Positions 1 to 64,000 of a DNA stretch of 64,000 bases are shown piece after piece (positions within the stretch are counted from its first letter, which is position 1; the number at the start of each line of letters is the position of its first letter). A program made the translations under genes and the position numbers. The notes beneath the pieces were generated by a model. That model was given only the letters and a program-made list of their open reading frames with translations. It had not been told where the DNA came from and did no database searches. Source of the DNA: Candidatus Endomicrobiellum agilis (GTDB lineage Bacteria > Elusimicrobiota > Endomicrobiia > Endomicrobiales > Endomicrobiaceae); the NCBI GenBank assembly GCA_020328155.1, contig JAIXMX010000001.1:174889-238888 (forward strand). Direction: 5' to 3'.

Positions 1-389
1 GATAAGGTTCAGATGTTTGAGGAAACGAACGCTTGCTTTGCAGAGTACAAAAATGACGTGATTAACTCTTCCAACGATATGTAAAACTATCGCGCTTTAT
101 GGATAGAGACAGAGATAGCGGGAAGTATTTGTATTGGGGTGACTGTCTGGTATTACTGAGTGTGGATATGAAAATGAATGCAAGTTTGGATTTGCAAACT
201 GATACAAATAGGGCAAGACAGACCAATTGAATGAAGATACTAATGAACATATTTTGCCTCGAAAAATGTTAAAAACAATTGATGCTATGACCAATATTTA
301 GGTTTGACAAAGGAGTTCAAAAAACGTAAAATTACTCATCGGTTTTTGTATGATATTTCAATAAATAATATAAATATAGAAAGGTAGCG
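1..389. other. Left-edge stretch without a supportable gene
   Basis: The first 80 bases read on the plus strand as the tail of an open frame (ending ...NSSNDM and a stop), and further short frames follow, each broken by stops. This looks like the decayed end of a gene that begins outside the window; I cannot name it. The two minus-strand ORFs in the track overlap each other and have no recognisable content. The last 20 bases carry the ribosome binding site (GAAAGG) of the next gene. Confidence 0.4.
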
Positions 390-1025
390 ATGGCGGTATT
401 TGAATATATTGTTATTTTAATTTTTTCGGTAATAATTCATGAAGTAGCGCACGGATATGCAGCTCATTTAAGAGGCGATGATACAGCTAAAATAGCAGGA
501 CGCATTACTTTAAACCCTATATCGCATATAGAGCTGTTCGGCAGTATTTTACTTCCGATAATGTTGTTGCTTCTGAAAGCGCCTATTCTTTTCGGATGGG
601 CGAGACCTGTTCCTTTAAACTACAAAAATTTAAAAAATCCTAGAGTCGATATTCCGCTCGTTTCTCTTGCGGGACCTGCCTCTAATATGCTGCTTGCTTT
701 TCTGTCTGGACTCGGAATACGTCTTATAAAAGCGTTTCCGAATTTTGAGATCGGATTCGGCTGGTCAATAAAATCTTTTTTATACGCAATGCTTATTGTA
801 AATATTGTCCTTGTGATTATAAATCTTATACCGATTCCGCCGTTTGACGGTTCAAAAATTGTGATGTATTTTTTGCCTGAAAGGATTGCGGTAAAATACT
901 TAAGCCTAGATCCATACATTTGTTTAATAATGCTGTTTGTAATATTGTCATCGGAAATAATATGGGGATTTATATATCCCGTCATAAATCTTTTTGTAAT
1001 GGCTTTTAGCGGAGCTACTTTTTGA
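390..1025 (+). CDS. Site-2 protease family membrane metalloprotease (M50)
   Basis: This is a small intramembrane zinc metalloprotease of the M50 family. The HExxH zinc motif (HEVAHGY) lies in the first transmembrane segment near residue 17, followed by the family's RGDDTAKxAGRxTLNP block near residues 28-43. The second metal-ligand region, NLIPIPPFDGSK, is near residue 150. There are about five hydrophobic segments and no PDZ domain, so it belongs to the short YwhC/Rip-like group rather than the PDZ-containing RseP type. Substrates of this subgroup are generally unknown. The start is chosen from GAAAGG upstream of ATG. It is followed after 50 nt by trpS, a pairing seen in several bacteria. 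Length (211 aa) is normal. Confidence 0.88.
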   Translation: MAVFEYIVILIFSVIIHEVAHGYAAHLRGDDTAKIAGRITLNPISHIELFGSILLPIMLLLLKAPILFGWARPVPLNYKNLKNPRVDIPLVSLAGPASNMLLAFLSGLGIRLIKAFPNFEIGFGWSIKSFLYAMLIVNIVLVIINLIPIPPFDGSKIVMYFLPERIAVKYLSLDPYICLIMLFVILSSEIIWGFIYPVINLFVMAFSGATF

Positions 1026-1075
1026 TATTTTCAGATGGCTGCTAAAAGATTTTTAGGATAAACAGAGAAAATTAT

Positions 1076-2047
1076 ATGGGCAGAGTATTGTCGGGTATAC
1101 GTCCGACGGGCAGGCTTCATTTGGGTCACTATTTCGGCGCTTTACGGAATTGGGTTGAGTTTCAAAATGAATGCGAATGTTATTATATGTCGGCGGACTG
1201 GCATGCTTTAACTACGGATTATGCCGATACCTCTAAACTCGATGAAAATACTTTGGAAATGGTTGCCGATTGGATCACTGTAGGTATAGATCCTGAAAAA
1301 AGCGTACTTTTTAAACAATCAAAAGTACTTCAACACAGCGAGCTGTTTTTAGTGCTTTCCATGATAACTCCTTTAAGCTGGCTTCAGAGATGTCCTACGT
1401 ATAAAGAACAAATAAATGAGATAAAGAATAAAGATCTCAACAATTATGGTTTTTTAGGGTATCCGATTTTAATGTCTGCGGATATCTTGTTGTACAAGGC
1501 CGATATTGTTCCTGTCGGAAAAGATCAGCTTTCTCATTTGGAGCTTACCCGCGAAATAGCGAGAAGATTTAACAACTTTTACGGAAATATTCTTGTCGAA
1601 CCGCAGGAAAAACTTACGAAAGCTGCAAGAGTTCCGGGATTAGACGGAAGAAAAATGTCAAAATCTTACGGCAACTCGATTTTGCTTGGTGAAAGCGACG
1701 ATATTTTAAAAGATAAAGTTAAAAATATGTTTACGGATCCTCTAAAGATAAAAAAGGACGATTCCGGACATCCGCATGGCTGCGTGGTTTTTGCATTTCA
1801 TGAGATATTTAACAAAGAGTGTAAAAAAAGGGAAAAAGAATGCGAAGTGGGCGCGATAGGCTGTGTGGCTTGCAAAAAACAGCTGATGGAAATGCTTTCC
1901 GAATTTATGAAACCTTTGACTGAAAAAAGAAAAGATTTAATTGCTGATAAAGCGTATTTAGAAAATGTAATTGATACGGGCAGCCAAAAAGCTGTAGAAA
2001 TTGCACAGGAAACAATGAGAGAAGTCCGCAGAGCGTTAAAATTTTGA
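1076..2047 (+). CDS. trpS: Tryptophanyl-tRNA synthetase
   Basis: This class I aminoacyl-tRNA synthetase charges tRNA-Trp in the cytoplasm. The HIGH-type motif appears as HLGHYFGAL near residue 17, and the KMSKS loop (GRKMSKSYGNS) near residue 193. The MSADWHALTT segment and the GKDQLSHLELTREIA segment are typical of TrpS. The C-terminal part contains several Cys residues (GCVACKK), as in the thermophile/Gram-positive-like TrpS group. The 323-residue length is normal. It lies 50 nt after the M50 protease and probably shares its transcript. Confidence 0.97.
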   Translation: MGRVLSGIRPTGRLHLGHYFGALRNWVEFQNECECYYMSADWHALTTDYADTSKLDENTLEMVADWITVGIDPEKSVLFKQSKVLQHSELFLVLSMITPLSWLQRCPTYKEQINEIKNKDLNNYGFLGYPILMSADILLYKADIVPVGKDQLSHLELTREIARRFNNFYGNILVEPQEKLTKAARVPGLDGRKMSKSYGNSILLGESDDILKDKVKNMFTDPLKIKKDDSGHPHGCVVFAFHEIFNKECKKREKECEVGAIGCVACKKQLMEMLSEFMKPLTEKRKDLIADKAYLENVIDTGSQKAVEIAQETMREVRRALKF

Positions 2048-2169
2048 TAACCGTTGTCAGTTGTTTGTATTTTTGAAAATGAGCGGGATTTTAAATGATC
2101 TGGAGAGAACTTAAAGAATAGATGCTCTCGGAAAGCAAAGCTTTCTCTCTACTAGGATAGTAGATTATC

Positions 2170-2949
2170 ATGGCTTATGATATACACCTTGATGCATTCG
2201 AAGGTCCTTTAGATATTCTTTTACATCTTATAAAAAAGAATGATTTGGAAATTAAAAATATAAAAATAGCCGAGATAACAGCCGAATATCTTGCGTATCT
2301 TGATTTAATGCAAAAACTCAACATTGGCTTAGCGGGTGAATTTCTTCTCATGGCGTCGACTCTTATGCAAATAAAAGCGAGAAGCCTTATTCCGTCAAGC
2401 GATGAAAAAGAGAGCGAAGAGGACGATTCTTTAAATCGGCTTAAAGAGAAACTTGTTGAATATCAGAAATATAAAGAAGTCGGGAAACTGCTGTCGTATA
2501 AAATTATGGAAAATTCGCAGATTTACTATAGGCCGGCGCCGGCTATAGATAAGCGAGATTTTGTTTTAAACGTCACAATTTTTGATTTGGTAAGCAGTTT
2601 CCGCAAAGCTTTAGCGGCGCTTCCGGAAAATATAAAGGAAATTATGTATCAGGAAATTCCCATTGAAACAAAAATCAGGGAAATTCTTGATATTCTAGAA
2701 GGGAAACAATATGTTTCTTTTACAGGAATGTTAGAAATGCAGAAGACCAAAATGGCGCTGGTAGTGTGTTTTATAGCTGTTTTGGAACTTATAAGAAATA
2801 AACAAATCGCCGCTAAGCAGTCTGAATTATTTTCAGAAATAAGAATTTATAGAATCTATAATAATGAAATTGGAACTGAGGCGGAAGAAGATAATAAATA
2901 TATTTTTAAATTTGCGGAAAATAAAGACAGACGGGAACAACTTTCATAG
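2170..2949 (+). CDS. scpA: Segregation and condensation protein A
   Basis: ScpA is the kleisin subunit of the Smc-ScpA-ScpB condensin, which organises and segregates the nucleoid. The N-terminus (FEGPLDILLHLIKKND) is the signature of the family. A charged linker near residues 78-90 and a C-terminal winged-helix region (VSFTGMLEMQKTK...VVCFIAVLELIRNKQI) follow the expected order. The 259-residue length is usual. The ribosome binding site in front of the ATG is weak. scpB follows after 70 nt, the standard arrangement. No smc gene lies in the window. Confidence 0.95.
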   Translation: MAYDIHLDAFEGPLDILLHLIKKNDLEIKNIKIAEITAEYLAYLDLMQKLNIGLAGEFLLMASTLMQIKARSLIPSSDEKESEEDDSLNRLKEKLVEYQKYKEVGKLLSYKIMENSQIYYRPAPAIDKRDFVLNVTIFDLVSSFRKALAALPENIKEIMYQEIPIETKIREILDILEGKQYVSFTGMLEMQKTKMALVVCFIAVLELIRNKQIAAKQSELFSEIRIYRIYNNEIGTEAEEDNKYIFKFAENKDRREQLS

Positions 2950-3018
2950 GAATCTGCCGTTCTCGGTTTAGATTTAATCTCTGGATATCTGGAATCGATA
3001 TATCGCAAGAGGAAGACG

Positions 3019-3624
3019 ATGGAAATATCTGAAGTCAGCCAGATCTTGGAGGCGTTACTTTTTGCTTCCGAAAGACCTTTGAGTTTAAAAGAACTGAAAG
3101 AGCTTATAAAAGCTGATTATCCCGATACGGATAATGTTGAAAACATTTTAAACGATCTCAAAGAAAAATATGCAGGTTTAAATAAACCCTATGAAATTAA
3201 ATTTGTCGCAGGCGGCTGGACTTTTGCTACAAAACCTGAATATTCTCCTTGGATAAAAAAGCTTCTCAAAGAAAAGTCAGTCTTGAAATTGTCTCCGTCG
3301 GCTCTTGAAACGCTTGCAGTGATTGCGTATAAACAGCCTATAACACGGGCTGAAATTGACGAAATCAGAGGCGTTGAATCTTCAGGCGTTATTGACACTC
3401 TCCTTGAAAGAAGGTTGATAAAAATAGTAGGCAAAAAAGAAGCATTGGGAAAACCTTTGCTTTACGGCACGACGCAGGATTTTCTGAAACATTTCGGACT
3501 TGCTCATTTGAGCGAACTTCCTCTAATTGAAGATATGTCGAAGAATGCGCAGCAAACCGCCAATGTTCCTGAACCGGAACTGCCTTTTGACGGCGAAAAT
3601 TCCGACGGCGGGGTTCCTGCTTAG
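3019..3624 (+). CDS. scpB: Segregation and condensation protein B
   Basis: ScpB binds the ScpA kleisin and completes the Smc condensin. Two winged-helix domains are visible: the first begins EVSQILEALLFASERPLSLKEL, and the second holds the diagnostic SALETLAVIAYKQPITRAEIDEIRGV block near residues 95-120. The tail is acidic and low in complexity. The start follows a good AGAGGA site 8 nt upstream of ATG. ScpA and ScpB form an operon here. The gene ends in TAG, as does scpA, so RF1 must be present in this organism. Confidence 0.95.
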   Translation: MEISEVSQILEALLFASERPLSLKELKELIKADYPDTDNVENILNDLKEKYAGLNKPYEIKFVAGGWTFATKPEYSPWIKKLLKEKSVLKLSPSALETLAVIAYKQPITRAEIDEIRGVESSGVIDTLLERRLIKIVGKKEALGKPLLYGTTQDFLKHFGLAHLSELPLIEDMSKNAQQTANVPEPELPFDGENSDGGVPA

Positions 3625-4183
3625 TGTGGTATGGGTAATATCCAGTGACAGCTTAAGCTCATAAAGAATTTGGAAAAACCGTTTCGGCTATGATAAAGTT
3701 AGGTGCTTGAGTGGCTAATGGTTTGGGATACTCAAAGCTTTTGACAATTTGGCTCAAAGATAAAAAAATACGGTGAAAGTTCACGACAGACATTTATTTC
3801 TTGCAGAACTCAAAGAGGACTTGATTATATTAATTTAAGATTTAAAGACGTTGATAATTATGCGGTTTGGACTTTGCTCGCTAAAAATTTTGATGAAGTT
3901 CCTTTTTATCAATTATCTGTTAATAAACATATTGTACAGCTTCTTTAACGCTTTATTTCTTCTTTTTCTAAAGGATTGAGCATTTTATATTCTTGCTAGA
4001 TCGTGCTTCAGTCTTTGATTAATATTATTGGTTTTTTTCAAAATAATTGTTGGTGTAGCGTTTTAACTAACGAAGTTGTTTTAACGGAAGTTTTTTACGT
4101 TGTCGAGCATTTTCGCATCTCTACAGACGGAGAGCCAAAATATGAAAATTTATCTATATACCTAAAACAGATATAATAACTTT

Positions 4184-4637
4184 CCTAAAATTTCTTATGA
4201 ATCGGTCGAGGAAAAAAGTAAAACAATATTTAGCAATGGGCAGATTGAGTTGATTTTTGACGAGGTTTTAATTGAACACCTACTAAAATACCCGCATACC
4301 GTTATCTGAATACTTTTTCGCTACAAAATCCACTCTTGAAGCTCGACTTATATATAAAACTCAAATCCACCAAAACATAATCCTTCAAAACATAAAGCGA
4401 AACGCAAAAGATAAAAATCCAAATCAAAATCCAAACGAGTTTCTCATTAACATGAAAAACCTGCTGGAAGCTGCGGATTTGCCGAGTTATGAGGGAGTGA
4501 TGAAGCCAAAAACTAAAAGTACATATAGGAAAATCATCGAGCCGTTTGAAAAAGCGTTAAACAACCTTCAAAACGCAGGCTTGTGTGGCGGGAATATGGC
4601 AAAAAAGGGAAGAAACCAATATCAGGCGAAAATATAA
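4184..4637 (+). pseudogene. Remnant of a basic, possibly DNA-binding or replication protein
   Basis: Joined across at least three frames, the plus strand reads as pieces KISYESVEEKSK, YKTQIHQNII, then MKNLLEAADLPSYEGVMKPKTKSTYRKIIEPFEKAL. The last piece is the track ORF at 4,452-4,637. It continues in a different frame as WREYGKKGKKPISGENI. Stops and frameshifts between the pieces show it is dead. The Lys-rich, helix-forming composition would fit a replication initiator or a phage/plasmid-type DNA-binding protein, but I cannot match it to a named family, so this is only a suggestion. Confidence 0.45.
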
Positions 4638-5711
4638 AAGAACGGAAGGTCTTCCGAAATCTCTGTATAAACATAAAAATTATATGGAAAATTGTCAAAA
4701 TACCAGAACAATTAACAACGGCGGATAATGCTCAACAAGTATCGGAACAATCAACAAAGAAAGATAACAATCAACAGCCAGAACTGTTTTCAACTATTGG
4801 TAAAACGCAAGCAACTCCCTCGAAAAAAAGCCTCTTATATCTTTTATGGATTTAAATGGGCAGTTGCCTGTTTGGACAGGCAGTTCCTGCTTAACGGAAG
4901 AGTCGTGGCGAAGGCAAATCCGTTAAGTCTGTGTTTGTCTTTTCTTTTGGGAAGCTGTGTCTTTCTTTCAAGACAAATAGACTTAAAGACAACGACGTTA
5001 AAGTCGCTAAGTCTTTTTCTTAGAAGTAGAAGTCTTTTGCAGCTGCTTTTCTTTTAACGTCAACAGACTATAAAGAATTAAGAAGTTATCCTGTAGAAAG
5101 CAGAGGCGGTCGTCATACAAGATTTCTGCGCTTACACATATACTTCGTTCATTTATGTTCGTGATGCGCAGTTGCCGCGTGATTCAAAACCCCAAAATCG
5201 CGATATTTTGCATTATTTTGGTTCTATAGCGGTTTTGTTTTGCGTGTGCATTGCTTATTTGTATGATTTGGTGGCTGTTATTATATATGCATCGTTTAGT
5301 TTTAAAACTAAATGCGTCGCTGGCTGGCGGTTTGCTTAACGAGCTGGCTTTAAAATTACGTCTGATTTTTTGGTTGTGTCGCCTATAAATTTGCACGGTA
5401 AGTCTTTGTGAGTAATTTTTTACGATGAGAGAGCGGCTGAATGTTAATGCGGATGTATGTGGTATGCGATGTGAGTAATTGCCCTCTAACAGCAAAATTA
5501 AATAGCTTATCTTTCTCTACCTCCTAATAGAATAGAATAGCTCCGGCGAAATACGTTCAGCATAAAAGGATAGAGGAAAAGCCGAGAAAAAGGAACCTCT
5601 TAAATCTAATATTAAAACGCGCACATGTGAAATAAGGGTATTGTGGTAAATCGTCGGGGTAGATTAAAGTCAAGGTTAAGTTTCTATTAAAATTTTATAT
5701 TATATAAAACT

Positions 5712-5761
5712 GGCGTCGGCATGGCGAAACCCGGAACACAGGATACCTGTGAAGTGACGCC
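5712..5761 (+). ncRNA. Candidate structured RNA element, family unknown
   Basis: The stretch is GC-rich inside AT-rich surroundings. An outer stem pairs GGCGTC (5,712-5,717) with GACGCC (5,756-5,761). It encloses a six-pair hairpin, CACAGG-ATA-CCTGTG (5,737-5,751), and an unpaired purine-rich segment containing GGCGAAACCCGG. An AT-rich block resembling a promoter -10 region lies just upstream, and ftsX starts 150 nt downstream. The layout resembles a small riboswitch or leader RNA. I compared it from memory with the common riboswitch classes and found no convincing match. Confidence 0.4.
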
Positions 5762-5909
5762 GTAAAAGATTTCTTTTGCTTATAATAGCGCGAAACGCGT
5801 TTTAATGCAGAACGCTTTTAACGGATTTCGCATGCGGTATATAAAAAAATGCAAAAAAACTTATTGATATATAAAAAACCGGAATGAAAATATTTTTTAC
5901 GGAGCGAAT

Positions 5910-6647
5910 ATGAAAGTCGGTAGATTTACAGTAAAAACAGCGTCTAAGATATTGAAACTTGCTGCTCTGGCATTTTTGTGTGCATTTTGCATTTTAGTTT
6001 CAAGCCATTATTGCCGGATTAAAGATTATGCCGGATCATTGTTGGGAAATCTTAATGTAATCATCTTTTTTGACAAGAACTCTAAGGACGATGCAGTTAT
6101 AAAAGATGAAATTGAAGCGACGGGTTTGGTATCGGTAAGAGAATATGTAAACTCGTCTCAGGCATACGCGAAAGCTGTCGAAAAAAATCCATTCTTAAAA
6201 GATATTTCTGTGCCGGATATCGCTAAGTCAATTCAGTCGTATGCGGTAGTTGCTCCGAAATCTGTGCCGGATAAAAATTTTCTTTCAAAGATGAGAGCTG
6301 CTTTAGAAAGTATTTCTGGCGTTGATGAGGTAGTGTTTGACATATCGGTTTTTGAGCATTATTTAAAAATCGAAGATTTATTGTCGTTTTACCGTAAAAT
6401 ATTTCTTATTTTTGCAGCTGTTATTTTTGTTTTGTTTGTTTTTAAATGCGCATTTCTCTTTATGGAACAGGAGCTGAATGCAAAGAAATTTGCCGTAAAC
6501 GTTTTTTCTTATTTGTTGTCTTCGTCGTTTGGTTTCCTTGTTTTATGGATTGTTTGCGTTTATACGCAGTATCCTTTATTAATTGATAAGACGGCGGCGT
6601 TGTCAATAATGTCTTTTATTGCCGTTCTTGGAGTCATATTGAGTTGA
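5910..6647 (+). CDS. ftsX: Cell division permease-like protein FtsX
   Basis: FtsX is the membrane subunit of the FtsEX complex. It senses FtsE ATP hydrolysis and activates periplasmic murein hydrolases through EnvC-type coiled-coil proteins. Here there is one N-terminal transmembrane segment (residues about 14-32), an extracytoplasmic domain with the family pattern LNVIIFF near residue 48 and AVVAPKSVPD near residue 113, then three closely spaced C-terminal segments. The protein stops right after the last segment (245 aa, slightly short). A good site (ACGGAG) precedes ATG. The EnvC-like gene starts 1 nt after its stop. The oddity is that no ftsE lies beside it. Confidence 0.82.
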   Translation: MKVGRFTVKTASKILKLAALAFLCAFCILVSSHYCRIKDYAGSLLGNLNVIIFFDKNSKDDAVIKDEIEATGLVSVREYVNSSQAYAKAVEKNPFLKDISVPDIAKSIQSYAVVAPKSVPDKNFLSKMRAALESISGVDEVVFDISVFEHYLKIEDLLSFYRKIFLIFAAVIFVLFVFKCAFLFMEQELNAKKFAVNVFSYLLSSSFGFLVLWIVCVYTQYPLLIDKTAALSIMSFIAVLGVILS

Positions 6648-6648
6648 T

Positions 6649-7758
6649 ATGAAAAAAGCATTTATTTTGATTTTTTTACTGTTTTGTTCTTTTGTATCGG
6701 TGTCTGGACAGGGCGAAGACGTTAAATCGCAATCAAAAAAACTTGCTGAAGTTAAAAAATCTATAAAAGAAAAGGAGCAGGAAAAAAATAAACTTATGCT
6801 TCAAGAAAGAGTTTTTAAAAGAGAGTTAAGGTTTCTTAATGATAATATAAAAAAAGCTGAAAAAAAGCTTGCGAAATTCTCGGCGGATATAAAAATCGCT
6901 CAACATAATCTTGAAAATTTTTCAAAAATATATAAAGTCGCTTCTTCGAAAAGCGCCGTCTGGAGTCAGGCTGTGCTTGACGAAGTGAAACTTTTTAATA
7001 AAATGGCTTTTATGTTTTCTTATGAACAGAATCCGTCGGAGTATAAAATAAGGCGCAAATCTTTGGAATGTAAAAAAGAGAATTTTGAAAAAGAGAAGAA
7101 AACGGCGGCAGTTTCTGCGGCGAACGCAAGAAGATGGGAAAAATCAAAAAAAAATCTTTTAATTTTACAGCGGGAAGAGAGTGAACTTACATTGCAGCAC
7201 AAAAATATGCTCAAAGAGAAAAATGAACTTTTAAAGACTACGTCTGGCAAAAGACTTGTCGCAGAAAAGGAGATAAAAGCTTTAAATAAAAGCGCAGAAG
7301 CGCTGCAGGATTTGATAAATAAAATAAATGCGGGAAATAGAAAAAAGCAGACGGTAGCAGTGTCCCCTCAAAGAAAAAACTCGCTTTTATGGCCTGTAAA
7401 CGGGAAAATTATTGCTAATTTTGGCAAAAATAAACATCCTGAGCTTGATACTTATGTCATAAACAATGGGATAAAAATAGCTGCCGCTGATTTCAGCAAG
7501 GTAAAAAGCGTTGAATCTGGAATCGTAGTTTTTGCCGGACAGTTTCGTTCTTATGGAAAAGTTGTTATAATAGACCATGGAAATTCAAATTTTAGCGTTT
7601 ATGGTCTTTTAGGTAAAATATTTGTTAAAGAAAAACAAAAAGTTTCAAAAAGCTCAGTCATTGCAGAACTTGGCAATGGCGCCGATAGTGTTTTGTATTT
7701 TGAAATAAGGCATGATAATGTTCCGGACGATCCGCTGCTGTGGCTTCAGACTAAATGA
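6649..7758 (+). CDS. envC: EnvC-like murein hydrolase activator (coiled coil + degenerate LytM domain)
   Basis: A signal peptide (about residues 1-21, ending VSVSGQ) is followed by a long coiled coil (residues about 25-235, rich in Lys/Glu) and a C-terminal LytM/M23 domain beginning LLWPVNGKI. The first zinc-ligand motif HxxxD of active M23 peptidases is replaced by NNGIKI, and the HxH motif reads YFEIRHD. The enzyme is therefore expected to be catalytically dead, as in E. coli EnvC, and to act by activating amidases under FtsEX control. Direct adjacency to ftsX supports this. It probably acts in the periplasm at the division septum. Confidence 0.82.
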   Translation: MKKAFILIFLLFCSFVSVSGQGEDVKSQSKKLAEVKKSIKEKEQEKNKLMLQERVFKRELRFLNDNIKKAEKKLAKFSADIKIAQHNLENFSKIYKVASSKSAVWSQAVLDEVKLFNKMAFMFSYEQNPSEYKIRRKSLECKKENFEKEKKTAAVSAANARRWEKSKKNLLILQREESELTLQHKNMLKEKNELLKTTSGKRLVAEKEIKALNKSAEALQDLINKINAGNRKKQTVAVSPQRKNSLLWPVNGKIIANFGKNKHPELDTYVINNGIKIAAADFSKVKSVESGIVVFAGQFRSYGKVVIIDHGNSNFSVYGLLGKIFVKEKQKVSKSSVIAELGNGADSVLYFEIRHDNVPDDPLLWLQTK

Positions 7759-7900
7759 TGACCGTCGCCATTGCTCCCCATCTTTTTTTAGGATTGTAAT
7801 ACTGAAAGTCCTAACATAATAGTATATAAACCACCATTTCGAATATGGTAAAAATTTGTCTTTTTGGCGGCAGACTCTGATGCCAGCGGAAATAATGATA

Positions 7901-9217
7901 ATGGAATTGAGAAAAAAAATTGCTTTAATCACTGCGTTTTTATTTCTTTGCAGCGCGAACATTTTTGCTGGAAATGATGAAACGTATGATAAACTTAAAT
8001 TGATGATAGAAATTATGGAATTAATAGATATAGAGTATATTTACACGACAGATCCTAAAGATTTAGCTACCGGCGCCATTGAAGGCGTCGTCGCTAAATT
8101 GGATCCGTTTTCGCAGTATATAGGAAAAGAAGTTTATAAGGAACAGGAAGATGAAAATAAAGGCGTTTACACTGGCGTGGGAGTTGTCGTTGCGTTTAGA
8201 GACAATTCTGCAATTATCACATCGCCCATACCCGGAACTTGTGCATGTAAAGCCGGTATTCTACCTAAAGACAGAATAATAAAAATTAACGATAAATCTG
8301 TAATAGGCATTGACGAAGACAAACTTTTAACCTTACTTCGGGGCAAAGCAGGGGAAAAAATTAAAATCACAATTTTAAGAAGCAATGTTTCAGGTGAAAT
8401 TGAATTTAATCTTATAAAGGAAAAGATAAAAATCGAGACTGTGATAGCAACTCTGCTTGACGGCGGTATAGCGTATATAAGAATTACCAGCTTTAACGCT
8501 CAAAGCGTCGACGATATCAAAAAAACGCTTGTTAATTACAAAAAGCGGGGGATGCGGGCTTTAATTTTGGATTTGAGAAACAATTCCGGCGGCGTTTTAG
8601 ATTCTGCTTTAAACACAATCAACATGTTTATAAAAGATAAAATGCTTGTTTTCACCATAAAAGGCAGAGATGGAGAAATTAAAAAAGAGTGTTTTACAGC
8701 CGGCAACGGAGAGTTTTCTGATATTCCGCTTGTTATACTTGTAAACGAATGTTCGGCTTCTGTTTCCGAAATGATATCAGGGGCAATGCAGGATTTTAGA
8801 AGGGCTTTAATAATAGGAAACAATACGTTTGGAAAGGGAAGTGTTCAGAAAGTCATCCCTTTGTCGGGCGGTGCGGGTTTGCGGCTTACAGTTGCGAGAT
8901 ATTATCTTCCCTCAGGGCGTGGAATAGACTGTTCCAATTGCGAGAATGCAAAAAGAGGCATAACTCCTGATATAGAGGTTAATGTCACTGCTGAAGAAAA
9001 AGCCAGACTTTATGAGCAGTGGAAAGAGATAATTTTTACAGAGGATAAAAATCGTAAACTGACTGCCGCGCGGAAAGATAAAGTTGAAGACAATGTTTTT
9101 AATCAAGCTTTGAAGATTATAAAAGAAGGTAAAGTTGCCGAAATGATAAAATCTTCAACGGCTCTAAATAATGTACAAATTGTTGAAAGGATCAGAACAG
9201 ATAAAAATAAAAAATGA
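7901..9217 (+). CDS. S41 family C-terminal processing peptidase
   Basis: This is a periplasmic serine protease with a PDZ domain, related to Prc/CtpA. I chose the ATG at 7,901 over the upstream 7,856 codon because it gives a clean signal peptide (MELRKKIALITAFLFLCSANIFAG). The PDZ region (TGVGVVVAF...GILPKDRIIKIND) covers about residues 80-165. The catalytic core has the ALILDLRNNSGG motif, the NECSASVSEMISGA block with the nucleophilic Ser, and FGKGSVQ with the catalytic Lys. The C-terminal 60 residues are Lys/Glu-rich. Such genes commonly follow envC-like genes, and the protein likely trims peptidoglycan-associated proteins. Confidence 0.93.
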   Translation: MELRKKIALITAFLFLCSANIFAGNDETYDKLKLMIEIMELIDIEYIYTTDPKDLATGAIEGVVAKLDPFSQYIGKEVYKEQEDENKGVYTGVGVVVAFRDNSAIITSPIPGTCACKAGILPKDRIIKINDKSVIGIDEDKLLTLLRGKAGEKIKITILRSNVSGEIEFNLIKEKIKIETVIATLLDGGIAYIRITSFNAQSVDDIKKTLVNYKKRGMRALILDLRNNSGGVLDSALNTINMFIKDKMLVFTIKGRDGEIKKECFTAGNGEFSDIPLVILVNECSASVSEMISGAMQDFRRALIIGNNTFGKGSVQKVIPLSGGAGLRLTVARYYLPSGRGIDCSNCENAKRGITPDIEVNVTAEEKARLYEQWKEIIFTEDKNRKLTAARKDKVEDNVFNQALKIIKEGKVAEMIKSSTALNNVQIVERIRTDKNKK

Positions 9218-9237
9218 CATTTCATTAGAGGGACACT

Positions 9238-9675
9238 GTGGCGCATAAGGTGAAAAAAGAAAGTATATGGATTAAAGTGTATATAATAGCGCTGTTTTTC
9301 TGCGGCGTAGGAATGTGGTTTTCTGCGCAGCCCGCACAGAAGCATAAGGTATGTACGGCAACAATGCTTGATAGAAGGATAATGAAAGTTTTGATTGCAA
9401 ACGGCGTTATTAAAAACGATATCATAAGTCAGCATATAAAAGAAAGAGATATAAAAACAGCTGTGTGGAATGAGTTTTATAAGGTAATAAAACTTAAGTC
9501 CGGCGAAACCGTTAAGTCTTTTGAGAAGATTTTTAGAAGTATTGCTAGCTCTATGAAAATGGGTTTGAGCAGGACGGATAATGACGACGGCTCGGTAACA
9601 TATAAGTTTTATTTGCCGGGTAAGAATTATTCCAACATAACTTTTGTTAATTCAAAGGAACCTTCAGGGGGTTAA
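9238..9675 (+). CDS. Small membrane-anchored protein of unknown function
   Basis: I do not recognise a family. The protein starts at GTG, 21 nt after the S41 protease, behind an AGAGGGAC site. It has a positively charged N-terminus, one transmembrane segment at residues about 12-30, and then about 110 extracytoplasmic residues predicted as mixed alpha/beta. It sits in a tight run (protease, this gene, then tsaD 9 nt later), so it is very likely translated. A role in envelope maintenance is only an inference from the neighbours. Confidence 0.65.
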   Translation: MAHKVKKESIWIKVYIIALFFCGVGMWFSAQPAQKHKVCTATMLDRRIMKVLIANGVIKNDIISQHIKERDIKTAVWNEFYKVIKLKSGETVKSFEKIFRSIASSMKMGLSRTDNDDGSVTYKFYLPGKNYSNITFVNSKEPSGG

Positions 9676-9684
9676 CCGCAGAAT

Positions 9685-10707
9685 ATGAATATGCTTGCGA
9701 TAGAAACTTCATGCGACGAAACTTCCGCGTCGGTTGTTGCGAATGGGTCGGAAGTAATGTCAATTATAATTTCTTCTCAGGTAAAAATACATGCTGAATT
9801 TTTCGGTGTTGTTCCTGAGCTTGCAAGCCGTGCGCATATAGAAAATATCAATCCCGTAATATGTCGGGCTTTAAACGATGCGGGGATAGATTTTGTTGAT
9901 TTTGCTCAAAAAATAGACGCTGTGGCTTTTACCGCGGGACCCGGTCTTGCAGGCGCTTTGCTCGTCGGAGCGGTTGCCGCAAAATCGCTTGCTTGCGTTT
10001 ATAAAAAACCTTTAATACCGGTAAATCATTTAGAGGGACATCTCTACTCTTCGCTTATTGAAAATAAGTCTGTAAAACCGCCGTTTTTAGGCGTAATAAT
10101 ATCAGGCGGACATACAGAACTTGTCACAGTGAAGAGTTTTGGTAAGTACAGGATATTGGGAAGAACGAGAGACGATGCCGCCGGTGAAGCGTTTGACAAA
10201 GCTGCTAAAATGCTCGGACTGTCTTATCCGGGCGGACCTGTCATAGATAAAATGGCGGAAGACGGAAATTCTCAAACAATCAGATTTACAAGACCTTACT
10301 TAAAAGGAAGCTGGGATTTTTCTTTTTCGGGAATTAAAACGGCTCTTTTGAACTATCTCAAAGCAAATCCCGTTAAAAACAAAAGGCATTTAAGCGACAT
10401 CTGCGCTTCTTTTAGGCAGGCTGTTGCAGAAACGCTTTGCTTTAAATCTTTTGAAGCTGCCGAAAGGTTCGACTTAAAACAGATTGTCTTGGGCGGCGGA
10501 GTGAGCGCAAACTCCCTCATAAGAAAACTCTTTTTGGAAGCCGGTCGAAAAAATAAGATAAAAGTTTTTATTCCGTCGCTTATTTATTCTACCGATAATG
10601 CCGCGATGATCGGCTGTGCCGCGTATTTCAAACAAAAAAAATGCGGTTTAAAATATAGCGATGTTCAACTCAAGCCTAACCCTTCTCTTTCATTTGAAAA
10701 CTGGTGA
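9685..10707 (+). CDS. tsaD: tRNA N6-threonylcarbamoyladenosine transferase TsaD
   Basis: TsaD transfers the threonylcarbamoyl group from threonylcarbamoyl-AMP to A37 of ANN-decoding tRNAs, working with TsaB and TsaE. The N-terminus (LAIETSCDETSASVV) and the metal-binding HLEGHLYS motif (canonical HxEGH) near residue 114 are clear. The ASKHA nucleotide-binding glycine motifs appear as GGHTELV and GGGVSANSLIR. The length (340 aa) is normal. It begins 9 nt after the small membrane protein gene. Confidence 0.97.
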   Translation: MNMLAIETSCDETSASVVANGSEVMSIIISSQVKIHAEFFGVVPELASRAHIENINPVICRALNDAGIDFVDFAQKIDAVAFTAGPGLAGALLVGAVAAKSLACVYKKPLIPVNHLEGHLYSSLIENKSVKPPFLGVIISGGHTELVTVKSFGKYRILGRTRDDAAGEAFDKAAKMLGLSYPGGPVIDKMAEDGNSQTIRFTRPYLKGSWDFSFSGIKTALLNYLKANPVKNKRHLSDICASFRQAVAETLCFKSFEAAERFDLKQIVLGGGVSANSLIRKLFLEAGRKNKIKVFIPSLIYSTDNAAMIGCAAYFKQKKCGLKYSDVQLKPNPSLSFENW

Positions 10708-10809
10708 TTCTAAGCTTTAAGATGCAAATTTTAAAGAGACGGCTTATTTTCTGCTTGTTCCGCTTAAAATTTATAAGTCGTTGTAAGTAATAGTCGCTTA
10801 GAAAACAGT

Positions 10810-11790
10810 ATGTTTAATGAGATGAAAATAAAAAAAATAAATATAGGAGATATCGAACTTGACAATAATATCATCCTTGCTCCTATGGCGGGAATAACAG
10901 ACTTGCCTTTGCGTTGCCTTGCAAAAAGCGGCGGAGCCGGCCTTGTCTATACGGAAATGATGTCGGCGAAAGCGCTTGTCCGCGGTGATGAAAAAACAAA
11001 AAAACTTCTTAAAATAGCAGATAGCGAAAGACCTGTTGCAGCGCAGATTTTTGGCGGCGATGCTTACAGTGTGTCGGAAGCGTCAAAAGTTGTAAGAGAC
11101 GAAGGCGCCGATATTATAGATATTAATCTTGGATGCCCTGCGAAAAAAGTAGCGAAAGCCGGTGCAGGCGCGGAACTTCTCACCAATGAAAAACTTGTTT
11201 CTGAGATTTTAGAATCTGTTGTGAGAAGCGTTGACATACCTGTTACAATTAAAATTCGCACGGGTCTTCTGCCAAGTCAGAATATAGCACCAGAAATTGT
11301 TAAAATAGCGCAGAACTGCGGAATAAAGATGGTTGCGATACACGCGAGGCCTGCTTCGCAGGGACACTCAGGGTCTCCAGATTTAAAATCGTTTGCCGCT
11401 GCCTGTTACAACGCGAATATTCCCGTTGTTGCAAACGGCGGTATTGTCGATGAGAAAACGGCGGCGGATTTTTTGCAGCTGCCTAATTGCGCGGGAATTA
11501 TGATAGGGCGCGGCGCTTTAGGTAATTATTCAATATTTAAAAGACTTAAAGAGTTTTTTAACGATGGCAAAAAGCTGTCTTTGCCGTTAAAAGAAGAAAA
11601 GATGGAGTGGTTAAAGAAACACGCTCAGTATTCTGCGGAACATTACGGTGAGAAAAAAGGATTTATCGTTATGAGAAAAGTTGTCCACTATTATATTAAA
11701 GATCTGCCGAATGCCGCAAAAATACGCGATATGTTTAATAAAAAAGTAGTTACGTTATCAGACTTTAATGAATTGATAAAGCTTATTTAG
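10810..11790 (+). CDS. dusB: tRNA-dihydrouridine synthase, DusB type
   Basis: This FMN enzyme reduces specific uridines in tRNA D-loops. It is a TIM barrel beginning with LAPMAGITDLPLR (FMN binding) near residue 25. The catalytic cysteine lies in INLGCPAKKVAKAGAGA near residue 100. The IHARPASQGHSG segment and the phosphate-binding VVANGGI and GIMIGRGALGN segments follow. The NLGCP(A/V)KKV pattern and 326-residue length match the DusB group. No strong site precedes the ATG. It stands 100 nt after tsaD. Confidence 0.93.
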   Translation: MFNEMKIKKINIGDIELDNNIILAPMAGITDLPLRCLAKSGGAGLVYTEMMSAKALVRGDEKTKKLLKIADSERPVAAQIFGGDAYSVSEASKVVRDEGADIIDINLGCPAKKVAKAGAGAELLTNEKLVSEILESVVRSVDIPVTIKIRTGLLPSQNIAPEIVKIAQNCGIKMVAIHARPASQGHSGSPDLKSFAAACYNANIPVVANGGIVDEKTAADFLQLPNCAGIMIGRGALGNYSIFKRLKEFFNDGKKLSLPLKEEKMEWLKKHAQYSAEHYGEKKGFIVMRKVVHYYIKDLPNAAKIRDMFNKKVVTLSDFNELIKLI

Positions 11791-11995
11791 ATGCGCCGAT
11801 GTGGCTTTTTCAGAAACTCCATTGCGGCGGACGCGTTAAATACAGAGATTAAATACCAAAAGAAGAATAATTTATTCCGACTGGGAAAGAAAAAACCGTT
11901 AAAGTTCCTCTCTGCATAACGGAAGCTTAAGTAAACACAAATACCGCGTGGTTATTCCGTTGTCTTTCATGCTTTAGTCTGTAAGCGTATTTTTA

Positions 11996-12025
11996 TTGAC
12001 AAAAAAGCATAATAATATGTAGAAT
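11996..12025 (+). promoter_or_regulatory. Sigma-70-type promoter of the tol-pal cluster
   Basis: A perfect -35 box TTGACA (11,996-12,001) is followed after 18 nt by TAGAAT (12,020-12,025). The start of transcription would fall near 12,032, leaving a leader of about 40 nt with an AGGAGAG ribosome binding site ahead of pal. It is one of the best promoter matches in the window. Confidence 0.7.
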
Positions 12026-12070
12026 AATCGGCAATTGATAAGCTGAACATAAAAACAGGAGAGCTTTTAA

Positions 12071-12562
12071 ATGAAAAAGTTTTTATTGCCAGCTCTAGCT
12101 GCCATATTTATTTTTACAGCAGGCTGTAAAAAACAGGATATAAAGCGCGACGATGCAGACAGCTTAGAATTAGAAACGGTTGCTTTTACCGACGAGCCGT
12201 CAGTAAGAGTCGATTCTAATAAAGATATAAACCTTAAAACCGTATATTTTGATTTTGACAAAAGCGATTTGACAAAAGATTCTATGGAAACTTTAAAAGA
12301 AAATGCGGCTTATTTGACGAGCAATTCTGACATAAAAGTTGTTCTTGAAGGTCATACTGACGGAAGAGGTACTACCGAATACAACTTGTCATTAGGACAG
12401 CGCAGAGCTTTAAAAGTTAAGGAGTATTATACGCAGCTTGGAGTTGCGGCTAACAGAATTGCGACAACTTCATACGGACGGGAAAAGCCTGTTGATTTAG
12501 TAGATAACGAATCGGCGTGGGCAAAAAACAGAAGAGCGGAAACAAAACCGCTGACGAGATAA
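12071..12562 (+). CDS. pal: Peptidoglycan-associated lipoprotein Pal (OmpA-like domain)
   Basis: Pal is an outer-membrane lipoprotein that grips peptidoglycan and binds TolB. The signal peptide ends in a lipobox (FTAGC, Cys about residue 19). The C-terminal OmpA-like domain starts VYFDFDKSDLT and contains LEGHTDGRGTTEYNLSLGQRRA with the diaminopimelate-binding Asp and Arg. Length is 163 aa, usual for Pal. It has a strong AGGAGAG site and its own promoter. It heads the tol-pal cluster, whereas in E. coli pal is near the end. Confidence 0.93.
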   Translation: MKKFLLPALAAIFIFTAGCKKQDIKRDDADSLELETVAFTDEPSVRVDSNKDINLKTVYFDFDKSDLTKDSMETLKENAAYLTSNSDIKVVLEGHTDGRGTTEYNLSLGQRRALKVKEYYTQLGVAANRIATTSYGREKPVDLVDNESAWAKNRRAETKPLTR

Positions 12563-12568
12563 GAATAA

Positions 12569-13249
12569 ATGAAACGATACGGATTTTTGTTTGTATATTT
12601 TGTATTTGTGGCGCTTACCGTCGGATGTGTTCCATTGAATTCGAATGTAATCACGGACTTAAGGAGCGAAATGTCTCAATTGCAGATACAATACAGGGAG
12701 CTTTGGCAAGATCATGCCGATTTATATGCAAAAGTTGATTCGGCTTGTGTAACGCTTGACGCTCTTAACGCTTCGATACAGGATTTACAGAGTAAAAATT
12801 CTATATTGAAACAGATGATACATGATTTTAAAATTGTTTCAAGCGAAAAGTTAAAAAATAGCCGCAGCGTTATGCCTTCGTCTCTTTATCAGAACGCTTA
12901 TAGCGATTACTCAATGGGGAAATTTGACCTTGCGTATTCGGGGTTTCAGTCGTTTGTAGATAAATATCCTCATGCCGAACTTGCGCCGCAGTCTCAGTTT
13001 TATATGGGCGAATGTTTTTATTCGACGAGTATGTGGGAAAAAGCTTTTGAAGAATACAGAAAAGTAGAACAGCATTATAGTAAATCGAATTTGGTGCCGT
13101 CTGCGAGGCTTAAATCGGCTTTGTGCTGTGAGATGCTTGGTAAAAATGATGAAGCGGCAGACGTCTTTTCGTCAATACTGAAAGATTTTCCGCAAAGTCC
13201 GGAATCTTTAACGGCAAAAGAGAAGATCAAAATACGTAATAATAAATAA
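12569..13249 (+). CDS. cpoB: CpoB/YbgF-like Tol-Pal lipoprotein with coiled coil and TPRs
   Basis: In E. coli CpoB links outer-membrane constriction by Tol-Pal with septal peptidoglycan synthesis. This protein has a lipoprotein signal (lipobox VGC near residue 20), a coiled coil at residues about 30-90, and a C-terminal set of TPR-like repeats. Those repeats begin YQNAYSDYSMGKFDLAYSGFQSFVDKYP and continue with QSQFYMGECFY, the classical YbgF pattern. The lipobox differs from E. coli CpoB, which is a soluble periplasmic protein. Its start lies 6 nt after pal and its last base overlaps the first base of the next gene. Confidence 0.85.
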   Translation: MKRYGFLFVYFVFVALTVGCVPLNSNVITDLRSEMSQLQIQYRELWQDHADLYAKVDSACVTLDALNASIQDLQSKNSILKQMIHDFKIVSSEKLKNSRSVMPSSLYQNAYSDYSMGKFDLAYSGFQSFVDKYPHAELAPQSQFYMGECFYSTSMWEKAFEEYRKVEQHYSKSNLVPSARLKSALCCEMLGKNDEAADVFSSILKDFPQSPESLTAKEKIKIRNNK

Positions 13250-14025
13250 TGTTCAAAAGAGATGATTTATTACCTTATTTAATAATTTCAATATTTTTGC
13301 ACATGACGGTGTATTTTTTGTTTCACGGTAAGGAAAAGCCTGTTTTTCTGTCTGCCCCCGTAGAAGTTTCTTTTTATTCTCCGTCTCAGCAGAAAGCAGA
13401 GCAATCGCCGGCTGCGGTTTTTGAAAGAAAAGACGAACAAGTCGCTCTCCCCGTGCGGGAGCGGATAAGAAACAGCGACGCAAAAGAAGATGTTGTCGTA
13501 AGGAAAAAAAAGTTGTCAGAAGAGAACATAGATAGTCGAGAATTCGAAGGAAAATTGGAACCTCAAATCAAAACTGACGCAAAAAAATCAGACGAGCAGT
13601 CCGCGAAGCCTGTTGAAGAAAAAAAAGTTGAAAAGGCGCTGTCCTCAGGAAATAACAGCAATGTTGAAACTTTTCAAGCGCCGGATTCTAACAGACTGCC
13701 TGCCGGGACAGGCTCGCAATATGAAGGACTTTCTTTTGATGTTCGGGATTTTAAATATTCTTATTACAAAGGGCAAATAGTAAGGAAAATAACAAGTTGT
13801 TTGAGACGGTCTAAAAGTTACGAAAAGTTCAGAGTGCTTGTATATTTTAAAATACGAAGAGATGGCACGGCGTTTGATATTTCCGTTAAAGAATCTTCTG
13901 GGAACAGCGAATATGATAAGTATTTTTTAGACACGATACGTCGCGCGTCGCCTTTTCCTGATTTGCCCGATGGTTATGAGGACGATTCTCTGGGTGTTTT
14001 TTTTGAATTTAAATATGGAAATTAA
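13249..14025 (+). CDS. tolA: TolA/TonB-like energy-transducing protein
   Basis: One N-terminal transmembrane helix (about residues 8-24, preceded by FKRDD) anchors the protein. A long hydrophilic, Lys/Glu-rich linker follows (residues about 40-160). The C-terminal domain of about 90 residues resembles TonB/TolA C-domains (VYFKIRRDGTAFDISVKESSGN...). Its position between cpoB and tolB, in the same cluster as tolQ and tolR, makes a TolA role the best explanation: it would couple the TolQR motor to Pal-TolB. The sequence alone does not separate TolA from TonB. Confidence 0.75.
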   Translation: MFKRDDLLPYLIISIFLHMTVYFLFHGKEKPVFLSAPVEVSFYSPSQQKAEQSPAAVFERKDEQVALPVRERIRNSDAKEDVVVRKKKLSEENIDSREFEGKLEPQIKTDAKKSDEQSAKPVEEKKVEKALSSGNNSNVETFQAPDSNRLPAGTGSQYEGLSFDVRDFKYSYYKGQIVRKITSCLRRSKSYEKFRVLVYFKIRRDGTAFDISVKESSGNSEYDKYFLDTIRRASPFPDLPDGYEDDSLGVFFEFKYGN

Positions 14026-14040
14026 AATATTAAAATAATA

Positions 14041-15330
14041 ATGAAAAAAATTTTTTTCTTTATTCTCGCGGTTTTGTTTTCCGCTGTGGCGGTCTATGCT
14101 CAAGTTGATGTTTATCTTTCTCTTTCCGCGACGGGGAAAAGATCTGATATTGCCATAGAATATTTTGTTGCCGCGGATGGAAAAGCCGACACCGTAAAAT
14201 ATGCAAAACTCTTAAAAGAAATAATAGAAAACGATCTCATTTTTTCCAGATATTTCAATATAGTGCAAGACATACCTAAGAATACGGAGAACACTTTAGA
14301 AGAGAGACTGTTTTCGTGGGAAAAGAAAGGAGCGTCGGTTCTTCTTACGGCTTCCGTGTCTATTGACGGGGATAAACTCGTCCTTGAGTCGAATTTGCTT
14401 GACGTTGCCACCGGAGAAACAATATGGAAGCGCAAGTATAAAAATGAGATTTTAAATTACAGATATATGTCTCATGAAATAAGCGATGAAATTGTGCGAA
14501 AATTTACGGGCGAAACCGGCATAGCGCGTTCAAAAATAGTTTTTGTAAATGACGGCACAAGATTTAAAGAGTTGTATATTATTGATTACGATGGATATAA
14601 TCTGCGCAGGCTCACTAAAGACAATAAAATAAATATTCTTCCTAAATGGTCACCGGATGGAAAGCAGATAATTTATACAAGTTATCTCTACAATAATCCT
14701 GATTTATTTGTGTTGGATCTTGTCAAAAACAGACGCAGCATTATCTCAAAGTATCAGGGATTAAATGCCAGCGGTTCATTTTCTCCGGACGGCAAAAAAA
14801 TACTCCTGACTTTATCACGAGGCAGGTATCCGAATTTGTATCTTATAAATATGTCCGGCGAAATACTGCAGAGGATGACCGAAGGTTCATATATTGATAC
14901 GAGTCCGTCTTTCGCTCCTAACGGACAGGAGGTAGTGTTTATTTCAGACAGACCCGGCTATCCACAGCTCTATATAATGAGCATTGACGGTGGAAATATA
15001 AGAAGACTTACGACAAGCGGTTTCTGCGATTCTCCTTCGTGGTCTCCGCGTGGCGATAAAATTGTTTTTACAATGAGGCAATCGAAAGGAAATTATGATT
15101 TGTATGTCTATGATTTGCCTACCGCAAAAATAACAAAACTTACAAATAACCATAGAAACAACGAAAATCCGACATGGTCGCCGGACGGAAGATTTGTCAC
15201 ATTTTATTCAAATATATCGGGTAAAGGCGAAATTTATATAATGGCTATCGACGGATCGGGCATAAGAAAACTTGTGGAACTTCCGGGTACATCTTATACT
15301 CCGTCATGGTCTCCTACTTTAACTAGATAG
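14041..15330 (+). CDS. tolB: Tol-Pal system translocation protein TolB
   Basis: TolB is a periplasmic beta-propeller that binds Pal and relays force from TolA. The signal peptide ends at about residue 21 (VYAQ). An N-terminal alpha/beta domain (residues about 22-150) precedes a WD40-like/PD40 propeller made of repeated blades with motifs such as PKWSPDGKQIIYTS, PSFAPNGQEVVFISD, PSWSPRGDKIVF and PTWSPDGRFVTFYS. The 429-aa length is standard. It is 15 nt downstream of the tolA-like gene. Confidence 0.95.
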   Translation: MKKIFFFILAVLFSAVAVYAQVDVYLSLSATGKRSDIAIEYFVAADGKADTVKYAKLLKEIIENDLIFSRYFNIVQDIPKNTENTLEERLFSWEKKGASVLLTASVSIDGDKLVLESNLLDVATGETIWKRKYKNEILNYRYMSHEISDEIVRKFTGETGIARSKIVFVNDGTRFKELYIIDYDGYNLRRLTKDNKINILPKWSPDGKQIIYTSYLYNNPDLFVLDLVKNRRSIISKYQGLNASGSFSPDGKKILLTLSRGRYPNLYLINMSGEILQRMTEGSYIDTSPSFAPNGQEVVFISDRPGYPQLYIMSIDGGNIRRLTTSGFCDSPSWSPRGDKIVFTMRQSKGNYDLYVYDLPTAKITKLTNNHRNNENPTWSPDGRFVTFYSNISGKGEIYIMAIDGSGIRKLVELPGTSYTPSWSPTLTR

Positions 15331-15355
15331 AGATTTCTTATACAAGAGGATAGAA

Positions 15356-15994
15356 ATGTTTGAGGGGAAAAATTTTATAGATATACTTAATATGGGCGGT
15401 TGGACTCTTTTCGTGCTTTTAGGTGCGTCAATTCTTTCAATAACAGTCATTTGTTTTAAGTCGGTTGAGTTCTGGACGAAGTCAAAAGTGACAAGGTCTC
15501 AATTTGTGCATAGACTGGTGGAAAAAATTAAAAAGGACAGATTTGAAGATGTTGTTGATTTCTGCGATACGGTTGATTCTCCTCTGGCGCCGGTTGCAAA
15601 GGCGGGCATAATTGCTTTTAAAGAAAATGAAGGAAATATCGGCGAATCTATGGAGAGGGAGATAATGATTCAGACCGTAAAGCTTGAACAGTTTACCACT
15701 ATTTTAGGGACGCTGGGGAGCGTTGCGGTTTATATAGGCTTGTTCGGAACGGTTTTAGGTATTATAAGAGCGTTTCATGATATTTCCAAAATGGGTTCAG
15801 GTGGCATATCGGTTGTTATAGGCGGTGTTTCAGAAGCGCTTATTGCGACGGCAGCGGGTCTTTTTGTTGCAATTCCCGCGGTTATCGCTTATAACTTTTT
15901 TACAAAACTCATAGATAAATTTATTGTAAATATGGAATACTGTTCTTCCGCAGTTGAAGACACTCTGAAAGGAAAAACAGGCAAATGGCTTTAA
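15356..15994 (+). CDS. tolQ: Proton-channel subunit TolQ (MotA/TolQ/ExbB family)
   Basis: TolQ forms the proton-conducting inner-membrane motor with TolR. There are three transmembrane segments: residues about 17-37, then two in the C-terminal half with the family block LGTLGSVAVYIGLFGTVLGIIRAFHDI and ISEALIATAAGLFVAIPAVIAYN-like sequence. The 212-aa length is normal. The gene overlaps tolR by 10 nt, indicating translational coupling. ExbB is the alternative name, but the cluster context favours TolQ. Confidence 0.92.
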   Translation: MFEGKNFIDILNMGGWTLFVLLGASILSITVICFKSVEFWTKSKVTRSQFVHRLVEKIKKDRFEDVVDFCDTVDSPLAPVAKAGIIAFKENEGNIGESMEREIMIQTVKLEQFTTILGTLGSVAVYIGLFGTVLGIIRAFHDISKMGSGGISVVIGGVSEALIATAAGLFVAIPAVIAYNFFTKLIDKFIVNMEYCSSAVEDTLKGKTGKWL

Positions 15995-16389
15995 ACAGAA
16001 AGAGAAATGCTGTTATGTCGGAAATCAATATAACGCCGTTTACCGACGTTGTTCTTGTGCTTCTTATTATTTTTATGATAACCACGCCTATGCTTATGCA
16101 GCCGAGCATAAAAGTTAATCTTCCCAAAACACAAATATCCGATAGCGAGGATGCCTCAAATATAGAAGTTTTGATTTCAAAAAATGGATATGTTTATGTT
16201 GAAGGAAAACAAATACATAATTCAAATGTTGAAAGTGTGATGCGCAATATGGTGTCTTCGCATACAAGTAAAACTGTAGTTATAAAGGGCGACAAAGAAG
16301 TTCAATACGATTACATAATACAGTTTATGGATAAAGCTAAAAAGGCAGGGGCAATCAAATTTGCTCTTGCGGTTGACAATAATAATTAA
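15985..16389 (+). CDS. tolR: TolR (ExbD/TolR family)
   Basis: TolR is the small subunit of the TolQR motor. It has a short cytoplasmic N-terminus (SEINITPFTDVVLVLLIIFMITTPML) with the key transmembrane Asp in TDVV, and a periplasmic domain of about 100 residues ending near KKAGAIKFALAVD. The length (134 aa) is typical. The start overlaps the end of tolQ by 10 nt. It closes the cluster pal-cpoB-tolA-tolB-tolQ-tolR. Confidence 0.92.
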   Translation: MALNRKRNAVMSEINITPFTDVVLVLLIIFMITTPMLMQPSIKVNLPKTQISDSEDASNIEVLISKNGYVYVEGKQIHNSNVESVMRNMVSSHTSKTVVIKGDKEVQYDYIIQFMDKAKKAGAIKFALAVDNNN

Positions 16390-17502
16390 AGTAGGACACA
16401 ACTGAGATGTCTATCCGTTCACTATAGAGAGACTAAAATTGTTTGCTGTCATGCAAATCGTATGAATTCATAGTTTGTCAATATTTACATTGGATATTGC
16501 GGTGCAGTAAATGAAAGCGTTGAGATCATCAAACTTACTGTTGATTTGTTTGTTTCTAATTATGGGTTCAAGCTTTATATTTTATTCGTCGATGTCGCTT
16601 TATGATTTGATAGCGGGACAGCAGTCGCCCAATTTTTCTCCGACATGACCTAAAAACGAAACTTTTTTATTCTTTGCCGTTTTGTATATTGATATTAAAC
16701 AGAGATCTTTATCGCCCGGTCGTAATTTCGTGGGTTTTATGGGTTACAGTCGCCGCGTTAATCTATTGTTTAGCCAACGGGAAACAACCGAAACAAATTT
16801 TAAACAATGTATTCTATTCGCTGATGATTCTTGCAAAGGTTATGTCGCGGTTGGCATTCATTTGCATACAATAAGCTCACATGACAATGTTGCTCCTGCC
16901 GGAGTGAGTTTAAAAACACATTTAAGTCATAAGTCAGGTGTTTGATGCTTTCTCTGATATGGAACATAATCAAATATGTTTGGATTGCAATTGTATTTTT
17001 TATTTTTACAAGTAGATTTTTTAATTATATAAAAAAGTATTTGCCGCTTGTTATGGCTGCGATTTTTGCGTCAGTTGCTGCTTATTTCTATTAATCGTAA
17101 AAGCGGTTGTGCGGGCCGATACGAACAAAATTATAATGAGTTTGATAATGCCTGTTTTGGCGCTGTTTGGTGTATTATGGATTATTTTGTGGAGAATTAA
17201 TGGCAATAGTGGCAGTTTGTAAAAGTTGAGTTTATTTTACGGTGTCTCTTATTGTTTTGCCAGCCGCAGTTTTTGTGTGAAAACGGTGGAAAAAAAATAA
17301 TTTCGTAAAAAAATAGCTACGAGGTATTTTCCGCAAATCTTATTGAAAAAGCAGATGCGTTTTTTCTAGAGTTGCCGGCATAGAGAAAGTGGCGGAAGAA
17401 CTTATTATGGTGCTTATTCTGTGTAGTTGACAGGTGCAACTGTCAACGCTTTTATGCCTCTTAGATGGCGGATATCGGGAAAAGTGCGAAGGGAAAAAAC
17501 GA
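16390..17502 (+). pseudogene. Decayed membrane-protein gene(s), possibly an FtsK-like N-terminal domain
   Basis: Downstream of tolR the plus strand carries several short frames with strongly hydrophobic content: MKALRSSNLLLICLFLIMG from 16,511, a stop, then RNFVGFMG in one frame and VTVAALIYCLANG in the next. A 49-residue frame follows at 16,945-17,094 (MLSLIWNIIKYVWIAIVFF...). The order transmembrane helix, loop, then a glycine-rich helix resembles the FtsK membrane domain, but the match is weak. All pieces are out of frame with each other, so this is a dead gene or genes. Confidence 0.4.
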
Positions 17503-17958
17503 ATGATAAAGAAACTGCTAAAGTTTTTATTTACCGATGGTATTTTAAAAAAAGATATTGCTTTTTTGAAAAAGATTGTTTTATTTAAGAATCTTTCAGA
17601 AAAGCATTTGGCGAAAGTGGCGTTGATTGTTTTTAAGAAAACTTACCTTGCCGGGGAAAAAATTTATGAAGTTCATCAGGAAGCGAACGTTGTTTACATA
17701 GTTAAAAGTGGGCATGTCAGATTGAATGCCGGCAGTGATGGCAAATTTGTTGAAGCCGGAGATTTTTTCGGCGAGATTTCTTTAATCGGGAGCTATAAGC
17801 ATAATTGTAGCGCGGTTGCTTTGAAAGACAGCGAACTCCATCTTATATACCGTGCAAAGTTTGACGATATGTTCTCGTCGAACGGCAAGGCGGGGTTGGT
17901 GATAATGAAAAACCTCGCGTTAATATTTGCAAAAAGACTTGAGTATTCTGAGATTTAG
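17503..17958 (+). CDS. Cyclic-nucleotide-binding-domain protein without DNA-binding domain
   Basis: I chose the ATG at 17,503 because it follows GAAGGG; the track ORF begins 23 codons earlier at an unlikely start. After a basic N-terminus (MIKKLLKFLF), the protein is a single CRP-like beta-roll: FKNLSEKHLAKVA, LAGEKIYEVHQEANVVYIVKSGHVRL, then EAGDFFGEISLIG, where phosphate-binding residues usually lie. The Arg that binds cyclic nucleotide phosphate is not obvious (the position reads HNCSAVAL), so ligand binding is uncertain. No helix-turn-helix follows, so it is not a transcription factor of the CRP kind. It sits before the permease gene. Confidence 0.78.
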   Translation: MIKKLLKFLFTDGILKKDIAFLKKIVLFKNLSEKHLAKVALIVFKKTYLAGEKIYEVHQEANVVYIVKSGHVRLNAGSDGKFVEAGDFFGEISLIGSYKHNCSAVALKDSELHLIYRAKFDDMFSSNGKAGLVIMKNLALIFAKRLEYSEI

Positions 17959-18038
17959 AAAATAGCCGCTGCCGTAATTCTAAAAAGGCGGGATTTTTGA
18001 AGTATTAGCAGACGTAAAAATAATGTATAGGGGAAACG

Positions 18039-19082
18039 GTGACAGAATCATCAGAAAATAGAGTTTTTGTTATTATAGTGATGATTTTTCTTGCAGTTGG
18101 CTTGTTTTTGTATTTTGCAAGAGGTATTCTCGCTCCTTTTATCGTAGCTGCATTTATCGCGTATTTAATGTCTCCGCTGATTGTAAAAATACAGTCTTAC
18201 GGTTACAGGAGATGGGTAGGAGTTGCGGTAATCGCATTTATTCTTGCTGTTGCTCTTGTTGCTTTTTTGATAATTTTTATTCCTCTGTTAATCAGTGAAA
18301 TTGAGAAATTTAAGTCCAGCTCTTCGGATTATTACAAATATTTTTTAAATTATTTTGGCGCTATAAGAGCAAAAATTGAAATGACTATCCCCGCAATCAA
18401 AAGCTATAATATTTCAAGTATGGTCATTGAAAAAATCCACAGTTTTATAGTCTCAACAGTGCAGCAGTTGCCCGCGTATCTTATGAATATTTTTTCGGTT
18501 TTTTCAATTATAGTTTTAATCCCGATGCTTGTTTTTTTTATGTTGCTTGGCGGAGATAAAAGCGTAAATGCGGCTTTAAATTTTCTCCCGTCAAAATATA
18601 TTGAGACGGTTCTCTCCGTTGTTTATGAAGTGGATGCTGTTTTGGGAAGATTTGTGCGCGGGCAGCTCATAGAGGCTTTTTTTGTGGGTATTGCGTCCGT
18701 AATATTTTTGAGTGTGTTGGGTGTTAATTTTGCATTAATTATCGGAACTATTGCGGGATTTGCGAATATAATTCCTTATCTAGGTCCTTTTGTGGGGCTA
18801 GTTTTAGCCCTTGCGGTGGGAGTTGTGCAGTTTCAAACTTTTGCGATAGCAGTAAAAATAACTATTGTGTATGCATTAATACAATTTTTAGATAACAATT
18901 TAGTACAGCCTCTTGTTGTGGGATATAAGTTAAATTTGGGTCCTGTTGCGATGGTCTTTGCGATGCTGTCGGGCGGGCAAATCTTTGGTTTTTTGGGTAT
19001 GATATTTGCTGTTCCGGTTATAGCAGTAATTAAAATGATTTTTATAATGTTCATACAAAAATGTAACGGAGCGGAAGTGTAG
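18039..19082 (+). CDS. AI-2E family transporter (PerM-like membrane protein)
   Basis: The protein has about eight transmembrane segments and the family layout: N-terminal pair (residues about 8-60), a long soluble loop (about 80-150), then the conserved FVRGQLIEAFFVGIASVIFLSVLGVNFALIIGTIAGFANIIPYLGPFVG stretch and a final PVIAVIKM segment. Members of this family are permeases or Na+/H+ antiporters of mostly unknown substrate. The AI-2 label is historical. Translation starts at GTG behind AGGGGAAACG. Length 347 aa. Confidence 0.88.
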   Translation: MTESSENRVFVIIVMIFLAVGLFLYFARGILAPFIVAAFIAYLMSPLIVKIQSYGYRRWVGVAVIAFILAVALVAFLIIFIPLLISEIEKFKSSSSDYYKYFLNYFGAIRAKIEMTIPAIKSYNISSMVIEKIHSFIVSTVQQLPAYLMNIFSVFSIIVLIPMLVFFMLLGGDKSVNAALNFLPSKYIETVLSVVYEVDAVLGRFVRGQLIEAFFVGIASVIFLSVLGVNFALIIGTIAGFANIIPYLGPFVGLVLALAVGVVQFQTFAIAVKITIVYALIQFLDNNLVQPLVVGYKLNLGPVAMVFAMLSGGQIFGFLGMIFAVPVIAVIKMIFIMFIQKCNGAEV

Positions 19083-19142
19083 GATAGGTATTTAGGTAAA
19101 TTTATACCGGTTATTTATTATGCGTTGTATCAGGAGAATTCA

Positions 19143-20105
19143 ATGGCAAAAAAAATAGGTGTTATAACTTCAGGCGGAGATGCGCCGGGAATGAATGCAG
19201 CCGTCAGAGCCGTCGTGCGGCAAGGGATTTTTTTTGGATATCAGATGATAGGCATAAAGAGGGGATTTAAAGGGCTTCTTGACGACGAATTTGTAACGCT
19301 TACTTTGCGATCGGTAAGCGGCATAATAAACATGGGCGGAACAATGCTGCATACTGGAAGGTGTCCTGAGACAAAAACAAAAACCGGAATGGGCAGAGCT
19401 GTTAAGGCGATAAAAGAGATTGGTTTGGAAGGCTTGATAATTATAGGAGGAGACGGTTCTTTGGCGGCGGGCAACGTCTTGTCAAAGTATGGAGTAAAAG
19501 TTATAAATATTGCCGCGTCTATTGATAACGACATATACGGTACTGATGAGACTATAGGTTATGACACAGCTTTAAATACTGCCGTGGAAGCTATAGATAA
19601 GATAAGAGACACTGCTAAAAGCCACGACAGAGTTTTTGTGGTTGAAATTATGGGCAGGGAGCATGGGTTTTTAACCGTTGATGTCGGACTTGCGGCCGGC
19701 TGCGAATTTATAGTGGTGCCGGAAATGAAAGTTGATATGCAAAAACTTGCTGCGGAACTCAAGAAAGGAAAAGACAAAGGAAAAACATCTGAAATTATAG
19801 CTTTTGCCGAAGGCTGTGGTCTTTCGGGCGATTTTGCAAAAAAGGTGGGCAAACTTACGGGTTTAGAAGTAAGGGTAAGCAATCTCGGGTATATACAGCG
19901 CGGCGGAAGACCTACTGCAAGGACGAGAATACTTGCTTCGAAGTTCGGATATACCGCAATGGATCTTTTTCATAAGGGAAAAACAAATCTCCTCGTAGGA
20001 ATAACTGATGGCGCTGTGTCTGCGATACCGATTCATAAAGCTGTAAAATATGAAAAGAAATTTGACGTGCAGACGGTAAAAGTATTGAGGAGTTTATCGG
20101 TTTAA
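19143..20105 (+). CDS. pfkA: 6-phosphofructokinase
   Basis: The enzyme phosphorylates fructose 6-phosphate in glycolysis. I chose the ATG at 19,143, directly after AGGAGA, giving the usual start MAKKIGVITSGGDAPGMNA. IIGGDGSLAAG carries the Gly typical of ATP-dependent enzymes, where PPi-dependent ones have Asp. MGREHGFL and the C-terminal IQRGGRPTA segment are conserved. The active-site loop reads AASIDNDIYGTD instead of the normal PGTIDND or PKTIDND: the catalytic Asp is kept, but Pro, Gly/Lys and Thr are replaced. Length 320 aa. Confidence 0.92.
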   Translation: MAKKIGVITSGGDAPGMNAAVRAVVRQGIFFGYQMIGIKRGFKGLLDDEFVTLTLRSVSGIINMGGTMLHTGRCPETKTKTGMGRAVKAIKEIGLEGLIIIGGDGSLAAGNVLSKYGVKVINIAASIDNDIYGTDETIGYDTALNTAVEAIDKIRDTAKSHDRVFVVEIMGREHGFLTVDVGLAAGCEFIVVPEMKVDMQKLAAELKKGKDKGKTSEIIAFAEGCGLSGDFAKKVGKLTGLEVRVSNLGYIQRGGRPTARTRILASKFGYTAMDLFHKGKTNLLVGITDGAVSAIPIHKAVKYEKKFDVQTVKVLRSLSV

Positions 20106-20178
20106 TATCACTGTTTGTCATTCTCAAAAGCACGGCGGTAAAACTGCAAAGCGTTGAAAAATCTGAAAAGGAAAGTAG

Positions 20179-21993
20179 ATGAACGAAGCGTTGGAGAAAA
20201 TTAAACGCGGAACGGATGAAATTATTTCTGCTAGAGAACTTGAAAAAAAACTTGCTTCCGGCAGAAAGTTAAGAATAAAACTGGGTGTTGATCCTACTGC
20301 TCCAGATTTGCATTTAGGGCATACTGTTATTATAAGTAAATTAAAGACATTTCAAGATTTAGGTCACCAAATAGTATTTTTAATCGGCGATTTTACTGCG
20401 CGAATAGGCGATCCGTCGGGTAGATCCAAAACGCGTCCTATTATGACAGATGAGCAGATAGAGGCAAACACGAAAACCTATGCTAATCAGGTATTTAAAA
20501 TTCTTAGTAAAGAAAAAACGGAGATTGCCTATAACGGCAAATGGCTGAAAAAACTCGGCGTAAGCGGACTTTTAAATCTTGCCGCTAAAAGTACGGTAGC
20601 GCAGATGCTTGTGAGAGACGATTTTAAAAAAAGATATAAAGAAAACAATCCCATAAGCATAGTTGAATTTCTCTATCCTTTGCTTCAAGCGTATGATTCT
20701 GTCGCTTTAAATGCCGATGTGGAACTCGGAGGCGGCGATCAAAAATTCAATCTGCTTCTTGGAAGAGAAATACAAAGAGGTTATGGAATTAAAGACGCCC
20801 AGGTTATAATTACCATGCCTCTTTTGGAAGGGACCGACGGCGTTAAGAAAATGTCAAAATCGTATAAAAATTGCATAGCTTTAAACGATTTGCCTAAAGA
20901 TATGTTCGGAAAGATAATGTCAATTTCTGATGAGCTTATGTACAGATATTACGAACTTCTTACGATGGCAGATCTAAATGCCGTTAAAAATATACATCCC
21001 AAAGCGGCGAAATCTGCGTTGGCTCAGGAGATTGTAGAAAGATATCACGGAAAAGAAAAAGCTTTGAGAGCGAAAGCGGAATTTGATAAGATTTTCGTAA
21101 GAAAAGATATTCCGGACGACATCGAAGAATGCCATATTCCACACTATAAAAGAGATATTCGTATTCGGGGCACTAAAGTGGAATACGATGCACAAAATAC
21201 TCCAGACGACATCGAAGGATATTGTAAGGAATACGAAGAATATCGTAGGGAGTACGAAGAATATTATAAGGAATACGAAGAATATTGTAAGGAATACGAA
21301 GAATATTGTAAGGAATACGAAGAATATTGTAGAGAATACAATGGAAAAGATATTCCAGAAGACACCAAAGTGGAATATGATGGGAAAGATATTCCGGAAA
21401 GCACCAAAGTGGAATACGATGTACAAGATACTCCGTCCAACACTGAAGAATATCGTAGGGAATACGAAGAATATCGTAGGGAGTACGAAGAATATTGTAG
21501 GGAATACGATAAGAAAAATACTCTGGACGACATCGAAAAATATTGTGAGGAATACGAAGAATATTGTATGGAATACAATTGGAAAGATATTCCGGAAGAC
21601 ACCAAAGTAGGATACAATTGGAAAGATATTCCGGATGACATCGAAGAATATTGTATGGAATACGGCGGGATAAAGTTATCCGATTTGCTTGTTAAAAGCG
21701 GTATGATTTTAAGCATGAAAAAAGCGAGATGGCTTATAAAACAAGGCGGCGTGAGGATAGATTTGCAAAGAGCAGACGAAGATATTATGGTTAATAAGCC
21801 TAAAAGTAAAAATTCGTTTATTCTTCAAGTGGGGAAAAGAAAATTTAGCAGAATAATATGGATTAGTCCGTACAAATATTATACTGAAAAAACTGCTGAG
21901 GAAAGATTTACTAATTCGCGGTTTTGGGACGCTGTCAAACGGCAAGAAGATTATAATATGGAAAATATGGAGGACTCCTCTACTAATCCGTGA
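20179..21993 (+). CDS. tyrS: Tyrosyl-tRNA synthetase with a large internal repeat insertion
   Basis: Residues 1 to about 315 are a normal class I Tyr[14 protein letters not shown] (HIGH motif, near residue 43), [14 protein letters not shown], the [21 protein letters not shown] tyrosine-site block, and the KMSKS loop ([10 protein letters not shown], near residue 224). The RNA-binding S4 domain lies at about 497-560 ([12 protein letters not shown]...[13 protein letters not shown]...VGKRKFSRI). Between them are about 180 extra residues, mostly heptads of the form EYEEYCK/R alternating with [11 protein letters not shown]-like units. A tail of about 50 residues follows the S4 domain. Total 604 aa against about 400-420 for the family. 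All catalytic motifs are intact and the frame is open, so the insertion appears tolerated. Confidence 0.93.
21100..21666 (+). repeat. In-frame tandem repeats inside tyrS (21-nt heptad unit and a KDIP-type unit)
   Basis: The core unit is 21 nt, GAATACGAAGAATATTGTAAG with small variations, encoding EYEEYCK. It occurs in two clusters (about 21,224-21,340 and 21,445-21,510) with a shorter copy near 21,550. Between clusters lies a second unit, AAAGATATTCCGGAAGACACC-like, encoding KDIPEDT. This resembles the native sequence KDIPDDIEE at the insertion's left edge and recurs at its right edge, which suggests the array grew by duplicating the local tyrS sequence. The period is a multiple of three, so the frame is kept. 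Confidence 0.9.
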
Positions 21994-22053
21994 TTTTGGG
22001 ACGCTATTAAACGGCAAGAAGACTATAATATGGAAAACATGTGGAACTTCTAC
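21911..22053 (+). repeat. 72-nt tandem duplication covering the tyrS stop
   Basis: Copy 1 (21,911-21,982) and copy 2 (21,983-22,053) are about 85-90 percent alike by eye, sharing TTTTGGGACGCT and AAACGGCAAGAAGA. Copy 1 is translated as the TyrS tail ([19 protein letters not shown]). Copy 2 keeps the same frame but has TGA where copy 1 has CGG, and this TGA is the current tyrS stop. Confidence 0.85.
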
Positions 22054-23387
22054 CGTGCTTCTTTGTTTTAGCAAAAGCTGTAATTAAGTCATTGTGTGGT
22101 TTGTCGGTGGGCTTATTTTAACGTCCATTCTGCTTATGGGGCAACATAATAGGGAAAATGTGAAGTTAAGAAAGGCAGCGTCATGTTTTTGGGTATTGTC
22201 TTAGCAGTTTGTTTTGCAAATAATTATGAAAAAAGTTTGGAAAAATTTAGAAGCGCAAAAGAGAAATTTGAGGAATATTGTCAAAAGAGCATAATTGCAG
22301 GCTTTGCATGAATGATTTTTAATGGCAGCAGAGATTTCTCTTTTTACAAATGGTTATATAAAAGCTGTTTTTTAAAAGCGTATTAAAGAGCGGGTAATTT
22401 TCTTTAGAATGCGTTTATTTAAATGTAGAGGACAGTGTTTTAGTTCAAGATTTAGAACAGATTGCTTGAAAATGTCTTAAAACTGATATAAGAAAATTTA
22501 TGAGGAGTTTTGCCGTTAGTGGTTGTGTAAAATATGTTGTGGGAAATCCATTTCAAAAGCTTCCGAAAGCAAAGCGAGTTAGGAACTGGAAGTACTTCCA
22601 CAGATTTCTTTTAGTATGTAAGATTTTCTTTTAAAAACCGCTGATAAACGCACGGAATACTCTACCGTATAAAATTTTTGTGATGAGATTTTATTTTCTG
22701 GCAGTCGCCTCTAGTTTTAAGATTGGTTATTGGAGAAAGCGTTGAGATGTTTTGCGGTCGCGTTGTATAAAAATTTGATGTTAAAAGTGAGAAAAAGAAT
22801 TTTACTGCGATGAGCAGAGAGTGATGCCTAATGAGATTTTTCGCTGTGTCTACGCGCCGCTTTACGACGGTTATAGGCGACATTCTTGCTGTTATTATTC
22901 ATACAAAAGAAATTTTATATTTTGATTTGCGGCAAAAAATGAGTGAATAGTTATATATATCGCGATTGGCTTTAAAGAAAAAAAAGAGAAACTGCTTTAA
23001 ACGGAGAATTGTAGTGATGCAAAAGCTAATCGGTATCATTATCTTCTGTTGTCTTCCCGTTGGCGAAATAAGATATTCGTTTTTTTCGGATAAACCTTCT
23101 GAATTTTACGGTTTTAGGATTTTGGATATTTTTCAGTATGTAATTTTAAAGGGCGCGTATTGTAAAGTTGTTTTAAGATGGATAGCATACTTTCAAACTG
23201 TCGCTTTTGGATGGATATTGGATTTTTAATCGGATTCGAGAAGCGCGAAATATATTTTTGTGAATTTGTAAGGGTAAAATTATGCGACGGCAAATATAGT
23301 GAGCGGAAAAGTCTGCAGCGGCGGAGTATGAGTGTATTGATTTTTGTGTTTTATAGATAGTGGATTATTTATACTTGAGGATAAAAA
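22054..23387. other. 1.3-kb intergenic region, decayed
   Basis: No intact gene of recognisable family. Short frames occur on both strands (for example plus 22,966-23,229 and 23,178-23,360) but overlap each other, lack good ribosome binding sites and look like no known protein. One short frame with a reasonable site is listed separately (22,183-22,311). A ribosome binding site (TTGAGGA) for the next gene sits at the right end. Confidence 0.5.
22183..22311 (+). CDS. Possible 42-aa small protein with hydrophobic N-terminus
   Basis: ATG follows AAAGGCAGCGTC. The product has a hydrophobic start (MFLGIVLAVCFA) that could be a short signal peptide or membrane segment, then a charged helix (YEKSLEKFRSAKEKFEEYCQK). 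It is too short to identify and lies in decayed sequence, so it may be a fragment of a larger dead gene. Confidence 0.25.
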   Translation: MFLGIVLAVCFANNYEKSLEKFRSAKEKFEEYCQKSIIAGFA

Positions 23388-24233
23388 ATGTTTAAAATTG
23401 TAAACAAAAAAGAAATCGGACCGAAAGTGCGGGCATATGAGATTTATGCTCCTGAAGTTGCGAAAAGCGCAAGAGCCGGACAATTTGTTATATTCAGAAT
23501 TGACGATAAAGGAGAACGCGTTCCTTTGACCGTAGCGGGAACAAATCCTCAAAAAGGTTTAGTGAAAATAATCTTTCAAGAGGTAGGTAAAAGCACAATG
23601 CATCTTGCTTCTCTTTGCGAAGGCGATTACATAAAAGATTTTGTAGGACCTTTAGGACATCCCACAGAAATTAAAAAATACGGCACAGTTGTTGCTGTCG
23701 CCGGAGGCGTGGGTACGGCAGAAGTTTTGCCGGTTATAAAAGAGTTTAAAGAAGTGGGCAATAAAATTGTTACCATAGTAGGGGCGAGATGTAAAGATTT
23801 GATAATACTTGAAGATGAATTAAAACGAGAAAGCGACTTGCTCCTTTTTGCCACAAATGACGGAACGCGCGGTGTAAAAGGATTTGTCACAGACGTTTTA
23901 AAAGACGTCGTAGGCAAAGAAAAAGTGGATATAGTATATGCTATAGGTCCGGTGCCTATGATGAAAGCCGTTGCGGAACTCACCAGAGCAGAACATATAA
24001 AGACGCTGGTTTCTTTAAATCCTATAATGCTTGACGGAACGGGAATGTGCGGAGCGTGTAGAGTTAGCGTCGGCGGGATGATAAAGTTTGCCTGCGTTGA
24101 CGGTCCTGAATTTGACGCACATTCCGTGAACTGGGAAGAACTTGTTTCAAGACTTGAACTCTTTAAAAGTCTTGAAAAAATATCGGTTGATAAATTTAAA
24201 TATAACCAGGAGTGTAAATGTCACGAAAAATAA
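23388..24233 (+). CDS. nfnA: NfnA-type subunit: ferredoxin-NADP+ reductase alpha / sulfide dehydrogenase SudB
   Basis: This is the smaller subunit of an NADH-dependent ferredoxin:NADP+ oxidoreductase. An FAD-binding barrel (AGQFVIFRIDDKGERVPLT, residues about 25-50) is followed by an NAD-binding domain (VAVAGGVGTAEVLPVIKEF, about 103-120) and a C-terminal cysteine cluster (MCGACRVSVGG...FACVDGPEF) that binds [2Fe-2S]. Length 281 aa fits. It overlaps the next gene by 16 nt, the standard nfnAB layout. The complex bifurcates electrons between NADH, NADPH and ferredoxin in anaerobes. Without the adjacent partner it could be mistaken for a PyrK subunit. Confidence 0.9.
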   Translation: MFKIVNKKEIGPKVRAYEIYAPEVAKSARAGQFVIFRIDDKGERVPLTVAGTNPQKGLVKIIFQEVGKSTMHLASLCEGDYIKDFVGPLGHPTEIKKYGTVVAVAGGVGTAEVLPVIKEFKEVGNKIVTIVGARCKDLIILEDELKRESDLLLFATNDGTRGVKGFVTDVLKDVVGKEKVDIVYAIGPVPMMKAVAELTRAEHIKTLVSLNPIMLDGTGMCGACRVSVGGMIKFACVDGPEFDAHSVNWEELVSRLELFKSLEKISVDKFKYNQECKCHEK

Positions 24234-25588
24234 AAATGCCCGAAAGGGATCCAGAGATAAGAAAAAGAGATTTTAAACAGGTGAATACGGGTTATACGCG
24301 TGATGAGATGCTCAAAGAAGCCGGAAGATGTCTGCAGTGCAAGAAACCGACGTGCATCGGCGGCTGTCCCGTTGAAATTGATATTCCGGGGTTTATAAAA
24401 CATCTTGCCGGCAATGATACTGCGCGGGCTCTAAAAGTTTTAAAACAAAAAAATAATCTTTCGGCTGTATGCGGTAGAGTCTGCCCGCAGGAAAACCAAT
24501 GTGAAAAATTGTGCATCTTAGCGAAGAAAGGCGAAAGCGTTTGTATCGGAAATTTAGAAAGATATGCGGCTGATGTTGCGATTGAAAATAGCGATGACAA
24601 GATGGCAACTGAGAAAAACGGCATAAAAGTTGCTGTTGTCGGTTCAGGACCGGCGGGACTTGCCTGCAGCGGCGATTTGTTGAAAATGGGATACGATGTT
24701 TCAGTTTATGAATCTCTTCATAATTCCGGCGGTGTTTTGCGTTACGGCATACCTGAATTCAGACTTCCAAAAGAGGTTTTGGATAGAGAAATAGATAATT
24801 TAAAAAAGCTTGGAATGAGAATAGTTTTAAATACTCTTATCGGAAGAACAAAAACTATAAAAGAGTTATTTGACGACAGATACAAAGCCGTATTCATTGC
24901 GGTGGGAGCGGGACTTCCCGTATTTCCGGGTATAACGGGCGAAAATTTGAATCATGTTTACTGTTCAAATGAGTTTTTGGTGCGCGTAAATCTTATGCGT
25001 TCTTATGATTTCCCCGATTACGACACGCCAGTCTATAAAGGCAAAAGCGTTGTGGTAGTCGGTGGCGGAAATACGGCGATGGATTCGGCAAGAACAGCGC
25101 TGCGACTCGGAGCGGGAAGCGTCAAGCTTATTTATAGAAGAACTGAAAAAGAAATGCCTGCGAGAAAAGAAGAATGGCTGCACGCGAAAGAAGAAGGAAT
25201 AGAATTCATAACTTTGACAAATCCGATAAAATTTATAGGAGACGAAAAGAAATTTGTTAAAGCTGTTGAGTGTGTGAAGATGGAACTTGGCGACTACGAC
25301 GATTCTGGGAGGAGACGTCCTCAAGAAGTTAAAGGATCGAATTATACAATAGAAGCAGATGCGGTTATTTTGGCTTTAGGACTGCATCCAAATCCTATTT
25401 TGCCACTGCTTACTGAAGGTTTAAATACGGACAGTCGCGGTTATATTATAATTGACGACAACTATATGACTTCGATATCCGGCGTTTTCGCAGGTGGCGA
25501 TATTGTTGGCGGGGATACTGTTATAGAGGCGATGGGAATGGGTAAAAAAGCGGCGCGGGCGATAGCAGATTATCTTAAAAACATTTGA
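24218..25588 (+). CDS. nfnB: NfnB-type subunit: glutamate-synthase-small-chain-like NADPH oxidoreductase
   Basis: The N-terminal domain has two cysteine clusters for [4Fe-4S] centres: CLQCKKPTCIGGCPVEIDIPGFI and CGRVCPQENQCEKLC. The rest is a two-dinucleotide-domain flavoprotein with VVGSGPAGLACSGDLLKMGYDV (FAD) and VVVGGGNTAMDSARTALRLG (NADPH), ending with GVFAGGDIVGGDTVIEAMGMGKKAA. The family is annotated as gltA/GltD. The overlap with nfnA shows it is the large NfnAB subunit rather than a glutamate synthase chain. Length 456 aa. Confidence 0.92.
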   Translation: MSRKIKMPERDPEIRKRDFKQVNTGYTRDEMLKEAGRCLQCKKPTCIGGCPVEIDIPGFIKHLAGNDTARALKVLKQKNNLSAVCGRVCPQENQCEKLCILAKKGESVCIGNLERYAADVAIENSDDKMATEKNGIKVAVVGSGPAGLACSGDLLKMGYDVSVYESLHNSGGVLRYGIPEFRLPKEVLDREIDNLKKLGMRIVLNTLIGRTKTIKELFDDRYKAVFIAVGAGLPVFPGITGENLNHVYCSNEFLVRVNLMRSYDFPDYDTPVYKGKSVVVVGGGNTAMDSARTALRLGAGSVKLIYRRTEKEMPARKEEWLHAKEEGIEFITLTNPIKFIGDEKKFVKAVECVKMELGDYDDSGRRRPQEVKGSNYTIEADAVILALGLHPNPILPLLTEGLNTDSRGYIIIDDNYMTSISGVFAGGDIVGGDTVIEAMGMGKKAARAIADYLKNI

Positions 25589-26486
25589 GCAATGCGTCTC
25601 TGTTTTATTTTCCTTTTTTTCCCTTTTTCCGCAATGAAGCATGAAATTCCTGTAATACGGAGGTTTCTATTTTATTTTAGTAAGTTTTAGTTTGCTGATG
25701 ATCTTTATAACTTTACGTATCTGGATATTACGATTTCTTTTCATGTATGCGTAATCGACGAAAAATTTCGAAATCTTTATTTTTGCACTGAAGTCAACGA
25801 CCCGACTCTATCAAGCATTGAGAAGCGGATAAGCACGCTAACAAGGACAATTTTTCCGTCTGTTGTCGGTAAGCGGGGCAACCGTCGCGAGGGACATGTC
25901 TCTCGCTACAGATTCTCTTACGAAAATAGAGCAGATTTTGACAAAAATTGAAGGTAAAATTATCAAGAGAACGGCTCGAAAAGTCGCTCTTCGCAGTCCG
26001 GGTGCGTCGCTGAAACTTATATCGAACTTTATTATCGCGACTAGGATGAAGAACTGAAGCGGGACGACAAAGTGGAAAGACACAAGATTGTACAATCACA
26101 ACAACGGCAAAAAATTGAAGGAGATAATATGTCTGATAGCCGCGGCATGCTATTTGAATTATATTGCGTGCAATGTCTTTATAGACCGCGCCGCGCGAAC
26201 TGCAATGCGGTGGGTATCCACAGCAAGAATTCCATGATAAAAAAAACAGATGAGCTTTGTTGTCGTTGTTATTTAGAAAATTGACTTATTGTTTAGGAAG
26301 GAAGGTTTTAAACAAAACGGTGTTTTGCAGTTTTGGTCGACAAATAAAAATTTATGGAATTTTCTGTAAAAAGGCATGCGTAAAAAAACTTTTGAAACAA
26401 TTTTTATCCGCGTTAGAATTCCGGATCGTCTAACTAAAAATACAGGAAAATAATATGTTTGCGCTGAGAGCGGGAGGAGTGGCGGC
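25589..26486. other. 900-nt decayed region upstream of hydF
   Basis: Fragments of open frame appear on both strands. The plus frame at 25,863-26,057 and its continuations (TKIEQILTKIEGKII, then QQRQKIEGDNMSDSRGM in another frame) look like a disrupted coding region with a helical part. I cannot identify it. Because hydF normally keeps company with hydE and hydG, these could be relics, but no radical-SAM CxxxCxxC motif is visible, so I do not claim that. Confidence 0.45.
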
Positions 26487-27737
26487 GTGAAAGCGTTGAC
26501 AATTCAGATTGGAATATTTGGCAGAACAAATGTTGGGAAATCATCGCTTATGAATTTTATTACAAACCAAAACACGTCTATTGTCTCAGAAACGGTGGGA
26601 ACTACAACGGATGTAGTTTATAAGCAAATGGAGCTTAACCCTTTGGGACCAATAACGCTGTTTGACACCGCGGGAATTGATGATACGTCTGTTTTAGGAA
26701 GTAAAAGAATAGAAAAAACGCAAAAAACCTTTGATTCTTGCGATATTGTTATTTTAATGTGCGACTCGGGAAAATTTGGCAGCTTTGAAGAAAGTATTGT
26801 CAAAGAAGCGGATAAAAGAAAAACGCCGTGCGTAATTGTCGTAAGTAAAACTGATTTAAACCCTCCCGACAAGATATTTCTGGAACAGTTGAAAAAATAT
26901 ACAAAGTACGTTATGCTCTTTTCTAACGTCAGTGGAAACAGAGATGATTTTCTGAACGCTTTAAAAAAGATTCTTATAGAAGCACTTCCCGATAAATACA
27001 TTGAGAATTATCGAGCTTTAAGGAATATAGTAAAAAAAGGCGATACGGTAGTTTTAGTTATGCCCATAGATTTGGGCGCCCCGCGCGGGAAAATAATAAT
27101 GCCGCAGGCACAGACTCTAAGGCATATTTTGGATTTAAATGCGGCTTCGTATACAGTACAAGACACTGAATATGAAATTGCGTTGCAAAATTTAAAAACG
27201 CTTCCTATAATTGTGGTGACGGATTCACAAGCTGTTGAGCGCATAGCGGCAAAGACGCCCGATAACGTTAAACTTACGACTTTTTCAATAATTTATGCCG
27301 CGGATAAATCTGATATAGTTGAAATGGCGAAAGGTGCTACCGCTCTTAATAATCTTCAGGACGGCGATAAGGTGTTGATTTCCGAAGCGTGTGCGCATCA
27401 TGCGTCTGCAGACGATATAGGGAGAGTGAAACTTCCAAAATGGATTAGGAAATATTCAAAGAAAGATTTGGAAGTTGAGTATATATCAGGACAGGATTAT
27501 CCTGAAAATATTGCAGTTTATAAAATCATAATACACTGCGGCGGGTGTACTTTAAATAGAAAAAGCATGCTTTCAAGACTTAATAAAGCTGTCGAAGCCG
27601 GAGTGCCGATAACAAATTATGGTATTGCGATATCAGTTCTCCACGGTGTTATAGAAAAAGTGCTTGAAGTTTTTCCAGAAGCGTTATCAGCTTATAAAAA
27701 GTATGAATTCAAGTGTAGTGGGTATTATAAAAATTGA
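26487..27737 (+). CDS. hydF: [FeFe]-hydrogenase H-cluster maturation GTPase HydF
   Basis: HydF is the scaffold and carrier that delivers the di-iron subcluster to [FeFe] hydrogenase. The N-terminal GTPase domain has the P-loop GRTNVGKSS near residue 12, switch motif TTTDVVYK, DTAGID, and SKTD. A middle dimerisation domain follows. The C-terminal cluster-binding domain contains CAHHASADDIGRVKLP and IIHCGGCTLNRKSM, which supply the His and Cys ligands of the [4Fe-4S] cluster. Length 416 aa is standard. It implies an [FeFe] hydrogenase elsewhere in the genome; hydE, hydG and hydA are not in this window. Start has GGGAGGAG upstream. Confidence 0.95.
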   Translation: MKALTIQIGIFGRTNVGKSSLMNFITNQNTSIVSETVGTTTDVVYKQMELNPLGPITLFDTAGIDDTSVLGSKRIEKTQKTFDSCDIVILMCDSGKFGSFEESIVKEADKRKTPCVIVVSKTDLNPPDKIFLEQLKKYTKYVMLFSNVSGNRDDFLNALKKILIEALPDKYIENYRALRNIVKKGDTVVLVMPIDLGAPRGKIIMPQAQTLRHILDLNAASYTVQDTEYEIALQNLKTLPIIVVTDSQAVERIAAKTPDNVKLTTFSIIYAADKSDIVEMAKGATALNNLQDGDKVLISEACAHHASADDIGRVKLPKWIRKYSKKDLEVEYISGQDYPENIAVYKIIIHCGGCTLNRKSMLSRLNKAVEAGVPITNYGIAISVLHGVIEKVLEVFPEALSAYKKYEFKCSGYYKN

Positions 27738-27859
27738 GAATAGAGGTTGAAATTTTTTTCGCTGGGTCTATAGACGATTGATGATTACCGATACTACCTT
27801 GGACATTACTTTGAATGATGCTAAGAATGGTGATTTGGCAAGAGATAGCAGAGGAGACA

Positions 27860-28783
27860 TTAAAGATATTGGCATAAAAAATTTGTCGCAGTCCATGCAG
27901 TCTTTGCCCATATATATATCTTAGGAAAGTTGACAAATACAGCTGCTATGCCAGCTAGACCATATCTAATTATTTTATACTTCTCATAAAAGGGTTTTGC
28001 GTAGTTCCAGAGTTTTCTCATAATGATTGAATTACTTAAATCATTCATCAGCTCTTTATTTACTTCAGTCATTTCGTGAAAGTTTGAATTGATCATACCC
28101 ATATTTATTAATGTTTTTACTATGCTTATTATTGGATTAGAATTTGTCCATGCGTTGCTGATAGCACTCAAATATGTATCTATATGAGATTTTGTATTAT
28201 GAATTTGTAGTAACTTATCGATAAATAGTGATGCGCTCCAGATACCTATAGGTATTGGTTTTTTTTTGATGGCATATAAGCTGGTAATTATTCCTCTGAC
28301 TATATCTCCCCCAAATTGCATAAGGATTGGTATTATTGGTATTGACATTACACTGTTTCTTTGTCTGAGTGTTTCTTCGATATGTATAATATGCATGAAT
28401 GCTGACATCGCAGATGCTGATACACTTTTTATTTGGTTTTCATACTCTTCCTGATTTCCAGCGGGAAGTGTATTTTTTTTACAACAGTAATAAGAATTTA
28501 ACGAAACTGCACCCAAAGGAAGCAGCGTTTCAAATCGAAACATATTCCTAAGTGTTGTCTTTTTTAATATAAGATAAGCTTCATATCCCGCCGCTAAAAT
28601 ATTTATAATTGGCGAAAGTATTGTTACCCGAGGATAGTTCGTTTTCGTTGGAACTGCGAGGGAATTAGAATTAGTCCGATCAATCAGGTCAGTCCGATTA
28701 GTCCTGTTTTTATTTGTATTGCAAGCGCTTAAGTTAAGTATTGCATAACACAATAGTAAATAAATACAAATTAATTTTTTCAT
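27860..28783 (-). CDS. Putative lipoprotein of unknown function
   Basis: I do not recognise the family. The N-terminus is a lipoprotein-type signal (MKKLICIYLLLCYAILNLSAC, lipobox LSAC). It is followed by an Asn/Arg/Thr-rich segment (NRTNRTDLIDRTNSN) encoded by short DNA repeats. The remainder is about 260 residues with several amphipathic or membrane-like helices (SPIINILAAGYEAYLIL; PIIPILMQFGGDIVRGI; YGLAGIAAVFVNF). It is a lone minus-strand gene, convergent with hydF. The signal plus lipobox and 307-codon open frame make it likely real in an otherwise decayed area. It may be a surface or host-interaction protein, but nothing in the sequence proves this. Confidence 0.65.
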   Translation of the reverse strand: MKKLICIYLLLCYAILNLSACNTNKNRTNRTDLIDRTNSNSLAVPTKTNYPRVTILSPIINILAAGYEAYLILKKTTLRNMFRFETLLPLGAVSLNSYYCCKKNTLPAGNQEEYENQIKSVSASAMSAFMHIIHIEETLRQRNSVMSIPIIPILMQFGGDIVRGIITSLYAIKKKPIPIGIWSASLFIDKLLQIHNTKSHIDTYLSAISNAWTNSNPIISIVKTLINMGMINSNFHEMTEVNKELMNDLSNSIIMRKLWNYAKPFYEKYKIIRYGLAGIAAVFVNFPKIYIWAKTAWTATNFLCQYL

Positions 28784-29518
28784 TTAGATAATTTTTCGAA
28801 TTTAAAAAATTGCTGGTTTAAAGCTGTTACATTCATTAAAAAGCGCGCGAGTTAGCAGAGTGAAACCCTGCTTGCCTATATAATGTACCAAATATTTATT
28901 GCGTTTACTATGCTATATTGTCATGCGCTTAAAATCAGATCGCGGTTAATTAATGAAAAGAGAAAGTGTTTGGAAGCAAAAGCAACAAGAGATTGAAAAG
29001 CGTATTGGCATATTCACAGAATTTGTCGACAAAAACGAGCGACAATAATGATATTATAAAAATATATGGAGGCGATAAGCGGAAATTTTAGAATGCGAGT
29101 GGAATTTTTTGTTCAAAATAAACATTGTTATTTTTCTTAACCTGTATTTATTTGTTACGGGAATAAAAGTATTGAAGTTTGAGTGTTAATAGATCCATAG
29201 ATATTTTTCTCAAAAGTATTTTTTGAAAGAGAAAAAAGAAAGATATTATTTTGGGAGTATGATGGGGTTTTGTTTGAAGTTTGCAAGTAAAAGTAAGCGG
29301 AGCAGTTCAAGTTTGACAGGTAAGACTTGATTTGGGCGTTTAACGAGATATGTTTCTTAAGAATTTACAAACTTTACAACAGATTTTTCCTTTTTATAAT
29401 TCGCGATGCTCATCTTACTCTTGTTTTAGAAACTTTTATTATGATTCTTTTCTAAAGCCGGAGTCGATATTTTTGTTTTTTTGATGTCTTTTTTTATAGC
29501 CCGATTATAATTAAAATG
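28784..29518. other. 735-nt intergenic region, nothing supportable
   Basis: The region separates the divergently transcribed lipoprotein gene and tpiA. A 31-codon plus frame near 28,953 (MKRESVWKQKQQEIEKR...) is the only coding-like piece and is probably a remnant. No hairpin terminator or RNA gene is evident. The tpiA promoter lies just to its right. Confidence 0.5.
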
Positions 29519-29548
29519 TTGAAAGTCCGACTGTAAATCTGGTATAAT
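29519..29548 (+). promoter_or_regulatory. Extended -10 promoter of tpiA
   Basis: TTGAAA (29,519-29,524) is followed after 18 nt by a perfect TATAAT (29,543-29,548), preceded by TGG, an extended -10 element. Transcription would begin near 29,555, giving a leader of about 30 nt with AAAGGAG ahead of the tpiA ATG. It likely drives tpiA, rpiB and the following lipoprotein gene. Confidence 0.75.
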
Positions 29549-29583
29549 TTCAAAATATATAAAAAAAATAAAAGGAGCTACCC

Positions 29584-30336
29584 ATGAGGAAACCGTTGAT
29601 GGCAGGAAATTGGAAGATGAATAAGACTGTTCCAGAGGCTATAAATGTTGTAAAGTCGCTTAAAAGTGCTGTCGCCAGCGTATCGGGTGTTGAAATTTTG
29701 ATTTGTCCCGCTTTTACAGCGCTTTATGCGGTAAGTGATGAAATTAAAGGTTCAAATATTAGTCTCGGAGCGCAAAATCTTTTTTGGGAAGCAAAAGGGG
29801 CGTTCACCGGTGAAATTTCTTTGGAAATGCTGAAAGATGCCGGCTGTTCTTACGTTATAATCGGTCATTCGGAGCGCAGACAACATTTCGGCGAGACTGA
29901 TGAAACTGTAAACAAAAAAACGAAAGCAGCCCTTGCGGCGGGTATTATTCCCGTAGTTTGCGTGGGTGAAACTCTTAAAGAAAGAGAAGACAATGTAACT
30001 TTTAAAGTTATAGAAAAACAGGTGAGAGTCGGTTTGTCAGGCATTAGTCCTCAACAGGCGTCTTTGGCGGTTATAGCTTATGAACCTGTGTGGGCTATAG
30101 GAACGGGAAAAACCGCAACTCCCGATCAGGCTCAGGAAGTTCACTCTTTTGTGAGAAAAATATATGAACAGATGTACAAAGAATCAGCTGAAAAAGTGAG
30201 AATCCTTTACGGCGGTTCCGTAAATCCGAACAATGTGTCGGATCTTATGAAAAAAACCGATATTGACGGCGGTTTGGTAGGCGGAGCGAGTTTGGAAGCC
30301 GAATCTTTTGCAAAACTTGTCGAGTATTCTAAATGA
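29584..30336 (+). CDS. tpiA: Triose-phosphate isomerase
   Basis: TpiA interconverts dihydroxyacetone phosphate and glyceraldehyde 3-phosphate. The TIM barrel carries the catalytic Lys in AGNWKMN (residue 12 region), catalytic His in VIIGHSERRQHFGE, catalytic Glu in AYEPVWAIGTGKTATP, and the phosphate-binding ILYGGSVNP and GGLVGGASL. The 250-aa length is normal. It has the strong site AAAGGAG and a clear promoter, consistent with high expression. Confidence 0.98.
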   Translation: MRKPLMAGNWKMNKTVPEAINVVKSLKSAVASVSGVEILICPAFTALYAVSDEIKGSNISLGAQNLFWEAKGAFTGEISLEMLKDAGCSYVIIGHSERRQHFGETDETVNKKTKAALAAGIIPVVCVGETLKEREDNVTFKVIEKQVRVGLSGISPQQASLAVIAYEPVWAIGTGKTATPDQAQEVHSFVRKIYEQMYKESAEKVRILYGGSVNPNNVSDLMKKTDIDGGLVGGASLEAESFAKLVEYSK

Positions 30337-30388
30337 AATAACGTAGTTAACAACATGGCAATAACATAAAATATACAGCGAGAAAGAT

Positions 30389-30850
30389 ATGGATAAGATT
30401 ATAAAATTGGCTTTCGGCACGGATCATGCCGCCGCCGAAGTAAGGAATAAAATAAAAGAATATTTTCAGAGCAGTGGTTATGAGATTGAAGATTTCGGTT
30501 TCTGCGGAGAAGGAAGTTGCGATTATCCCGACTATGCTCTTAAGGTTGCAGAAGCTGTTGTCGGCAAAAAAGCGGATAAGGGCGTTCTTATATGCGGGAC
30601 GGGAATAGGCATGTCCGTTGCGGCAAATAAGGTTAAAGGCGTTATTGCGGCAGTTTGTTGGGATGAAGATACCGCAAAGCTTGCGGCGCAACATAACGGA
30701 GCAAATATTTTATGTCTTGGGTCGAGAACTGCTACATTGAACGAACTGTGCCGTAGAATAAAGATATTTCTTGAAACTCCGTTTGAGAAAAGACATTCGC
30801 AGAGAATAAAGAAAATTAGGGAAATTGAAAAACTGCAGTGCCAGAAATAA
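30389..30850 (+). CDS. rpiB: Ribose-5-phosphate isomerase B
   Basis: RpiB interconverts ribose 5-phosphate and ribulose 5-phosphate in the non-oxidative pentose phosphate pathway. GTDHAAAEVRNKIKEYF (usually CDHxG at the start of the family), DYPDYALKVAEAV, the catalytic Cys in LICGTGIGMSVAANK, and NILCLGSRT are all typical of the RpiB/LacAB family. The length is 153 aa. It starts 52 nt after tpiA; the transketolase genes follow one gene later, so the local cluster covers sugar-phosphate interconversion. Confidence 0.95.
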   Translation: MDKIIKLAFGTDHAAAEVRNKIKEYFQSSGYEIEDFGFCGEGSCDYPDYALKVAEAVVGKKADKGVLICGTGIGMSVAANKVKGVIAAVCWDEDTAKLAAQHNGANILCLGSRTATLNELCRRIKIFLETPFEKRHSQRIKKIREIEKLQCQK

Positions 30851-30852
30851 CA

Positions 30853-31422
30853 ATGAGGGAGTTCATTTTTACTGTTCTTTTTTCTGTCTTTATAATGTCG
30901 TCGTGTATTGTAAGCACGGCTGTCGTAAAGCCGGATTATGATTTTTCAACAATTAGGACTGTGCGGGTAGAGAATTTTTCTTCCGGCAAAAAATACAGAG
31001 AGGCTGGCGAAGCGTCGCGAAAAATTTTTATTCGACATCTTCTAGCTAAAGGTTATAACGTCGTATCTGATAATGTTAATGTTGAAGTTGACGCCGTTAT
31101 AGAAGGGAGCATAACTTCTTTTCGCTGCGAGCGGAAATATGTTTTATACCCGGTGAGATGTAGTTCGCAATGTTATATTTTTAATGATTATTATGACGGT
31201 TGTTATGATTACAATTGGGCGCGCAGTCGGACGCTTAGAAAAGTTGTTACAAGGGATGCCATAGTCGGGATTTACGCGTATATGACTGATGTGAAAACGG
31301 GACAGGTTATATGGTCAGATTCGTCTGTTTGCAAAAATAAAAATATAGATTATGCGCTTGACGCAGTAGTGAGAGATGTCTTAAGAACCATTCCGCGCGA
31401 CAATGCTAATAAGCGGAAATAG
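30853..31422 (+). CDS. Putative outer-membrane lipoprotein, function unknown
   Basis: I chose the ATG at 30,853, just after the rpiB stop, rather than the GTG at 30,838, because it gives a typical lipoprotein signal (MREFIFTVLFSVFIMSSC). The mature part starts with YDFSTIRTVRVENF, then KIFIRHLLAKGYNVV and VDAVIEGSI. This strand-helix pattern is seen in small lipoproteins that assemble at the outer membrane (CsgG-, DUF4136- or LptE-like folds). Its closing part (GQVIWSDSSV) matches this idea. A Cys/Tyr-rich loop (SSQCYIFNDYYDGCYDYNW) is unusual. The family is not certain. Confidence 0.65.
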   Translation: MREFIFTVLFSVFIMSSCIVSTAVVKPDYDFSTIRTVRVENFSSGKKYREAGEASRKIFIRHLLAKGYNVVSDNVNVEVDAVIEGSITSFRCERKYVLYPVRCSSQCYIFNDYYDGCYDYNWARSRTLRKVVTRDAIVGIYAYMTDVKTGQVIWSDSSVCKNKNIDYALDAVVRDVLRTIPRDNANKRK

Positions 31423-31458
31423 TTTTTTATTTACAGGACTTAAAAAGGAGCTGTTATA

Positions 31459-32283
31459 ATGGAGATTTCAGACTTAAAGATAATGTCTGCTAATGTCAGA
31501 AAAGATATTATTAAAATGCTTGCTCTTGCGGGTACGGGACATCCGGGCGGTAGTTTATCTTCGGTCGAACTTTTGGTGTCGTTATATTTTAAACATATGA
31601 AATTTAATCCCGAAGATACAAATGACCAAAACAGAGATTACTTTATATTGTCAAAGGGGCATGTTTGTCCAGTGCTTTATGCGGTTTTAGCGCAGCTTAA
31701 ATGTTTCAATTCCGATGAATTGTGTACTTTGAGAAGAACCGGGAGCAAACTTCAGGGACATCCGGCAAAAGATAAAAAACTTCCGGGAATAGAAGTGTCC
31801 ACCGGTTCTTTAGGATACGGCTTATCTATTGGAGCGGGGATTGCCGTAGGAATGAGGCAAGCGGGTAAAAGCAACAGAGTTTACGTTCTTATGGGCGACG
31901 GCGAGCAGCAGGAAGGAAGCGTCTGGGAAGCTGCAATGTCGTCGGCTCACTATAAACTTGACAATCTTTGCGCCATCGTTGACAATAACGGTTTGCAGAT
32001 AGACGGCGCTACGAAAGATATAATGAACGTTGAGCCTTTAGCCGATAAATACAAAGCTTTTGGCTGGAGTGTTATAGAGATAGACGGACATAATCTTGAG
32101 GCGATTGACAAAGCTTATTTGCAGTTCAAAACGGAAAAAGGGAAACCTACGGCGATAATAGCGAAGACTGTTAAAGGCAAAGGCGTTTCTTATATGGAAA
32201 ATGTCGCCGAGTGGCATGGAAAAATTCCCTCAAAAGAATTGGTTGAAAAAGCGTTGACGGAAATTAACGAATCGTTGAAATAG
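31459..32283 (+). CDS. Transketolase, N-terminal subunit
   Basis: Transketolase transfers two-carbon units between sugar phosphates. This half carries the thiamine-diphosphate domain: GHPGGSLSSVELLVSLYF, LSKGHVCPVLYAVLA, GSLGYGLSIGAGIAVG, and the diphosphate/Mg motif MGDGEQQEGSVWEAA...DNNGLQIDG. Length 274 aa. The enzyme is split into two genes, as in many anaerobes and archaea, and the second half begins 136 nt downstream. Strong AAAGGAG site. Confidence 0.95.
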   Translation: MEISDLKIMSANVRKDIIKMLALAGTGHPGGSLSSVELLVSLYFKHMKFNPEDTNDQNRDYFILSKGHVCPVLYAVLAQLKCFNSDELCTLRRTGSKLQGHPAKDKKLPGIEVSTGSLGYGLSIGAGIAVGMRQAGKSNRVYVLMGDGEQQEGSVWEAAMSSAHYKLDNLCAIVDNNGLQIDGATKDIMNVEPLADKYKAFGWSVIEIDGHNLEAIDKAYLQFKTEKGKPTAIIAKTVKGKGVSYMENVAEWHGKIPSKELVEKALTEINESLK

Positions 32284-32418
32284 GGAAAACGATGTTGGCG
32301 CCCAGTTTAAAAAAAACGACTGTAGATGTCGGGATAAAGCTTAGATGTAAAAAGAATAAAAATAACGATTGCGGTTTGGCATAACGGTTGAAAGTATGTA
32401 TTCGGTCAGGAGAAAAAT

Positions 32419-33366
32419 ATGATAGAAGTTTTTGGAAAAAAGGCTACAAGATTTGGTTTTGGCGAGGGTCTTGTCGAACTTGGAAAAAAAGATCCTAAAA
32501 TTTTTGTTTTGGGCGCGGACACGGTTTCTTCAGTCGTAATAGATGGTTTTAAGGAAATGTTTCCCGACAGATTTATTAACGTCGGCATCGCGGAAACCAA
32601 TTTGATAGGTATGGCTGCAGGACTTGCCGTAGCGGGGTTTATTCCGTTTGTGTCCACTTACGGAGTCTTTGCGTCCGGAAGACCGTGGGAACAGATAAGA
32701 ACGACTGTGTGTTATTCAAATTTAAATGTAAAAATAGGCGGTTCGCATTCTGGAATTACGGTAGGACCTGATGGAGCAACCCATCAGGCTTTGGAAGAAA
32801 TAGCCATAATGAGATGTCTTCCCAGAATGAAAGTCATAACGCCGTGCGATTTGGTTGAGACGAGGAAAGCGGTAGTAGCGAGCGCGTATTCAGACGGGCC
32901 TACATACATAAGATACGGAAGAGAAAGTATCCCCATGATCACAAAAGACGATACTCCTTTTGAAATAGGAAAAGCAAATGTTTTAAGAGGCGGAGATGAC
33001 GTTGCGATTATGGCTTGCGGAACAATGGTTTACGAATCTCTAATGAGCGCTGAGATTTTAGAGAAAAAAGGTATCAAAGCAAGAGTCATAAATATCCACA
33101 CGATTAAACCTATAGACGAAAAAACAATCATTGCCGCTGCGAAAGAATGCGGTGCGGTAGTAACCGCGGAAGAACATCAAATTTATGGCGGATTTGGTTC
33201 TGCGGTTGCCGAAGTGCTTGTCAGAAATTGTCCGGTTCCCGTTGAAATGGTGGGAATCAACGACAGATTCGGCGAGTCCGGCGAACCTATGGATTTAATG
33301 TGCAGATTCGGACTAAAAGACGTAAATATTGCAGATGCGGTTTTAAAAGTTCTCAAAAGAAAATGA
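32419..33366 (+). CDS. Transketolase, C-terminal subunit
   Basis: This half supplies the pyrimidine-binding and C-terminal domains: VLGADTVSSV, VGIAETNLIGMAAGLAVAGFIPFVSTYGVFASGRPWEQIR (with the catalytic Glu that activates thiamine diphosphate), GPDGATHQALEEIAIMR, and PTYIRYGRE. It ends with the ACGTMVYESL and EEHQIYGGFGSAVAE regions. It resembles DXS in the second half, but pairing with the N-terminal subunit and the existence of a separate dxs gene settle it. Length 315 aa; AGGAG before ATG. Confidence 0.95.
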   Translation: MIEVFGKKATRFGFGEGLVELGKKDPKIFVLGADTVSSVVIDGFKEMFPDRFINVGIAETNLIGMAAGLAVAGFIPFVSTYGVFASGRPWEQIRTTVCYSNLNVKIGGSHSGITVGPDGATHQALEEIAIMRCLPRMKVITPCDLVETRKAVVASAYSDGPTYIRYGRESIPMITKDDTPFEIGKANVLRGGDDVAIMACGTMVYESLMSAEILEKKGIKARVINIHTIKPIDEKTIIAAAKECGAVVTAEEHQIYGGFGSAVAEVLVRNCPVPVEMVGINDRFGESGEPMDLMCRFGLKDVNIADAVLKVLKRK

Positions 33367-33437
33367 TATACCAAAAAGAATAGTATTGATTGTTTTATAC
33401 TCGGAATATGTTGACAGGAATTTAAAAGAGACTGTGA

Positions 33438-33791
33438 AATGCGATAATTATTGAAATCGAATTAAAGATTTCAGACATAAATATTGACTTCTATAAACAG
33501 ATGGAAATGATGGAACCTTTCGGTATGAACAATTTTAGCCCCGTATTTTTCATAAGAGATGTAATACTAACTGTGAGATATTGGTTTTTTGAAGACAAAG
33601 AAGAGCCTTTAAAATTTAAAGTTTCGCATAAAAGAAGTAAAAATATTCAGACTGTGTTTTGGAACAAGGCAAATCTTCCAAAGATGACCCGTTCCGAAGA
33701 TTCTTTGAATATAGCTTTTAATCTTGGCGTGGTCGGCAAAAATGAAAATAAAGTAGTGCAGCTCAATGCTGCAGATATAAAACTCTCGTAA
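33438..33791 (+). pseudogene. recJ: C-terminal remnant of RecJ
   Basis: The open frame, read from 33,438 through the track ORF at 33,501, gives IELKISDINIDFYKQMEMMEPFGMNNFSPVFFIRDV, which matches the RecJ C-terminal OB-fold region (family pattern: leucine-rich helix, then LEPFGxGNPxPVF). It continues QTVFWNKA and ends NENKVVQLNAADIKLS. The DHH and DHHA1 catalytic domains that should precede it, about 450 residues, are absent: transketolase sits only 70 nt upstream. It is therefore the leftover 3' end of a deleted recJ exonuclease gene. There is no ribosome binding site before the internal ATG. Confidence 0.72.
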
Positions 33792-33936
33792 TTATAAGCG
33801 ATTTTTTTAGTTGTTGTAGGCGAAGGCAGTTTGAAACTTGGTATTGAATTTTCAACTGCTGTTTATTTTTTAGATGGCGTGCATAGCAATATCTTAAGAA
33901 TTTCTGAATTTAATTTGTGGATAAAATTACGAGGAT

Positions 33937-34818
33937 ATGGAAATGCGCGGAAATCTGGTAAAGATTGCATTTATAGGCGGCAGCGGATTATATGAAATTG
34001 CCGGTATTAAAAATATTATTGAAAGAAATGTTGATACGCCTTTTGGCAGACCTTCGGACAAAATAACCACAGGCGAGATAAACGGCGTAAACTGCGCTTT
34101 TTTGCCGAGACACGGCAGAGGGCATACCTTAAACCCTTCGGAGATTAATCAAAGAGCGAATATTTATGCTTTAAAATCTCTAGGCGTGGGACAGATAGTT
34201 TCTTTTACAGCGTGCGGTTCTTTGAAGAAAGAAATGAAACCGAGAGATTTCGTTATTCCTGACCAGGTTTTTGATAAAACAAAAAACAGGCCGTCGACTT
34301 TTTTTGAAAAAGGCATAGTCGCTCATGTCTCAATGGCATATCCCTTCTGCAATGGAATAAGAGATTTAATCCGCCAAATTGTTGACGAGCTTGGCATAAA
34401 ACATCATTTCGGCGGAACATATGTCTGCATTGAAGGTCCGCAATTTTCCACGAAAGCTGAATCGGAAGCCAATAGGCAGGCGGGTTTTTCAATAGTTGGA
34501 ATGACGCTTTTTCCAGAAGCAAAACTTGCTAGGGAAGCTGAAATGTGCTATGCAAACATTTCTCTTGTGACTGATTTTGACGTATGGAAAGAAGGGGAAG
34601 AAGTAACGAACGACGCCGTTGCCTCGGTTGTTGCGGCAAATCTTGCAAGCAGTAAAAGAGTTATTGAAAGTCTTGTTGTGAAACTTTCAGAGAGAGAAAT
34701 AAAGTGTTCCTGCGGCAGTTCGTTAAAAACTTCGTTTATGACTCCATCCGATAAAATAGCTCAAAATCCGTATTATAAAAATGTATCTTTGTTAATTGAT
34801 AAATATTTTAAATTATGA
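33937..34818 (+). CDS. mtnP: S-methyl-5'-thioadenosine phosphorylase
   Basis: The enzyme splits methylthioadenosine with phosphate to adenine and methylthioribose 1-phosphate, salvaging the by-product of polyamine synthesis. The purine-phosphorylase fold shows IGGSGLYEI near the start, FLPRHGRGHTLNPSEINQRANIYALKSLGV, and YVCIEGPQFSTKAESEANR with VGMTLFPEAKLAREAEMCYA. Length is 293 aa. The start is chosen because ACGAGG lies just ahead of the ATG. It could act on inosine as related PNPs do, but the FPE and EAEMCY segments favour MtnP. Confidence 0.9.
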   Translation: MEMRGNLVKIAFIGGSGLYEIAGIKNIIERNVDTPFGRPSDKITTGEINGVNCAFLPRHGRGHTLNPSEINQRANIYALKSLGVGQIVSFTACGSLKKEMKPRDFVIPDQVFDKTKNRPSTFFEKGIVAHVSMAYPFCNGIRDLIRQIVDELGIKHHFGGTYVCIEGPQFSTKAESEANRQAGFSIVGMTLFPEAKLAREAEMCYANISLVTDFDVWKEGEEVTNDAVASVVAANLASSKRVIESLVVKLSEREIKCSCGSSLKTSFMTPSDKIAQNPYYKNVSLLIDKYFKL

Positions 34819-34943
34819 ATGTTTGTTTTTTGCCGACTGAGTTTGATGCTAATGTTCGTTTTACGCATGTAATATGTCGTGACGTGAACTTAGCGGAATA
34901 TGTTTTTAACAGTTGGGTAGTAAATGAAGCGCTCACTGCACAG

Positions 34944-35465
34944 TTAATGAATCAGTTTTTGTTTAAGGGCTTTTAAAATAGCTTTACCAAAATCTTGTGC
35001 GATGTCGGGACCATTTGCAGTGATAATATTTCCATCAGTTTCCATGTCGTTGCCCGTATATATGGCGCCACCTTTTATCAATTCTTCTTTCCCGTCAATA
35101 AAAACCGTTGCTTTTTTACCTTTTAAAATGCCTGCATTTGCGAGAATTACGCACGCTATGCATATTGAAGCCGTAGGTTTTCCAAGTTTAAAAAAATCAT
35201 TTGCAAGTTTTAGAGCGCTGGGATTATCGAAAAACACTTTTGATCCGCCTCCGCCGATATACGCTATCGCGTCAAAGTCATCTGGATTAATATCTTGAAT
35301 TAAAAGCGTGCTTATCGTTTTAAATCCAAATCTGCCTGTCAGCTCTCCAATTTTTACACTCGCAGTTGTAACTTCAATGCCGGCATCTTCAAGAACTTTT
35401 TTAGGTTTATAGTATTCTTCGTCTCTGAATACTTCAGGAGCGGTTATAAATATAACTTTATTCAT
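34944..35465 (-). CDS. DJ-1/PfpI family protein
   Basis: This is a class I glutamine-amidotransferase-like fold. The elbow nucleophile Cys lies in SICIACVILANAGILKGKKAT near residue 100, and the conserved Glu near the start is in TAPEVFRDEEY. GKPTASICIACV and the DAIAYIGGGGSKVFF block fit the DJ-1/ThiJ/PfpI group. Members act as chaperones, glyoxalases or peptidases; nothing here tells which. It is 45 nt downstream of ackA on the same strand and may be cotranscribed. Length 173 aa. Confidence 0.88.
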   Translation of the reverse strand: MNKVIFITAPEVFRDEEYYKPKKVLEDAGIEVTTASVKIGELTGRFGFKTISTLLIQDINPDDFDAIAYIGGGGSKVFFDNPSALKLANDFFKLGKPTASICIACVILANAGILKGKKATVFIDGKEELIKGGAIYTGNDMETDGNIITANGPDIAQDFGKAILKALKQKLIH

Positions 35466-35510
35466 AAATGCCTTGCTACTAATGATTTTATGCTGTAAAT
35501 ATTTTTAAAT

Positions 35511-36734
35511 CTATTCGTCTGTCTGAGCGCTTGCGTGCAGACAGACTTTTGACTCTCTTGCGATCATCAATTCTTCATTTGTGGGAATTATCATAATTTT
35601 TACCTTAGAGTTCGCGGTTGAAACGAACCTTTCTTCGACTGAAGGTTCGTTGTTCTTTTTTGCGTCCATCTCAATTCCCAAAGCATGTAGATTTGCACAT
35701 ATTTTTTCTCTGACTGCCATAGAATTTTCCCCTATGCCCGCTGTAAAAACTAAACCGTCAATGCCGTTTAATATTCCGCAATAGGCGCTTATGTATTTTT
35801 TTATACTGTAACAGAGCATTTCAAAAGCGAGTTTTGCTTTTTTGTTGCCTTCCGCCGACGCTTTGATGGTGGTTCTCATATCGCCCGAAAGTCCCGATAT
35901 ACCGAGCAATCCGCTTTCTTTATTCATTAGAGTGTTTAAGTCGTCGTCGTTTTTATATCGAGGATATTTTTTTATAATATAAGCTATGATTGCAGGGTCT
36001 ATGTCGCCGCATCTTGTTCCCATCATAACTCCTTGTAGCGGAGTGAAACCCATAGAAGTATCTATAACTTTCCCTTTTTCAATCGCAGTTATACTGCTGC
36101 CGTTGCCTAAATGAGCCGTAATCAGTTTTAATTCGCTTAAAGATTTTCTAAGCATTGCAGCCGCTCTCTGTGAAACGTAATTATGCGAAGTTCCGTGAAA
36201 ACCGTATTTCCTTATATGGTGTTTCTCGTAATATTCGTAAGGAAGAGCGTACATGTATGCGTAGTCAGGCATTGTCTGGTGAAAAGCGGTGTCAAAAACT
36301 AGAACTGACGGAATTCCCGGAAGCATTTTTTCTACCGCAAGAATGCCGGCATAGTGCGCCGGAGTATGCAAAGGCGCTATTGAAAAGCATTCTTTTAAAC
36401 CTTTTTTTACTTCTTTCGTTACTAAAACCGATTTTGAAAATTTGTCGCCGCCGTGTACTATTCTGTGACCGACTACGGCAATTTCATCTATATTTGCAAT
36501 GCTTCCAGTTTTTTTATCTAAGAGATCTTCTATTATAAGTTCAACGGCTTCCGTATGGTTTGTAACTTTTATTGAAGTTTTTTTCTCTTTAGCGTCGGAC
36601 GTTTGTCTTTTATAGTATGCTTCGGAAAGACCAATGCACTCGACTATTCCCCATGCAATCTTTTTCTCGCTTTCCATTTCAAAAAGAGTGTACTTAGTTG
36701 ACGACGAACCGCAATTGACCACTAATACTTTCAT
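35511..36734 (-). CDS. ackA: Acetate kinase
   Basis: AckA makes ATP from acetyl phosphate, yielding acetate. The protein begins [19 protein letters not shown] (phosphate-binding), and contains [25 protein letters not shown], the [40 protein letters not shown] signature and [10 protein letters not shown]. Length 407 aa. It suits a fermentative metabolism ending in acetate. The partner pta is not adjacent. The minus orientation is opposite to most of the window. Confidence 0.97.
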
Positions 36735-37784
36735 TCGAGGTCAAGCCTCCCCTATTTTATATAAAATTTATTTACTTGTTAAAACCGGCGGATAATCTAT
36801 TAAAAAAACAAATTGCTTTTATTGTCTGGTTCAACTTTTTTAAGCCTATTAACCGCATTTCGTCAAATCCTATACTGATATATTTTCTCTTTAATTCCGC
36901 AGTTTCGCTGCAACGATGATTGTCGTGCTGCTGTCAAAAGAAAAATCTAAAACAATTTGGTTTCCCTTTTGTTGTCAATAAGAATTTTCGTTAATTCTAA
37001 CGGTTTCTAAGCCAGATGTAAACCCGTGTTAAAATTTGAAGAATATTGGTTTGGACTGTCAGCTTAATGCGTAGAAGCTTTTTTATTACAAGCGGCAGCT
37101 TCGTTTTCAAGCATATTTTATTGACGGTTGCTTGCGCCTATTTTATAAGTCGGCTCGTATAATATTTCTTAAATTACCTGTTTCATAACTGTTCCGTATT
37201 TTCAAGTATTCTATAAATAACACTGAGTCTTTGCATTTTGTGATTGACTGCGCTAACAATGCTCTCGGTTTTAATGTCCTAAACTTTTTTATCCGCGTCA
37301 CGCATCGTTGTTAGCAATGCTGAAAGGGCATTTTTCTATCACTCAGTGACGGAGCATTTTGGGATTTTTTTAAACAGCGGCGATTTTGTTTTACTGTTTT
37401 ACTCTAAAATTGAATTTAATAAATCTAAATTAACGTTTTTATGTAAAATACGCGACTATTCCGTATAAAATACTACGCTGATAACATAAAAACAATTGTG
37501 AAACAAAAGTTCAACAAGGACATAACAACTTTTTTCAACTTTCGCTTTTTAATGCAGATACATTTCAAGAAACAGAGGAAAAAAATACAACTTTAATTAT
37601 AAAAAAAATTACCGCTACCTGAAAGAATACTTTTAATAATACTCCATATTTTAAAAATCATTCAGATTTTAATAATTTTAGCGAAAATCAATTTTCAGGG
37701 CAACTAAAATATACACAATCTTCGCACTTTTCAGGATTAAAATCATCAATATATTCTTTTTTCGGCGATATTTTTCACCTTTTT
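36735..37784. other. 1.05-kb region, decayed
   Basis: No intact gene. The minus strand between about 37,340 and 37,180 reads in one frame as NALSALLTTMRDADKKV, a stop, then DIKTESIVSAVNHKMQRLSVIYRILENTEQL, so a former protein gene was probably here, but I cannot name it. The rest is AT-rich with many stops in all frames. A short direct or inverted repeat is not obvious. Confidence 0.45.
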
Positions 37785-38450
37785 TCATTTTTCTGATTTA
37801 TGAAAAGAACATATATAATCACAATATTTTCTATAGCCATACTTGTCATAGAAATGTTTATTGTAAAAATATTTTAAAAAGTTATCTACACCATAGCCCT
37901 CTATATAACAGCCATATTCTCTACAATGTAAATCTCTATCACAGCCTTCTCTATTATATCCAGCTTTATCATAGCCATGTCTATCATAGCCTAGTACATC
38001 ATAGCCATATTTATCATATCCATCTTTGTTATAGCCATCTATATGAAAACCAGCTATATTATAGCCATATATATTATAGCCATCTCTGCGATAGCCATCT
38101 CTGTCATAGCCATCTCTGTCATAGCCATCTCTGTCATAACCTTGTCTATCATAGCCATGTGTATCATAGCCAGCTTTATTATAGCCATCTATATGATAGC
38201 CTCTTTTATCATATCCATCTTTGTTATAGCCAAATCCATTATAGCCTTGTCTGTCATAGCCCAATTTATTATAGCCACTTATATGATAACCATCTTTATC
38301 ATAGTTATCTTTGTTATAGCCAAGTATATTATAGACACCAGCACCAGCGCTATTATTATTGCTACGAGATGAAGCAGCAATAAGTTGCTTATTGAGACCA
38401 AAAAATAAACTAACTATAAAAAGCATAAAAATTACTTTTTTCATTTTCAT
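37785..38450 (-). CDS. Secreted protein built of GY(D/N)xx pentapeptide repeats
   Basis: The N-terminus is a signal peptide (MKMKKVIFMLFIVSLFFGLNKQLIAAS). From about residue 38 to 185 the chain is an almost uninterrupted array of pentapeptides of the form GYDKD, GYNKA, GYDRQ, GYHID, roughly 30 units. A non-repeat C-terminus of about 35 residues contains several Cys and Tyr. Aromatic residues every fifth position predict an extended or solenoid-like surface protein. AAGGAG lies right before the ATG. Similar Tyr-Asp-Gly repeats are known in some secreted bacterial proteins, but I cannot assign a function. Its shorter relative is the lipoprotein at 42,247-42,480. Confidence 0.8.
   Translation of the reverse strand: MKMKKVIFMLFIVSLFFGLNKQLIAASSRSNNNSAGAGVYNILGYNKDNYDKDGYHISGYNKLGYDRQGYNGFGYNKDGYDKRGYHIDGYNKAGYDTHGYDRQGYDRDGYDRDGYDRDGYRRDGYNIYGYNIAGFHIDGYNKDGYDKYGYDVLGYDRHGYDKAGYNREGCDRDLHCREYGCYIEGYGVDNFLKYFYNKHFYDKYGYRKYCDYICSFHKSEK
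37950..38345 (-). repeat. 15-bp tandem repeat array encoding the GYDxx units
   Basis: The plus strand shows ATCTCTGTCATAGCC and variants repeated head to tail. Three exact or nearly exact units stand together at about 38,090-38,140, and diverged units flank them. Greater identity in the middle than at the edges fits recent local expansion. Confidence 0.85.
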
Positions 38451-38537
38451 ACACTCCTTTTACACACTATGAGGCTTATATGTCTATTCCATTGCCACCT
38501 TCTTCTTCTTTATTTAACCCGATATTTGTCGGTTTTT

Positions 38538-38822
38538 TTATCTGTATATGCTAACTTCGCTAGCTTTTGCGGGTACGACCTCAAAAAAGCCTTTGTCGGC
38601 AAGGTCAACAAGAGGTAGTTCCCACGTTCCGATTTTCAAGACTTTTTTAAGCAACCTAGTCGCACCTACACATATTAAGTGAAGAACCCAATTACAAACT
38701 CGGGGCAGTATAACTACAGTAACTACTGCAGTAGCGATTGAATAAGCCACAATATTAATGTCGGACGACGCTTTATCAATGCACGGCAATATAATTTTCA
38801 TTTGCTCATCGGCGAGACTCAC
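38538..38822 (-). CDS. Small membrane protein of the island, unknown
   Basis: The product (94 aa, GTG start) has a hydrophilic N-terminus (MSLADEQMKIILPCIDKASSD), a hydrophobic stretch (AYSIATAVVTVVILPRVCNWVLHLICVGATRLL) that could span the membrane once or twice, and a soluble tail. No family is recognised. It lies between the GYDxx repeat protein and the dead lipoprotein at 38,894. The ribosome binding site is weak, so the start is uncertain. Confidence 0.45.
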   Translation of the reverse strand: MSLADEQMKIILPCIDKASSDINIVAYSIATAVVTVVILPRVCNWVLHLICVGATRLLKKVLKIGTWELPLVDLADKGFFEVVPAKASEVSIYR

Positions 38823-38893
38823 GCTGGTCTTATTATTTGAGTTAGTTACAGCGCGCTAGTTGTTATAAACATTCAGGACTGTTTCTTTTACTA

Positions 38894-38968
38894 TCAGCAT
38901 AATTTCTTTTTTTCACCGTAGCCTGCCAGCATCATATAGCATACTATTAAGCTAACTATTTTTTTCAT
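38894..38968 (-). pseudogene. Truncated copy of the small-lipoprotein gene
   Basis: The minus frame reads MKKIVSLIVCYMMLAGYGEKKKLC. It is a relative of the intact small lipoprotein at 41,223-41,387 (MKKVVSLVVCCIMFIGC): both share the leader AGGATAAGT-ATGAAAAAA. Here the lipobox Cys has become Tyr (LAGY) and the frame stops after 24 residues. It is a dead duplicate. Confidence 0.6.
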
Positions 38969-39120
38969 ACTTATCCTGTCGTGACAGATAAGAGTTTTTA
39001 GTTATTAGTCAATAACATACTCCGACATAATTACACTTAAACATTATATCGCGCCCGCACGTTAGTTTTGTTTTTAGTGTGTAATTTTCTGTCAGTAGTC
39101 ATTATCAATTAATTTAAGAT

Positions 39121-39204
39121 AATACTACCGTACGCCTTCGGCGTTTGGTTAAGCCAAAATAAAAGACGATTTTGGCTTTTGGTGTCACCTGTGCATATAT
39201 ATTT
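39121..39204. repeat. Copy A of a hairpin-containing direct repeat
   Basis: This block is nearly the same as 42,937-43,044: ACTACCG, GCCTTCGGCGTTTGGT, AAGCCAAAATAAAAGACGATTTTGGCTT, then GTCACCTGTGCA. It contains a small CGCCTTCGGCG hairpin and a longer stem AAGCCAAAAT/ATTTTGGCTT (39,151-39,178). The latter could act as a terminator. The two copies bracket most of the lipoprotein island. Confidence 0.85.
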
Positions 39205-39326
39205 TAGATTATTAGTATATTAGATAATTATAACGAAAAAAAACACATTGAAAAATCAATCAGTTTTTAGCGAATCAGCATATGGGAACACATATATAAT
39301 AACAAATTAAAAAATAACCGTAAAAT

Positions 39327-39446
39327 TTAACTTTTAATATATTTTTGTACTAATTCGTTAAGATAGGGTTGTCTGTGTTGACTATACGGATCATGAAAAC
39401 AATGCTTCTGAAGTTCTGCTAAACGATTCTGATGTACTAAATTCAT
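39327..39446 (-). CDS. 39-aa small protein of the island
   Basis: This frame is too short for the track. It reads MNLVHQNRLAELQKHC...PYLNELVQKYIKS and begins 6 nt after the stop of the preceding (frameshifted) gene, with GAGTAGAG ahead of ATG. Composition is protein-like and helical with basic residues. No family is recognised. The tight spacing supports translation as part of an operon, at least before decay. Confidence 0.4.
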   Translation of the reverse strand: MNLVHQNRLAELQKHCFHDPYSQHRQPYLNELVQKYIKS

Positions 39447-39452
39447 CTCTAC

Positions 39453-39850
39453 TCATTGATTTAGTATCGGCATGTCAGAAATAGATTTTAGAAGAGCAGG
39501 AGATTGGCTTTCATATTCCGCTTGTAATTCTTGATATTGTCTATAAATTCATAGTCTAGAAGCATCTTGATATTTGATGAAAAAAGTTCTGAATCAAATT
39601 TATAATTTTCTGTCATCTGCTTCTTTAAGTAAAGTTTTTCTTCTAGGTCGGCATTATCATGCTGCTCCTGTAATTTTTTAAATAATTCATTATTTGGAAC
39701 TAGTGCATAATAGAAATAATAACTATAATCTTCAGAATCTCTTTTTATAGCTTCATCAAAACTAATTTTTTCAATTAGAGAACTTTCATCATATCGTTTT
39801 TGACGAGCTTTGTGGAACGACTTATGCATTTCAAGTCGCATATCTTCCAT
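39453..39850 (-). pseudogene. Frameshifted hydrophilic protein of the island
   Basis: The track ORF (39,488-39,850) begins MEDMRLEMHKSFHKARQKRYDESSLIEK and runs to LLDYEFID, then degenerates. From about 39,555 a second frame continues naturally as RQYQELQAEYESQSPALLKSISDMPILNQ up to a stop at 39,453. One indel near TTTATAGAC explains this. The joined product would be about 130 residues, acidic and helical, without signal peptide. Family unknown. Confidence 0.55.
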
Positions 39851-39941
39851 TTACTAGTTGGAACTATCGTAATATCAGAATAATCCCAATAACCTTAATA
39901 ACCGTCGCTTTCTATACATCCATTAATCCTAATCTTCCAAC

Positions 39942-40142
39942 TTATATCTGCTCTAACTCCTCTTGTGTATATTTTTTTAATAATGGTTTTATTGACTGGT
40001 TTTCAACTTTGACAGGCGATAACTTCCTCTCAAATTTACCTTTTAAATAATAAAATCCAATAAGTACAGCCGAAGTAATCACAATCATATTAAACGGATT
40101 ATTGTACCACTTCAAAACTGTAGGCTCAATACTGTCGGACAA
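39942..40142 (-). CDS. Small single-pass membrane protein of the island
   Basis: The product has a transmembrane helix (FNMIVITSAVLIGFYYL, about residues 17-33) and a basic C-terminus (KYTQEELEQI at the end). The frame is open upstream to about 40,220 and includes another hydrophobic piece (VVGTLITHAIYKG), so the annotated TTG start may be too short or the gene may be the frameshifted continuation of the lipoprotein at 40,221-40,574. No family recognised. Confidence 0.4.
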   Translation of the reverse strand: MSDSIEPTVLKWYNNPFNMIVITSAVLIGFYYLKGKFERKLSPVKVENQSIKPLLKKYTQEELEQI

Positions 40143-40220
40143 AGCTGGAGCAGATTTTTTCGGCGCGGAAACACCTTTATAAATGGCATGTGTAATTAGA
40201 GTTCCGACTACAATACATGC

Positions 40221-40574
40221 TCAGCAGTTCCGGCATCTGAAGCATAAGCGTCTATTGAAAAACATGCTTTGAAAGAAATTGGACAGAATTATCCCGAAGG
40301 CAATTTTGCAGATTCGTATCGCTCCGATACGCACAGCTCTATCGGACAGAGCTGGAACAGTTTCATTCGTCTCGGATGTTGGAGTGGGTGTAAATGTTTG
40401 GCTCAGGTTTAGGAGCGAGAGCTTTTGAAGGCTCAAGAGCAGTCTCTGATGCCAGCGGTGCGGCGTTGAAACGACTTCGCTTTCCTTTTTGTCAACAACA
40501 GTATTCACAGTACTTCCATGATTAGGCAGCTTATCACAGCCAGACGTCAAGAATATATATATAATTTTTTTCAT
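40221..40574 (-). pseudogene. Frameshifted lipoprotein, paralogue of the 42.2-kb lipoprotein
   Basis: The start (MKKIIYIFLTSGCDKLPNHGSTVNTVVDKKESE) matches MKKIICICLCIFLASGCGKLLNSAGTVNTVTEK at 42,247-42,480, but its signal segment has lost several residues. After about residue 36 the open frame becomes Leu/Arg-rich nonsense, while another frame reads NAAPLASETALEPSKALAPKPEPN, a credible Pro/Ala/Glu-rich linker. It then switches again to TPTPTSETNETVPALSD. At least two indels have disrupted the gene. Confidence 0.65.
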
Positions 40575-40679
40575 TTATATCCTATCGCGACAGTTAAGAA
40601 ATCGTTACATCTGGCAGAGCGTTCGAATATCAGCGGATTGCTCCGCTAAAATATTTTTGACTTATATTATTCTCTTTGT

Positions 40680-40762
40680 ATTATCTATATTGGAATAGTA
40701 CGCATTTCAAATAATTCGGCAATCGGTTACTCACGGACAATCCTTATTATTGTGAACTATCT
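40680..40762. repeat. Copy 1 of an intergenic direct repeat
   Basis: TTATCTATATTGGAATAGTACGCATTTCAAATA...CACGGACAATCC resembles the segment at 42,172-42,248 over about 75 nt. In both places it lies between the end of one small minus-strand gene and the start of the next. Confidence 0.75.
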
Positions 40763-41181
40763 TCTTGCTTGGGTAGCACTTGTACTACTGCGTTCACTGA
40801 TTCCTTCAATTTCATTACCGCTTCTGTCTGTATGGTTATGCTATCACTTACCTGTTTAATTTTTTCCTGTATTCCCTGTCCGTCAACAGTTCCTTTATCC
40901 TTTTTAAAATAACCAAACTTGAAGAGCATATCTATTGTAAAACTTGTAACAGCTAATAACGTTATCAATATTAACGCCGTAAGTTATTGGGTTCTTCCAA
41001 ACAGACGTTTCAAAAACGTTGTTTGATATCGCTCTTGCTTCGTAATTGTAATGAGTGTGCGTATCAGCAGGAACAATCTTATCTACATGTACTACCTTTT
41101 CAGTTACTATCGGTTCTTTCATCGTCTTTGTATAACCCATCGTCATCATCGGACACAACAACACGGCAATCACTTTTTCAT
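40747..41181 (-). pseudogene. Membrane protein broken by two frameshifts
   Basis: An AGAGGT site precedes ATGAAAAAGTGA at 41,181: losing one A from the A-run makes a stop at codon 4, while the other frame continues IAVLLCPMMTMGYTKTM, a natural signal sequence. Near 40,980 the frame changes a second time, from NPITYGVNIDN to TALILITLLAVTSFTIDMLFKFGYFKKDK. Joined, the product would be about 140 residues: signal segment, hydrophilic part, one transmembrane helix, then a helical tail (EKIKQVSDSITIQTEAVMKLKESV). The two overlapping track ORFs are its pieces. Confidence 0.65.
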
Positions 41182-41222
41182 ATTTTTACCTCTTTTACTT
41201 TATCTTTCTCTGTATTCTGCTC

Positions 41223-41387
41223 CTACTGAACATGTGCTGATTTGAATGCATCTGTTTTTATTTCTTTCATTGCAGCAGTAATCGGTTCAATCATTTTAAT
41301 AGTTACCTTTGAGGCAACACTGTCTGCTATCTGGTCACAACCTATAAACATTATACAGCATACTACTAAACTAACTACTTTTTTCAT
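41223..41387 (-). CDS. Small lipoprotein (54 aa)
   Basis: Missed by the track because of its length. The ATG at 41,387 follows AGGATAAGT. The product reads MKKVVSLVVCCIMFIGC (lipobox FIGC, Cys 17), then DQIADSVASKVTIKMIEPITAAMKEIKTDAF, a predicted amphipathic helix. It is intact, unlike several neighbours. Small lipoproteins of this design occur in envelope complexes, in phage lysis (Rz1-like) and in secretion systems, but no specific family can be named. Confidence 0.6.
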   Translation of the reverse strand: MKKVVSLVVCCIMFIGCDQIADSVASKVTIKMIEPITAAMKEIKTDAFKSAHVQ

Positions 41388-41560
41388 ACTTATCCTACCC
41401 TATACGGAACAGGCAGGAGATTTTTACAACAGTATTCGGACGCCGAATCGGCAGTCTGAGGACTGCCTTTCGGCTCAATTGTTAAGCAGATTACTGCTCT
41501 TTATTGCATACGATTAATATAGTATACCAAATAATATCAAGCATTAATCAAATTCAAACA

Positions 41561-41596
41561 AAAAAAGCGCAACGAGATAACTTATTGCGCTTTTTT
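41561..41596. terminator. Bidirectional rho-independent terminator
   Basis: AAAAAAGCGCAA pairs with TTGCGCTTTTTT across a 12-nt loop. The stem ends in A/T runs on both sides, so it could stop transcription from either direction. It lies between the dead gene at 41,671 and the small lipoprotein gene, suggesting separate transcripts. Confidence 0.8.
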
Positions 41597-41622
41597 GTCT
41601 CCTTTGACTGTTCATAAAAAAA

Positions 41623-41648
41623 AGAGCCTGCAGGTGCCTGCAAGCTCT
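41623..41648. terminator. Second hairpin, terminator-like
   Basis: AGAGCCTGCAGG and CCTGCAAGCTCT form a long stem with a two-base loop and one mismatch. It is preceded by an A-run and so, read on the minus strand, ends in T's directly downstream of the gene at 41,671-42,146. It stands in tandem with the hairpin at 41,561. Confidence 0.7.
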
Positions 41649-41670
41649 AATATAACTTTTCTTTTTTTAC

Positions 41671-42146
41671 TCAAAACAAAACATCATTAGGTTTATAAAC
41701 ATATCTAAACAAAGCCTCTTCATCAACACCTTCATTTAAAAAAGGTTCTTCTTCAATACGTTTATTTTTCGTCCAATCGTAACAATTACCAGTGTCACTA
41801 AAATAACAAGGTTTATAATCTAGCGAGATGATTTGTCCTTCAGGAACATTAACTTTATTTAAGTTAGAAAGATGACGTTGCGAGTTTATAATATTTAAAA
41901 AATTTGCATAGCGGACATTACAAAAATCCTCGTCTCTTAATGCCGAAATACATTCGGCAACAGTATAATCATCTTTAGACTCCAGCTCAAACATTGATAT
42001 CGGCATCGGCATCAGTGTCGACGTTGGGTGTGGATTACTTACTTAGCTAACAGCGTCATAATACGCAGCATTTCCGATATCAATTAGCCTGCCATAATCA
42101 GCGATTAAGCTTACAATTAAAAACAACGATAATATTCTTTTCATGA
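41671..42146 (-). pseudogene. Disrupted signal-peptide protein of the island
   Basis: The gene starts with ATG at 42,146 (MKRILSLF...), but a run of seven T's puts it out of frame. The continuation LIVSLIADYGRLIDIGNAAYYDAVS lies in another frame, ends at TAA (42,045), and after that stop the same frame runs on as VSNPHPTSTLMPMPISMFELESKDDYTVAECISALRDEDF to 41,671. The track ORF (41,671-42,012) is thus only the last 113 residues. At least one indel and one nonsense change are needed to explain the whole. The function is unknown. Confidence 0.55.
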
Positions 42147-42171
42147 TTAATTCGTAATTATCTTTTTCTTA

Positions 42172-42248
42172 TTATCTATCTTGGAACAGTATGCATTTCA
42201 GATACATCAGCGGACTACACACGGACAATCCCTGTATGGTGTTATCTT
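42172..42248. repeat. Copy 2 of the intergenic direct repeat
   Basis: TTATCTATCTTGGAACAGTATGCATTTCAGATA...CACGGACAATCC matches the copy at 40,680-40,762 apart from scattered substitutions and small indels. It follows the stop of the GYDxx lipoprotein gene. Confidence 0.75.
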
Positions 42249-42480
42249 ACTTTCTATCATAACCAGCTCTATTATAATCTAACATATCATAGCCGTCTTT
42301 ATCATAACCGTCTTCATCATAGTCATTCGACTTATGTATAGGTGTAGGTTCTGGTTCTGGTTCTGGACTAGCTTGCTTAACCTTTTCAGTAACAGTATTC
42401 ACGGTGCCTGCACTGTTAAGCAACTTACCACAGCCAGACGCCAAGAATATACACAAACATATACATATAATTTTCTTCAT
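42247..42480 (-). CDS. Lipoprotein with a short GYDxx repeat tail
   Basis: I start it at the ATG at 42,480 instead of the TTG five codons upstream. The signal MKKIICICLCIFLASGC carries a good lipobox (LASGC). The mature protein has a Ser/Thr/Val segment (GTVNTVTEKV), a Pro-Glu linker (SPEPEPEPTP), and then YDEDGYDKDGYDMLDYNRAGYDRK, about five units of the pentapeptide that builds the secreted protein at 37,785-38,450. The design suggests an outer-membrane-anchored display of the repeat. The product is short (77 aa), and the end may be truncated. Confidence 0.65.
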   Translation of the reverse strand: MKKIICICLCIFLASGCGKLLNSAGTVNTVTEKVKQASPEPEPEPTPIHKSNDYDEDGYDKDGYDMLDYNRAGYDRK

Positions 42481-42543
42481 TTTATTTCTTAACAATTCCT
42501 AATTTTTTCCTCAACCAAATTTCAGAGATTTCAGGAATTTTAT

Positions 42544-42729
42544 CTATTCTGACAAATAAGGTTTATAAAGATATAAATAGAAACAATATATACCCTTAAA
42601 GGTATTACGAACAGGTATTTCTATTTCTTTAGTCTGTTTTTTTGTCTCTCTATCCCGATAAAAAGAGCGATAAAATATACCAAGTACAAATAATAGTCTC
42701 AAAATTCCAATGCTCGTTAATTTGTTCAA
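42544..42729 (-). CDS. Possible small membrane-associated protein
   Basis: The track ORF starts at TTG, but the same frame is open upstream to about 42,890 and reads like protein there as well (YPDYYHKKILSEEHYKRRKKGRLRQLYRLYTTK), followed by a hydrophobic helix (IGILRLLFVLGIFY) and a Tyr-rich end. No start codon with a ribosome binding site is found in the extended frame. It is either the 3' part of a damaged gene or a small protein with an unusual start. Family unknown. Confidence 0.35.
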   Translation of the reverse strand: MNKLTSIGILRLLFVLGIFYRSFYRDRETKKQTKEIEIPVRNTFKGIYCFYLYLYKPYLSE

Positions 42730-42936
42730 GAGAAAGGTTAACAGTTTTGTAGTATAAAGCCTGTAAAGCTGACGAAGTCTGCCTTTCTTTCTCCTTTTGT
42801 AGTGTTCTTCGGATAATATTTTTTTGTGATAGTAATCGGGATACGGGATATTAACATGCTTACCTTCTATTAGCCAGATATTTCGTCGTTAATCGTTGTA
42901 GCTTGGCAATTATTTTCGGAAGCATAGGCATATAAG

Positions 42937-43044
42937 ATTACTACCGCATGCCTTCGGCGTTTGGTGAAGCCAAAATAAAAGACGATTTTGGCTTTCGTTA
43001 AGCGTAGTAGATTAATAAAAAGATGTCACCTGTGCAGATATATT
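42937..43044. repeat. Copy B of the hairpin-containing direct repeat
   Basis: This copy matches 39,121-39,204 but carries about 25 extra bases (TTAAGCGTAGTAGATTAATAAAAAG) between the stem-loop (42,967-42,994) and the shared GTCACCTGTGCA end. Confidence 0.85.
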
Positions 43045-43206
43045 ATTATTTTCAGTAATTTTTGTCATAACTTCGGTGATTTTTGTATAAACGGTGTCTC
43101 CTGTAATATTACAATAGAAGCGACTTTGCATTGTGTATAAGCTTAATTATATGCCATTTTTTTAACTTATTGTCAATTAATATAAATCTAGTACGCTTAC
43201 GCTAGC

Positions 43207-43362
43207 ATGAATAAAAGGAATAATTATAATCATCGTAAAAGAGAAAAAGACGAGCGATATGCAGCAGGTGCAATGCCAAAAAGAAAAAAGGGCAATAAGA
43301 TACTTTTCAATAGAGATGCTATAGTTATCTCTTTTTTGCTGTTATATTGTCATAAAATATGA
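43207..43362 (+). CDS. Possible 51-aa basic protein
   Basis: The frame MNKRNNYNHRKREKDERYAAGAMPKRKKGNK, then a hydrophobic end (AIVISFLLLYCHKI), is open from 43,207. No good ribosome binding site is present. It may be a fragment. It is listed because it is the only coding-like piece in the 450 nt between the island and the zapB-like gene. Confidence 0.2.
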   Translation: MNKRNNYNHRKREKDERYAAGAMPKRKKGNKILFNRDAIVISFLLLYCHKI

Positions 43363-43502
43363 CGGCGTTTTATAAAGAAAGAGTTCATAAACATAAATAA
43401 GATGCAATATTAGTTGAAGATGGATTTAGCGACTTAATTATCGTCTTCCGCGTATTGATATACTGCATTGACAATCCTGCAGGCAAATTGTAAAATATTG
43501 GC

Positions 43503-43733
43503 ATGAAAGATATTGAAATTTTAGCTTTAAAAATTAAAAAAACGGCTGAAAAATTGAGAAAACTTACCGATGAAAATCTCAAACTTAAATTGGAAGTGGA
43601 ATATTTGAGGAAAGAAAGCGAACGCGGCAGAAAACAGTCGAGCGAGTATGTGGTGTTGAGAAAAAATGCTGAAGCAGCTGTTACTAAAATTGAAAGAATT
43701 ATAAAAAAAATTGACACGGTAAAGGTTTTATAA
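43503..43733 (+). CDS. Short coiled-coil protein, ZapB-like
   Basis: The 76-residue product is one continuous coiled coil (MKDIEILALKIKKTAEKLRKLTDENLKLKLEVEYLRKE...). Its start 2 nt ahead of zapA is the arrangement seen where a ZapB-like division factor precedes ZapA. It probably helps organise the Z-ring, but coiled coils are not specific and the assignment rests on context. Confidence 0.6.
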   Translation: MKDIEILALKIKKTAEKLRKLTDENLKLKLEVEYLRKESERGRKQSSEYVVLRKNAEAAVTKIERIIKKIDTVKVL

Positions 43734-43735
43734 TT

Positions 43736-44026
43736 ATGGCAACCACCCGTGAGAAAATTATGGGAAGGGACATAGACCTGCATATAGATGGTATGGATGA
43801 GCTGAGCTTTAACAGGGTTGTAAGTTTTGTAAACGAACAGTGGCTAGAAGTAAAGAGCGAAAATGCTAACGTTCCCGACACGCAGAAGATAGCGGCTTTG
43901 ACGGCTGTAAAGATAGCGACAGAACTGCTTAGGTTGAAAGATTTACAAGAAAGTATTTCATGTAATTATGAAAAAAAAATTAAAGAGTTTATACGACAAT
44001 TAGACGAAGCTGATTATATGAATTGA
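43736..44026 (+). CDS. zapA: Cell division protein ZapA
   Basis: ZapA crosslinks FtsZ filaments. The N-terminal domain has the VKxKIxGRxxxL-like pattern as REKIMGRDIDLHIDG. The central helix reads QKIAALTAVKIATELLRLKDL, matching the family's alanine-rich dimerisation helix (usually VLAALNIADEL). A C-terminal coiled coil follows. The 96-aa length is typical. It is coupled to the ZapB-like gene. Confidence 0.78.
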   Translation: MATTREKIMGRDIDLHIDGMDELSFNRVVSFVNEQWLEVKSENANVPDTQKIAALTAVKIATELLRLKDLQESISCNYEKKIKEFIRQLDEADYMN

Positions 44027-44230
44027 AATATTTTTCATATTTAGTCTGCGATGTTGGCTATGTTTAATCGATTTATTTCTATGTGTCTCTTTTTAAAGAG
44101 CGGCAAGTAGGCGTGTGCTGTCGCATTTTAATTGAAGAAATGAGATCTAGATTGATTGGAATTTCTAGCATTGCAGTTTTTTTTACTTAGTTAAAAGCTG
44201 AATTAGTGCCGAAAAGCAATGTAGATAGCT

Positions 44231-45550
44231 ATGAAACAGACAAATTTTCTTGAAAATGCCGTAAATCATAAAAACAAACCGCTGGCTGTAAGAATGTCGC
44301 CTCGTAATTTTAAAGAATTTGCGGGACAGGAAAACATTTTGGGAGACGGCAAACTTTTGCGTCGTTTAATAGAATCTGACAATCTCAGTTCTGTAATTTT
44401 TTTCGGTCCGCCCGGAACCGGTAAAAGTGCGTTGGCAAGGATTATTGCTTCAAAAACAAAAGCGTATTTCGAAGAAGCAAACGCAGTGACGATCGGCATA
44501 GCTGACATAAGAAAGATAATAGAAGCCGCAAAAGCTAGGACGGAAGTTTTTGGCAAGAAAACTATTCTTATGCTTGATGAAATTCATCATTTCAACCGTT
44601 TGCAGCAAGACGCGTTGCTTCCAGACGTTGAAAGTGGCATAATAACGTTAATCGGTATAACTACGGAAAATCCATTCTTTTATATTAATGCCGCTATTAT
44701 TTCGAGGAGTACGGTTTTTGAATTTCAGCCTTTGTCGAAAGAAGCTCTTTTACATATTATGGAATCAGCTTTAAAAGATAGGGAAAATGGACTTGGAAGC
44801 TATAAAGTTAAAATGTCAAAAGAAGCGAAAGAACATTTGCTCGCGAATGCAGTTGGCGATGCCAGAAGACTTCTCAATGCGCTTGAGGTAGGTGTTCTTT
44901 CCGCGGAGACTAATGCGGAAGGCGTGAGAGTTTTTGATATCAGCGTAGCTCAGGAATCAATGCAGAAAAGAGCGTTTTTATACGATAGCTCGGGAGACAC
45001 TCATTATGATCATATTTCTGCATTTATCAAATCAATGCGGGGAACAGATCCCGACGCAGCGATTTACTGGATGGCAAAAATGCTTGCGGCTGGAGAAGAT
45101 CCTCGCTTTATTGCAAGAAGAATAATAATCTGTGCCTCCGAAGACGTGGGTATGGCAGATCCTGGAGCTTTAACGCTTGCGGTTTCCGCATTTAATGCGG
45201 TTGAATTTGTCGGCATGCCCGAAGCGAGAATAATTTTAGCCCAAGCAGCTATTTACGTGGCTTGCGCTCCAAAATCTAATGCCTCTTATATGGCTGTCGA
45301 GCGGGCTTTGTCGGAAGTTAAAAACGGTAAAGTTAGAGGTGTTCCAAATCATTTGAAAGATGCGAATCTCGATGGCGGAAAACTTGGGCATGGGCAGGGA
45401 TATAAATATCCGCATGATTTTGAAGGACATTACGTACAACAGGAATATTGGACTGATCCTGTGGAATTTTATACGCCTACAAAGGAAAGCTACGAAGGGA
45501 AAGTCCGTGAACGATTGCTTGGAATTAGAAAAAAGAAAAGTAAGATATAA
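44231..45550 (+). CDS. rarA: Replication-associated recombination protein A (MgsA/RarA ATPase)
   Basis: RarA is an AAA+ ATPase acting at stalled replication forks. The protein shows PLAVRMSPRNFKEFAGQENILG, Walker A FFGPPGTGKSALARII near residue 57, Walker B ILMLDEIHHFNRLQQDALLPDVE, sensor 1 ITTENPFF, and the C-terminal MgsA domain (RGTDPDAAIYWMAKMLAAGEDPRFIARRI...YPHDFEGHYVQQEYWTD). The length is 439 aa. The 3' end overlaps the next gene by 44 nt. Confidence 0.96.
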   Translation: MKQTNFLENAVNHKNKPLAVRMSPRNFKEFAGQENILGDGKLLRRLIESDNLSSVIFFGPPGTGKSALARIIASKTKAYFEEANAVTIGIADIRKIIEAAKARTEVFGKKTILMLDEIHHFNRLQQDALLPDVESGIITLIGITTENPFFYINAAIISRSTVFEFQPLSKEALLHIMESALKDRENGLGSYKVKMSKEAKEHLLANAVGDARRLLNALEVGVLSAETNAEGVRVFDISVAQESMQKRAFLYDSSGDTHYDHISAFIKSMRGTDPDAAIYWMAKMLAAGEDPRFIARRIIICASEDVGMADPGALTLAVSAFNAVEFVGMPEARIILAQAAIYVACAPKSNASYMAVERALSEVKNGKVRGVPNHLKDANLDGGKLGHGQGYKYPHDFEGHYVQQEYWTDPVEFYTPTKESYEGKVRERLLGIRKKKSKI

Positions 45551-46100
45551 GTTTTTAGCTATAAGAAATGGAGTAGAGCCGGCTTTGGCGGCAGCCTATA
45601 GCGCAGATATTTTTGTAGAAATTAAAAAGCTTTCTCTATACAGGAAAGCGAAAACCGTGATGTTTTATTTATCTAGCGGTTCTGAAGTTGTTACTGATTT
45701 TATGGTAAATTCTGCTCTTGACAATGGGAAAACCGTTGTTGTTCCTGCGATAGAAAATTCCGAAAATAGAAAGATGTACGCCGTAAAGATTTCAAGGCTT
45801 GAAGATGCTTGCCAATCGGTTTGCGGCATAAGACAACCTGGAATAAGTCCCAGAGATATAGTAGAAAAAGGCGATGTCGATTTGGTTTTTGTTCCGGGCA
45901 TCGCTTTTGACGCTAGAGGATACAGGACGGGCTACGGCAAAGGTTACTATGACAGGTGGCTTAAAAGCGTGCCGCTTGAAAAAACCGTAGGACTCGCTTA
46001 TGATTTTCAAATTACAGACAAACTTCCGACTGAGGAATATGACATTCCGGTAGGTGTTATTATTACTGAAAAAAGGATTATGCAAATTGAAGGAATTTAA
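45507..46100 (+). CDS. 5-formyltetrahydrofolate cyclo-ligase
   Basis: The enzyme converts 5-formyl-THF to 5,10-methenyl-THF using ATP. The track ORF begins at 45,360, inside rarA; I chose the GTG at 45,507 because GAAGGGAAAG precedes it and the length (197 aa) then fits the family. Motifs are [30 protein letters not shown], and [26 protein letters not shown], the substrate/ATP-binding signature. It overlaps the end of rarA and is 11 nt before rny, so the three genes form an operon. Confidence 0.88.
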
Positions 46101-46111
46101 GGAGCGGAGAA

Positions 46112-47668
46112 ATGGAAAACGTTATGGTGATTGTTATAACCGCTTTTGTGGCTTTGGCTGTGGGATATATTTTGCGTTTTATTTATGCGAGATTAGATGT
46201 TAGATCGGCAGAACGAACTTCAGAAAGAATTGTGGAAGAGGCAAAACTAATAGCTGAGACAAAATCAAAAGAGATAATTTTAGATGCAAGGTTAGCGATT
46301 GACGGAGAGAGGAAAGAATTCGAGCATAAAATAAAAGAAAGAAAGCAGGCCGTTCAAAATACGGAAAATCGCTTGAACCAGCGCGAAGAAAACTTAGATC
46401 GTAAAATTGACGCGATTGACAGGAGGGAGAAAAGTTTATCCAGTAAAGAAAGAGATATTTTCTCAAAAGAGCAGCATCTTTCCGTAAGATTTGCGGAAAT
46501 CGATAAAATGAAGGAAGAGCAAAAGAAAATTCTTGAAAAAATTTCAGGAATGACTAGGGAAGAGGCAAAAAAAAATCTTATAAGCGAAATGGAGAAGGAT
46601 GCAAAACAATACGCATCGGTCCTAGCACAGAGACTTGAACAAGAAACGCGGGAAAATGCCGATAAAAAATCAAAAGAGATTCTTTCTATTGCGATACAGC
46701 GCGTAGCCGTAGATCATGTGGCGGATATCACCACTTCGACGGTTCAGATTTTAGGCGATGAAGTAAAAGGAAGAATTATAGGCAGAGAGGGCAGAAATAT
46801 CAGAGCGTTTGAACAGGCGACAGGCGTTGATTTGATAGTTGACGACACGCCTGAGTCGATAGTCATTTCGGCTTTTGACGGCGTAAGAAGGCAAATAGCA
46901 AAACTTGCTTTGGAAAAATTGATTGCCGACGGCAGAATTCATCCTGCAAGAATTGAGGAAGTCGTTGAAAGAATAAAAAAGGAGATGGAACAACATCTTA
47001 AGGAAGTCGGAGAACAAGCCGCGATAGAGGTGGGAGTTCCCTGTTCTAATCCTGAAATTATTAGATTGCTCGGAAAATTAAAATACAGAACTTCTTATGG
47101 GCAAAACCAACTTCAGCACACGTTAGAAGTTGCATGGCTTGCAGGTGCCATAGCAGGCGAGCTAAGGCTTGACGTAATGTTTTGCAAGAAGGCGGCGATG
47201 CTGCACGATATAGGAAAAGCCGTTAATCATGAAGTTGAGGGTACTCATCATCAGATTTCCGCCGATATAGCTAAAAGATATGGCGAATCCCCTAAGATGG
47301 TAAATGCAATTTTATCGCATCACGAGGGTTTTGAACTTCCGTCAAGCTCTGAAGCTTTCGTTCTGGCGGCGGCGGATGCAATTTCTGCGGCAAGACCTGG
47401 CGCAAGGAAAGAATCAATAGGGCATTATCTCAAACGTCTTGATAAACTTGAAAAAGTCGTAAAAGGGTTTCGCGGCATTTCAGTGGCTTATGCAGTACAG
47501 GCTGGAAGAGAGGTAAGAATACTTGTAGAGCCAGATGAAATTGACGAAAAGCAGGCGCAAATTTTAGCGCATAATATAGTTAAAAAAATTGAGCAAGAAC
47601 TAGAATATCCGGGACAGATTAAGATTACCGTTATTCGCGAAACAAGGGTGCAGGATATAGCAAAGTAA
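46112..47668 (+). CDS. rny: Ribonuclease Y
   Basis: RNase Y is a membrane-anchored endoribonuclease that starts mRNA decay. An N-terminal transmembrane helix ([21 protein letters not shown]) is followed by a long coiled coil (residues about 35-190), a KH domain ([29 protein letters not shown]), and an HD domain ([25 protein letters not shown]). Length 518 aa, typical. AAGGAGCGGAG precedes the ATG. It follows zapA-rarA-5-FCL, with exonuclease VII next. Confidence 0.97.
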
Positions 47669-47876
47669 GTTTTTTATTCTGTTTTTTTATGCGTATGCTT
47701 GTGCTATGTGCCGACTTATTGCGTTTTTTGATATAAAGTTTTGATGGCGAAAACTCTGCTTAAGCTCAAAGTAATTCGTAAAAATATAAGATGTCAGTAA
47801 AAAATTAGCTTGGTTCAAAGGCTTTTTTAACTCTAGTATTTACTCCTAGTATATAGGGCGGCAAATTACGCAGATA

Positions 47877-47957
47877 TCTGAGGATTTAGAATAAGGAATA
47901 TATTGCCCGCACGGGACTGTGAGGTAAAAAGCTGCATAAATGTCTGAGGATTTAGAA
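47877..47957 (+). repeat. 15-nt direct repeat at the xseA start
   Basis: TCTGAGGATTTAGAA occurs at 47,877-47,891 and again at 47,943-47,957, codons 2-6 of xseA. The upstream copy runs into a TAA, so it is not a usable alternative N-terminus. Confidence 0.8.
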
Positions 47958-49190
47958 TTTGATTTCAGTAATGATAACAGCGGACGACTTATATATACCG
48001 TTACGCAGATAAGCAATGGGATAAAACTCATCCTTGAAGATTCATATCCCGCCGTATGGATACAGGGAGAAATTTCAAATTTTAAGCTTTATAATTCTGG
48101 ACATATGTATTTTAGTATTAAAGATGCAAATGCTCAGATAAAAGCGGTAATATTTCAAAATATAGGTATAAATTTAAGTTTTGTTCCTGAAAACGGAATG
48201 AAAGTTTTGGTTTACGGTAGAGTGAGTTCTTATCCTAAGCGCGGCGATTATCAGATGGTTGTAAATCGTATGGAGCTGTACGGTAAAGGCAAGCTTTACG
48301 AAGCATATGAGCAATTGAAGAAAAAATTGGAAGCGGAAGGTCTTTTTGACGGTAACGCAAAAAAACCGATGCCGTATGTTGTAAACAGAATGGGAATCGT
48401 TACTTCGCAGGACGGTGCCGCGTTGCGTGATATTTTAAAAGTAGCGGAAAATTTAAACGCGAATATTGAGATTTTGATATATCCTGTGAGGGTTCAAGGT
48501 AAAGAAGCCGAAAAGGAAATTCCGAAAGCGATAGAGTATTTGAATTCCCACCATAAAAATTTAAGCGTTTTGCTCGTGGGCAGAGGCGGCGGTTCAATAG
48601 AAGATTTATGGGCTTTCAATACGGAATCTGTAGCAAGAGCGATCTTCGCTTCAGAAATACCGGTAGTATCGTGCGTGGGACACGAAGTTGATTTTACAAT
48701 AGCGGATTTTGTTGCGGATATGGTATCTCCAACGCCTTCTGCGGCGGCAGAAATGGTCCTAAGAAGCGGAAATGGCATTAAAAAACGCATAGAATTTTTA
48801 AGCGAGTCTCTTATTGAAGCGATGAATTTTACATTAAGCGACTGCGGAGCAAAACTTGACAGACTTGCGTCCTCAAGAGCGTTGACGAAGCCGCATTTGA
48901 TATATGAAGATAAAATATCCTATTTAGACGGACTGGATAACCGTCTTTTAGTAAATATTCGCAGAGCGTTTGAATTAAAATCCGAGAAGGTGAAAAATAT
49001 TTCCCATAAATTAGATATTGTGTCTCCGCTATCTGTTTTAAAAAGAGGCTTTTCCGTTTGTTTTGATAGCGCTAATAAAATTATTAAAGATTCAAAAAAC
49101 GTCAGCGCCGGGGACGATATCAGTATAAAGCTTGCGTCAGGCACTTTAAATGCTGAGGTAAAAAGTTGTGAAAAAGCAGTTGAATTTTGA
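47940..49190 (+). CDS. xseA: Exodeoxyribonuclease VII large subunit
   Basis: XseA degrades single-stranded DNA with XseB. The N-terminal OB-fold domain starts IYTVTQISNGIKLILEDSYPAVWIQGEISNFK and continues SGHMYFSIKDANAQIKAVIF. The catalytic domain contains VTSQDGAALRDILK, LLVGRGGGSIEDLWAFN, and PVVSCVGHEVDFTIADFVADMVSPTPSAAAE. Length 416 aa. The N-terminal 15 codons include a segment duplicated 70 nt upstream. xseB overlaps its end by 23 nt. Confidence 0.95.
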   Translation: MSEDLEFDFSNDNSGRLIYTVTQISNGIKLILEDSYPAVWIQGEISNFKLYNSGHMYFSIKDANAQIKAVIFQNIGINLSFVPENGMKVLVYGRVSSYPKRGDYQMVVNRMELYGKGKLYEAYEQLKKKLEAEGLFDGNAKKPMPYVVNRMGIVTSQDGAALRDILKVAENLNANIEILIYPVRVQGKEAEKEIPKAIEYLNSHHKNLSVLLVGRGGGSIEDLWAFNTESVARAIFASEIPVVSCVGHEVDFTIADFVADMVSPTPSAAAEMVLRSGNGIKKRIEFLSESLIEAMNFTLSDCGAKLDRLASSRALTKPHLIYEDKISYLDGLDNRLLVNIRRAFELKSEKVKNISHKLDIVSPLSVLKRGFSVCFDSANKIIKDSKNVSAGDDISIKLASGTLNAEVKSCEKAVEF

Positions 49191-49380
49191 GAAATCTCTT
49201 GAAAGACTCGAGAAAATAGTTTCCGAAATGGAAAACGCTGCGCCTGATTTGGATAAAGCTTTGGCTTTATTTGCGGAAGGCGCTGAACTTGTAAAATTCT
49301 GTTCGGCAAAATTAAATGAGACAAAGAAAAAAATTGAAATTATAACTTCTTCTGGAAAAATAGAGATCTTTAAGGAATAA
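49168..49380 (+). CDS. xseB: Exodeoxyribonuclease VII small subunit
   Basis: XseB is the short helical hairpin that binds XseA. The signature FEKSLERLEKIVSEMEN near the start and LDKALALFAEGAELVKFCSAKLNETKKKI are present. It starts at GTG within the xseA end (23 nt overlap), indicating coupling. Length 70 aa. Confidence 0.93.
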   Translation: MKKQLNFEKSLERLEKIVSEMENAAPDLDKALALFAEGAELVKFCSAKLNETKKKIEIITSSGKIEIFKE

Positions 49381-49384
49381 AATT

Positions 49385-50281
49385 TTGAAGAAAAACGTTA
49401 ATTTTGAAAAATACCTTTTCCAAAAAGCGGAATATATAGATTCAGCGTTAAAAAAATTTCTGCCCAAAGATAATTCCATTATTTCTCAAAGTATGCGTTA
49501 TAGCGTTCTGTCCGGCGGCAAAAGGTTGCGTCCCATATTAGTTATTTTGGCGGCTGAGCTTTTTGACGCGAAAGCAGAAGATGTGATTCCCGCTGCCTGT
49601 GCCGTCGAATATCTACACACCTATTCCCTAGTGCATGATGATTTGCCTGCGGTGGATAATGACGATTTGCGTAGAGGAATGCTTACAAATCATAAAAAAT
49701 TTGGCGAGGCTACAGCTATTTTGTGCGGCGATGCATTGCTTACGGAATCTTTCAATCTTATAACAAAATCGAAAAGCGGCGAAAAAAATATAAACGAAGC
49801 TGTAAGGATTCTTGCGGATTACAGCGGTTATAAAGGAATGATTGCGGGACAGAGCGAAGATACTATTGCAAATGGAGTATGGAGCGGAAAAAGTGAAGCG
49901 CTATTAGAAAAAAAATTAAATTTTATACAGGTTCAAAAGACGGCGGCATTGATGGTTGCAAGTTTAAAAATAGGTGCAGTTTTAGCCGGCGCGGATAAAA
50001 AAAGTTTAAAAGCGCTTGAAATTTATGGTACAGATACGGGTATAGCTTTTCAAATAACTGATGATATTTTAGACGTATATGCTGATAAAAAGCTGCTAGG
50101 CAAAAAAGGCAGCGACGTGGAAAACTGTAAACTTACGGCTCTTTCCTTATACGGAAAGCGGAGAGCAGAGAAAAAAGCGGACGAACATATCAGAAGAGCA
50201 AAAGAGGCGATAGCCGTATTCGGAGATGAATCCGAAATATTTATCTGCTTTACAGATTATATAGCAGGCAGAACATATTAA
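49385..50281 (+). CDS. ispA: Polyprenyl (geranylgeranyl/farnesyl) diphosphate synthase
   Basis: This short-chain prenyltransferase condenses isopentenyl and dimethylallyl diphosphates. The first Asp-rich motif is HDDLPAVDNDDLRRG near residue 83, the second is DDILD near residue 227. SGGKRLRPILVILAAELF and GEATAILCGDALLTESF also fit. Length 298 aa. Translation starts at TTG behind AAGGAAT, 4 nt after xseB. Product chain length cannot be told with certainty. The xseAB-ispA-dxs-tlyA order is a widespread cluster. Confidence 0.93.
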   Translation: MKKNVNFEKYLFQKAEYIDSALKKFLPKDNSIISQSMRYSVLSGGKRLRPILVILAAELFDAKAEDVIPAACAVEYLHTYSLVHDDLPAVDNDDLRRGMLTNHKKFGEATAILCGDALLTESFNLITKSKSGEKNINEAVRILADYSGYKGMIAGQSEDTIANGVWSGKSEALLEKKLNFIQVQKTAALMVASLKIGAVLAGADKKSLKALEIYGTDTGIAFQITDDILDVYADKKLLGKKGSDVENCKLTALSLYGKRRAEKKADEHIRRAKEAIAVFGDESEIFICFTDYIAGRTY

Positions 50282-51628
50282 ATTTCCGACGTTGCGGATA
50301 AGTTGGGTTTTTATCCTTAAACTCTCTAGCGTTGTCGTATATTTTTTAAATGATAGTTTTTTGAAGCAAGTTTTCGGTTTGATAGCTGTTCCGTCCTCAA
50401 TGTAGGGCTTACTATCGCACGTATCGATATATTTTTCTGAGATGACGACTCTCTTCTTTCTTCTTCTCTGCAAGACTGACATATATGTCTCGTTAAAGAA
50501 CAGTCTTTGACAGCGATTTCTAATCAAGTTCGTAATGACGAATGGAAAAGCATATTGTGTTATTCTCCTAAAAAATGCAAAAATTCACTCCTCGAACAAA
50601 TAAAAACAACGGTGTCACAAACGCCCGCTTTGACGAATACGGCGCATTGCGGACTTAAAAAACAGCCCGTTGGAATCTTTTTTATTTGTTATGCCGAACC
50701 GAAATCCACTCTCTCTCTTTTGTTGTGCCGAGAGAAGTTTGCCTCTCAAGTCTCCGCCCTTCTGTTTTTTCTGTATTCTTCAAAGGCTATACCTTTTAAT
50801 TTAAGGGCAGATTTTTAATCAAATTTATATATTTAATATGCGGTACTTTAAAAATTTATTTTAACGTCTTTTTATCGTAATCGTATTTTAAGGTTTATCT
50901 TTTTACTTTGAAAGAAAGATTCTTTTTTAATTCTATATTTCAGTCGCAATTGAAACCTGCGTCTGCCTAAAAATAATGAGAGATATTTTTAGCGTTTAAG
51001 TGTTGTCCGCTTAAACTTGATTTAGAATCATTAATTGTCTTCTTTGAAGAGGGGATATACAATGTGATTCTATTGATATTTTCTCAAACGCTAAGAGTCA
51101 ATTAAAAATATGAAAGAATATTTTGTTGGCAATCTCAGGTACTGCTATGGTATAATATATCGTTGAAAATCTGTAGCGTTTTTCAAAACTGTTGCAGATT
51201 TTTTGAACGCTGGCGTTTTTATCGTCATAGCTTGGTAAAAAAATTCTCGCAGCAGTTTAATCCTTTTTGTTTATTATACTGTATTTCAACAATAATAAAC
51301 TTTTTCGGCAGGACTTTATCTTAACTGTCCAGATTAACGGCGGTAAAAGACGCGACAACAACAGCGGTAATTGATAAGATTTAACAAAAGAACGAAAAGA
51401 AACAGCAAAAAACTGGAAACGCTGAATAAGACGTCAGATTTATTTCTTAATGAGCGTTACTTGCTTATCAACAGCTTGGAAAACGATGTGGGTTTAAATT
51501 TTGCCTGTTGTCAAAAACATAACAATATCTTACTCGGCAGATAGAAAAAAAGAGAAACGTTGTTTCAGATAAAAATTCCAAACTTTCTGAACTGAGTTCA
51601 TTCAATTATGACTAAATTGGAGCGATAG
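50282..51628. other. 1.35-kb region between ispA and dxs without an intact gene
   Basis: Two overlapping track ORFs at the left side (minus 50,147-50,527 and plus 50,507-50,818) have no ribosome binding site or family resemblance. The rest, from 50,820, is AT-rich with frequent stops. A promoter-like sequence directly followed by a strong hairpin lies at 51,151-51,204 and is listed separately. In other bacteria ispA and dxs are usually adjacent, so this insert is decayed sequence or an expanded spacer. Confidence 0.5.
51151..51204 (+). terminator. Promoter-like -10 box immediately followed by a terminator hairpin
   Basis: TGG-TATAAT (51,148-51,156) is an extended -10 box; TTGGCA lies 19 nt upstream. 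Starting at 51,166, AAAATCTGTAGC pairs with GTTGCAGATTTT across GTTTTTCAAAACT, and a T-run ends the stem at 51,204. A transcript from this promoter would therefore be about 40 nt long, just the hairpin. It could be a dead transcription unit or a short regulatory RNA. Confidence 0.5.
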
Positions 51629-53470
51629 TTGAAAATATTAGACAGCATAAATAGCCCTTGTGATTTAAAAAAAATAAAAAAGGAAGACTTAAGTTATCTC
51701 GCAAAAGAAATAAGAGCAGAAATAATAAATACGATTTCAGAAAACGGCGGGCATCTGTCCTCAAATCTTGGTGTTGTCGATCTGTCCGTTGCAATCCACT
51801 ACGTGTTTAACGCTCCGCGCGACAAAATAATCTGGGACGTAGGACATCAGTCTTATGCTCATAAAATTCTCACCGGAAGAAAAGATAAATTCAAAACTAT
51901 AAGGATACATAACGGCTTAAGCGGATTTCCAAAGAGATCCGAATCAGAATACGATGCTTTTAGCACAGGACATTCTTCAACTTCAATTTCAGCCGCATTG
52001 GGGTTTGCCGCTGCAAGGGATTTAAAAGATGAAGATTATAAAGTAGTTGCTGTTATAGGCGACGGTTCTATGACAGGCGGACTTGCTTTTGAAGGTTTAC
52101 AAAACGCGGGACATTTAAAAAAAGATATGCTTATCATATTAAATGACAATGAAATGTTCATTTCGCATAAAGTCGGTGCTGTCGCCGGATATTTTGCAAA
52201 ACTTCTGACTGCGGGCATGGCGCGCAAATTTGAAGAAAAAGTTATGAAAACCGTAAGCAGATTCCACAGCTTTGGGTCCCCATTTAGGAAATTTATAAAA
52301 AGAGTAAAAGTTATGCTTTTCCCTGGTATGCTTTTTGAAGAGATGGGTTTTACATATATAGGTCCTGTGCAGGGGCATAACATAAATAGCCTGATTGTGA
52401 TTCTTGAAAACCTAAAAAATATGAAAACTCCGGTATTATTGCACGTTATTACGAAAAAAGGAAAAGGGTATGCCCCGGCGGAAGAAGATCCCGTAAATTT
52501 TCATGGCGTCGGAAAGTTTGACGTTAAAACTGGTAAAATCGAACAAAAAAAAACCGTCACTTACACGAAAGTTTTTTCTGATACTCTTATAAAACTGGCT
52601 CAGACTGATAATAAGATAGTTGCGATAACGGCGGCTATGCCCGAAGGAACCGGACTTGATAAATTTGCAGAAAATTTCCCCGACAGATATTTTGACGTCG
52701 GTATTGCCGAAGGACATGCGGTAACTTTTGCGGCTGCTATGGCGGCAGATGGTATGCGTCCGGTGTGCGCAATATATTCGACTTTTATGCAGAGAGCGGT
52801 TGACAATATTATACATGACGTCGCTTTGCAGAATCTTCCGGTTGTTTTCGCTTTAGACAGAGCTGGACTTGTCGGAGAAGACGGCGGAACTCATCACGGA
52901 GTTTTTGATTTGTCTTATTTAAATTATATTCCTAACCTTATTATTATGTCTCCGTCTGATGAAAACGAGTTGCAGAATATGCTTAAAACGGCTTTAAATT
53001 CGAATAAGCCTTGCGTCATAAGATATCCCAAAGGTGTTGGTACGGGTGTTGCGTTAGACAAATTACTGTGTGTTTTGGAAATAGGGAAAGCCGTAGTTTT
53101 AAGGAAAGGAAGCGATATTTGTTTTCTTGCAATTGGAAATCATGTCGAGACGTGTTTGAAAGCTGCAGACTTGCTTTCGAAAAAAAACGTGAATGCTTCC
53201 GTTGTGAATATGAGATTTTTAAAACCGCTTGACGTCAATGTCGTTAAAGGAATGCTTTCAAGAACAAAGAAGTTTATTACGGTTGAAGAAAATGCTTTAT
53301 CGAGCGGGCTTGGCGAAATCGTGAAAGCTTTTTTATGTGGGAGCGGAGCTGAGGTTGAATGCATAGGTCTGCCTGATAAATTCATAGAACACGGAAACTT
53401 AGAAGCTTTGAGAAAAAAATACGGCTTTACGCCGGAGAACATAGCGGAAAAGGCGCTACAGATGTTGTGA
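51629..53470 (+). CDS. dxs: 1-deoxy-D-xylulose-5-phosphate synthase
   Basis: Dxs makes DXP from pyruvate and glyceraldehyde 3-phosphate, the first step of the MEP isoprenoid pathway. The thiamine-diphosphate motif is GDGSMTGGLAFEGLQNAG...NDNEMFIS. The N-terminus has NGGHLSSNLGVVDLSVAIHYVFN and GHQSYAHKILTGRKD. The pyrimidine domain shows DVGIAEGHAVTFAAAMAADGMRPVCAIYSTFMQRA and DRAGLVGEDGGTHHGVFDLSYL. Length 613 aa. The start is TTG, with GGAGCG upstream. Confidence 0.97.
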   Translation: MKILDSINSPCDLKKIKKEDLSYLAKEIRAEIINTISENGGHLSSNLGVVDLSVAIHYVFNAPRDKIIWDVGHQSYAHKILTGRKDKFKTIRIHNGLSGFPKRSESEYDAFSTGHSSTSISAALGFAAARDLKDEDYKVVAVIGDGSMTGGLAFEGLQNAGHLKKDMLIILNDNEMFISHKVGAVAGYFAKLLTAGMARKFEEKVMKTVSRFHSFGSPFRKFIKRVKVMLFPGMLFEEMGFTYIGPVQGHNINSLIVILENLKNMKTPVLLHVITKKGKGYAPAEEDPVNFHGVGKFDVKTGKIEQKKTVTYTKVFSDTLIKLAQTDNKIVAITAAMPEGTGLDKFAENFPDRYFDVGIAEGHAVTFAAAMAADGMRPVCAIYSTFMQRAVDNIIHDVALQNLPVVFALDRAGLVGEDGGTHHGVFDLSYLNYIPNLIIMSPSDENELQNMLKTALNSNKPCVIRYPKGVGTGVALDKLLCVLEIGKAVVLRKGSDICFLAIGNHVETCLKAADLLSKKNVNASVVNMRFLKPLDVNVVKGMLSRTKKFITVEENALSSGLGEIVKAFLCGSGAEVECIGLPDKFIEHGNLEALRKKYGFTPENIAEKALQML

Positions 53471-53563
53471 CAACATTATTTTGCGTTTTCTCAGTTAATC
53501 GCGATTTTCATCTGCGGACGTTTGGAAGAACTGGAAGCTTGCCTGTTTTTTTAGAAGGTAATT

Positions 53564-54301
53564 ATGGAGAAGAAAAAAAATAAAAAACGTCTCGACGTCT
53601 TACTTTTGAAAGAGAGGTTTGCTGAAACCCGCGCAAAAGCACAAGCTTTTATAATGAGCGGAAACATTTTTGTAAACAATCAGGTTCAATATAAACCCGG
53701 AACTTTAGTAGGGGAAGAAGATTTAGTCGAGGTGAAAAATACAAATCCGTACGTTTCGCGCGGCGGATTAAAATTGGAATCGGCTTTAAAAACTCTTGCT
53801 ATTGATGTAGAGGGATATATTTGTTTAGATATAGGTGCATCGACAGGCGGTTTTACAGATTGCCTGCTTCAAAAAGGCGCCGCTAAAGTTTACGCGGTAG
53901 ATGTCGGAACAGGGCAGTTGCATTATAAATTAAGGCAAGATAAACGCGTCATCAATATTGAAAATGTCAACTTTAGATATTTTGACGTGTTTTTTTTAAA
54001 AGACAATATAGCCTTAGCGACTATAGACGTCTCTTTTATATCTCTCGATAAGATTTTGCCTGTAGCGTATAAAAGCGTTTCAAAAAACGGGTTTGTTTTG
54101 GCTATGATAAAACCGCAATTTGAACTCGAACCGTCGGAAGTAAAAAAAGGTATTGTGAGAGATAAAAAATTAAGACAAAAAGCCATAAATAAGATTAAAA
54201 AAGTCGCGTTGGATTTGGGCTTTAAAATCATTTCCGAGACTGATTCTGCTCTCAAAGGACCTAAAGGAAATCTAGAACATTTTGTTCTTTTAAGCAAATG
54301 A
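53564..54301 (+). CDS. tlyA: TlyA family rRNA (cytidine-2'-O)-methyltransferase
   Basis: TlyA proteins methylate the 2'-O of rRNA cytidines; some are also called hemolysins. The N-terminal S4 RNA-binding domain (KKRLDVLLLKERFAETRAKAQAFIMSGNIFVNNQ) is followed by an FtsJ-like methyltransferase fold with the SAM-binding CLDIGASTGGFTDCLLQKGAAKVYAVDVGTGQL, TIDVSFISLDKILP, and MIKPQFELEPSEVKKGIV. Length 245 aa. It lies 90 nt after dxs, a common neighbourhood. Confidence 0.95.
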   Translation: MEKKKNKKRLDVLLLKERFAETRAKAQAFIMSGNIFVNNQVQYKPGTLVGEEDLVEVKNTNPYVSRGGLKLESALKTLAIDVEGYICLDIGASTGGFTDCLLQKGAAKVYAVDVGTGQLHYKLRQDKRVINIENVNFRYFDVFFLKDNIALATIDVSFISLDKILPVAYKSVSKNGFVLAMIKPQFELEPSEVKKGIVRDKKLRQKAINKIKKVALDLGFKIISETDSALKGPKGNLEHFVLLSK

Positions 54302-54657
54302 CAAATAGTCTTTTGAGTTACCGTTAAAGAGCAATTTTAATAATATTAAAATAATGTTTTTTCTAAAAGAAAGGAATGTTATTCAAAAAGCAGGTTCGTA
54401 GAATGGAATGTGGTTGGGATTTTCAGGATATATTATAAGGATAGTTGATGCTGTGCTGTCCGATAAACTTTACGCAGGATATTGTGGCAAGCAATAACAA
54501 AAAAAGGTTAAAAAAAAGGATAAAAGATAATAGAACAAGGTATGCGCTTCTGTGGCAATTAAGGTTAATTGAAGTCTTGTAAAAGACGGCATATTAGGAA
54601 TTACTCTGAAAATATTATAAAAGATTTGAAGAGAAACGGCATTTAATGAGGAAAAAG
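54302..54657. other. Intergenic stretch of about 355 nt between tlyA and leuS
   Basis: A 44-codon frame at 54,448-54,582 (MLCCPINFTQDIVASNNKKRLKK...) has a fair upstream site (AAGGATAG) but no resemblance to known proteins. The sequence is otherwise broken in all frames and may hold remains of a gene. No terminator is evident. Confidence 0.4.
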
Positions 54658-57111
54658 ATGACAGACTATAATTACTCTGAAATTGAGAAAAAATGGCGGA
54701 AAAAATGGGAAGAAGATAAAGTTTTTGAAGCTAAAGAGCAGCAGGAAGGAGAAAAATATTATTGTCTTGTCATGCTTCCTTATCCTTCGGGTGATTTACA
54801 TATGGGACATGTTAGAAATTACGGTATTGGAGACGTTTTTGCGCGTTTTCATAAGATGAAAGGAAAAAATGTTTTACATCCCATCGGCTGGGATGCTTTT
54901 GGGCTTCCTGCGGAAAACGCGGCTATAAAAAATAAAATTCATCCCGCAAAATGGACAAAACAAAATATTGTACGCATGAGAGAACAATTAAAAGTTTTAG
55001 GTATCTCTTACGATTGGAGCAGAGAATTTGCGACGTGCAACCCAGAGTATTATAGATGGAATCAGTGGTTTTTCATAAAAATGTGGGAACGAGGTTTAGT
55101 TTTTAGGAAGAGAGCGAATGTCAATTGGTGTCCGTCGTGCAATACTGTCCTTGCAAACGAGCAGGTTTCGAACGGACTGTGTTGGAGATGCGATAGTCGT
55201 ACTGAACACAGGGATTTGGAACAGTGGTTTATAAAAATTACGGATTATGCTGATGAACTTTTGGAAAAACATAAACAGCTCAGCGGCTGGCCTGAGCAGG
55301 TTTTATCTATGCAGAAAGACTGGATCGGCAAATCTTTCGGGGCAGAAATTGAGTTTGCATTGACGGGAACTGGCGAAAAATTAAAGATATTCACGACAAG
55401 ACCCGATACGCTTTTTGGCGCTACTTTTGTGGTTGTAGCGCCGGAGCATAAAATTATTGGCGAAATAAAACCGCGAATCATGAATTATAATGAAGTTGCA
55501 GAATACGTAGCTGAAAGCGGCAGAAAATCAAATATAGAGAGAGCGTCATGTAAAGAAAAAACCGGAATAAGGCTTGAGGGTGTCAATGCGATAAACCCGG
55601 TTAACGGAAAAGAAATTCCAATTTTTACGGCGGATTATGTTTTGACCGGATATGGTACCGGCGCGATTATGGCGGTGCCGGCTCATGATCAGAGAGATTG
55701 GGAATTTGCAAAGAAATATAATATTCCGATCGTAGAAGTTATAAGAGGCAACGACTCTTGTGGCATAACCCAATCTGTTGATGAAAACGCTTACGAAGAC
55801 GAGGGCGTGCTTGTAAACTCTGAACAGTTTAACGGAATAAAATCCATCGAAGCATTTGGCGTAATTTCAGAATGGATTGAGAAACAAGGTTTTGGCAAAA
55901 AAACGATAAATTTTAAACTTAAAGACTGGCTCATATCAAGACGGAGATATTGGGGAACTCCGATACCTATGGTTCATTGCAAAATCTGCGGTACCGTTCC
56001 CGTGCCGGAAAAAGATTTGCCTGTGATGCTTCCTGAGGATGTTGAATTTACGGGAGAAGGAGAATCTCCGTTGAAATCGAGCGAGGCTTTTGTAAATGTG
56101 AAATGTCCTAAATGCGGCATGGACGCTGAAAGAGAGACTGACACAATGGATACTTTTGTCGATTCTTCATGGTATTATGCGAGATATTGCGACGCCCGCA
56201 ATAGCAATATGGCTTTTGATGCTGTGAAAGCAAACTATTGGATGCCGGTAGATCAGTATGTCGGCGGAATAGAACATGCGTGTATGCATTTGATATATTC
56301 TAGGTTCTGGCATAAAGTTATGAGGGATTTGGGCATTGTAAAGCACGATGAACCGTTTATAAATCTTTTAACTCAAGGAATGGTGACGCTGGGCGGTAGA
56401 GTTATGTCTAAATCAAAAGGGAATATCGTAAGCCCTGATGAGATAATTGGAAAGTACGGTGCGGATACAGCGAGACTTTTTGTTCTTTTTGCCTCGCCAC
56501 CTCAGAAACAGCTTGACTGGTCTATGGAAGGTGTTGAAGGGTGTTGGAGGTTTATAAACAGAATATGGCGTCTCTTTGATGTAGTTCACAAGAAGTCTGA
56601 TATTCCCGCGTCTGAGAAAAATAAAAATGATATTTTAAAAATAATGCATCAGACAATCAAGAAGGTCACTATTGATATTGAAAAAGAATTCCAATTTAAT
56701 ACGGCAATTTCTTCAATTATGGAATTTGTAAATGCTTTATATGCTTATAAATATCATTCAAATGACGGCGGAGCATCTGTTGAAGCGTATAAGACTGTTG
56801 TACTTTTAATGTCTCCGTTTACGCCGCATATTTGTGAAGAAATATGGGAGATGCTCGGTCACAGAGGATATATATCGACTTATCCTTGGCCTGCTTTTGA
56901 CGAAAGTATGATGAAACAGTCTTCTATTGAAATTCCCGTGCAGATAAACGGGAAGTTGAGGGGCAAAATAATGATTTCTACAGGAACCGACGAAGATGAA
57001 ATTAAAAAAATTATAGAAACAAACGAGAAGATTGCTCCGCAGTTAAAAGATAAAAAGATAGAAAAATTTATATATGTTAAAGACAAAATCATCACAATAT
57101 CCGTTAAATGA
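54658..57111 (+). CDS. leuS: Leucyl-tRNA synthetase
   Basis: LeuRS charges tRNA-Leu and edits mischarged products. I chose the ATG at 54,658 because GAGG lies 6 nt upstream; the track ORF starts 4 codons earlier. HIGH motif: MLPYPSGDLHMGHVRNYGIGD. Zinc-type cysteines CPSCN and CWRC occur near residue 160. The CP1 editing domain (FTTRPDTLFGATFVVVAPEH, YGTGAIMAVPAHDQRD) and KMSKS motif (VMSKSKGNIVSPDE) are present. Length 817 aa is normal. The following lptE-like gene follows the widespread leuS-lptE order. Confidence 0.97.
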   Translation: MTDYNYSEIEKKWRKKWEEDKVFEAKEQQEGEKYYCLVMLPYPSGDLHMGHVRNYGIGDVFARFHKMKGKNVLHPIGWDAFGLPAENAAIKNKIHPAKWTKQNIVRMREQLKVLGISYDWSREFATCNPEYYRWNQWFFIKMWERGLVFRKRANVNWCPSCNTVLANEQVSNGLCWRCDSRTEHRDLEQWFIKITDYADELLEKHKQLSGWPEQVLSMQKDWIGKSFGAEIEFALTGTGEKLKIFTTRPDTLFGATFVVVAPEHKIIGEIKPRIMNYNEVAEYVAESGRKSNIERASCKEKTGIRLEGVNAINPVNGKEIPIFTADYVLTGYGTGAIMAVPAHDQRDWEFAKKYNIPIVEVIRGNDSCGITQSVDENAYEDEGVLVNSEQFNGIKSIEAFGVISEWIEKQGFGKKTINFKLKDWLISRRRYWGTPIPMVHCKICGTVPVPEKDLPVMLPEDVEFTGEGESPLKSSEAFVNVKCPKCGMDAERETDTMDTFVDSSWYYARYCDARNSNMAFDAVKANYWMPVDQYVGGIEHACMHLIYSRFWHKVMRDLGIVKHDEPFINLLTQGMVTLGGRVMSKSKGNIVSPDEIIGKYGADTARLFVLFASPPQKQLDWSMEGVEGCWRFINRIWRLFDVVHKKSDIPASEKNKNDILKIMHQTIKKVTIDIEKEFQFNTAISSIMEFVNALYAYKYHSNDGGASVEAYKTVVLLMSPFTPHICEEIWEMLGHRGYISTYPWPAFDESMMKQSSIEIPVQINGKLRGKIMISTGTDEDEIKKIIETNEKIAPQLKDKKIEKFIYVKDKIITISVK

Positions 57112-57125
57112 TGTTTAGGGGATTT

Positions 57126-57704
57126 ATGAGAAAAATTATGTTGCTTTTGTCTTTATTTGCATCGTTTTTATTTTTAATATCGTGTTCTTCTCTTTATGTC
57201 CCCGCCACCGCACGCCTACTGCCGGAAAATATTAAGAAAATTTATGTGAAGCCTTTTCTTAACGGTATCAAACTAATTGCTGGCAGTACCAACCTAGCTA
57301 GTATTGGTATTGAAGTAATCTTTACAAAGATTGTTGAAAGAGAAATAATAAGGGACGGGCGTCTTTCTTTAGTAAACACTGAAGAAGAAGCTGATATCGT
57401 TTTAGTTGCTGTAATTGAAGGATATATTTTGCAGCCAATTACTTATTGCAAAATAAATGCAGCGATAGATAAATTGAGTGCTGATCAATTTAAGATGTTG
57501 ATTAAAGCGAACGTTTCGCTTATTGATAAAAGTAAAGGTGTGATTCTGTGGAATGAACCGAATATGAGAGACATGCATATTTATAGGGATATTAATAAAG
57601 ACTCGAAATTTCTCAAATTTAACGACGGAATAACGGAAAGTAAAGCCAGAAAAACTATTTTTGCTAAACTGTCAAGGCGTATTATAAGACAGGCGTTAAA
57701 ATAA
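57126..57704 (+). CDS. lptE: LptE-like LPS-assembly lipoprotein
   Basis: I chose the ATG at 57,126, after AGGGGATTT, since it yields a classical lipoprotein signal (MRKIMLLLSLFASFLFLISC). The mature part has the pattern of the LptE family: IKKIYVKPFLN, a region around IFTKIVEREIIRDGRLSLVNTEEEADIVLVAVIEGYI, and a closing helix. Identification relies on this pattern plus the leuS neighbourhood; sequence conservation in LptE is low. If correct, it plugs the LptD channel in the outer membrane. Confidence 0.72.
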   Translation: MRKIMLLLSLFASFLFLISCSSLYVPATARLLPENIKKIYVKPFLNGIKLIAGSTNLASIGIEVIFTKIVEREIIRDGRLSLVNTEEEADIVLVAVIEGYILQPITYCKINAAIDKLSADQFKMLIKANVSLIDKSKGVILWNEPNMRDMHIYRDINKDSKFLKFNDGITESKARKTIFAKLSRRIIRQALK

Positions 57705-57891
57705 AAGGCTTTGATTCGAGTGGTAAATGTCAACGTGAAAAAACATTGCATAGTAAGTAGAAAAAGAAAGTAGAATGGCGGAAGAAAGGAATGCGAATTT
57801 CGCTTGGATATGAATGAAAATCAACGTGAGCAAATAAAACCGCAGACTCAGTCGTATGTACGAGACAGCGTAAATGACAAAAGGGGTTTAA

Positions 57892-59005
57892 ATGCTTGAA
57901 CAACAAAAAGAGAGAATAGATGCTTTAAGGAGGTCTCTTTAATATTGATTTAAAAATCAATCGAATCAAGAATCTTGAGCTTGAAATATCGGCTCCAAAT
58001 TTTTGGGATGATCAAAATAAAGCCAAGAAAATTATGGCGGAACTCGACGGTTTAAAGAACATGTGCCATAAATGGTATGATATGAGTAAACAAGTTAAAG
58101 ATTTAATCGATTTAAATGAACTTGCAGCAGGCGAAAACGATGAAAGTCTTTTAAAAGATATAAAAGACGACAGCAAAAAACTTGAAAGAGAACTATCCGT
58201 TTTTGAAGTAAAAACAAAGCTCAATGGCAAGCATGATAAAAACAGCGCGATTCTCTCTATACATGCCGGTGCTGGCGGGACAGAATCTTGCGATTGGTCC
58301 CAGATGTTGGTGAGAATGTATTCGAGATGGGCTGAAAATAAAGGTTTCGAAACGGAAGTTGTCGACAGTTTAGAAGGCGAGGAAGCCGGAATAAAAAATA
58401 TGACGGTGATAATAAAAGGCGAGTATGCCTACGGATTTTTACAATCGGAAGTAGGTGTTCATAGACTAGTTAGAATTTCTCCGTTTGATTCAAATAAAAG
58501 AAGACATACATCTTTCAGCTCGGTTGACGTTATACCCGAAGTGGAAGACGCTATCAATATAATTATTGAAGACGGAGATATAAGAATTGACACTTATAGA
58601 GCTTCTGGCGCCGGCGGACAACATATAAATAAGACTGATTCCGCAGTGAGAATTACGCATTTGGCAACGGGGATAACGGTGCAGTCTCAAAATGACCGTT
58701 CGCAGATAAAAAACCGGGCGACAGCAATGAAACTTTTAAAAGCCAGACTCTATGAGCTTGAGCGGGAAAAGCAGCGCGCTTCTTACGAAAAGCATTATAA
58801 TGAAAAAGGTGCCATAGAGTGGGGAAGTCAGATACGCTCCTATGTTTTTATGCCTTATCAGCTTGTAAAAGACCACAGAACAGGATATGGAACATCGCAG
58901 GTGGATTTAGTTATGGACGGGGAAATTGACGACTTTATTGGTGCGTATTTATCGTGGAAATTAGAAAAAAATATAACGAGCAAAGCTAGCAGCTTTAATA
59001 TTTAA
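57892..59005 (+). CDS. prfB: Peptide chain release factor 2 with programmed +1 frameshift
   Basis: RF2 terminates translation at UGA and UAA. The track shows only the second part (58,034-59,005); the true start is ATG at 57,892, after AAAGGGG. Codons 1-16 read MLEQQKERIDALRRSL, then an in-frame TAA at 57,940. Slipping forward one base at CTT-T restores the frame (NIDLKINRIKNLELEISAPNFWDD...), giving about 370 residues, normal for RF2. The SPF stop-recognition tripeptide (VRISPFDSNKRRHTSF) and the GGQ motif (GAGGQHINKTDSAVRI) are present. See the regulatory entry for the unusual stop. Confidence 0.94.
57928..57943 (+). promoter_or_regulatory. prfB programmed frameshift site with UAA in place of UGA
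   Basis: The site reads AGG-AGG-TCT-CTT-TAA-T. It has an internal Shine-Dalgarno (AGGAGG), three bases, the slippery CTT-T, and a stop. In the classical site (AGGGGG-TAT-CTT-TGA-C) the stop is UGA, read only by RF2, and this makes frameshifting depend on RF2 level. Here the stop is TAA, read by both RF1 and RF2. The rest of the geometry is preserved. Confidence 0.9.
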
Positions 59006-59108
59006 ATTTAAAAATGTTTTATTTTCAGCGGTTTTGCATTAGGTTGTTTTTTTATAAAATTTTATCTTGAAAAAATAAAAATCAAAGCGTGTGAAAAGGT
59101 ATGTTTAT

Positions 59109-59729
59109 ATGCAAATTGTAAAGGAAGGGTACCGATTTATTATAGTTCCGCTTATTTTTGGTTTGGTGTTGCTTATTGTAAGCCGGGGTACAATTTTGAC
59201 TACGGCGGGAATTTTATGCATTTTGATTTCGTTATTTTGCGTATATTTTTTTAGAGATCCTCAAGTGGAAATAACAAAAGGAGATAATTTAATTCTTTCT
59301 CCGTGCAACGGAACAGTTTTAGAAGTAAGCGAAAATGAAACGGAAAAAATTATAAAAGTGTTTTTGTCAGTTTTAGATGTTCACTTACAGCGTTCCCCTG
59401 TTATGGGGAAAGTTAAATGCGTCGAATATAAACCCGGGAAGTTTTTAAAAGCTATGGATCCTCAAGCGCATATAGTCAACGAACAAAATATTATAACCAT
59501 AGAAAATGAAAGCGGAAAGTATCTTGTCAAACAGATTGCAGGAATACTCGCAAGAAGATGCGTTTCGTGGGTAAAGCCCGGCGATATTTTAAACATTGGC
59601 GACAAAATAGGTGTAATAAAATTCAGTTCGCAGGTGGATTTGCATATTCCCAAAAATACTGATGTCAAGGTAAATCAGGGCGATAAAGTTGTATCAGGTG
59701 TGACAATTTTTGCAACTTTAAATAAATAG
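59109..59729 (+). CDS. psd: Phosphatidylserine decarboxylase, short (archaeal-type) proenzyme
   Basis: Psd converts phosphatidylserine to phosphatidylethanolamine. I chose ATG 59,109 (MQIVKEGYRFIIVPL), which matches the usual N-terminus of this subgroup. There are two hydrophobic segments near residues 12-50, then FFRDPQVEI, FLSVLDVHLQRSP, and QIAGILARRCVSWVKPGD. The proenzyme normally cuts itself in a Gly-Ser within FGSRVD-type sequence to form the pyruvoyl group; here the segment reads KFSSQVDLHIP, so Gly is Ser. The Ser that becomes pyruvoyl is kept. pssA follows 9 nt later, giving the two steps to PE side by side. Confidence 0.9.
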   Translation: MQIVKEGYRFIIVPLIFGLVLLIVSRGTILTTAGILCILISLFCVYFFRDPQVEITKGDNLILSPCNGTVLEVSENETEKIIKVFLSVLDVHLQRSPVMGKVKCVEYKPGKFLKAMDPQAHIVNEQNIITIENESGKYLVKQIAGILARRCVSWVKPGDILNIGDKIGVIKFSSQVDLHIPKNTDVKVNQGDKVVSGVTIFATLNK

Positions 59730-59738
59730 GAAATTTTC

Positions 59739-60527
59739 GTGGATGAAAAATTAAAAAAAGGCATTTATATAGTGCCAAGTCTTTTCACATGTGGGAATAT
59801 AACCTGTGGTTGTTTATCTACAATATCGTCGATAAACGGAAATTTTACGAAAGCTGCATGGCTGCTTATATTTGCCATAGTTTTTGATATGACGGACGGA
59901 AGAGTCGCTAGGTTGACAAAAACGACGAGTGAGTTCGGTGTTCAGATGGATTCTTTAAGCGATTTAGTATCGTTTGGTATTGCTCCGTCTGTGATGATGT
60001 ACCTTCTTGTTTTAAACTCTATGGGAAAGATTGGCACGGCAATTTCTGTGTTGTTTATTTTATGCAGTGCTTTGAGACTTGCAAAATTTAATGTTAAAGC
60101 TTGCAGTAATGATTCAATATCAAATTTTTTTATGGGACTGCCGACTCCTGCTTCGGCAGGATTGTTAATATCTTTCGTCTTGAGTTATGAATTGTTTATT
60201 GCTGTTCCAGGACAGTCTTTAACGTTTAAAACGATACCAATTTTGATGAAAAATATGCCGGTATTTTTTAAAACAATGCCTATTGTAATGGTGGTTTTGT
60301 CTTTGCTTATGGTCTCGAATATTCCTTATGTTTCATTTAAAAAGATAAACGTTGCAAAGCCTAAAGCGTTCAAGTTTTTAATTTTGACAGTATTGCTTAT
60401 ATGGCTTACGTTTACATTTCCGCAAAATATTATTTTTATATTATTTACTTTATATGCTTTTTCTGGTATACTTAGCTACGTAATAAAGTATTGGAAAGTT
60501 TTAAAAAGGATCTTTCAACAAAGGTAG
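59739..60527 (+). CDS. pssA: CDP-diacylglycerol-serine O-phosphatidyltransferase
   Basis: PssA makes phosphatidylserine at the membrane. The CDP-alcohol phosphotransferase signature DMTDGRVARLTKTTSEFGVQMDSLSD (DxxDGxxARxxxxxxxxGxxxDxxxD) lies near residue 48, with about six transmembrane segments. PSLFTCGNITCGCLS at the start fits the Bacillus-type subclass. Length 262 aa. The start is GTG after AGGAAATTTTC. It forms an operon with psd and leads directly into ndk. Confidence 0.94.
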   Translation: MDEKLKKGIYIVPSLFTCGNITCGCLSTISSINGNFTKAAWLLIFAIVFDMTDGRVARLTKTTSEFGVQMDSLSDLVSFGIAPSVMMYLLVLNSMGKIGTAISVLFILCSALRLAKFNVKACSNDSISNFFMGLPTPASAGLLISFVLSYELFIAVPGQSLTFKTIPILMKNMPVFFKTMPIVMVVLSLLMVSNIPYVSFKKINVAKPKAFKFLILTVLLIWLTFTFPQNIIFILFTLYAFSGILSYVIKYWKVLKRIFQQR

Positions 60528-60532
60528 AAACA

Positions 60533-61045
60533 ATGGCGATTGAACAGCTTTTAATTTTGATTAAACCTGACGGAATTAAAAAATCTCTTACGGGAAATAT
60601 TCTAACTAAGCTTTCTGAGGCAAGAATGGTTATTATAGGAGCAAAAGCGGTGAGAGTAAGTAGAGATTTGGCAGAAGCGCATTACTATCATCTCAAAGAT
60701 AAACCTTTTTTTGGCGGACTTATAGATTATATTCAGGGTGAAGTGTACGGAAAGCCTTGGGATAGAGTGTTGGCATTTGTATATCGAGGCGAAGACGCTA
60801 TTTCAAAGATGAGAAAAATTGCTGGAGAAACTAATCCTGAAGAAGCAGATCCCGTTTCAATCAGAGGAGCATACGGAAGAATAACAACTAAAGGTGTGTA
60901 TGAGAACGTCGTACATTGCTCTTCCGATCCATCGGAAGCTGAGAGAGAAATCAAGCTGTGGTTTAAACCCGAAGAAATAGTGAAAAGAATATATCCAGTG
61001 AAAAAAATTATAATTGAAAAAGAAGAAAAAGCGGTCTGGGCGTGA
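60533..61045 (+). CDS. ndk: Nucleoside diphosphate kinase
   Basis: Ndk passes phosphate between nucleoside di- and triphosphates through a phospho-histidine. I chose ATG 60,533, after AAAGGTAG, over the upstream start inside pssA. Motifs are LILIKPDGIKKSL, HYYHLKDKPFFGGLIDYI, and the active-site His in VVHCSSDPSEAEREIKLWF (family usually NxxHGSDSxExAxxEI). Length is 170 aa, longer than the usual 140; the extra residues are mostly the basic C-terminal tail (KRIYPVKKIIIEKEEK) and a short insertion after KPW. It lies 5 nt after pssA. Confidence 0.9.
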   Translation: MAIEQLLILIKPDGIKKSLTGNILTKLSEARMVIIGAKAVRVSRDLAEAHYYHLKDKPFFGGLIDYIQGEVYGKPWDRVLAFVYRGEDAISKMRKIAGETNPEEADPVSIRGAYGRITTKGVYENVVHCSSDPSEAEREIKLWFKPEEIVKRIYPVKKIIIEKEEKAVWA

Positions 61046-61616
61046 CTTAATAATAGTTTTTGAGTCTATCAATGCATAAGTTGCAGAGTGGTATTGGTAT
61101 AGTTGCGGCGGTTACTCGCTCAATAAGAAGTTGTCGTTTTTAAAAATATAAAACTAACGGAATTTTCAGCTATTATCTTAACTGTTGTCTTTTCTAATAT
61201 AGAGAGCGGATTCCCTCGAAAAGCTATCTCGCAGAGTCCTGATATTTCTTCAGCAGGAATTCTTTTTGCGGGGTATAAAGCAAGACATACTTTGAAAAGC
61301 TTTTAAGGAAATGATGCGATGCTGAGCGTTGTCAAGCAGTGTGGCAGTTAATTAACTCACTGTACTCATAATGCAGCGCACCTCATGCATAGCGCGTAGA
61401 ACGACGAGACGGAAAGTACTACGGCGTGGAAGCGATAATATGCAGAGTTAGACCTGCAGAAAACCTGTGTGTTCTGTGGTTGTCTGCAACGAAATTGTAT
61501 CAGTTTGAAATGTGTTAACTATCGTTTTTTAATCGGTTTTTTTGATTATATTATTTTGGCAAATAGAGGACACCTCGGAGTTGACAACAAAAGTTGAAAA
61601 GGAGTGTTAAAAAGAA
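61046..61616. other. 570-nt intergenic region before pckG
   Basis: A plus-strand piece near 61,170-61,300 reads in one frame as AIILTVVFSNIESGFPRKAISQSPDISSAGILFAGYKARHTLKSF, ending in TAA. It looks like the decayed end of a gene, not identified. The remainder has stops in all frames. A T/A-rich stretch at 61,520-61,560 may contain the pckG promoter, but no strong -35/-10 pair stands out. AAAGGAGTG before the pckG ATG is a good ribosome binding site. Confidence 0.4.
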
Positions 61617-63386
61617 ATGACAACGCCAATGGAATTATTTGTAGAAGAAATGCAAAAGCTTTTTCAACCTGACGAAGTTTATGTAATGGATGGTTCGCAG
61701 GAAGAAGCAGAGAGATTGGCAGATATTGCGCAAAAGTCAGAAGTAGATGGAAGAGTTGTTTTAAGAAAATTAAACGACAAAGAATATCCGAATTCGTATT
61801 ATCACCGTTCAAATTCGAACGATGTGGCGCGTACCGAGCATTTAACTTTTGTCTGTACTCCTTCAGAAACAGAGGCGGGACCAAACAACAACTGGATGGA
61901 TCCCAAAGAAGCAAAAGCAAAAATGACTGGATTCTTCAAAGGTGCAATGAAAGGAAGAACAATGTATGTTATTCCTTTTGTTATGGGAACTCCCAAATCA
62001 AAATATGCAAAAAACTGTATTCAAATAACAGATTCAATCTACGTCGCTTTAAGCATGAGAGTTATGTCCAGAGTCGGAAAGCAGGCAATTGAGAGAATAG
62101 GCGGTTCTTCTGATTTTTTCAGAGGAATTCATTCGATTGGCGACGTGAATCCCGACAGAAGGTTTATTATGCATTTTCCGCAGGAAAATCTTGTTATGAG
62201 TTTCGGTTCGGGATACGGCGGAAACGCTTTGCTTGGCAAGAAATGCTATTCTCTCAGAATTGCCTCTTATCTGGGCTATAAAGAGGGTTGGCTTGCAGAA
62301 CATATGATTATTGTAGGCGTACAGGATCCTAACGGAAAAGTGACGTATTTTCTAGGTGCTTTCCCGTCGGCGTGCGGAAAAACAAATCTCGCTCTTTTAG
62401 AGCCTGTACTGAAAGGATATAAGGTCTGGACTTTGGGAGACGACATAGCTTGGATTAATGTCGGAGAAGACGGGCGACTTTACGCGATTAATCCGGAAGC
62501 CGGGTTTTTCGGAGTTGCTCCGGGAACAGGGTTAAAGACAAATCCCGTTATGGTAAAGACGCTCAAAAACGATAAATTTTTCCCGACGATATTTACAAAT
62601 ACTGCTGTTGACAACAGCAACAATACTCCCTGGTGGGAGGGAGTTTCTGATGAAGTTCCGTCAGATATGACCGACTGGCAAGGACAGAAATATGACAGGG
62701 ATTCGAGTAAAGCTGCGGCTCATCCGAATTCGAGATTTACCGTTTCAATTTATAACTGTCCCACGCTTTCACCTGAATGTGATAATCCTAAAGGCGTTCC
62801 TATTTCGGGGATAATTTTTGGCGGACGTAGAAAAGACACGATTCCGCTTGTGTACGAGGCAAAAGACTGGAACAGCGGCGTGTTTACGGCTTCAATAATA
62901 GGCTCTGAAACAACTGCAGCTTCAAGCGGACAGGTGGGAAATGTTAGACGTGATCCTATGGCTATGCTTCCTTTCTGTGGCTACAATATGGGCGAATATT
63001 TTCAGCATTGGCTTAATATCGGCAAAAAAGTTCAGAAGCTTCCTAAAATTTTTATGGTGAATTGGTTTAGAAAAGATGAAAATGGCAAGTTTATGTGGCC
63101 TGGATTTAAAGATAATTCTAGAATTATAAAATGGATGATAGACAGAATTGAAGGAAAAGTAGGGGCTAAAGAAGCTGAAATAGGTTTATTCCCTGAAGAA
63201 AATGCAATAGATTTGAGCGGTTTGGATATTAAAAAAGAAACAATGGAAAAACTGTTGAAGGTTGATAAGGAAGACTGGAAAAAAGAAGTGGTGATGATAG
63301 AAGAGTTCTATGCTAAATTCGGCAACAAAATGCCGGTCGATTTAAGAAACCATCTGGCAGAGCTTAAAAAGAAACTTGGAATATAA
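61617..63386 (+). CDS. pckG: Phosphoenolpyruvate carboxykinase (GTP)
   Basis: The enzyme interconverts oxaloacetate + GTP and phosphoenolpyruvate + CO2 + GDP. In fermenting anaerobes it often runs in the carboxylating direction. The GTP-type P-loop is FLGAFPSACGKTNLALLEP near residue 245. Other motifs are YHRSNSNDVARTEHLTFVC near the start, DDIAWINVGEDGRLYAINPEAGFFGVAPGT, and IIFGGRRKDTIPLVYEA. Length 589 aa fits the GTP class, unlike the shorter ATP class. It is followed by a clear terminator. Confidence 0.97.
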   Translation: MTTPMELFVEEMQKLFQPDEVYVMDGSQEEAERLADIAQKSEVDGRVVLRKLNDKEYPNSYYHRSNSNDVARTEHLTFVCTPSETEAGPNNNWMDPKEAKAKMTGFFKGAMKGRTMYVIPFVMGTPKSKYAKNCIQITDSIYVALSMRVMSRVGKQAIERIGGSSDFFRGIHSIGDVNPDRRFIMHFPQENLVMSFGSGYGGNALLGKKCYSLRIASYLGYKEGWLAEHMIIVGVQDPNGKVTYFLGAFPSACGKTNLALLEPVLKGYKVWTLGDDIAWINVGEDGRLYAINPEAGFFGVAPGTGLKTNPVMVKTLKNDKFFPTIFTNTAVDNSNNTPWWEGVSDEVPSDMTDWQGQKYDRDSSKAAAHPNSRFTVSIYNCPTLSPECDNPKGVPISGIIFGGRRKDTIPLVYEAKDWNSGVFTASIIGSETTAASSGQVGNVRRDPMAMLPFCGYNMGEYFQHWLNIGKKVQKLPKIFMVNWFRKDENGKFMWPGFKDNSRIIKWMIDRIEGKVGAKEAEIGLFPEENAIDLSGLDIKKETMEKLLKVDKEDWKKEVVMIEEFYAKFGNKMPVDLRNHLAELKKKLGI

Positions 63387-63410
63387 ATTCTAAATATTTT
63401 TGTCAAATAA

Positions 63411-63448
63411 GAAAGAGGCTGAAAGAGAGTTTTTTCAGCCTCTCTTTA
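63411..63448 (+). terminator. Rho-independent terminator after pckG
   Basis: GAAAGAGGCTGAAA pairs with TTTCAGCCTCTCTTT across a short loop (GAGAGTTT), followed by ATTTTATTT. It is one of the best terminators in the window and separates pckG from the NUDIX gene. Confidence 0.9.
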
Positions 63449-63484
63449 TTTTATTTGCATTCAAAAAAATGATAAAATAAAAAA

Positions 63485-64000
63485 ATGAATACAGTCGAAA
63501 AATTGATAAAAAAAAATAAAGTCTATTGCGGATCCGCAATAGATCTTTTTTGCGATAAAATCGAACTTCCGAACGGTGCCGTCGCGAAAAGAGAATATTT
63601 AGGACATCCCGGAGCAGCGGCGGTTCTTCCTTTTATAAGTAGGAAAAGTATTGTTTTGGTAAAACAATACAGGTATCCAATAAATCAAATAACTTACGAA
63701 ATACCCGCCGGTAAAATTGACAAAGGCGAAACACCTCTTGAATGTATAACAAGAGAACTTGAAGAAGAGACAGGATATCGGGCTAAAAAATTGAAAAAAC
63801 TCTTGGCGTTTTATCCTACTGCCGCTTTTTCAAATGAAATTATCCATATTTTTGCGGCTTTCGGACTTATAAATGGAGAGCAAAATCCGGATGAAGACGA
63901 GTTTGTTTCAAGAGAAATTATGAGTTTTAAAGAAGCTGTCAAAATGGTAAAAACAGGCAAAATAAAAGATTCAAAAACGATTGTTGCATTGTTGTATTTT
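63485..64000 (+). CDS. NUDIX hydrolase, ADP-ribose pyrophosphatase-like (cut by window end)
   Basis: The gene starts at ATG 63,485 and is open to the end of the window; the missing stop explains its absence from the ORF track. The Nudix box GKIDKGETPLECITRELEEETGY near residues 80-102 agrees fully with GX5EX7REUXEEXGU. Upstream, LGHPGAAAVLPFISRKSIVLVKQYRYPINQITYEIPAG is typical of the ADP-ribose pyrophosphatase (NudF-like) subgroup. It hydrolyses nucleoside diphosphate derivatives. The C-terminal few residues are outside the window. Confidence 0.9.
   Translation, partial: MNTVEKLIKKNKVYCGSAIDLFCDKIELPNGAVAKREYLGHPGAAAVLPFISRKSIVLVKQYRYPINQITYEIPAGKIDKGETPLECITRELEEETGYRAKKLKKLLAFYPTAAFSNEIIHIFAAFGLINGEQNPDEDEFVSREIMSFKEAVKMVKTGKIKDSKTIVALLYF

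Follow-up and report, generated by a model that had tools for sequence, protein, structure and literature searches.

A GYDxx pentapeptide repeat protein with a predicted export signal and solenoid fold in a species-specific island of Candidatus Endomicrobiellum agilis

Results

The repeat gene and its leader

We analysed a 64,000-nucleotide stretch of the Candidatus Endomicrobiellum agilis genome (the window), in which a minus-strand ORF at 37785–38450 encodes a GYDxx-repeat protein of 221 amino acids. A Shine-Dalgarno-like AGGAG, read directly at 38454–38458 (minus strand), lies 9 nt from the second ATG (38444), a normal spacing and the better one of the two candidate starts. This ATG also matches the MKKV start of the paralogs, so translation probably starts at 38444, giving a protein of 219 amino acids.

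The export signal, MKKVIFMLFIVSLFFGLNKQLIAA, is encoded at 38373–38444 (minus strand). The hydrophobic signal region spans residues 3–26 and is followed by a short Ser/Asn-rich stretch; read for an n-region, a hydrophobic core and an AxA-like site, the sequence is a candidate type I signal peptide. The Cys that ends a bacterial lipobox is Leu in the window copy (FFGL) and Tyr in a paralog, C6 (FGY), while it is kept in paralogs C2a, C2b, C2c and C18 and in ORF 42247, described below. Genes for LspA and for LepB (signal peptidase I; PF10502) are both present in the genome, open and intact, and either type of leader could therefore be processed in principle. The hydrophobic sequence, the lipobox on the paralogs and the two peptidase genes support the signal peptide claimed in a preliminary description of this DNA, and from these sequences we infer that the protein is exported. 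Published work describes this lineage as lacking many components for outer-membrane assembly (PMC11257099), so a surface location should not be assumed.

The repeat array

The array comprises 25 contiguous in-register pentads (residues 44–168), encoded by 15-bp DNA units at 37947–38321 (minus strand). In the 53-residue C-terminal tail (residues 169–221; 37788–37946, minus strand) the register is lost. The pentad consensus is G-Y-(D/N)-(K/R)-x: among the first 29 units Gly fills its column in 25 and Tyr in 24, followed by D, N or H, then mostly K or R, and a free last position. Strict G-[YF]-[DNH] units number 23 in one register, while none of 20,000 composition-preserving shuffles gave more than 5, and TRF independently found a 15-bp array of 26 copies with a 73% match. 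ORF, register and DNA array were all recovered as expected for a secreted five-residue Gly/Tyr repeat on a 15-bp tandem array, although the earlier count of about 30 pentapeptides was slightly high. The array centre had been described as almost identical in DNA, which is true of 3–4 central units (residues 104–123) and not elsewhere, adjacent units sharing on average 68% nucleotide identity.

Paralogs in the genome

The genome (1.29 Mb, 23 contigs) contains 12 matches to the repeat protein. Besides the window copy there are at least four further long arrays (C6, C2a, C2b and C2c), and short or broken ones at C18, C10, C19 and window 42247–42495; all five long arrays are open, without stops. 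The closest paralog is C6, which has the N-terminal 'LIAASSRSN' block in common with the window protein and also lacks the lipobox Cys. C2a, C2b and C2c carry the lipobox SGC, and most other GYDxx arrays of the genome sit in lipoproteins, within the islands described below. Arrays range from about 19 to 37 units per gene, which supports the proposed length variation between paralogs only.

The ORF at 42247–42495 (minus strand) encodes a lipoprotein leader with an SGC lipobox, a Glu/Pro linker and 4–5 YDxxG-like (GYDxx) units. Its leader is 78% identical over 132 nt to that of C2a, which continues with a long Pro/Thr linker and about 20 units, and other members of the same leader family have a membrane segment instead. 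Such combinations of like leaders with unlike distal parts point to swapping of leaders and modules.

A species-specific island

The gene lies in an island flanked by ackA on one side and the zap/rarA genes on the other (36897–43458; about 6.56 kb). This interval measures 6,563 bp in the window versus 1,059 bp (1.06 kb) in G063, the closest relative searched, with flanks at about 82% DNA identity. Small ORFs on the minus strand make up the island; many are broken, and several carry a lipobox leader. They include a degraded lipoprotein ORF of the same leader family as ORF 42247 (40221–40574, minus strand) and a pseudogene with one TAG (41184–41393, minus strand) from a second lipoprotein family (IGCDQ..DSVASKV). 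Members of the first leader family were located at 40 places, spread over 13 contigs of this genome, and at none in 39 congeners; the second occurs at 5 places here and in none of the other genomes searched. Islands of small lipoprotein genes are thus found in this species and are absent from all 39 congeners searched, and their true number may exceed our count, several being at contig ends. Rfam gave no match in the island, and a promoter scan did no better than shuffles.

Islands of this kind were seen in the window and at L039, L040, L041 and L042. Other tandem repeats crowd them (KPADG, SVPE and ICIC runs); one lipoprotein (L041:5643–6467, minus strand) has an (IC)n run within its signal peptide, from a simple DNA repeat.

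Comparison with known families

No well-studied repeat family gave a credible match, whether in Pfam, NCBIfam, PHROGs or as a PDB fold, and the preliminary description stands in this respect; matches in the three family libraries were at chance level, with none in Pfam at E≤1. The classical pentapeptide repeat proteins (PF00805) consist of A[D/N]LXX units and adopt the Rfr fold (PMC8145042, PMC7337050). Membership calls for at least 8 tandem units that fit [STAV][DN][LF][STR]x or the 2019 extended consensus, and no unit of the window protein fits either. Like PF00805 proteins it has gapless tandem five-residue units, 25 where at least 8 are expected, and in the AF2 model a beta-solenoid bridged once in each unit. 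As to a right-handed quadrilateral beta-helix, the model offers this spacing of bridges every five residues but no PDB fold match. Unlike them, it has a Tyr/Phe rather than a Leu/Phe core, preceded by Gly and not by D/N; at i-2 it often has a charged residue where theirs is small, and Foldseek returned no match.

The best PDB sequence-profile match (E 5.5e-17) was to the repeat region of DotG/IcmE in the Legionella Dot/Icm core (7muc, 9ngw). Both repeat glycine and aromatic residues at a spacing that a period of five can accommodate; the DotG unit, however, is a decapeptide with a single Ala-Gly-Phe/Tyr, in which Leu takes the alternate slot. The alignment had an accuracy of about 0.5, the window protein has no DotG domain, and the full-length DotG/IcmE model NF033900 scored 12 bits (E 0.038) against a cut-off of 750 bits. 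Because the match rests on periodic glycine and aromatics common to both, we do not take it as membership. The designed protein 7ong, another PDB sequence match, was set aside as periodic composition in the same way.

Candidatus Ichthyocystis is a host-associated bacterium with expanded tandem repeat gene families, IchFam (PMC4943182). It resembles the present case in being host-associated and in having GYDxx-repeat genes in multi-copy arrays. Its repeat proteins differ from the window protein in their N-termini and in a His-x-x-Gly-type punctuation, and we linked no named IchFam to these genes.

Distribution of the repeat

Arrays were found in 2 of 39 congeners, one being the public genome Endomicrobiia bacterium MS502-33, and 9 of 295 Elusimicrobiota genomes gave a match. 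Beyond the phylum, arrays with the same period and the same G-Y-D/N core occur in Syntrophomonas, Clostridia, other Bacillota, Nitrosopumilus, Candidatus Ichthyocystis, Nocardia and viral contigs; a plasmid search gave one weak match, in Gordonia. The tested motif strings were not found in the literature searched. In Syntrophomonas the repeat accompanies a zinc ribbon and membrane segments, in an elusimicrobiotal protein (L019) carboxypeptidase-regulatory and PEGA domains, and in a Bacillota protein (L024) a C-terminal helical domain like that of the RNA polymerase alpha CTD, while the Nitrosopumilus arrays have neither a signal peptide nor any other domain. Arrays that lack a signal peptide or adjoin a polymerase-like domain argue against host display as the general role of the repeat, and the wide taxonomic spread in differing contexts argues for a general module rather than an invention of termite symbionts.

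A longer punctuation, GFxxxGxHxxTxxxYD or more strictly GFxxxGxHxxTGxxYD, lies inside arrays of MS502-33, Clostridia, Nitrosopumilus and C18 (L044:3248–4534, L023 and L033 among them); the window protein is without it. This common element suggests that the repeat has a single origin and did not arise by convergence alone. On a 70-kb viral contig (IMG/VR 3300037010_003043; L037, L068, L121) we observed a tandem protein family whose members have a conserved N-terminal domain in common and differ in the length of their GYDxx tails.

Constraint on the repeat unit

Over 140 units of this genome, pN/pS was 0.15 for Gly and 0.35 for the D/N position, and 1.17 and 1.28 for positions 4 and 5. The value for Tyr (1.54) was not low, since Phe can take its place and the silent site of its codon sees little use; across taxa, position 2 holds Tyr in 563, Phe in 142 and Leu in 33 of about 750 units. 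In a six-frame comparison, overall pN/pS did not single out the sense frame (0.82, versus 0.92, 0.74 and 0.94 in the antisense frames) and is therefore no evidence for the frame, for which the stops and the Gly codons are. Gaps between units were multiples of five residues in 73 of 75 cases in Syntrophomonas, 74 of 75 in L019 and 32 of 32 in paralog C2c, and neighbouring units in these period-locked arrays share 58–66% DNA identity. That the period is kept even between neighbours with as little as 58% DNA identity argues for structural constraint over fresh slippage alone.

Predicted structure

AlphaFold2 (AF2), given a 15-row alignment, modelled a five-residue beta-solenoid with pLDDT 92–97 over residues 41–150. 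Beta-bridges fell on Tyr (11) and on the following Asp/Asn (11), and none on the other three pentad positions. As a control, the antisense translation was modelled as a single long helix with pLDDT 90; pLDDT is thus not discriminating here, yet the solenoid topology is not automatic. For many repeat sequences AF2 is documented to predict beta-solenoids that are unrealistic despite high confidence (PMC11795689). With the model as query, Foldseek returned no PDB structure at E≤10 and no viral hit that was credible, to which repeat masking may contribute. The extended or solenoid fold proposed earlier is accordingly what AF2 predicts, and it is unproven.

Discussion

The reading we favour, which we hold tentatively and put somewhat short of an even chance, is that the window protein is an exported solenoid or stalk module that makes multivalent contacts and is diversified by array length and by leader swapping. 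On the AF2 model, the array would form a regular solenoid or spiral with a period of five residues, to which every unit contributes a short beta-bridge at Tyr-Asp/Asn and then an x-x-Gly turn. It could serve as an envelope stalk or a multivalent contact surface. The signal-peptide and lipoprotein leaders in the species-specific islands form a large family that has expanded recently, and the array would be among the several distal modules attached to them. The sequences directly show the array and its period, the types of leader, their expansion, the island and how widely the repeat is distributed, whereas export, the solenoid, an envelope location and a contact or stalk role are inferred. The carbohydrate binding, tyrosine cross-linking and host display envisaged for it at the outset are possible roles that gained no support from our analysis.

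The main rival, and a serious one even though we consider it unlikely overall, is largely neutral repeat growth in the non-essential islands of a drifting, repeat-prone symbiont genome, the window copy being a decaying island member that needs no function. The broken ORFs and the pseudogene next to it fit this explanation, as do the KPADG, SVPE and ICIC repeats throughout the islands and a species-specific Glu/Tyr repeat insert even in a tyrosyl-tRNA synthetase. The out-of-register tail and the lost lipobox Cys suggest that the window copy may be decaying, and together with the synthetase repeat they give the rival particular weight for this copy. Neutral growth does not readily account, however, for a Gly-Tyr-Asp/Asn core and an exact period held in unrelated phyla by old, diverged units, for the purifying constraint on Gly codons, or for five long arrays that have stayed open.

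Alternatively, the repeat could be a disordered sticker-and-spacer sequence with no fixed fold, whose regularly placed Tyr residues, together with Lys/Arg, would mediate adhesion or condensation. The composition of the window protein (Tyr 17%, Gly 15%, Lys+Arg 15%) and the aromatic preference at position 2 across taxa would suit such a polymer, and AF2 confidence is unreliable for repeats. We nonetheless regard it as quite improbable: an exact five-residue period over 30–100 old units is rare in disordered linkers, and the AF2 bridges fall at the same two positions in every unit that has one.

Least probable is that the repeat began as a structural module of a phage, stayed behind in the island and multiplied by duplication. 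Suggestive of this are the GYDxx arrays of viral contigs, some of them inside very large proteins, and a Phage Tail Collar ORF near C6; against it stand a search of the deposited phage records (50,697) that gave no match at E 1e-5, PHROG searches of the island ORFs that convincingly matched only the collar ORF, and arrays in chromosomal genes of Nitrosopumilus and Syntrophomonas.

If the favoured solenoid is real, it represents a widespread, unnamed repeat fold missed by current family libraries, and a simple, design-like scaffold of one aromatic and one turn in five residues. The GYDxx repeat looks like a real, yet uncharacterised and unnamed, structural building block. A bolder proposal, which we judge rather doubtful, is that it constitutes an unrecognised class of five-residue solenoid, with a fixed aromatic and D-x-x-G corner turns, that acts as a transferable scaffold in bacteria, archaea and viruses of prokaryotes, and that here serves as a distal module in the lipoproteins of a species-specific, newly evolved family. 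The species-restricted burst of lipoproteins in a reduced symbiont genome would also be a place to seek fast-evolving host or phage contact proteins of protist endosymbionts.

Two features of other genes deserve mention. The Phage Tail Collar domain ORF (E 4.5e-8; L040:3857–4252, minus strand) lies about 0.6 kb upstream of C6, in the same island. The tyrosyl-tRNA synthetase ORF of the window (20179–21993, plus strand, 604 aa) contains, between its catalytic and C-terminal domains, a species-specific insert of roughly 190 residues, a Glu/Tyr-rich tandem repeat of EEYCKEY encoded by 21-bp units; in the 33 matching congeners, whose frames are mostly 386–418 aa, the match stops near residue 315–321 where complete.
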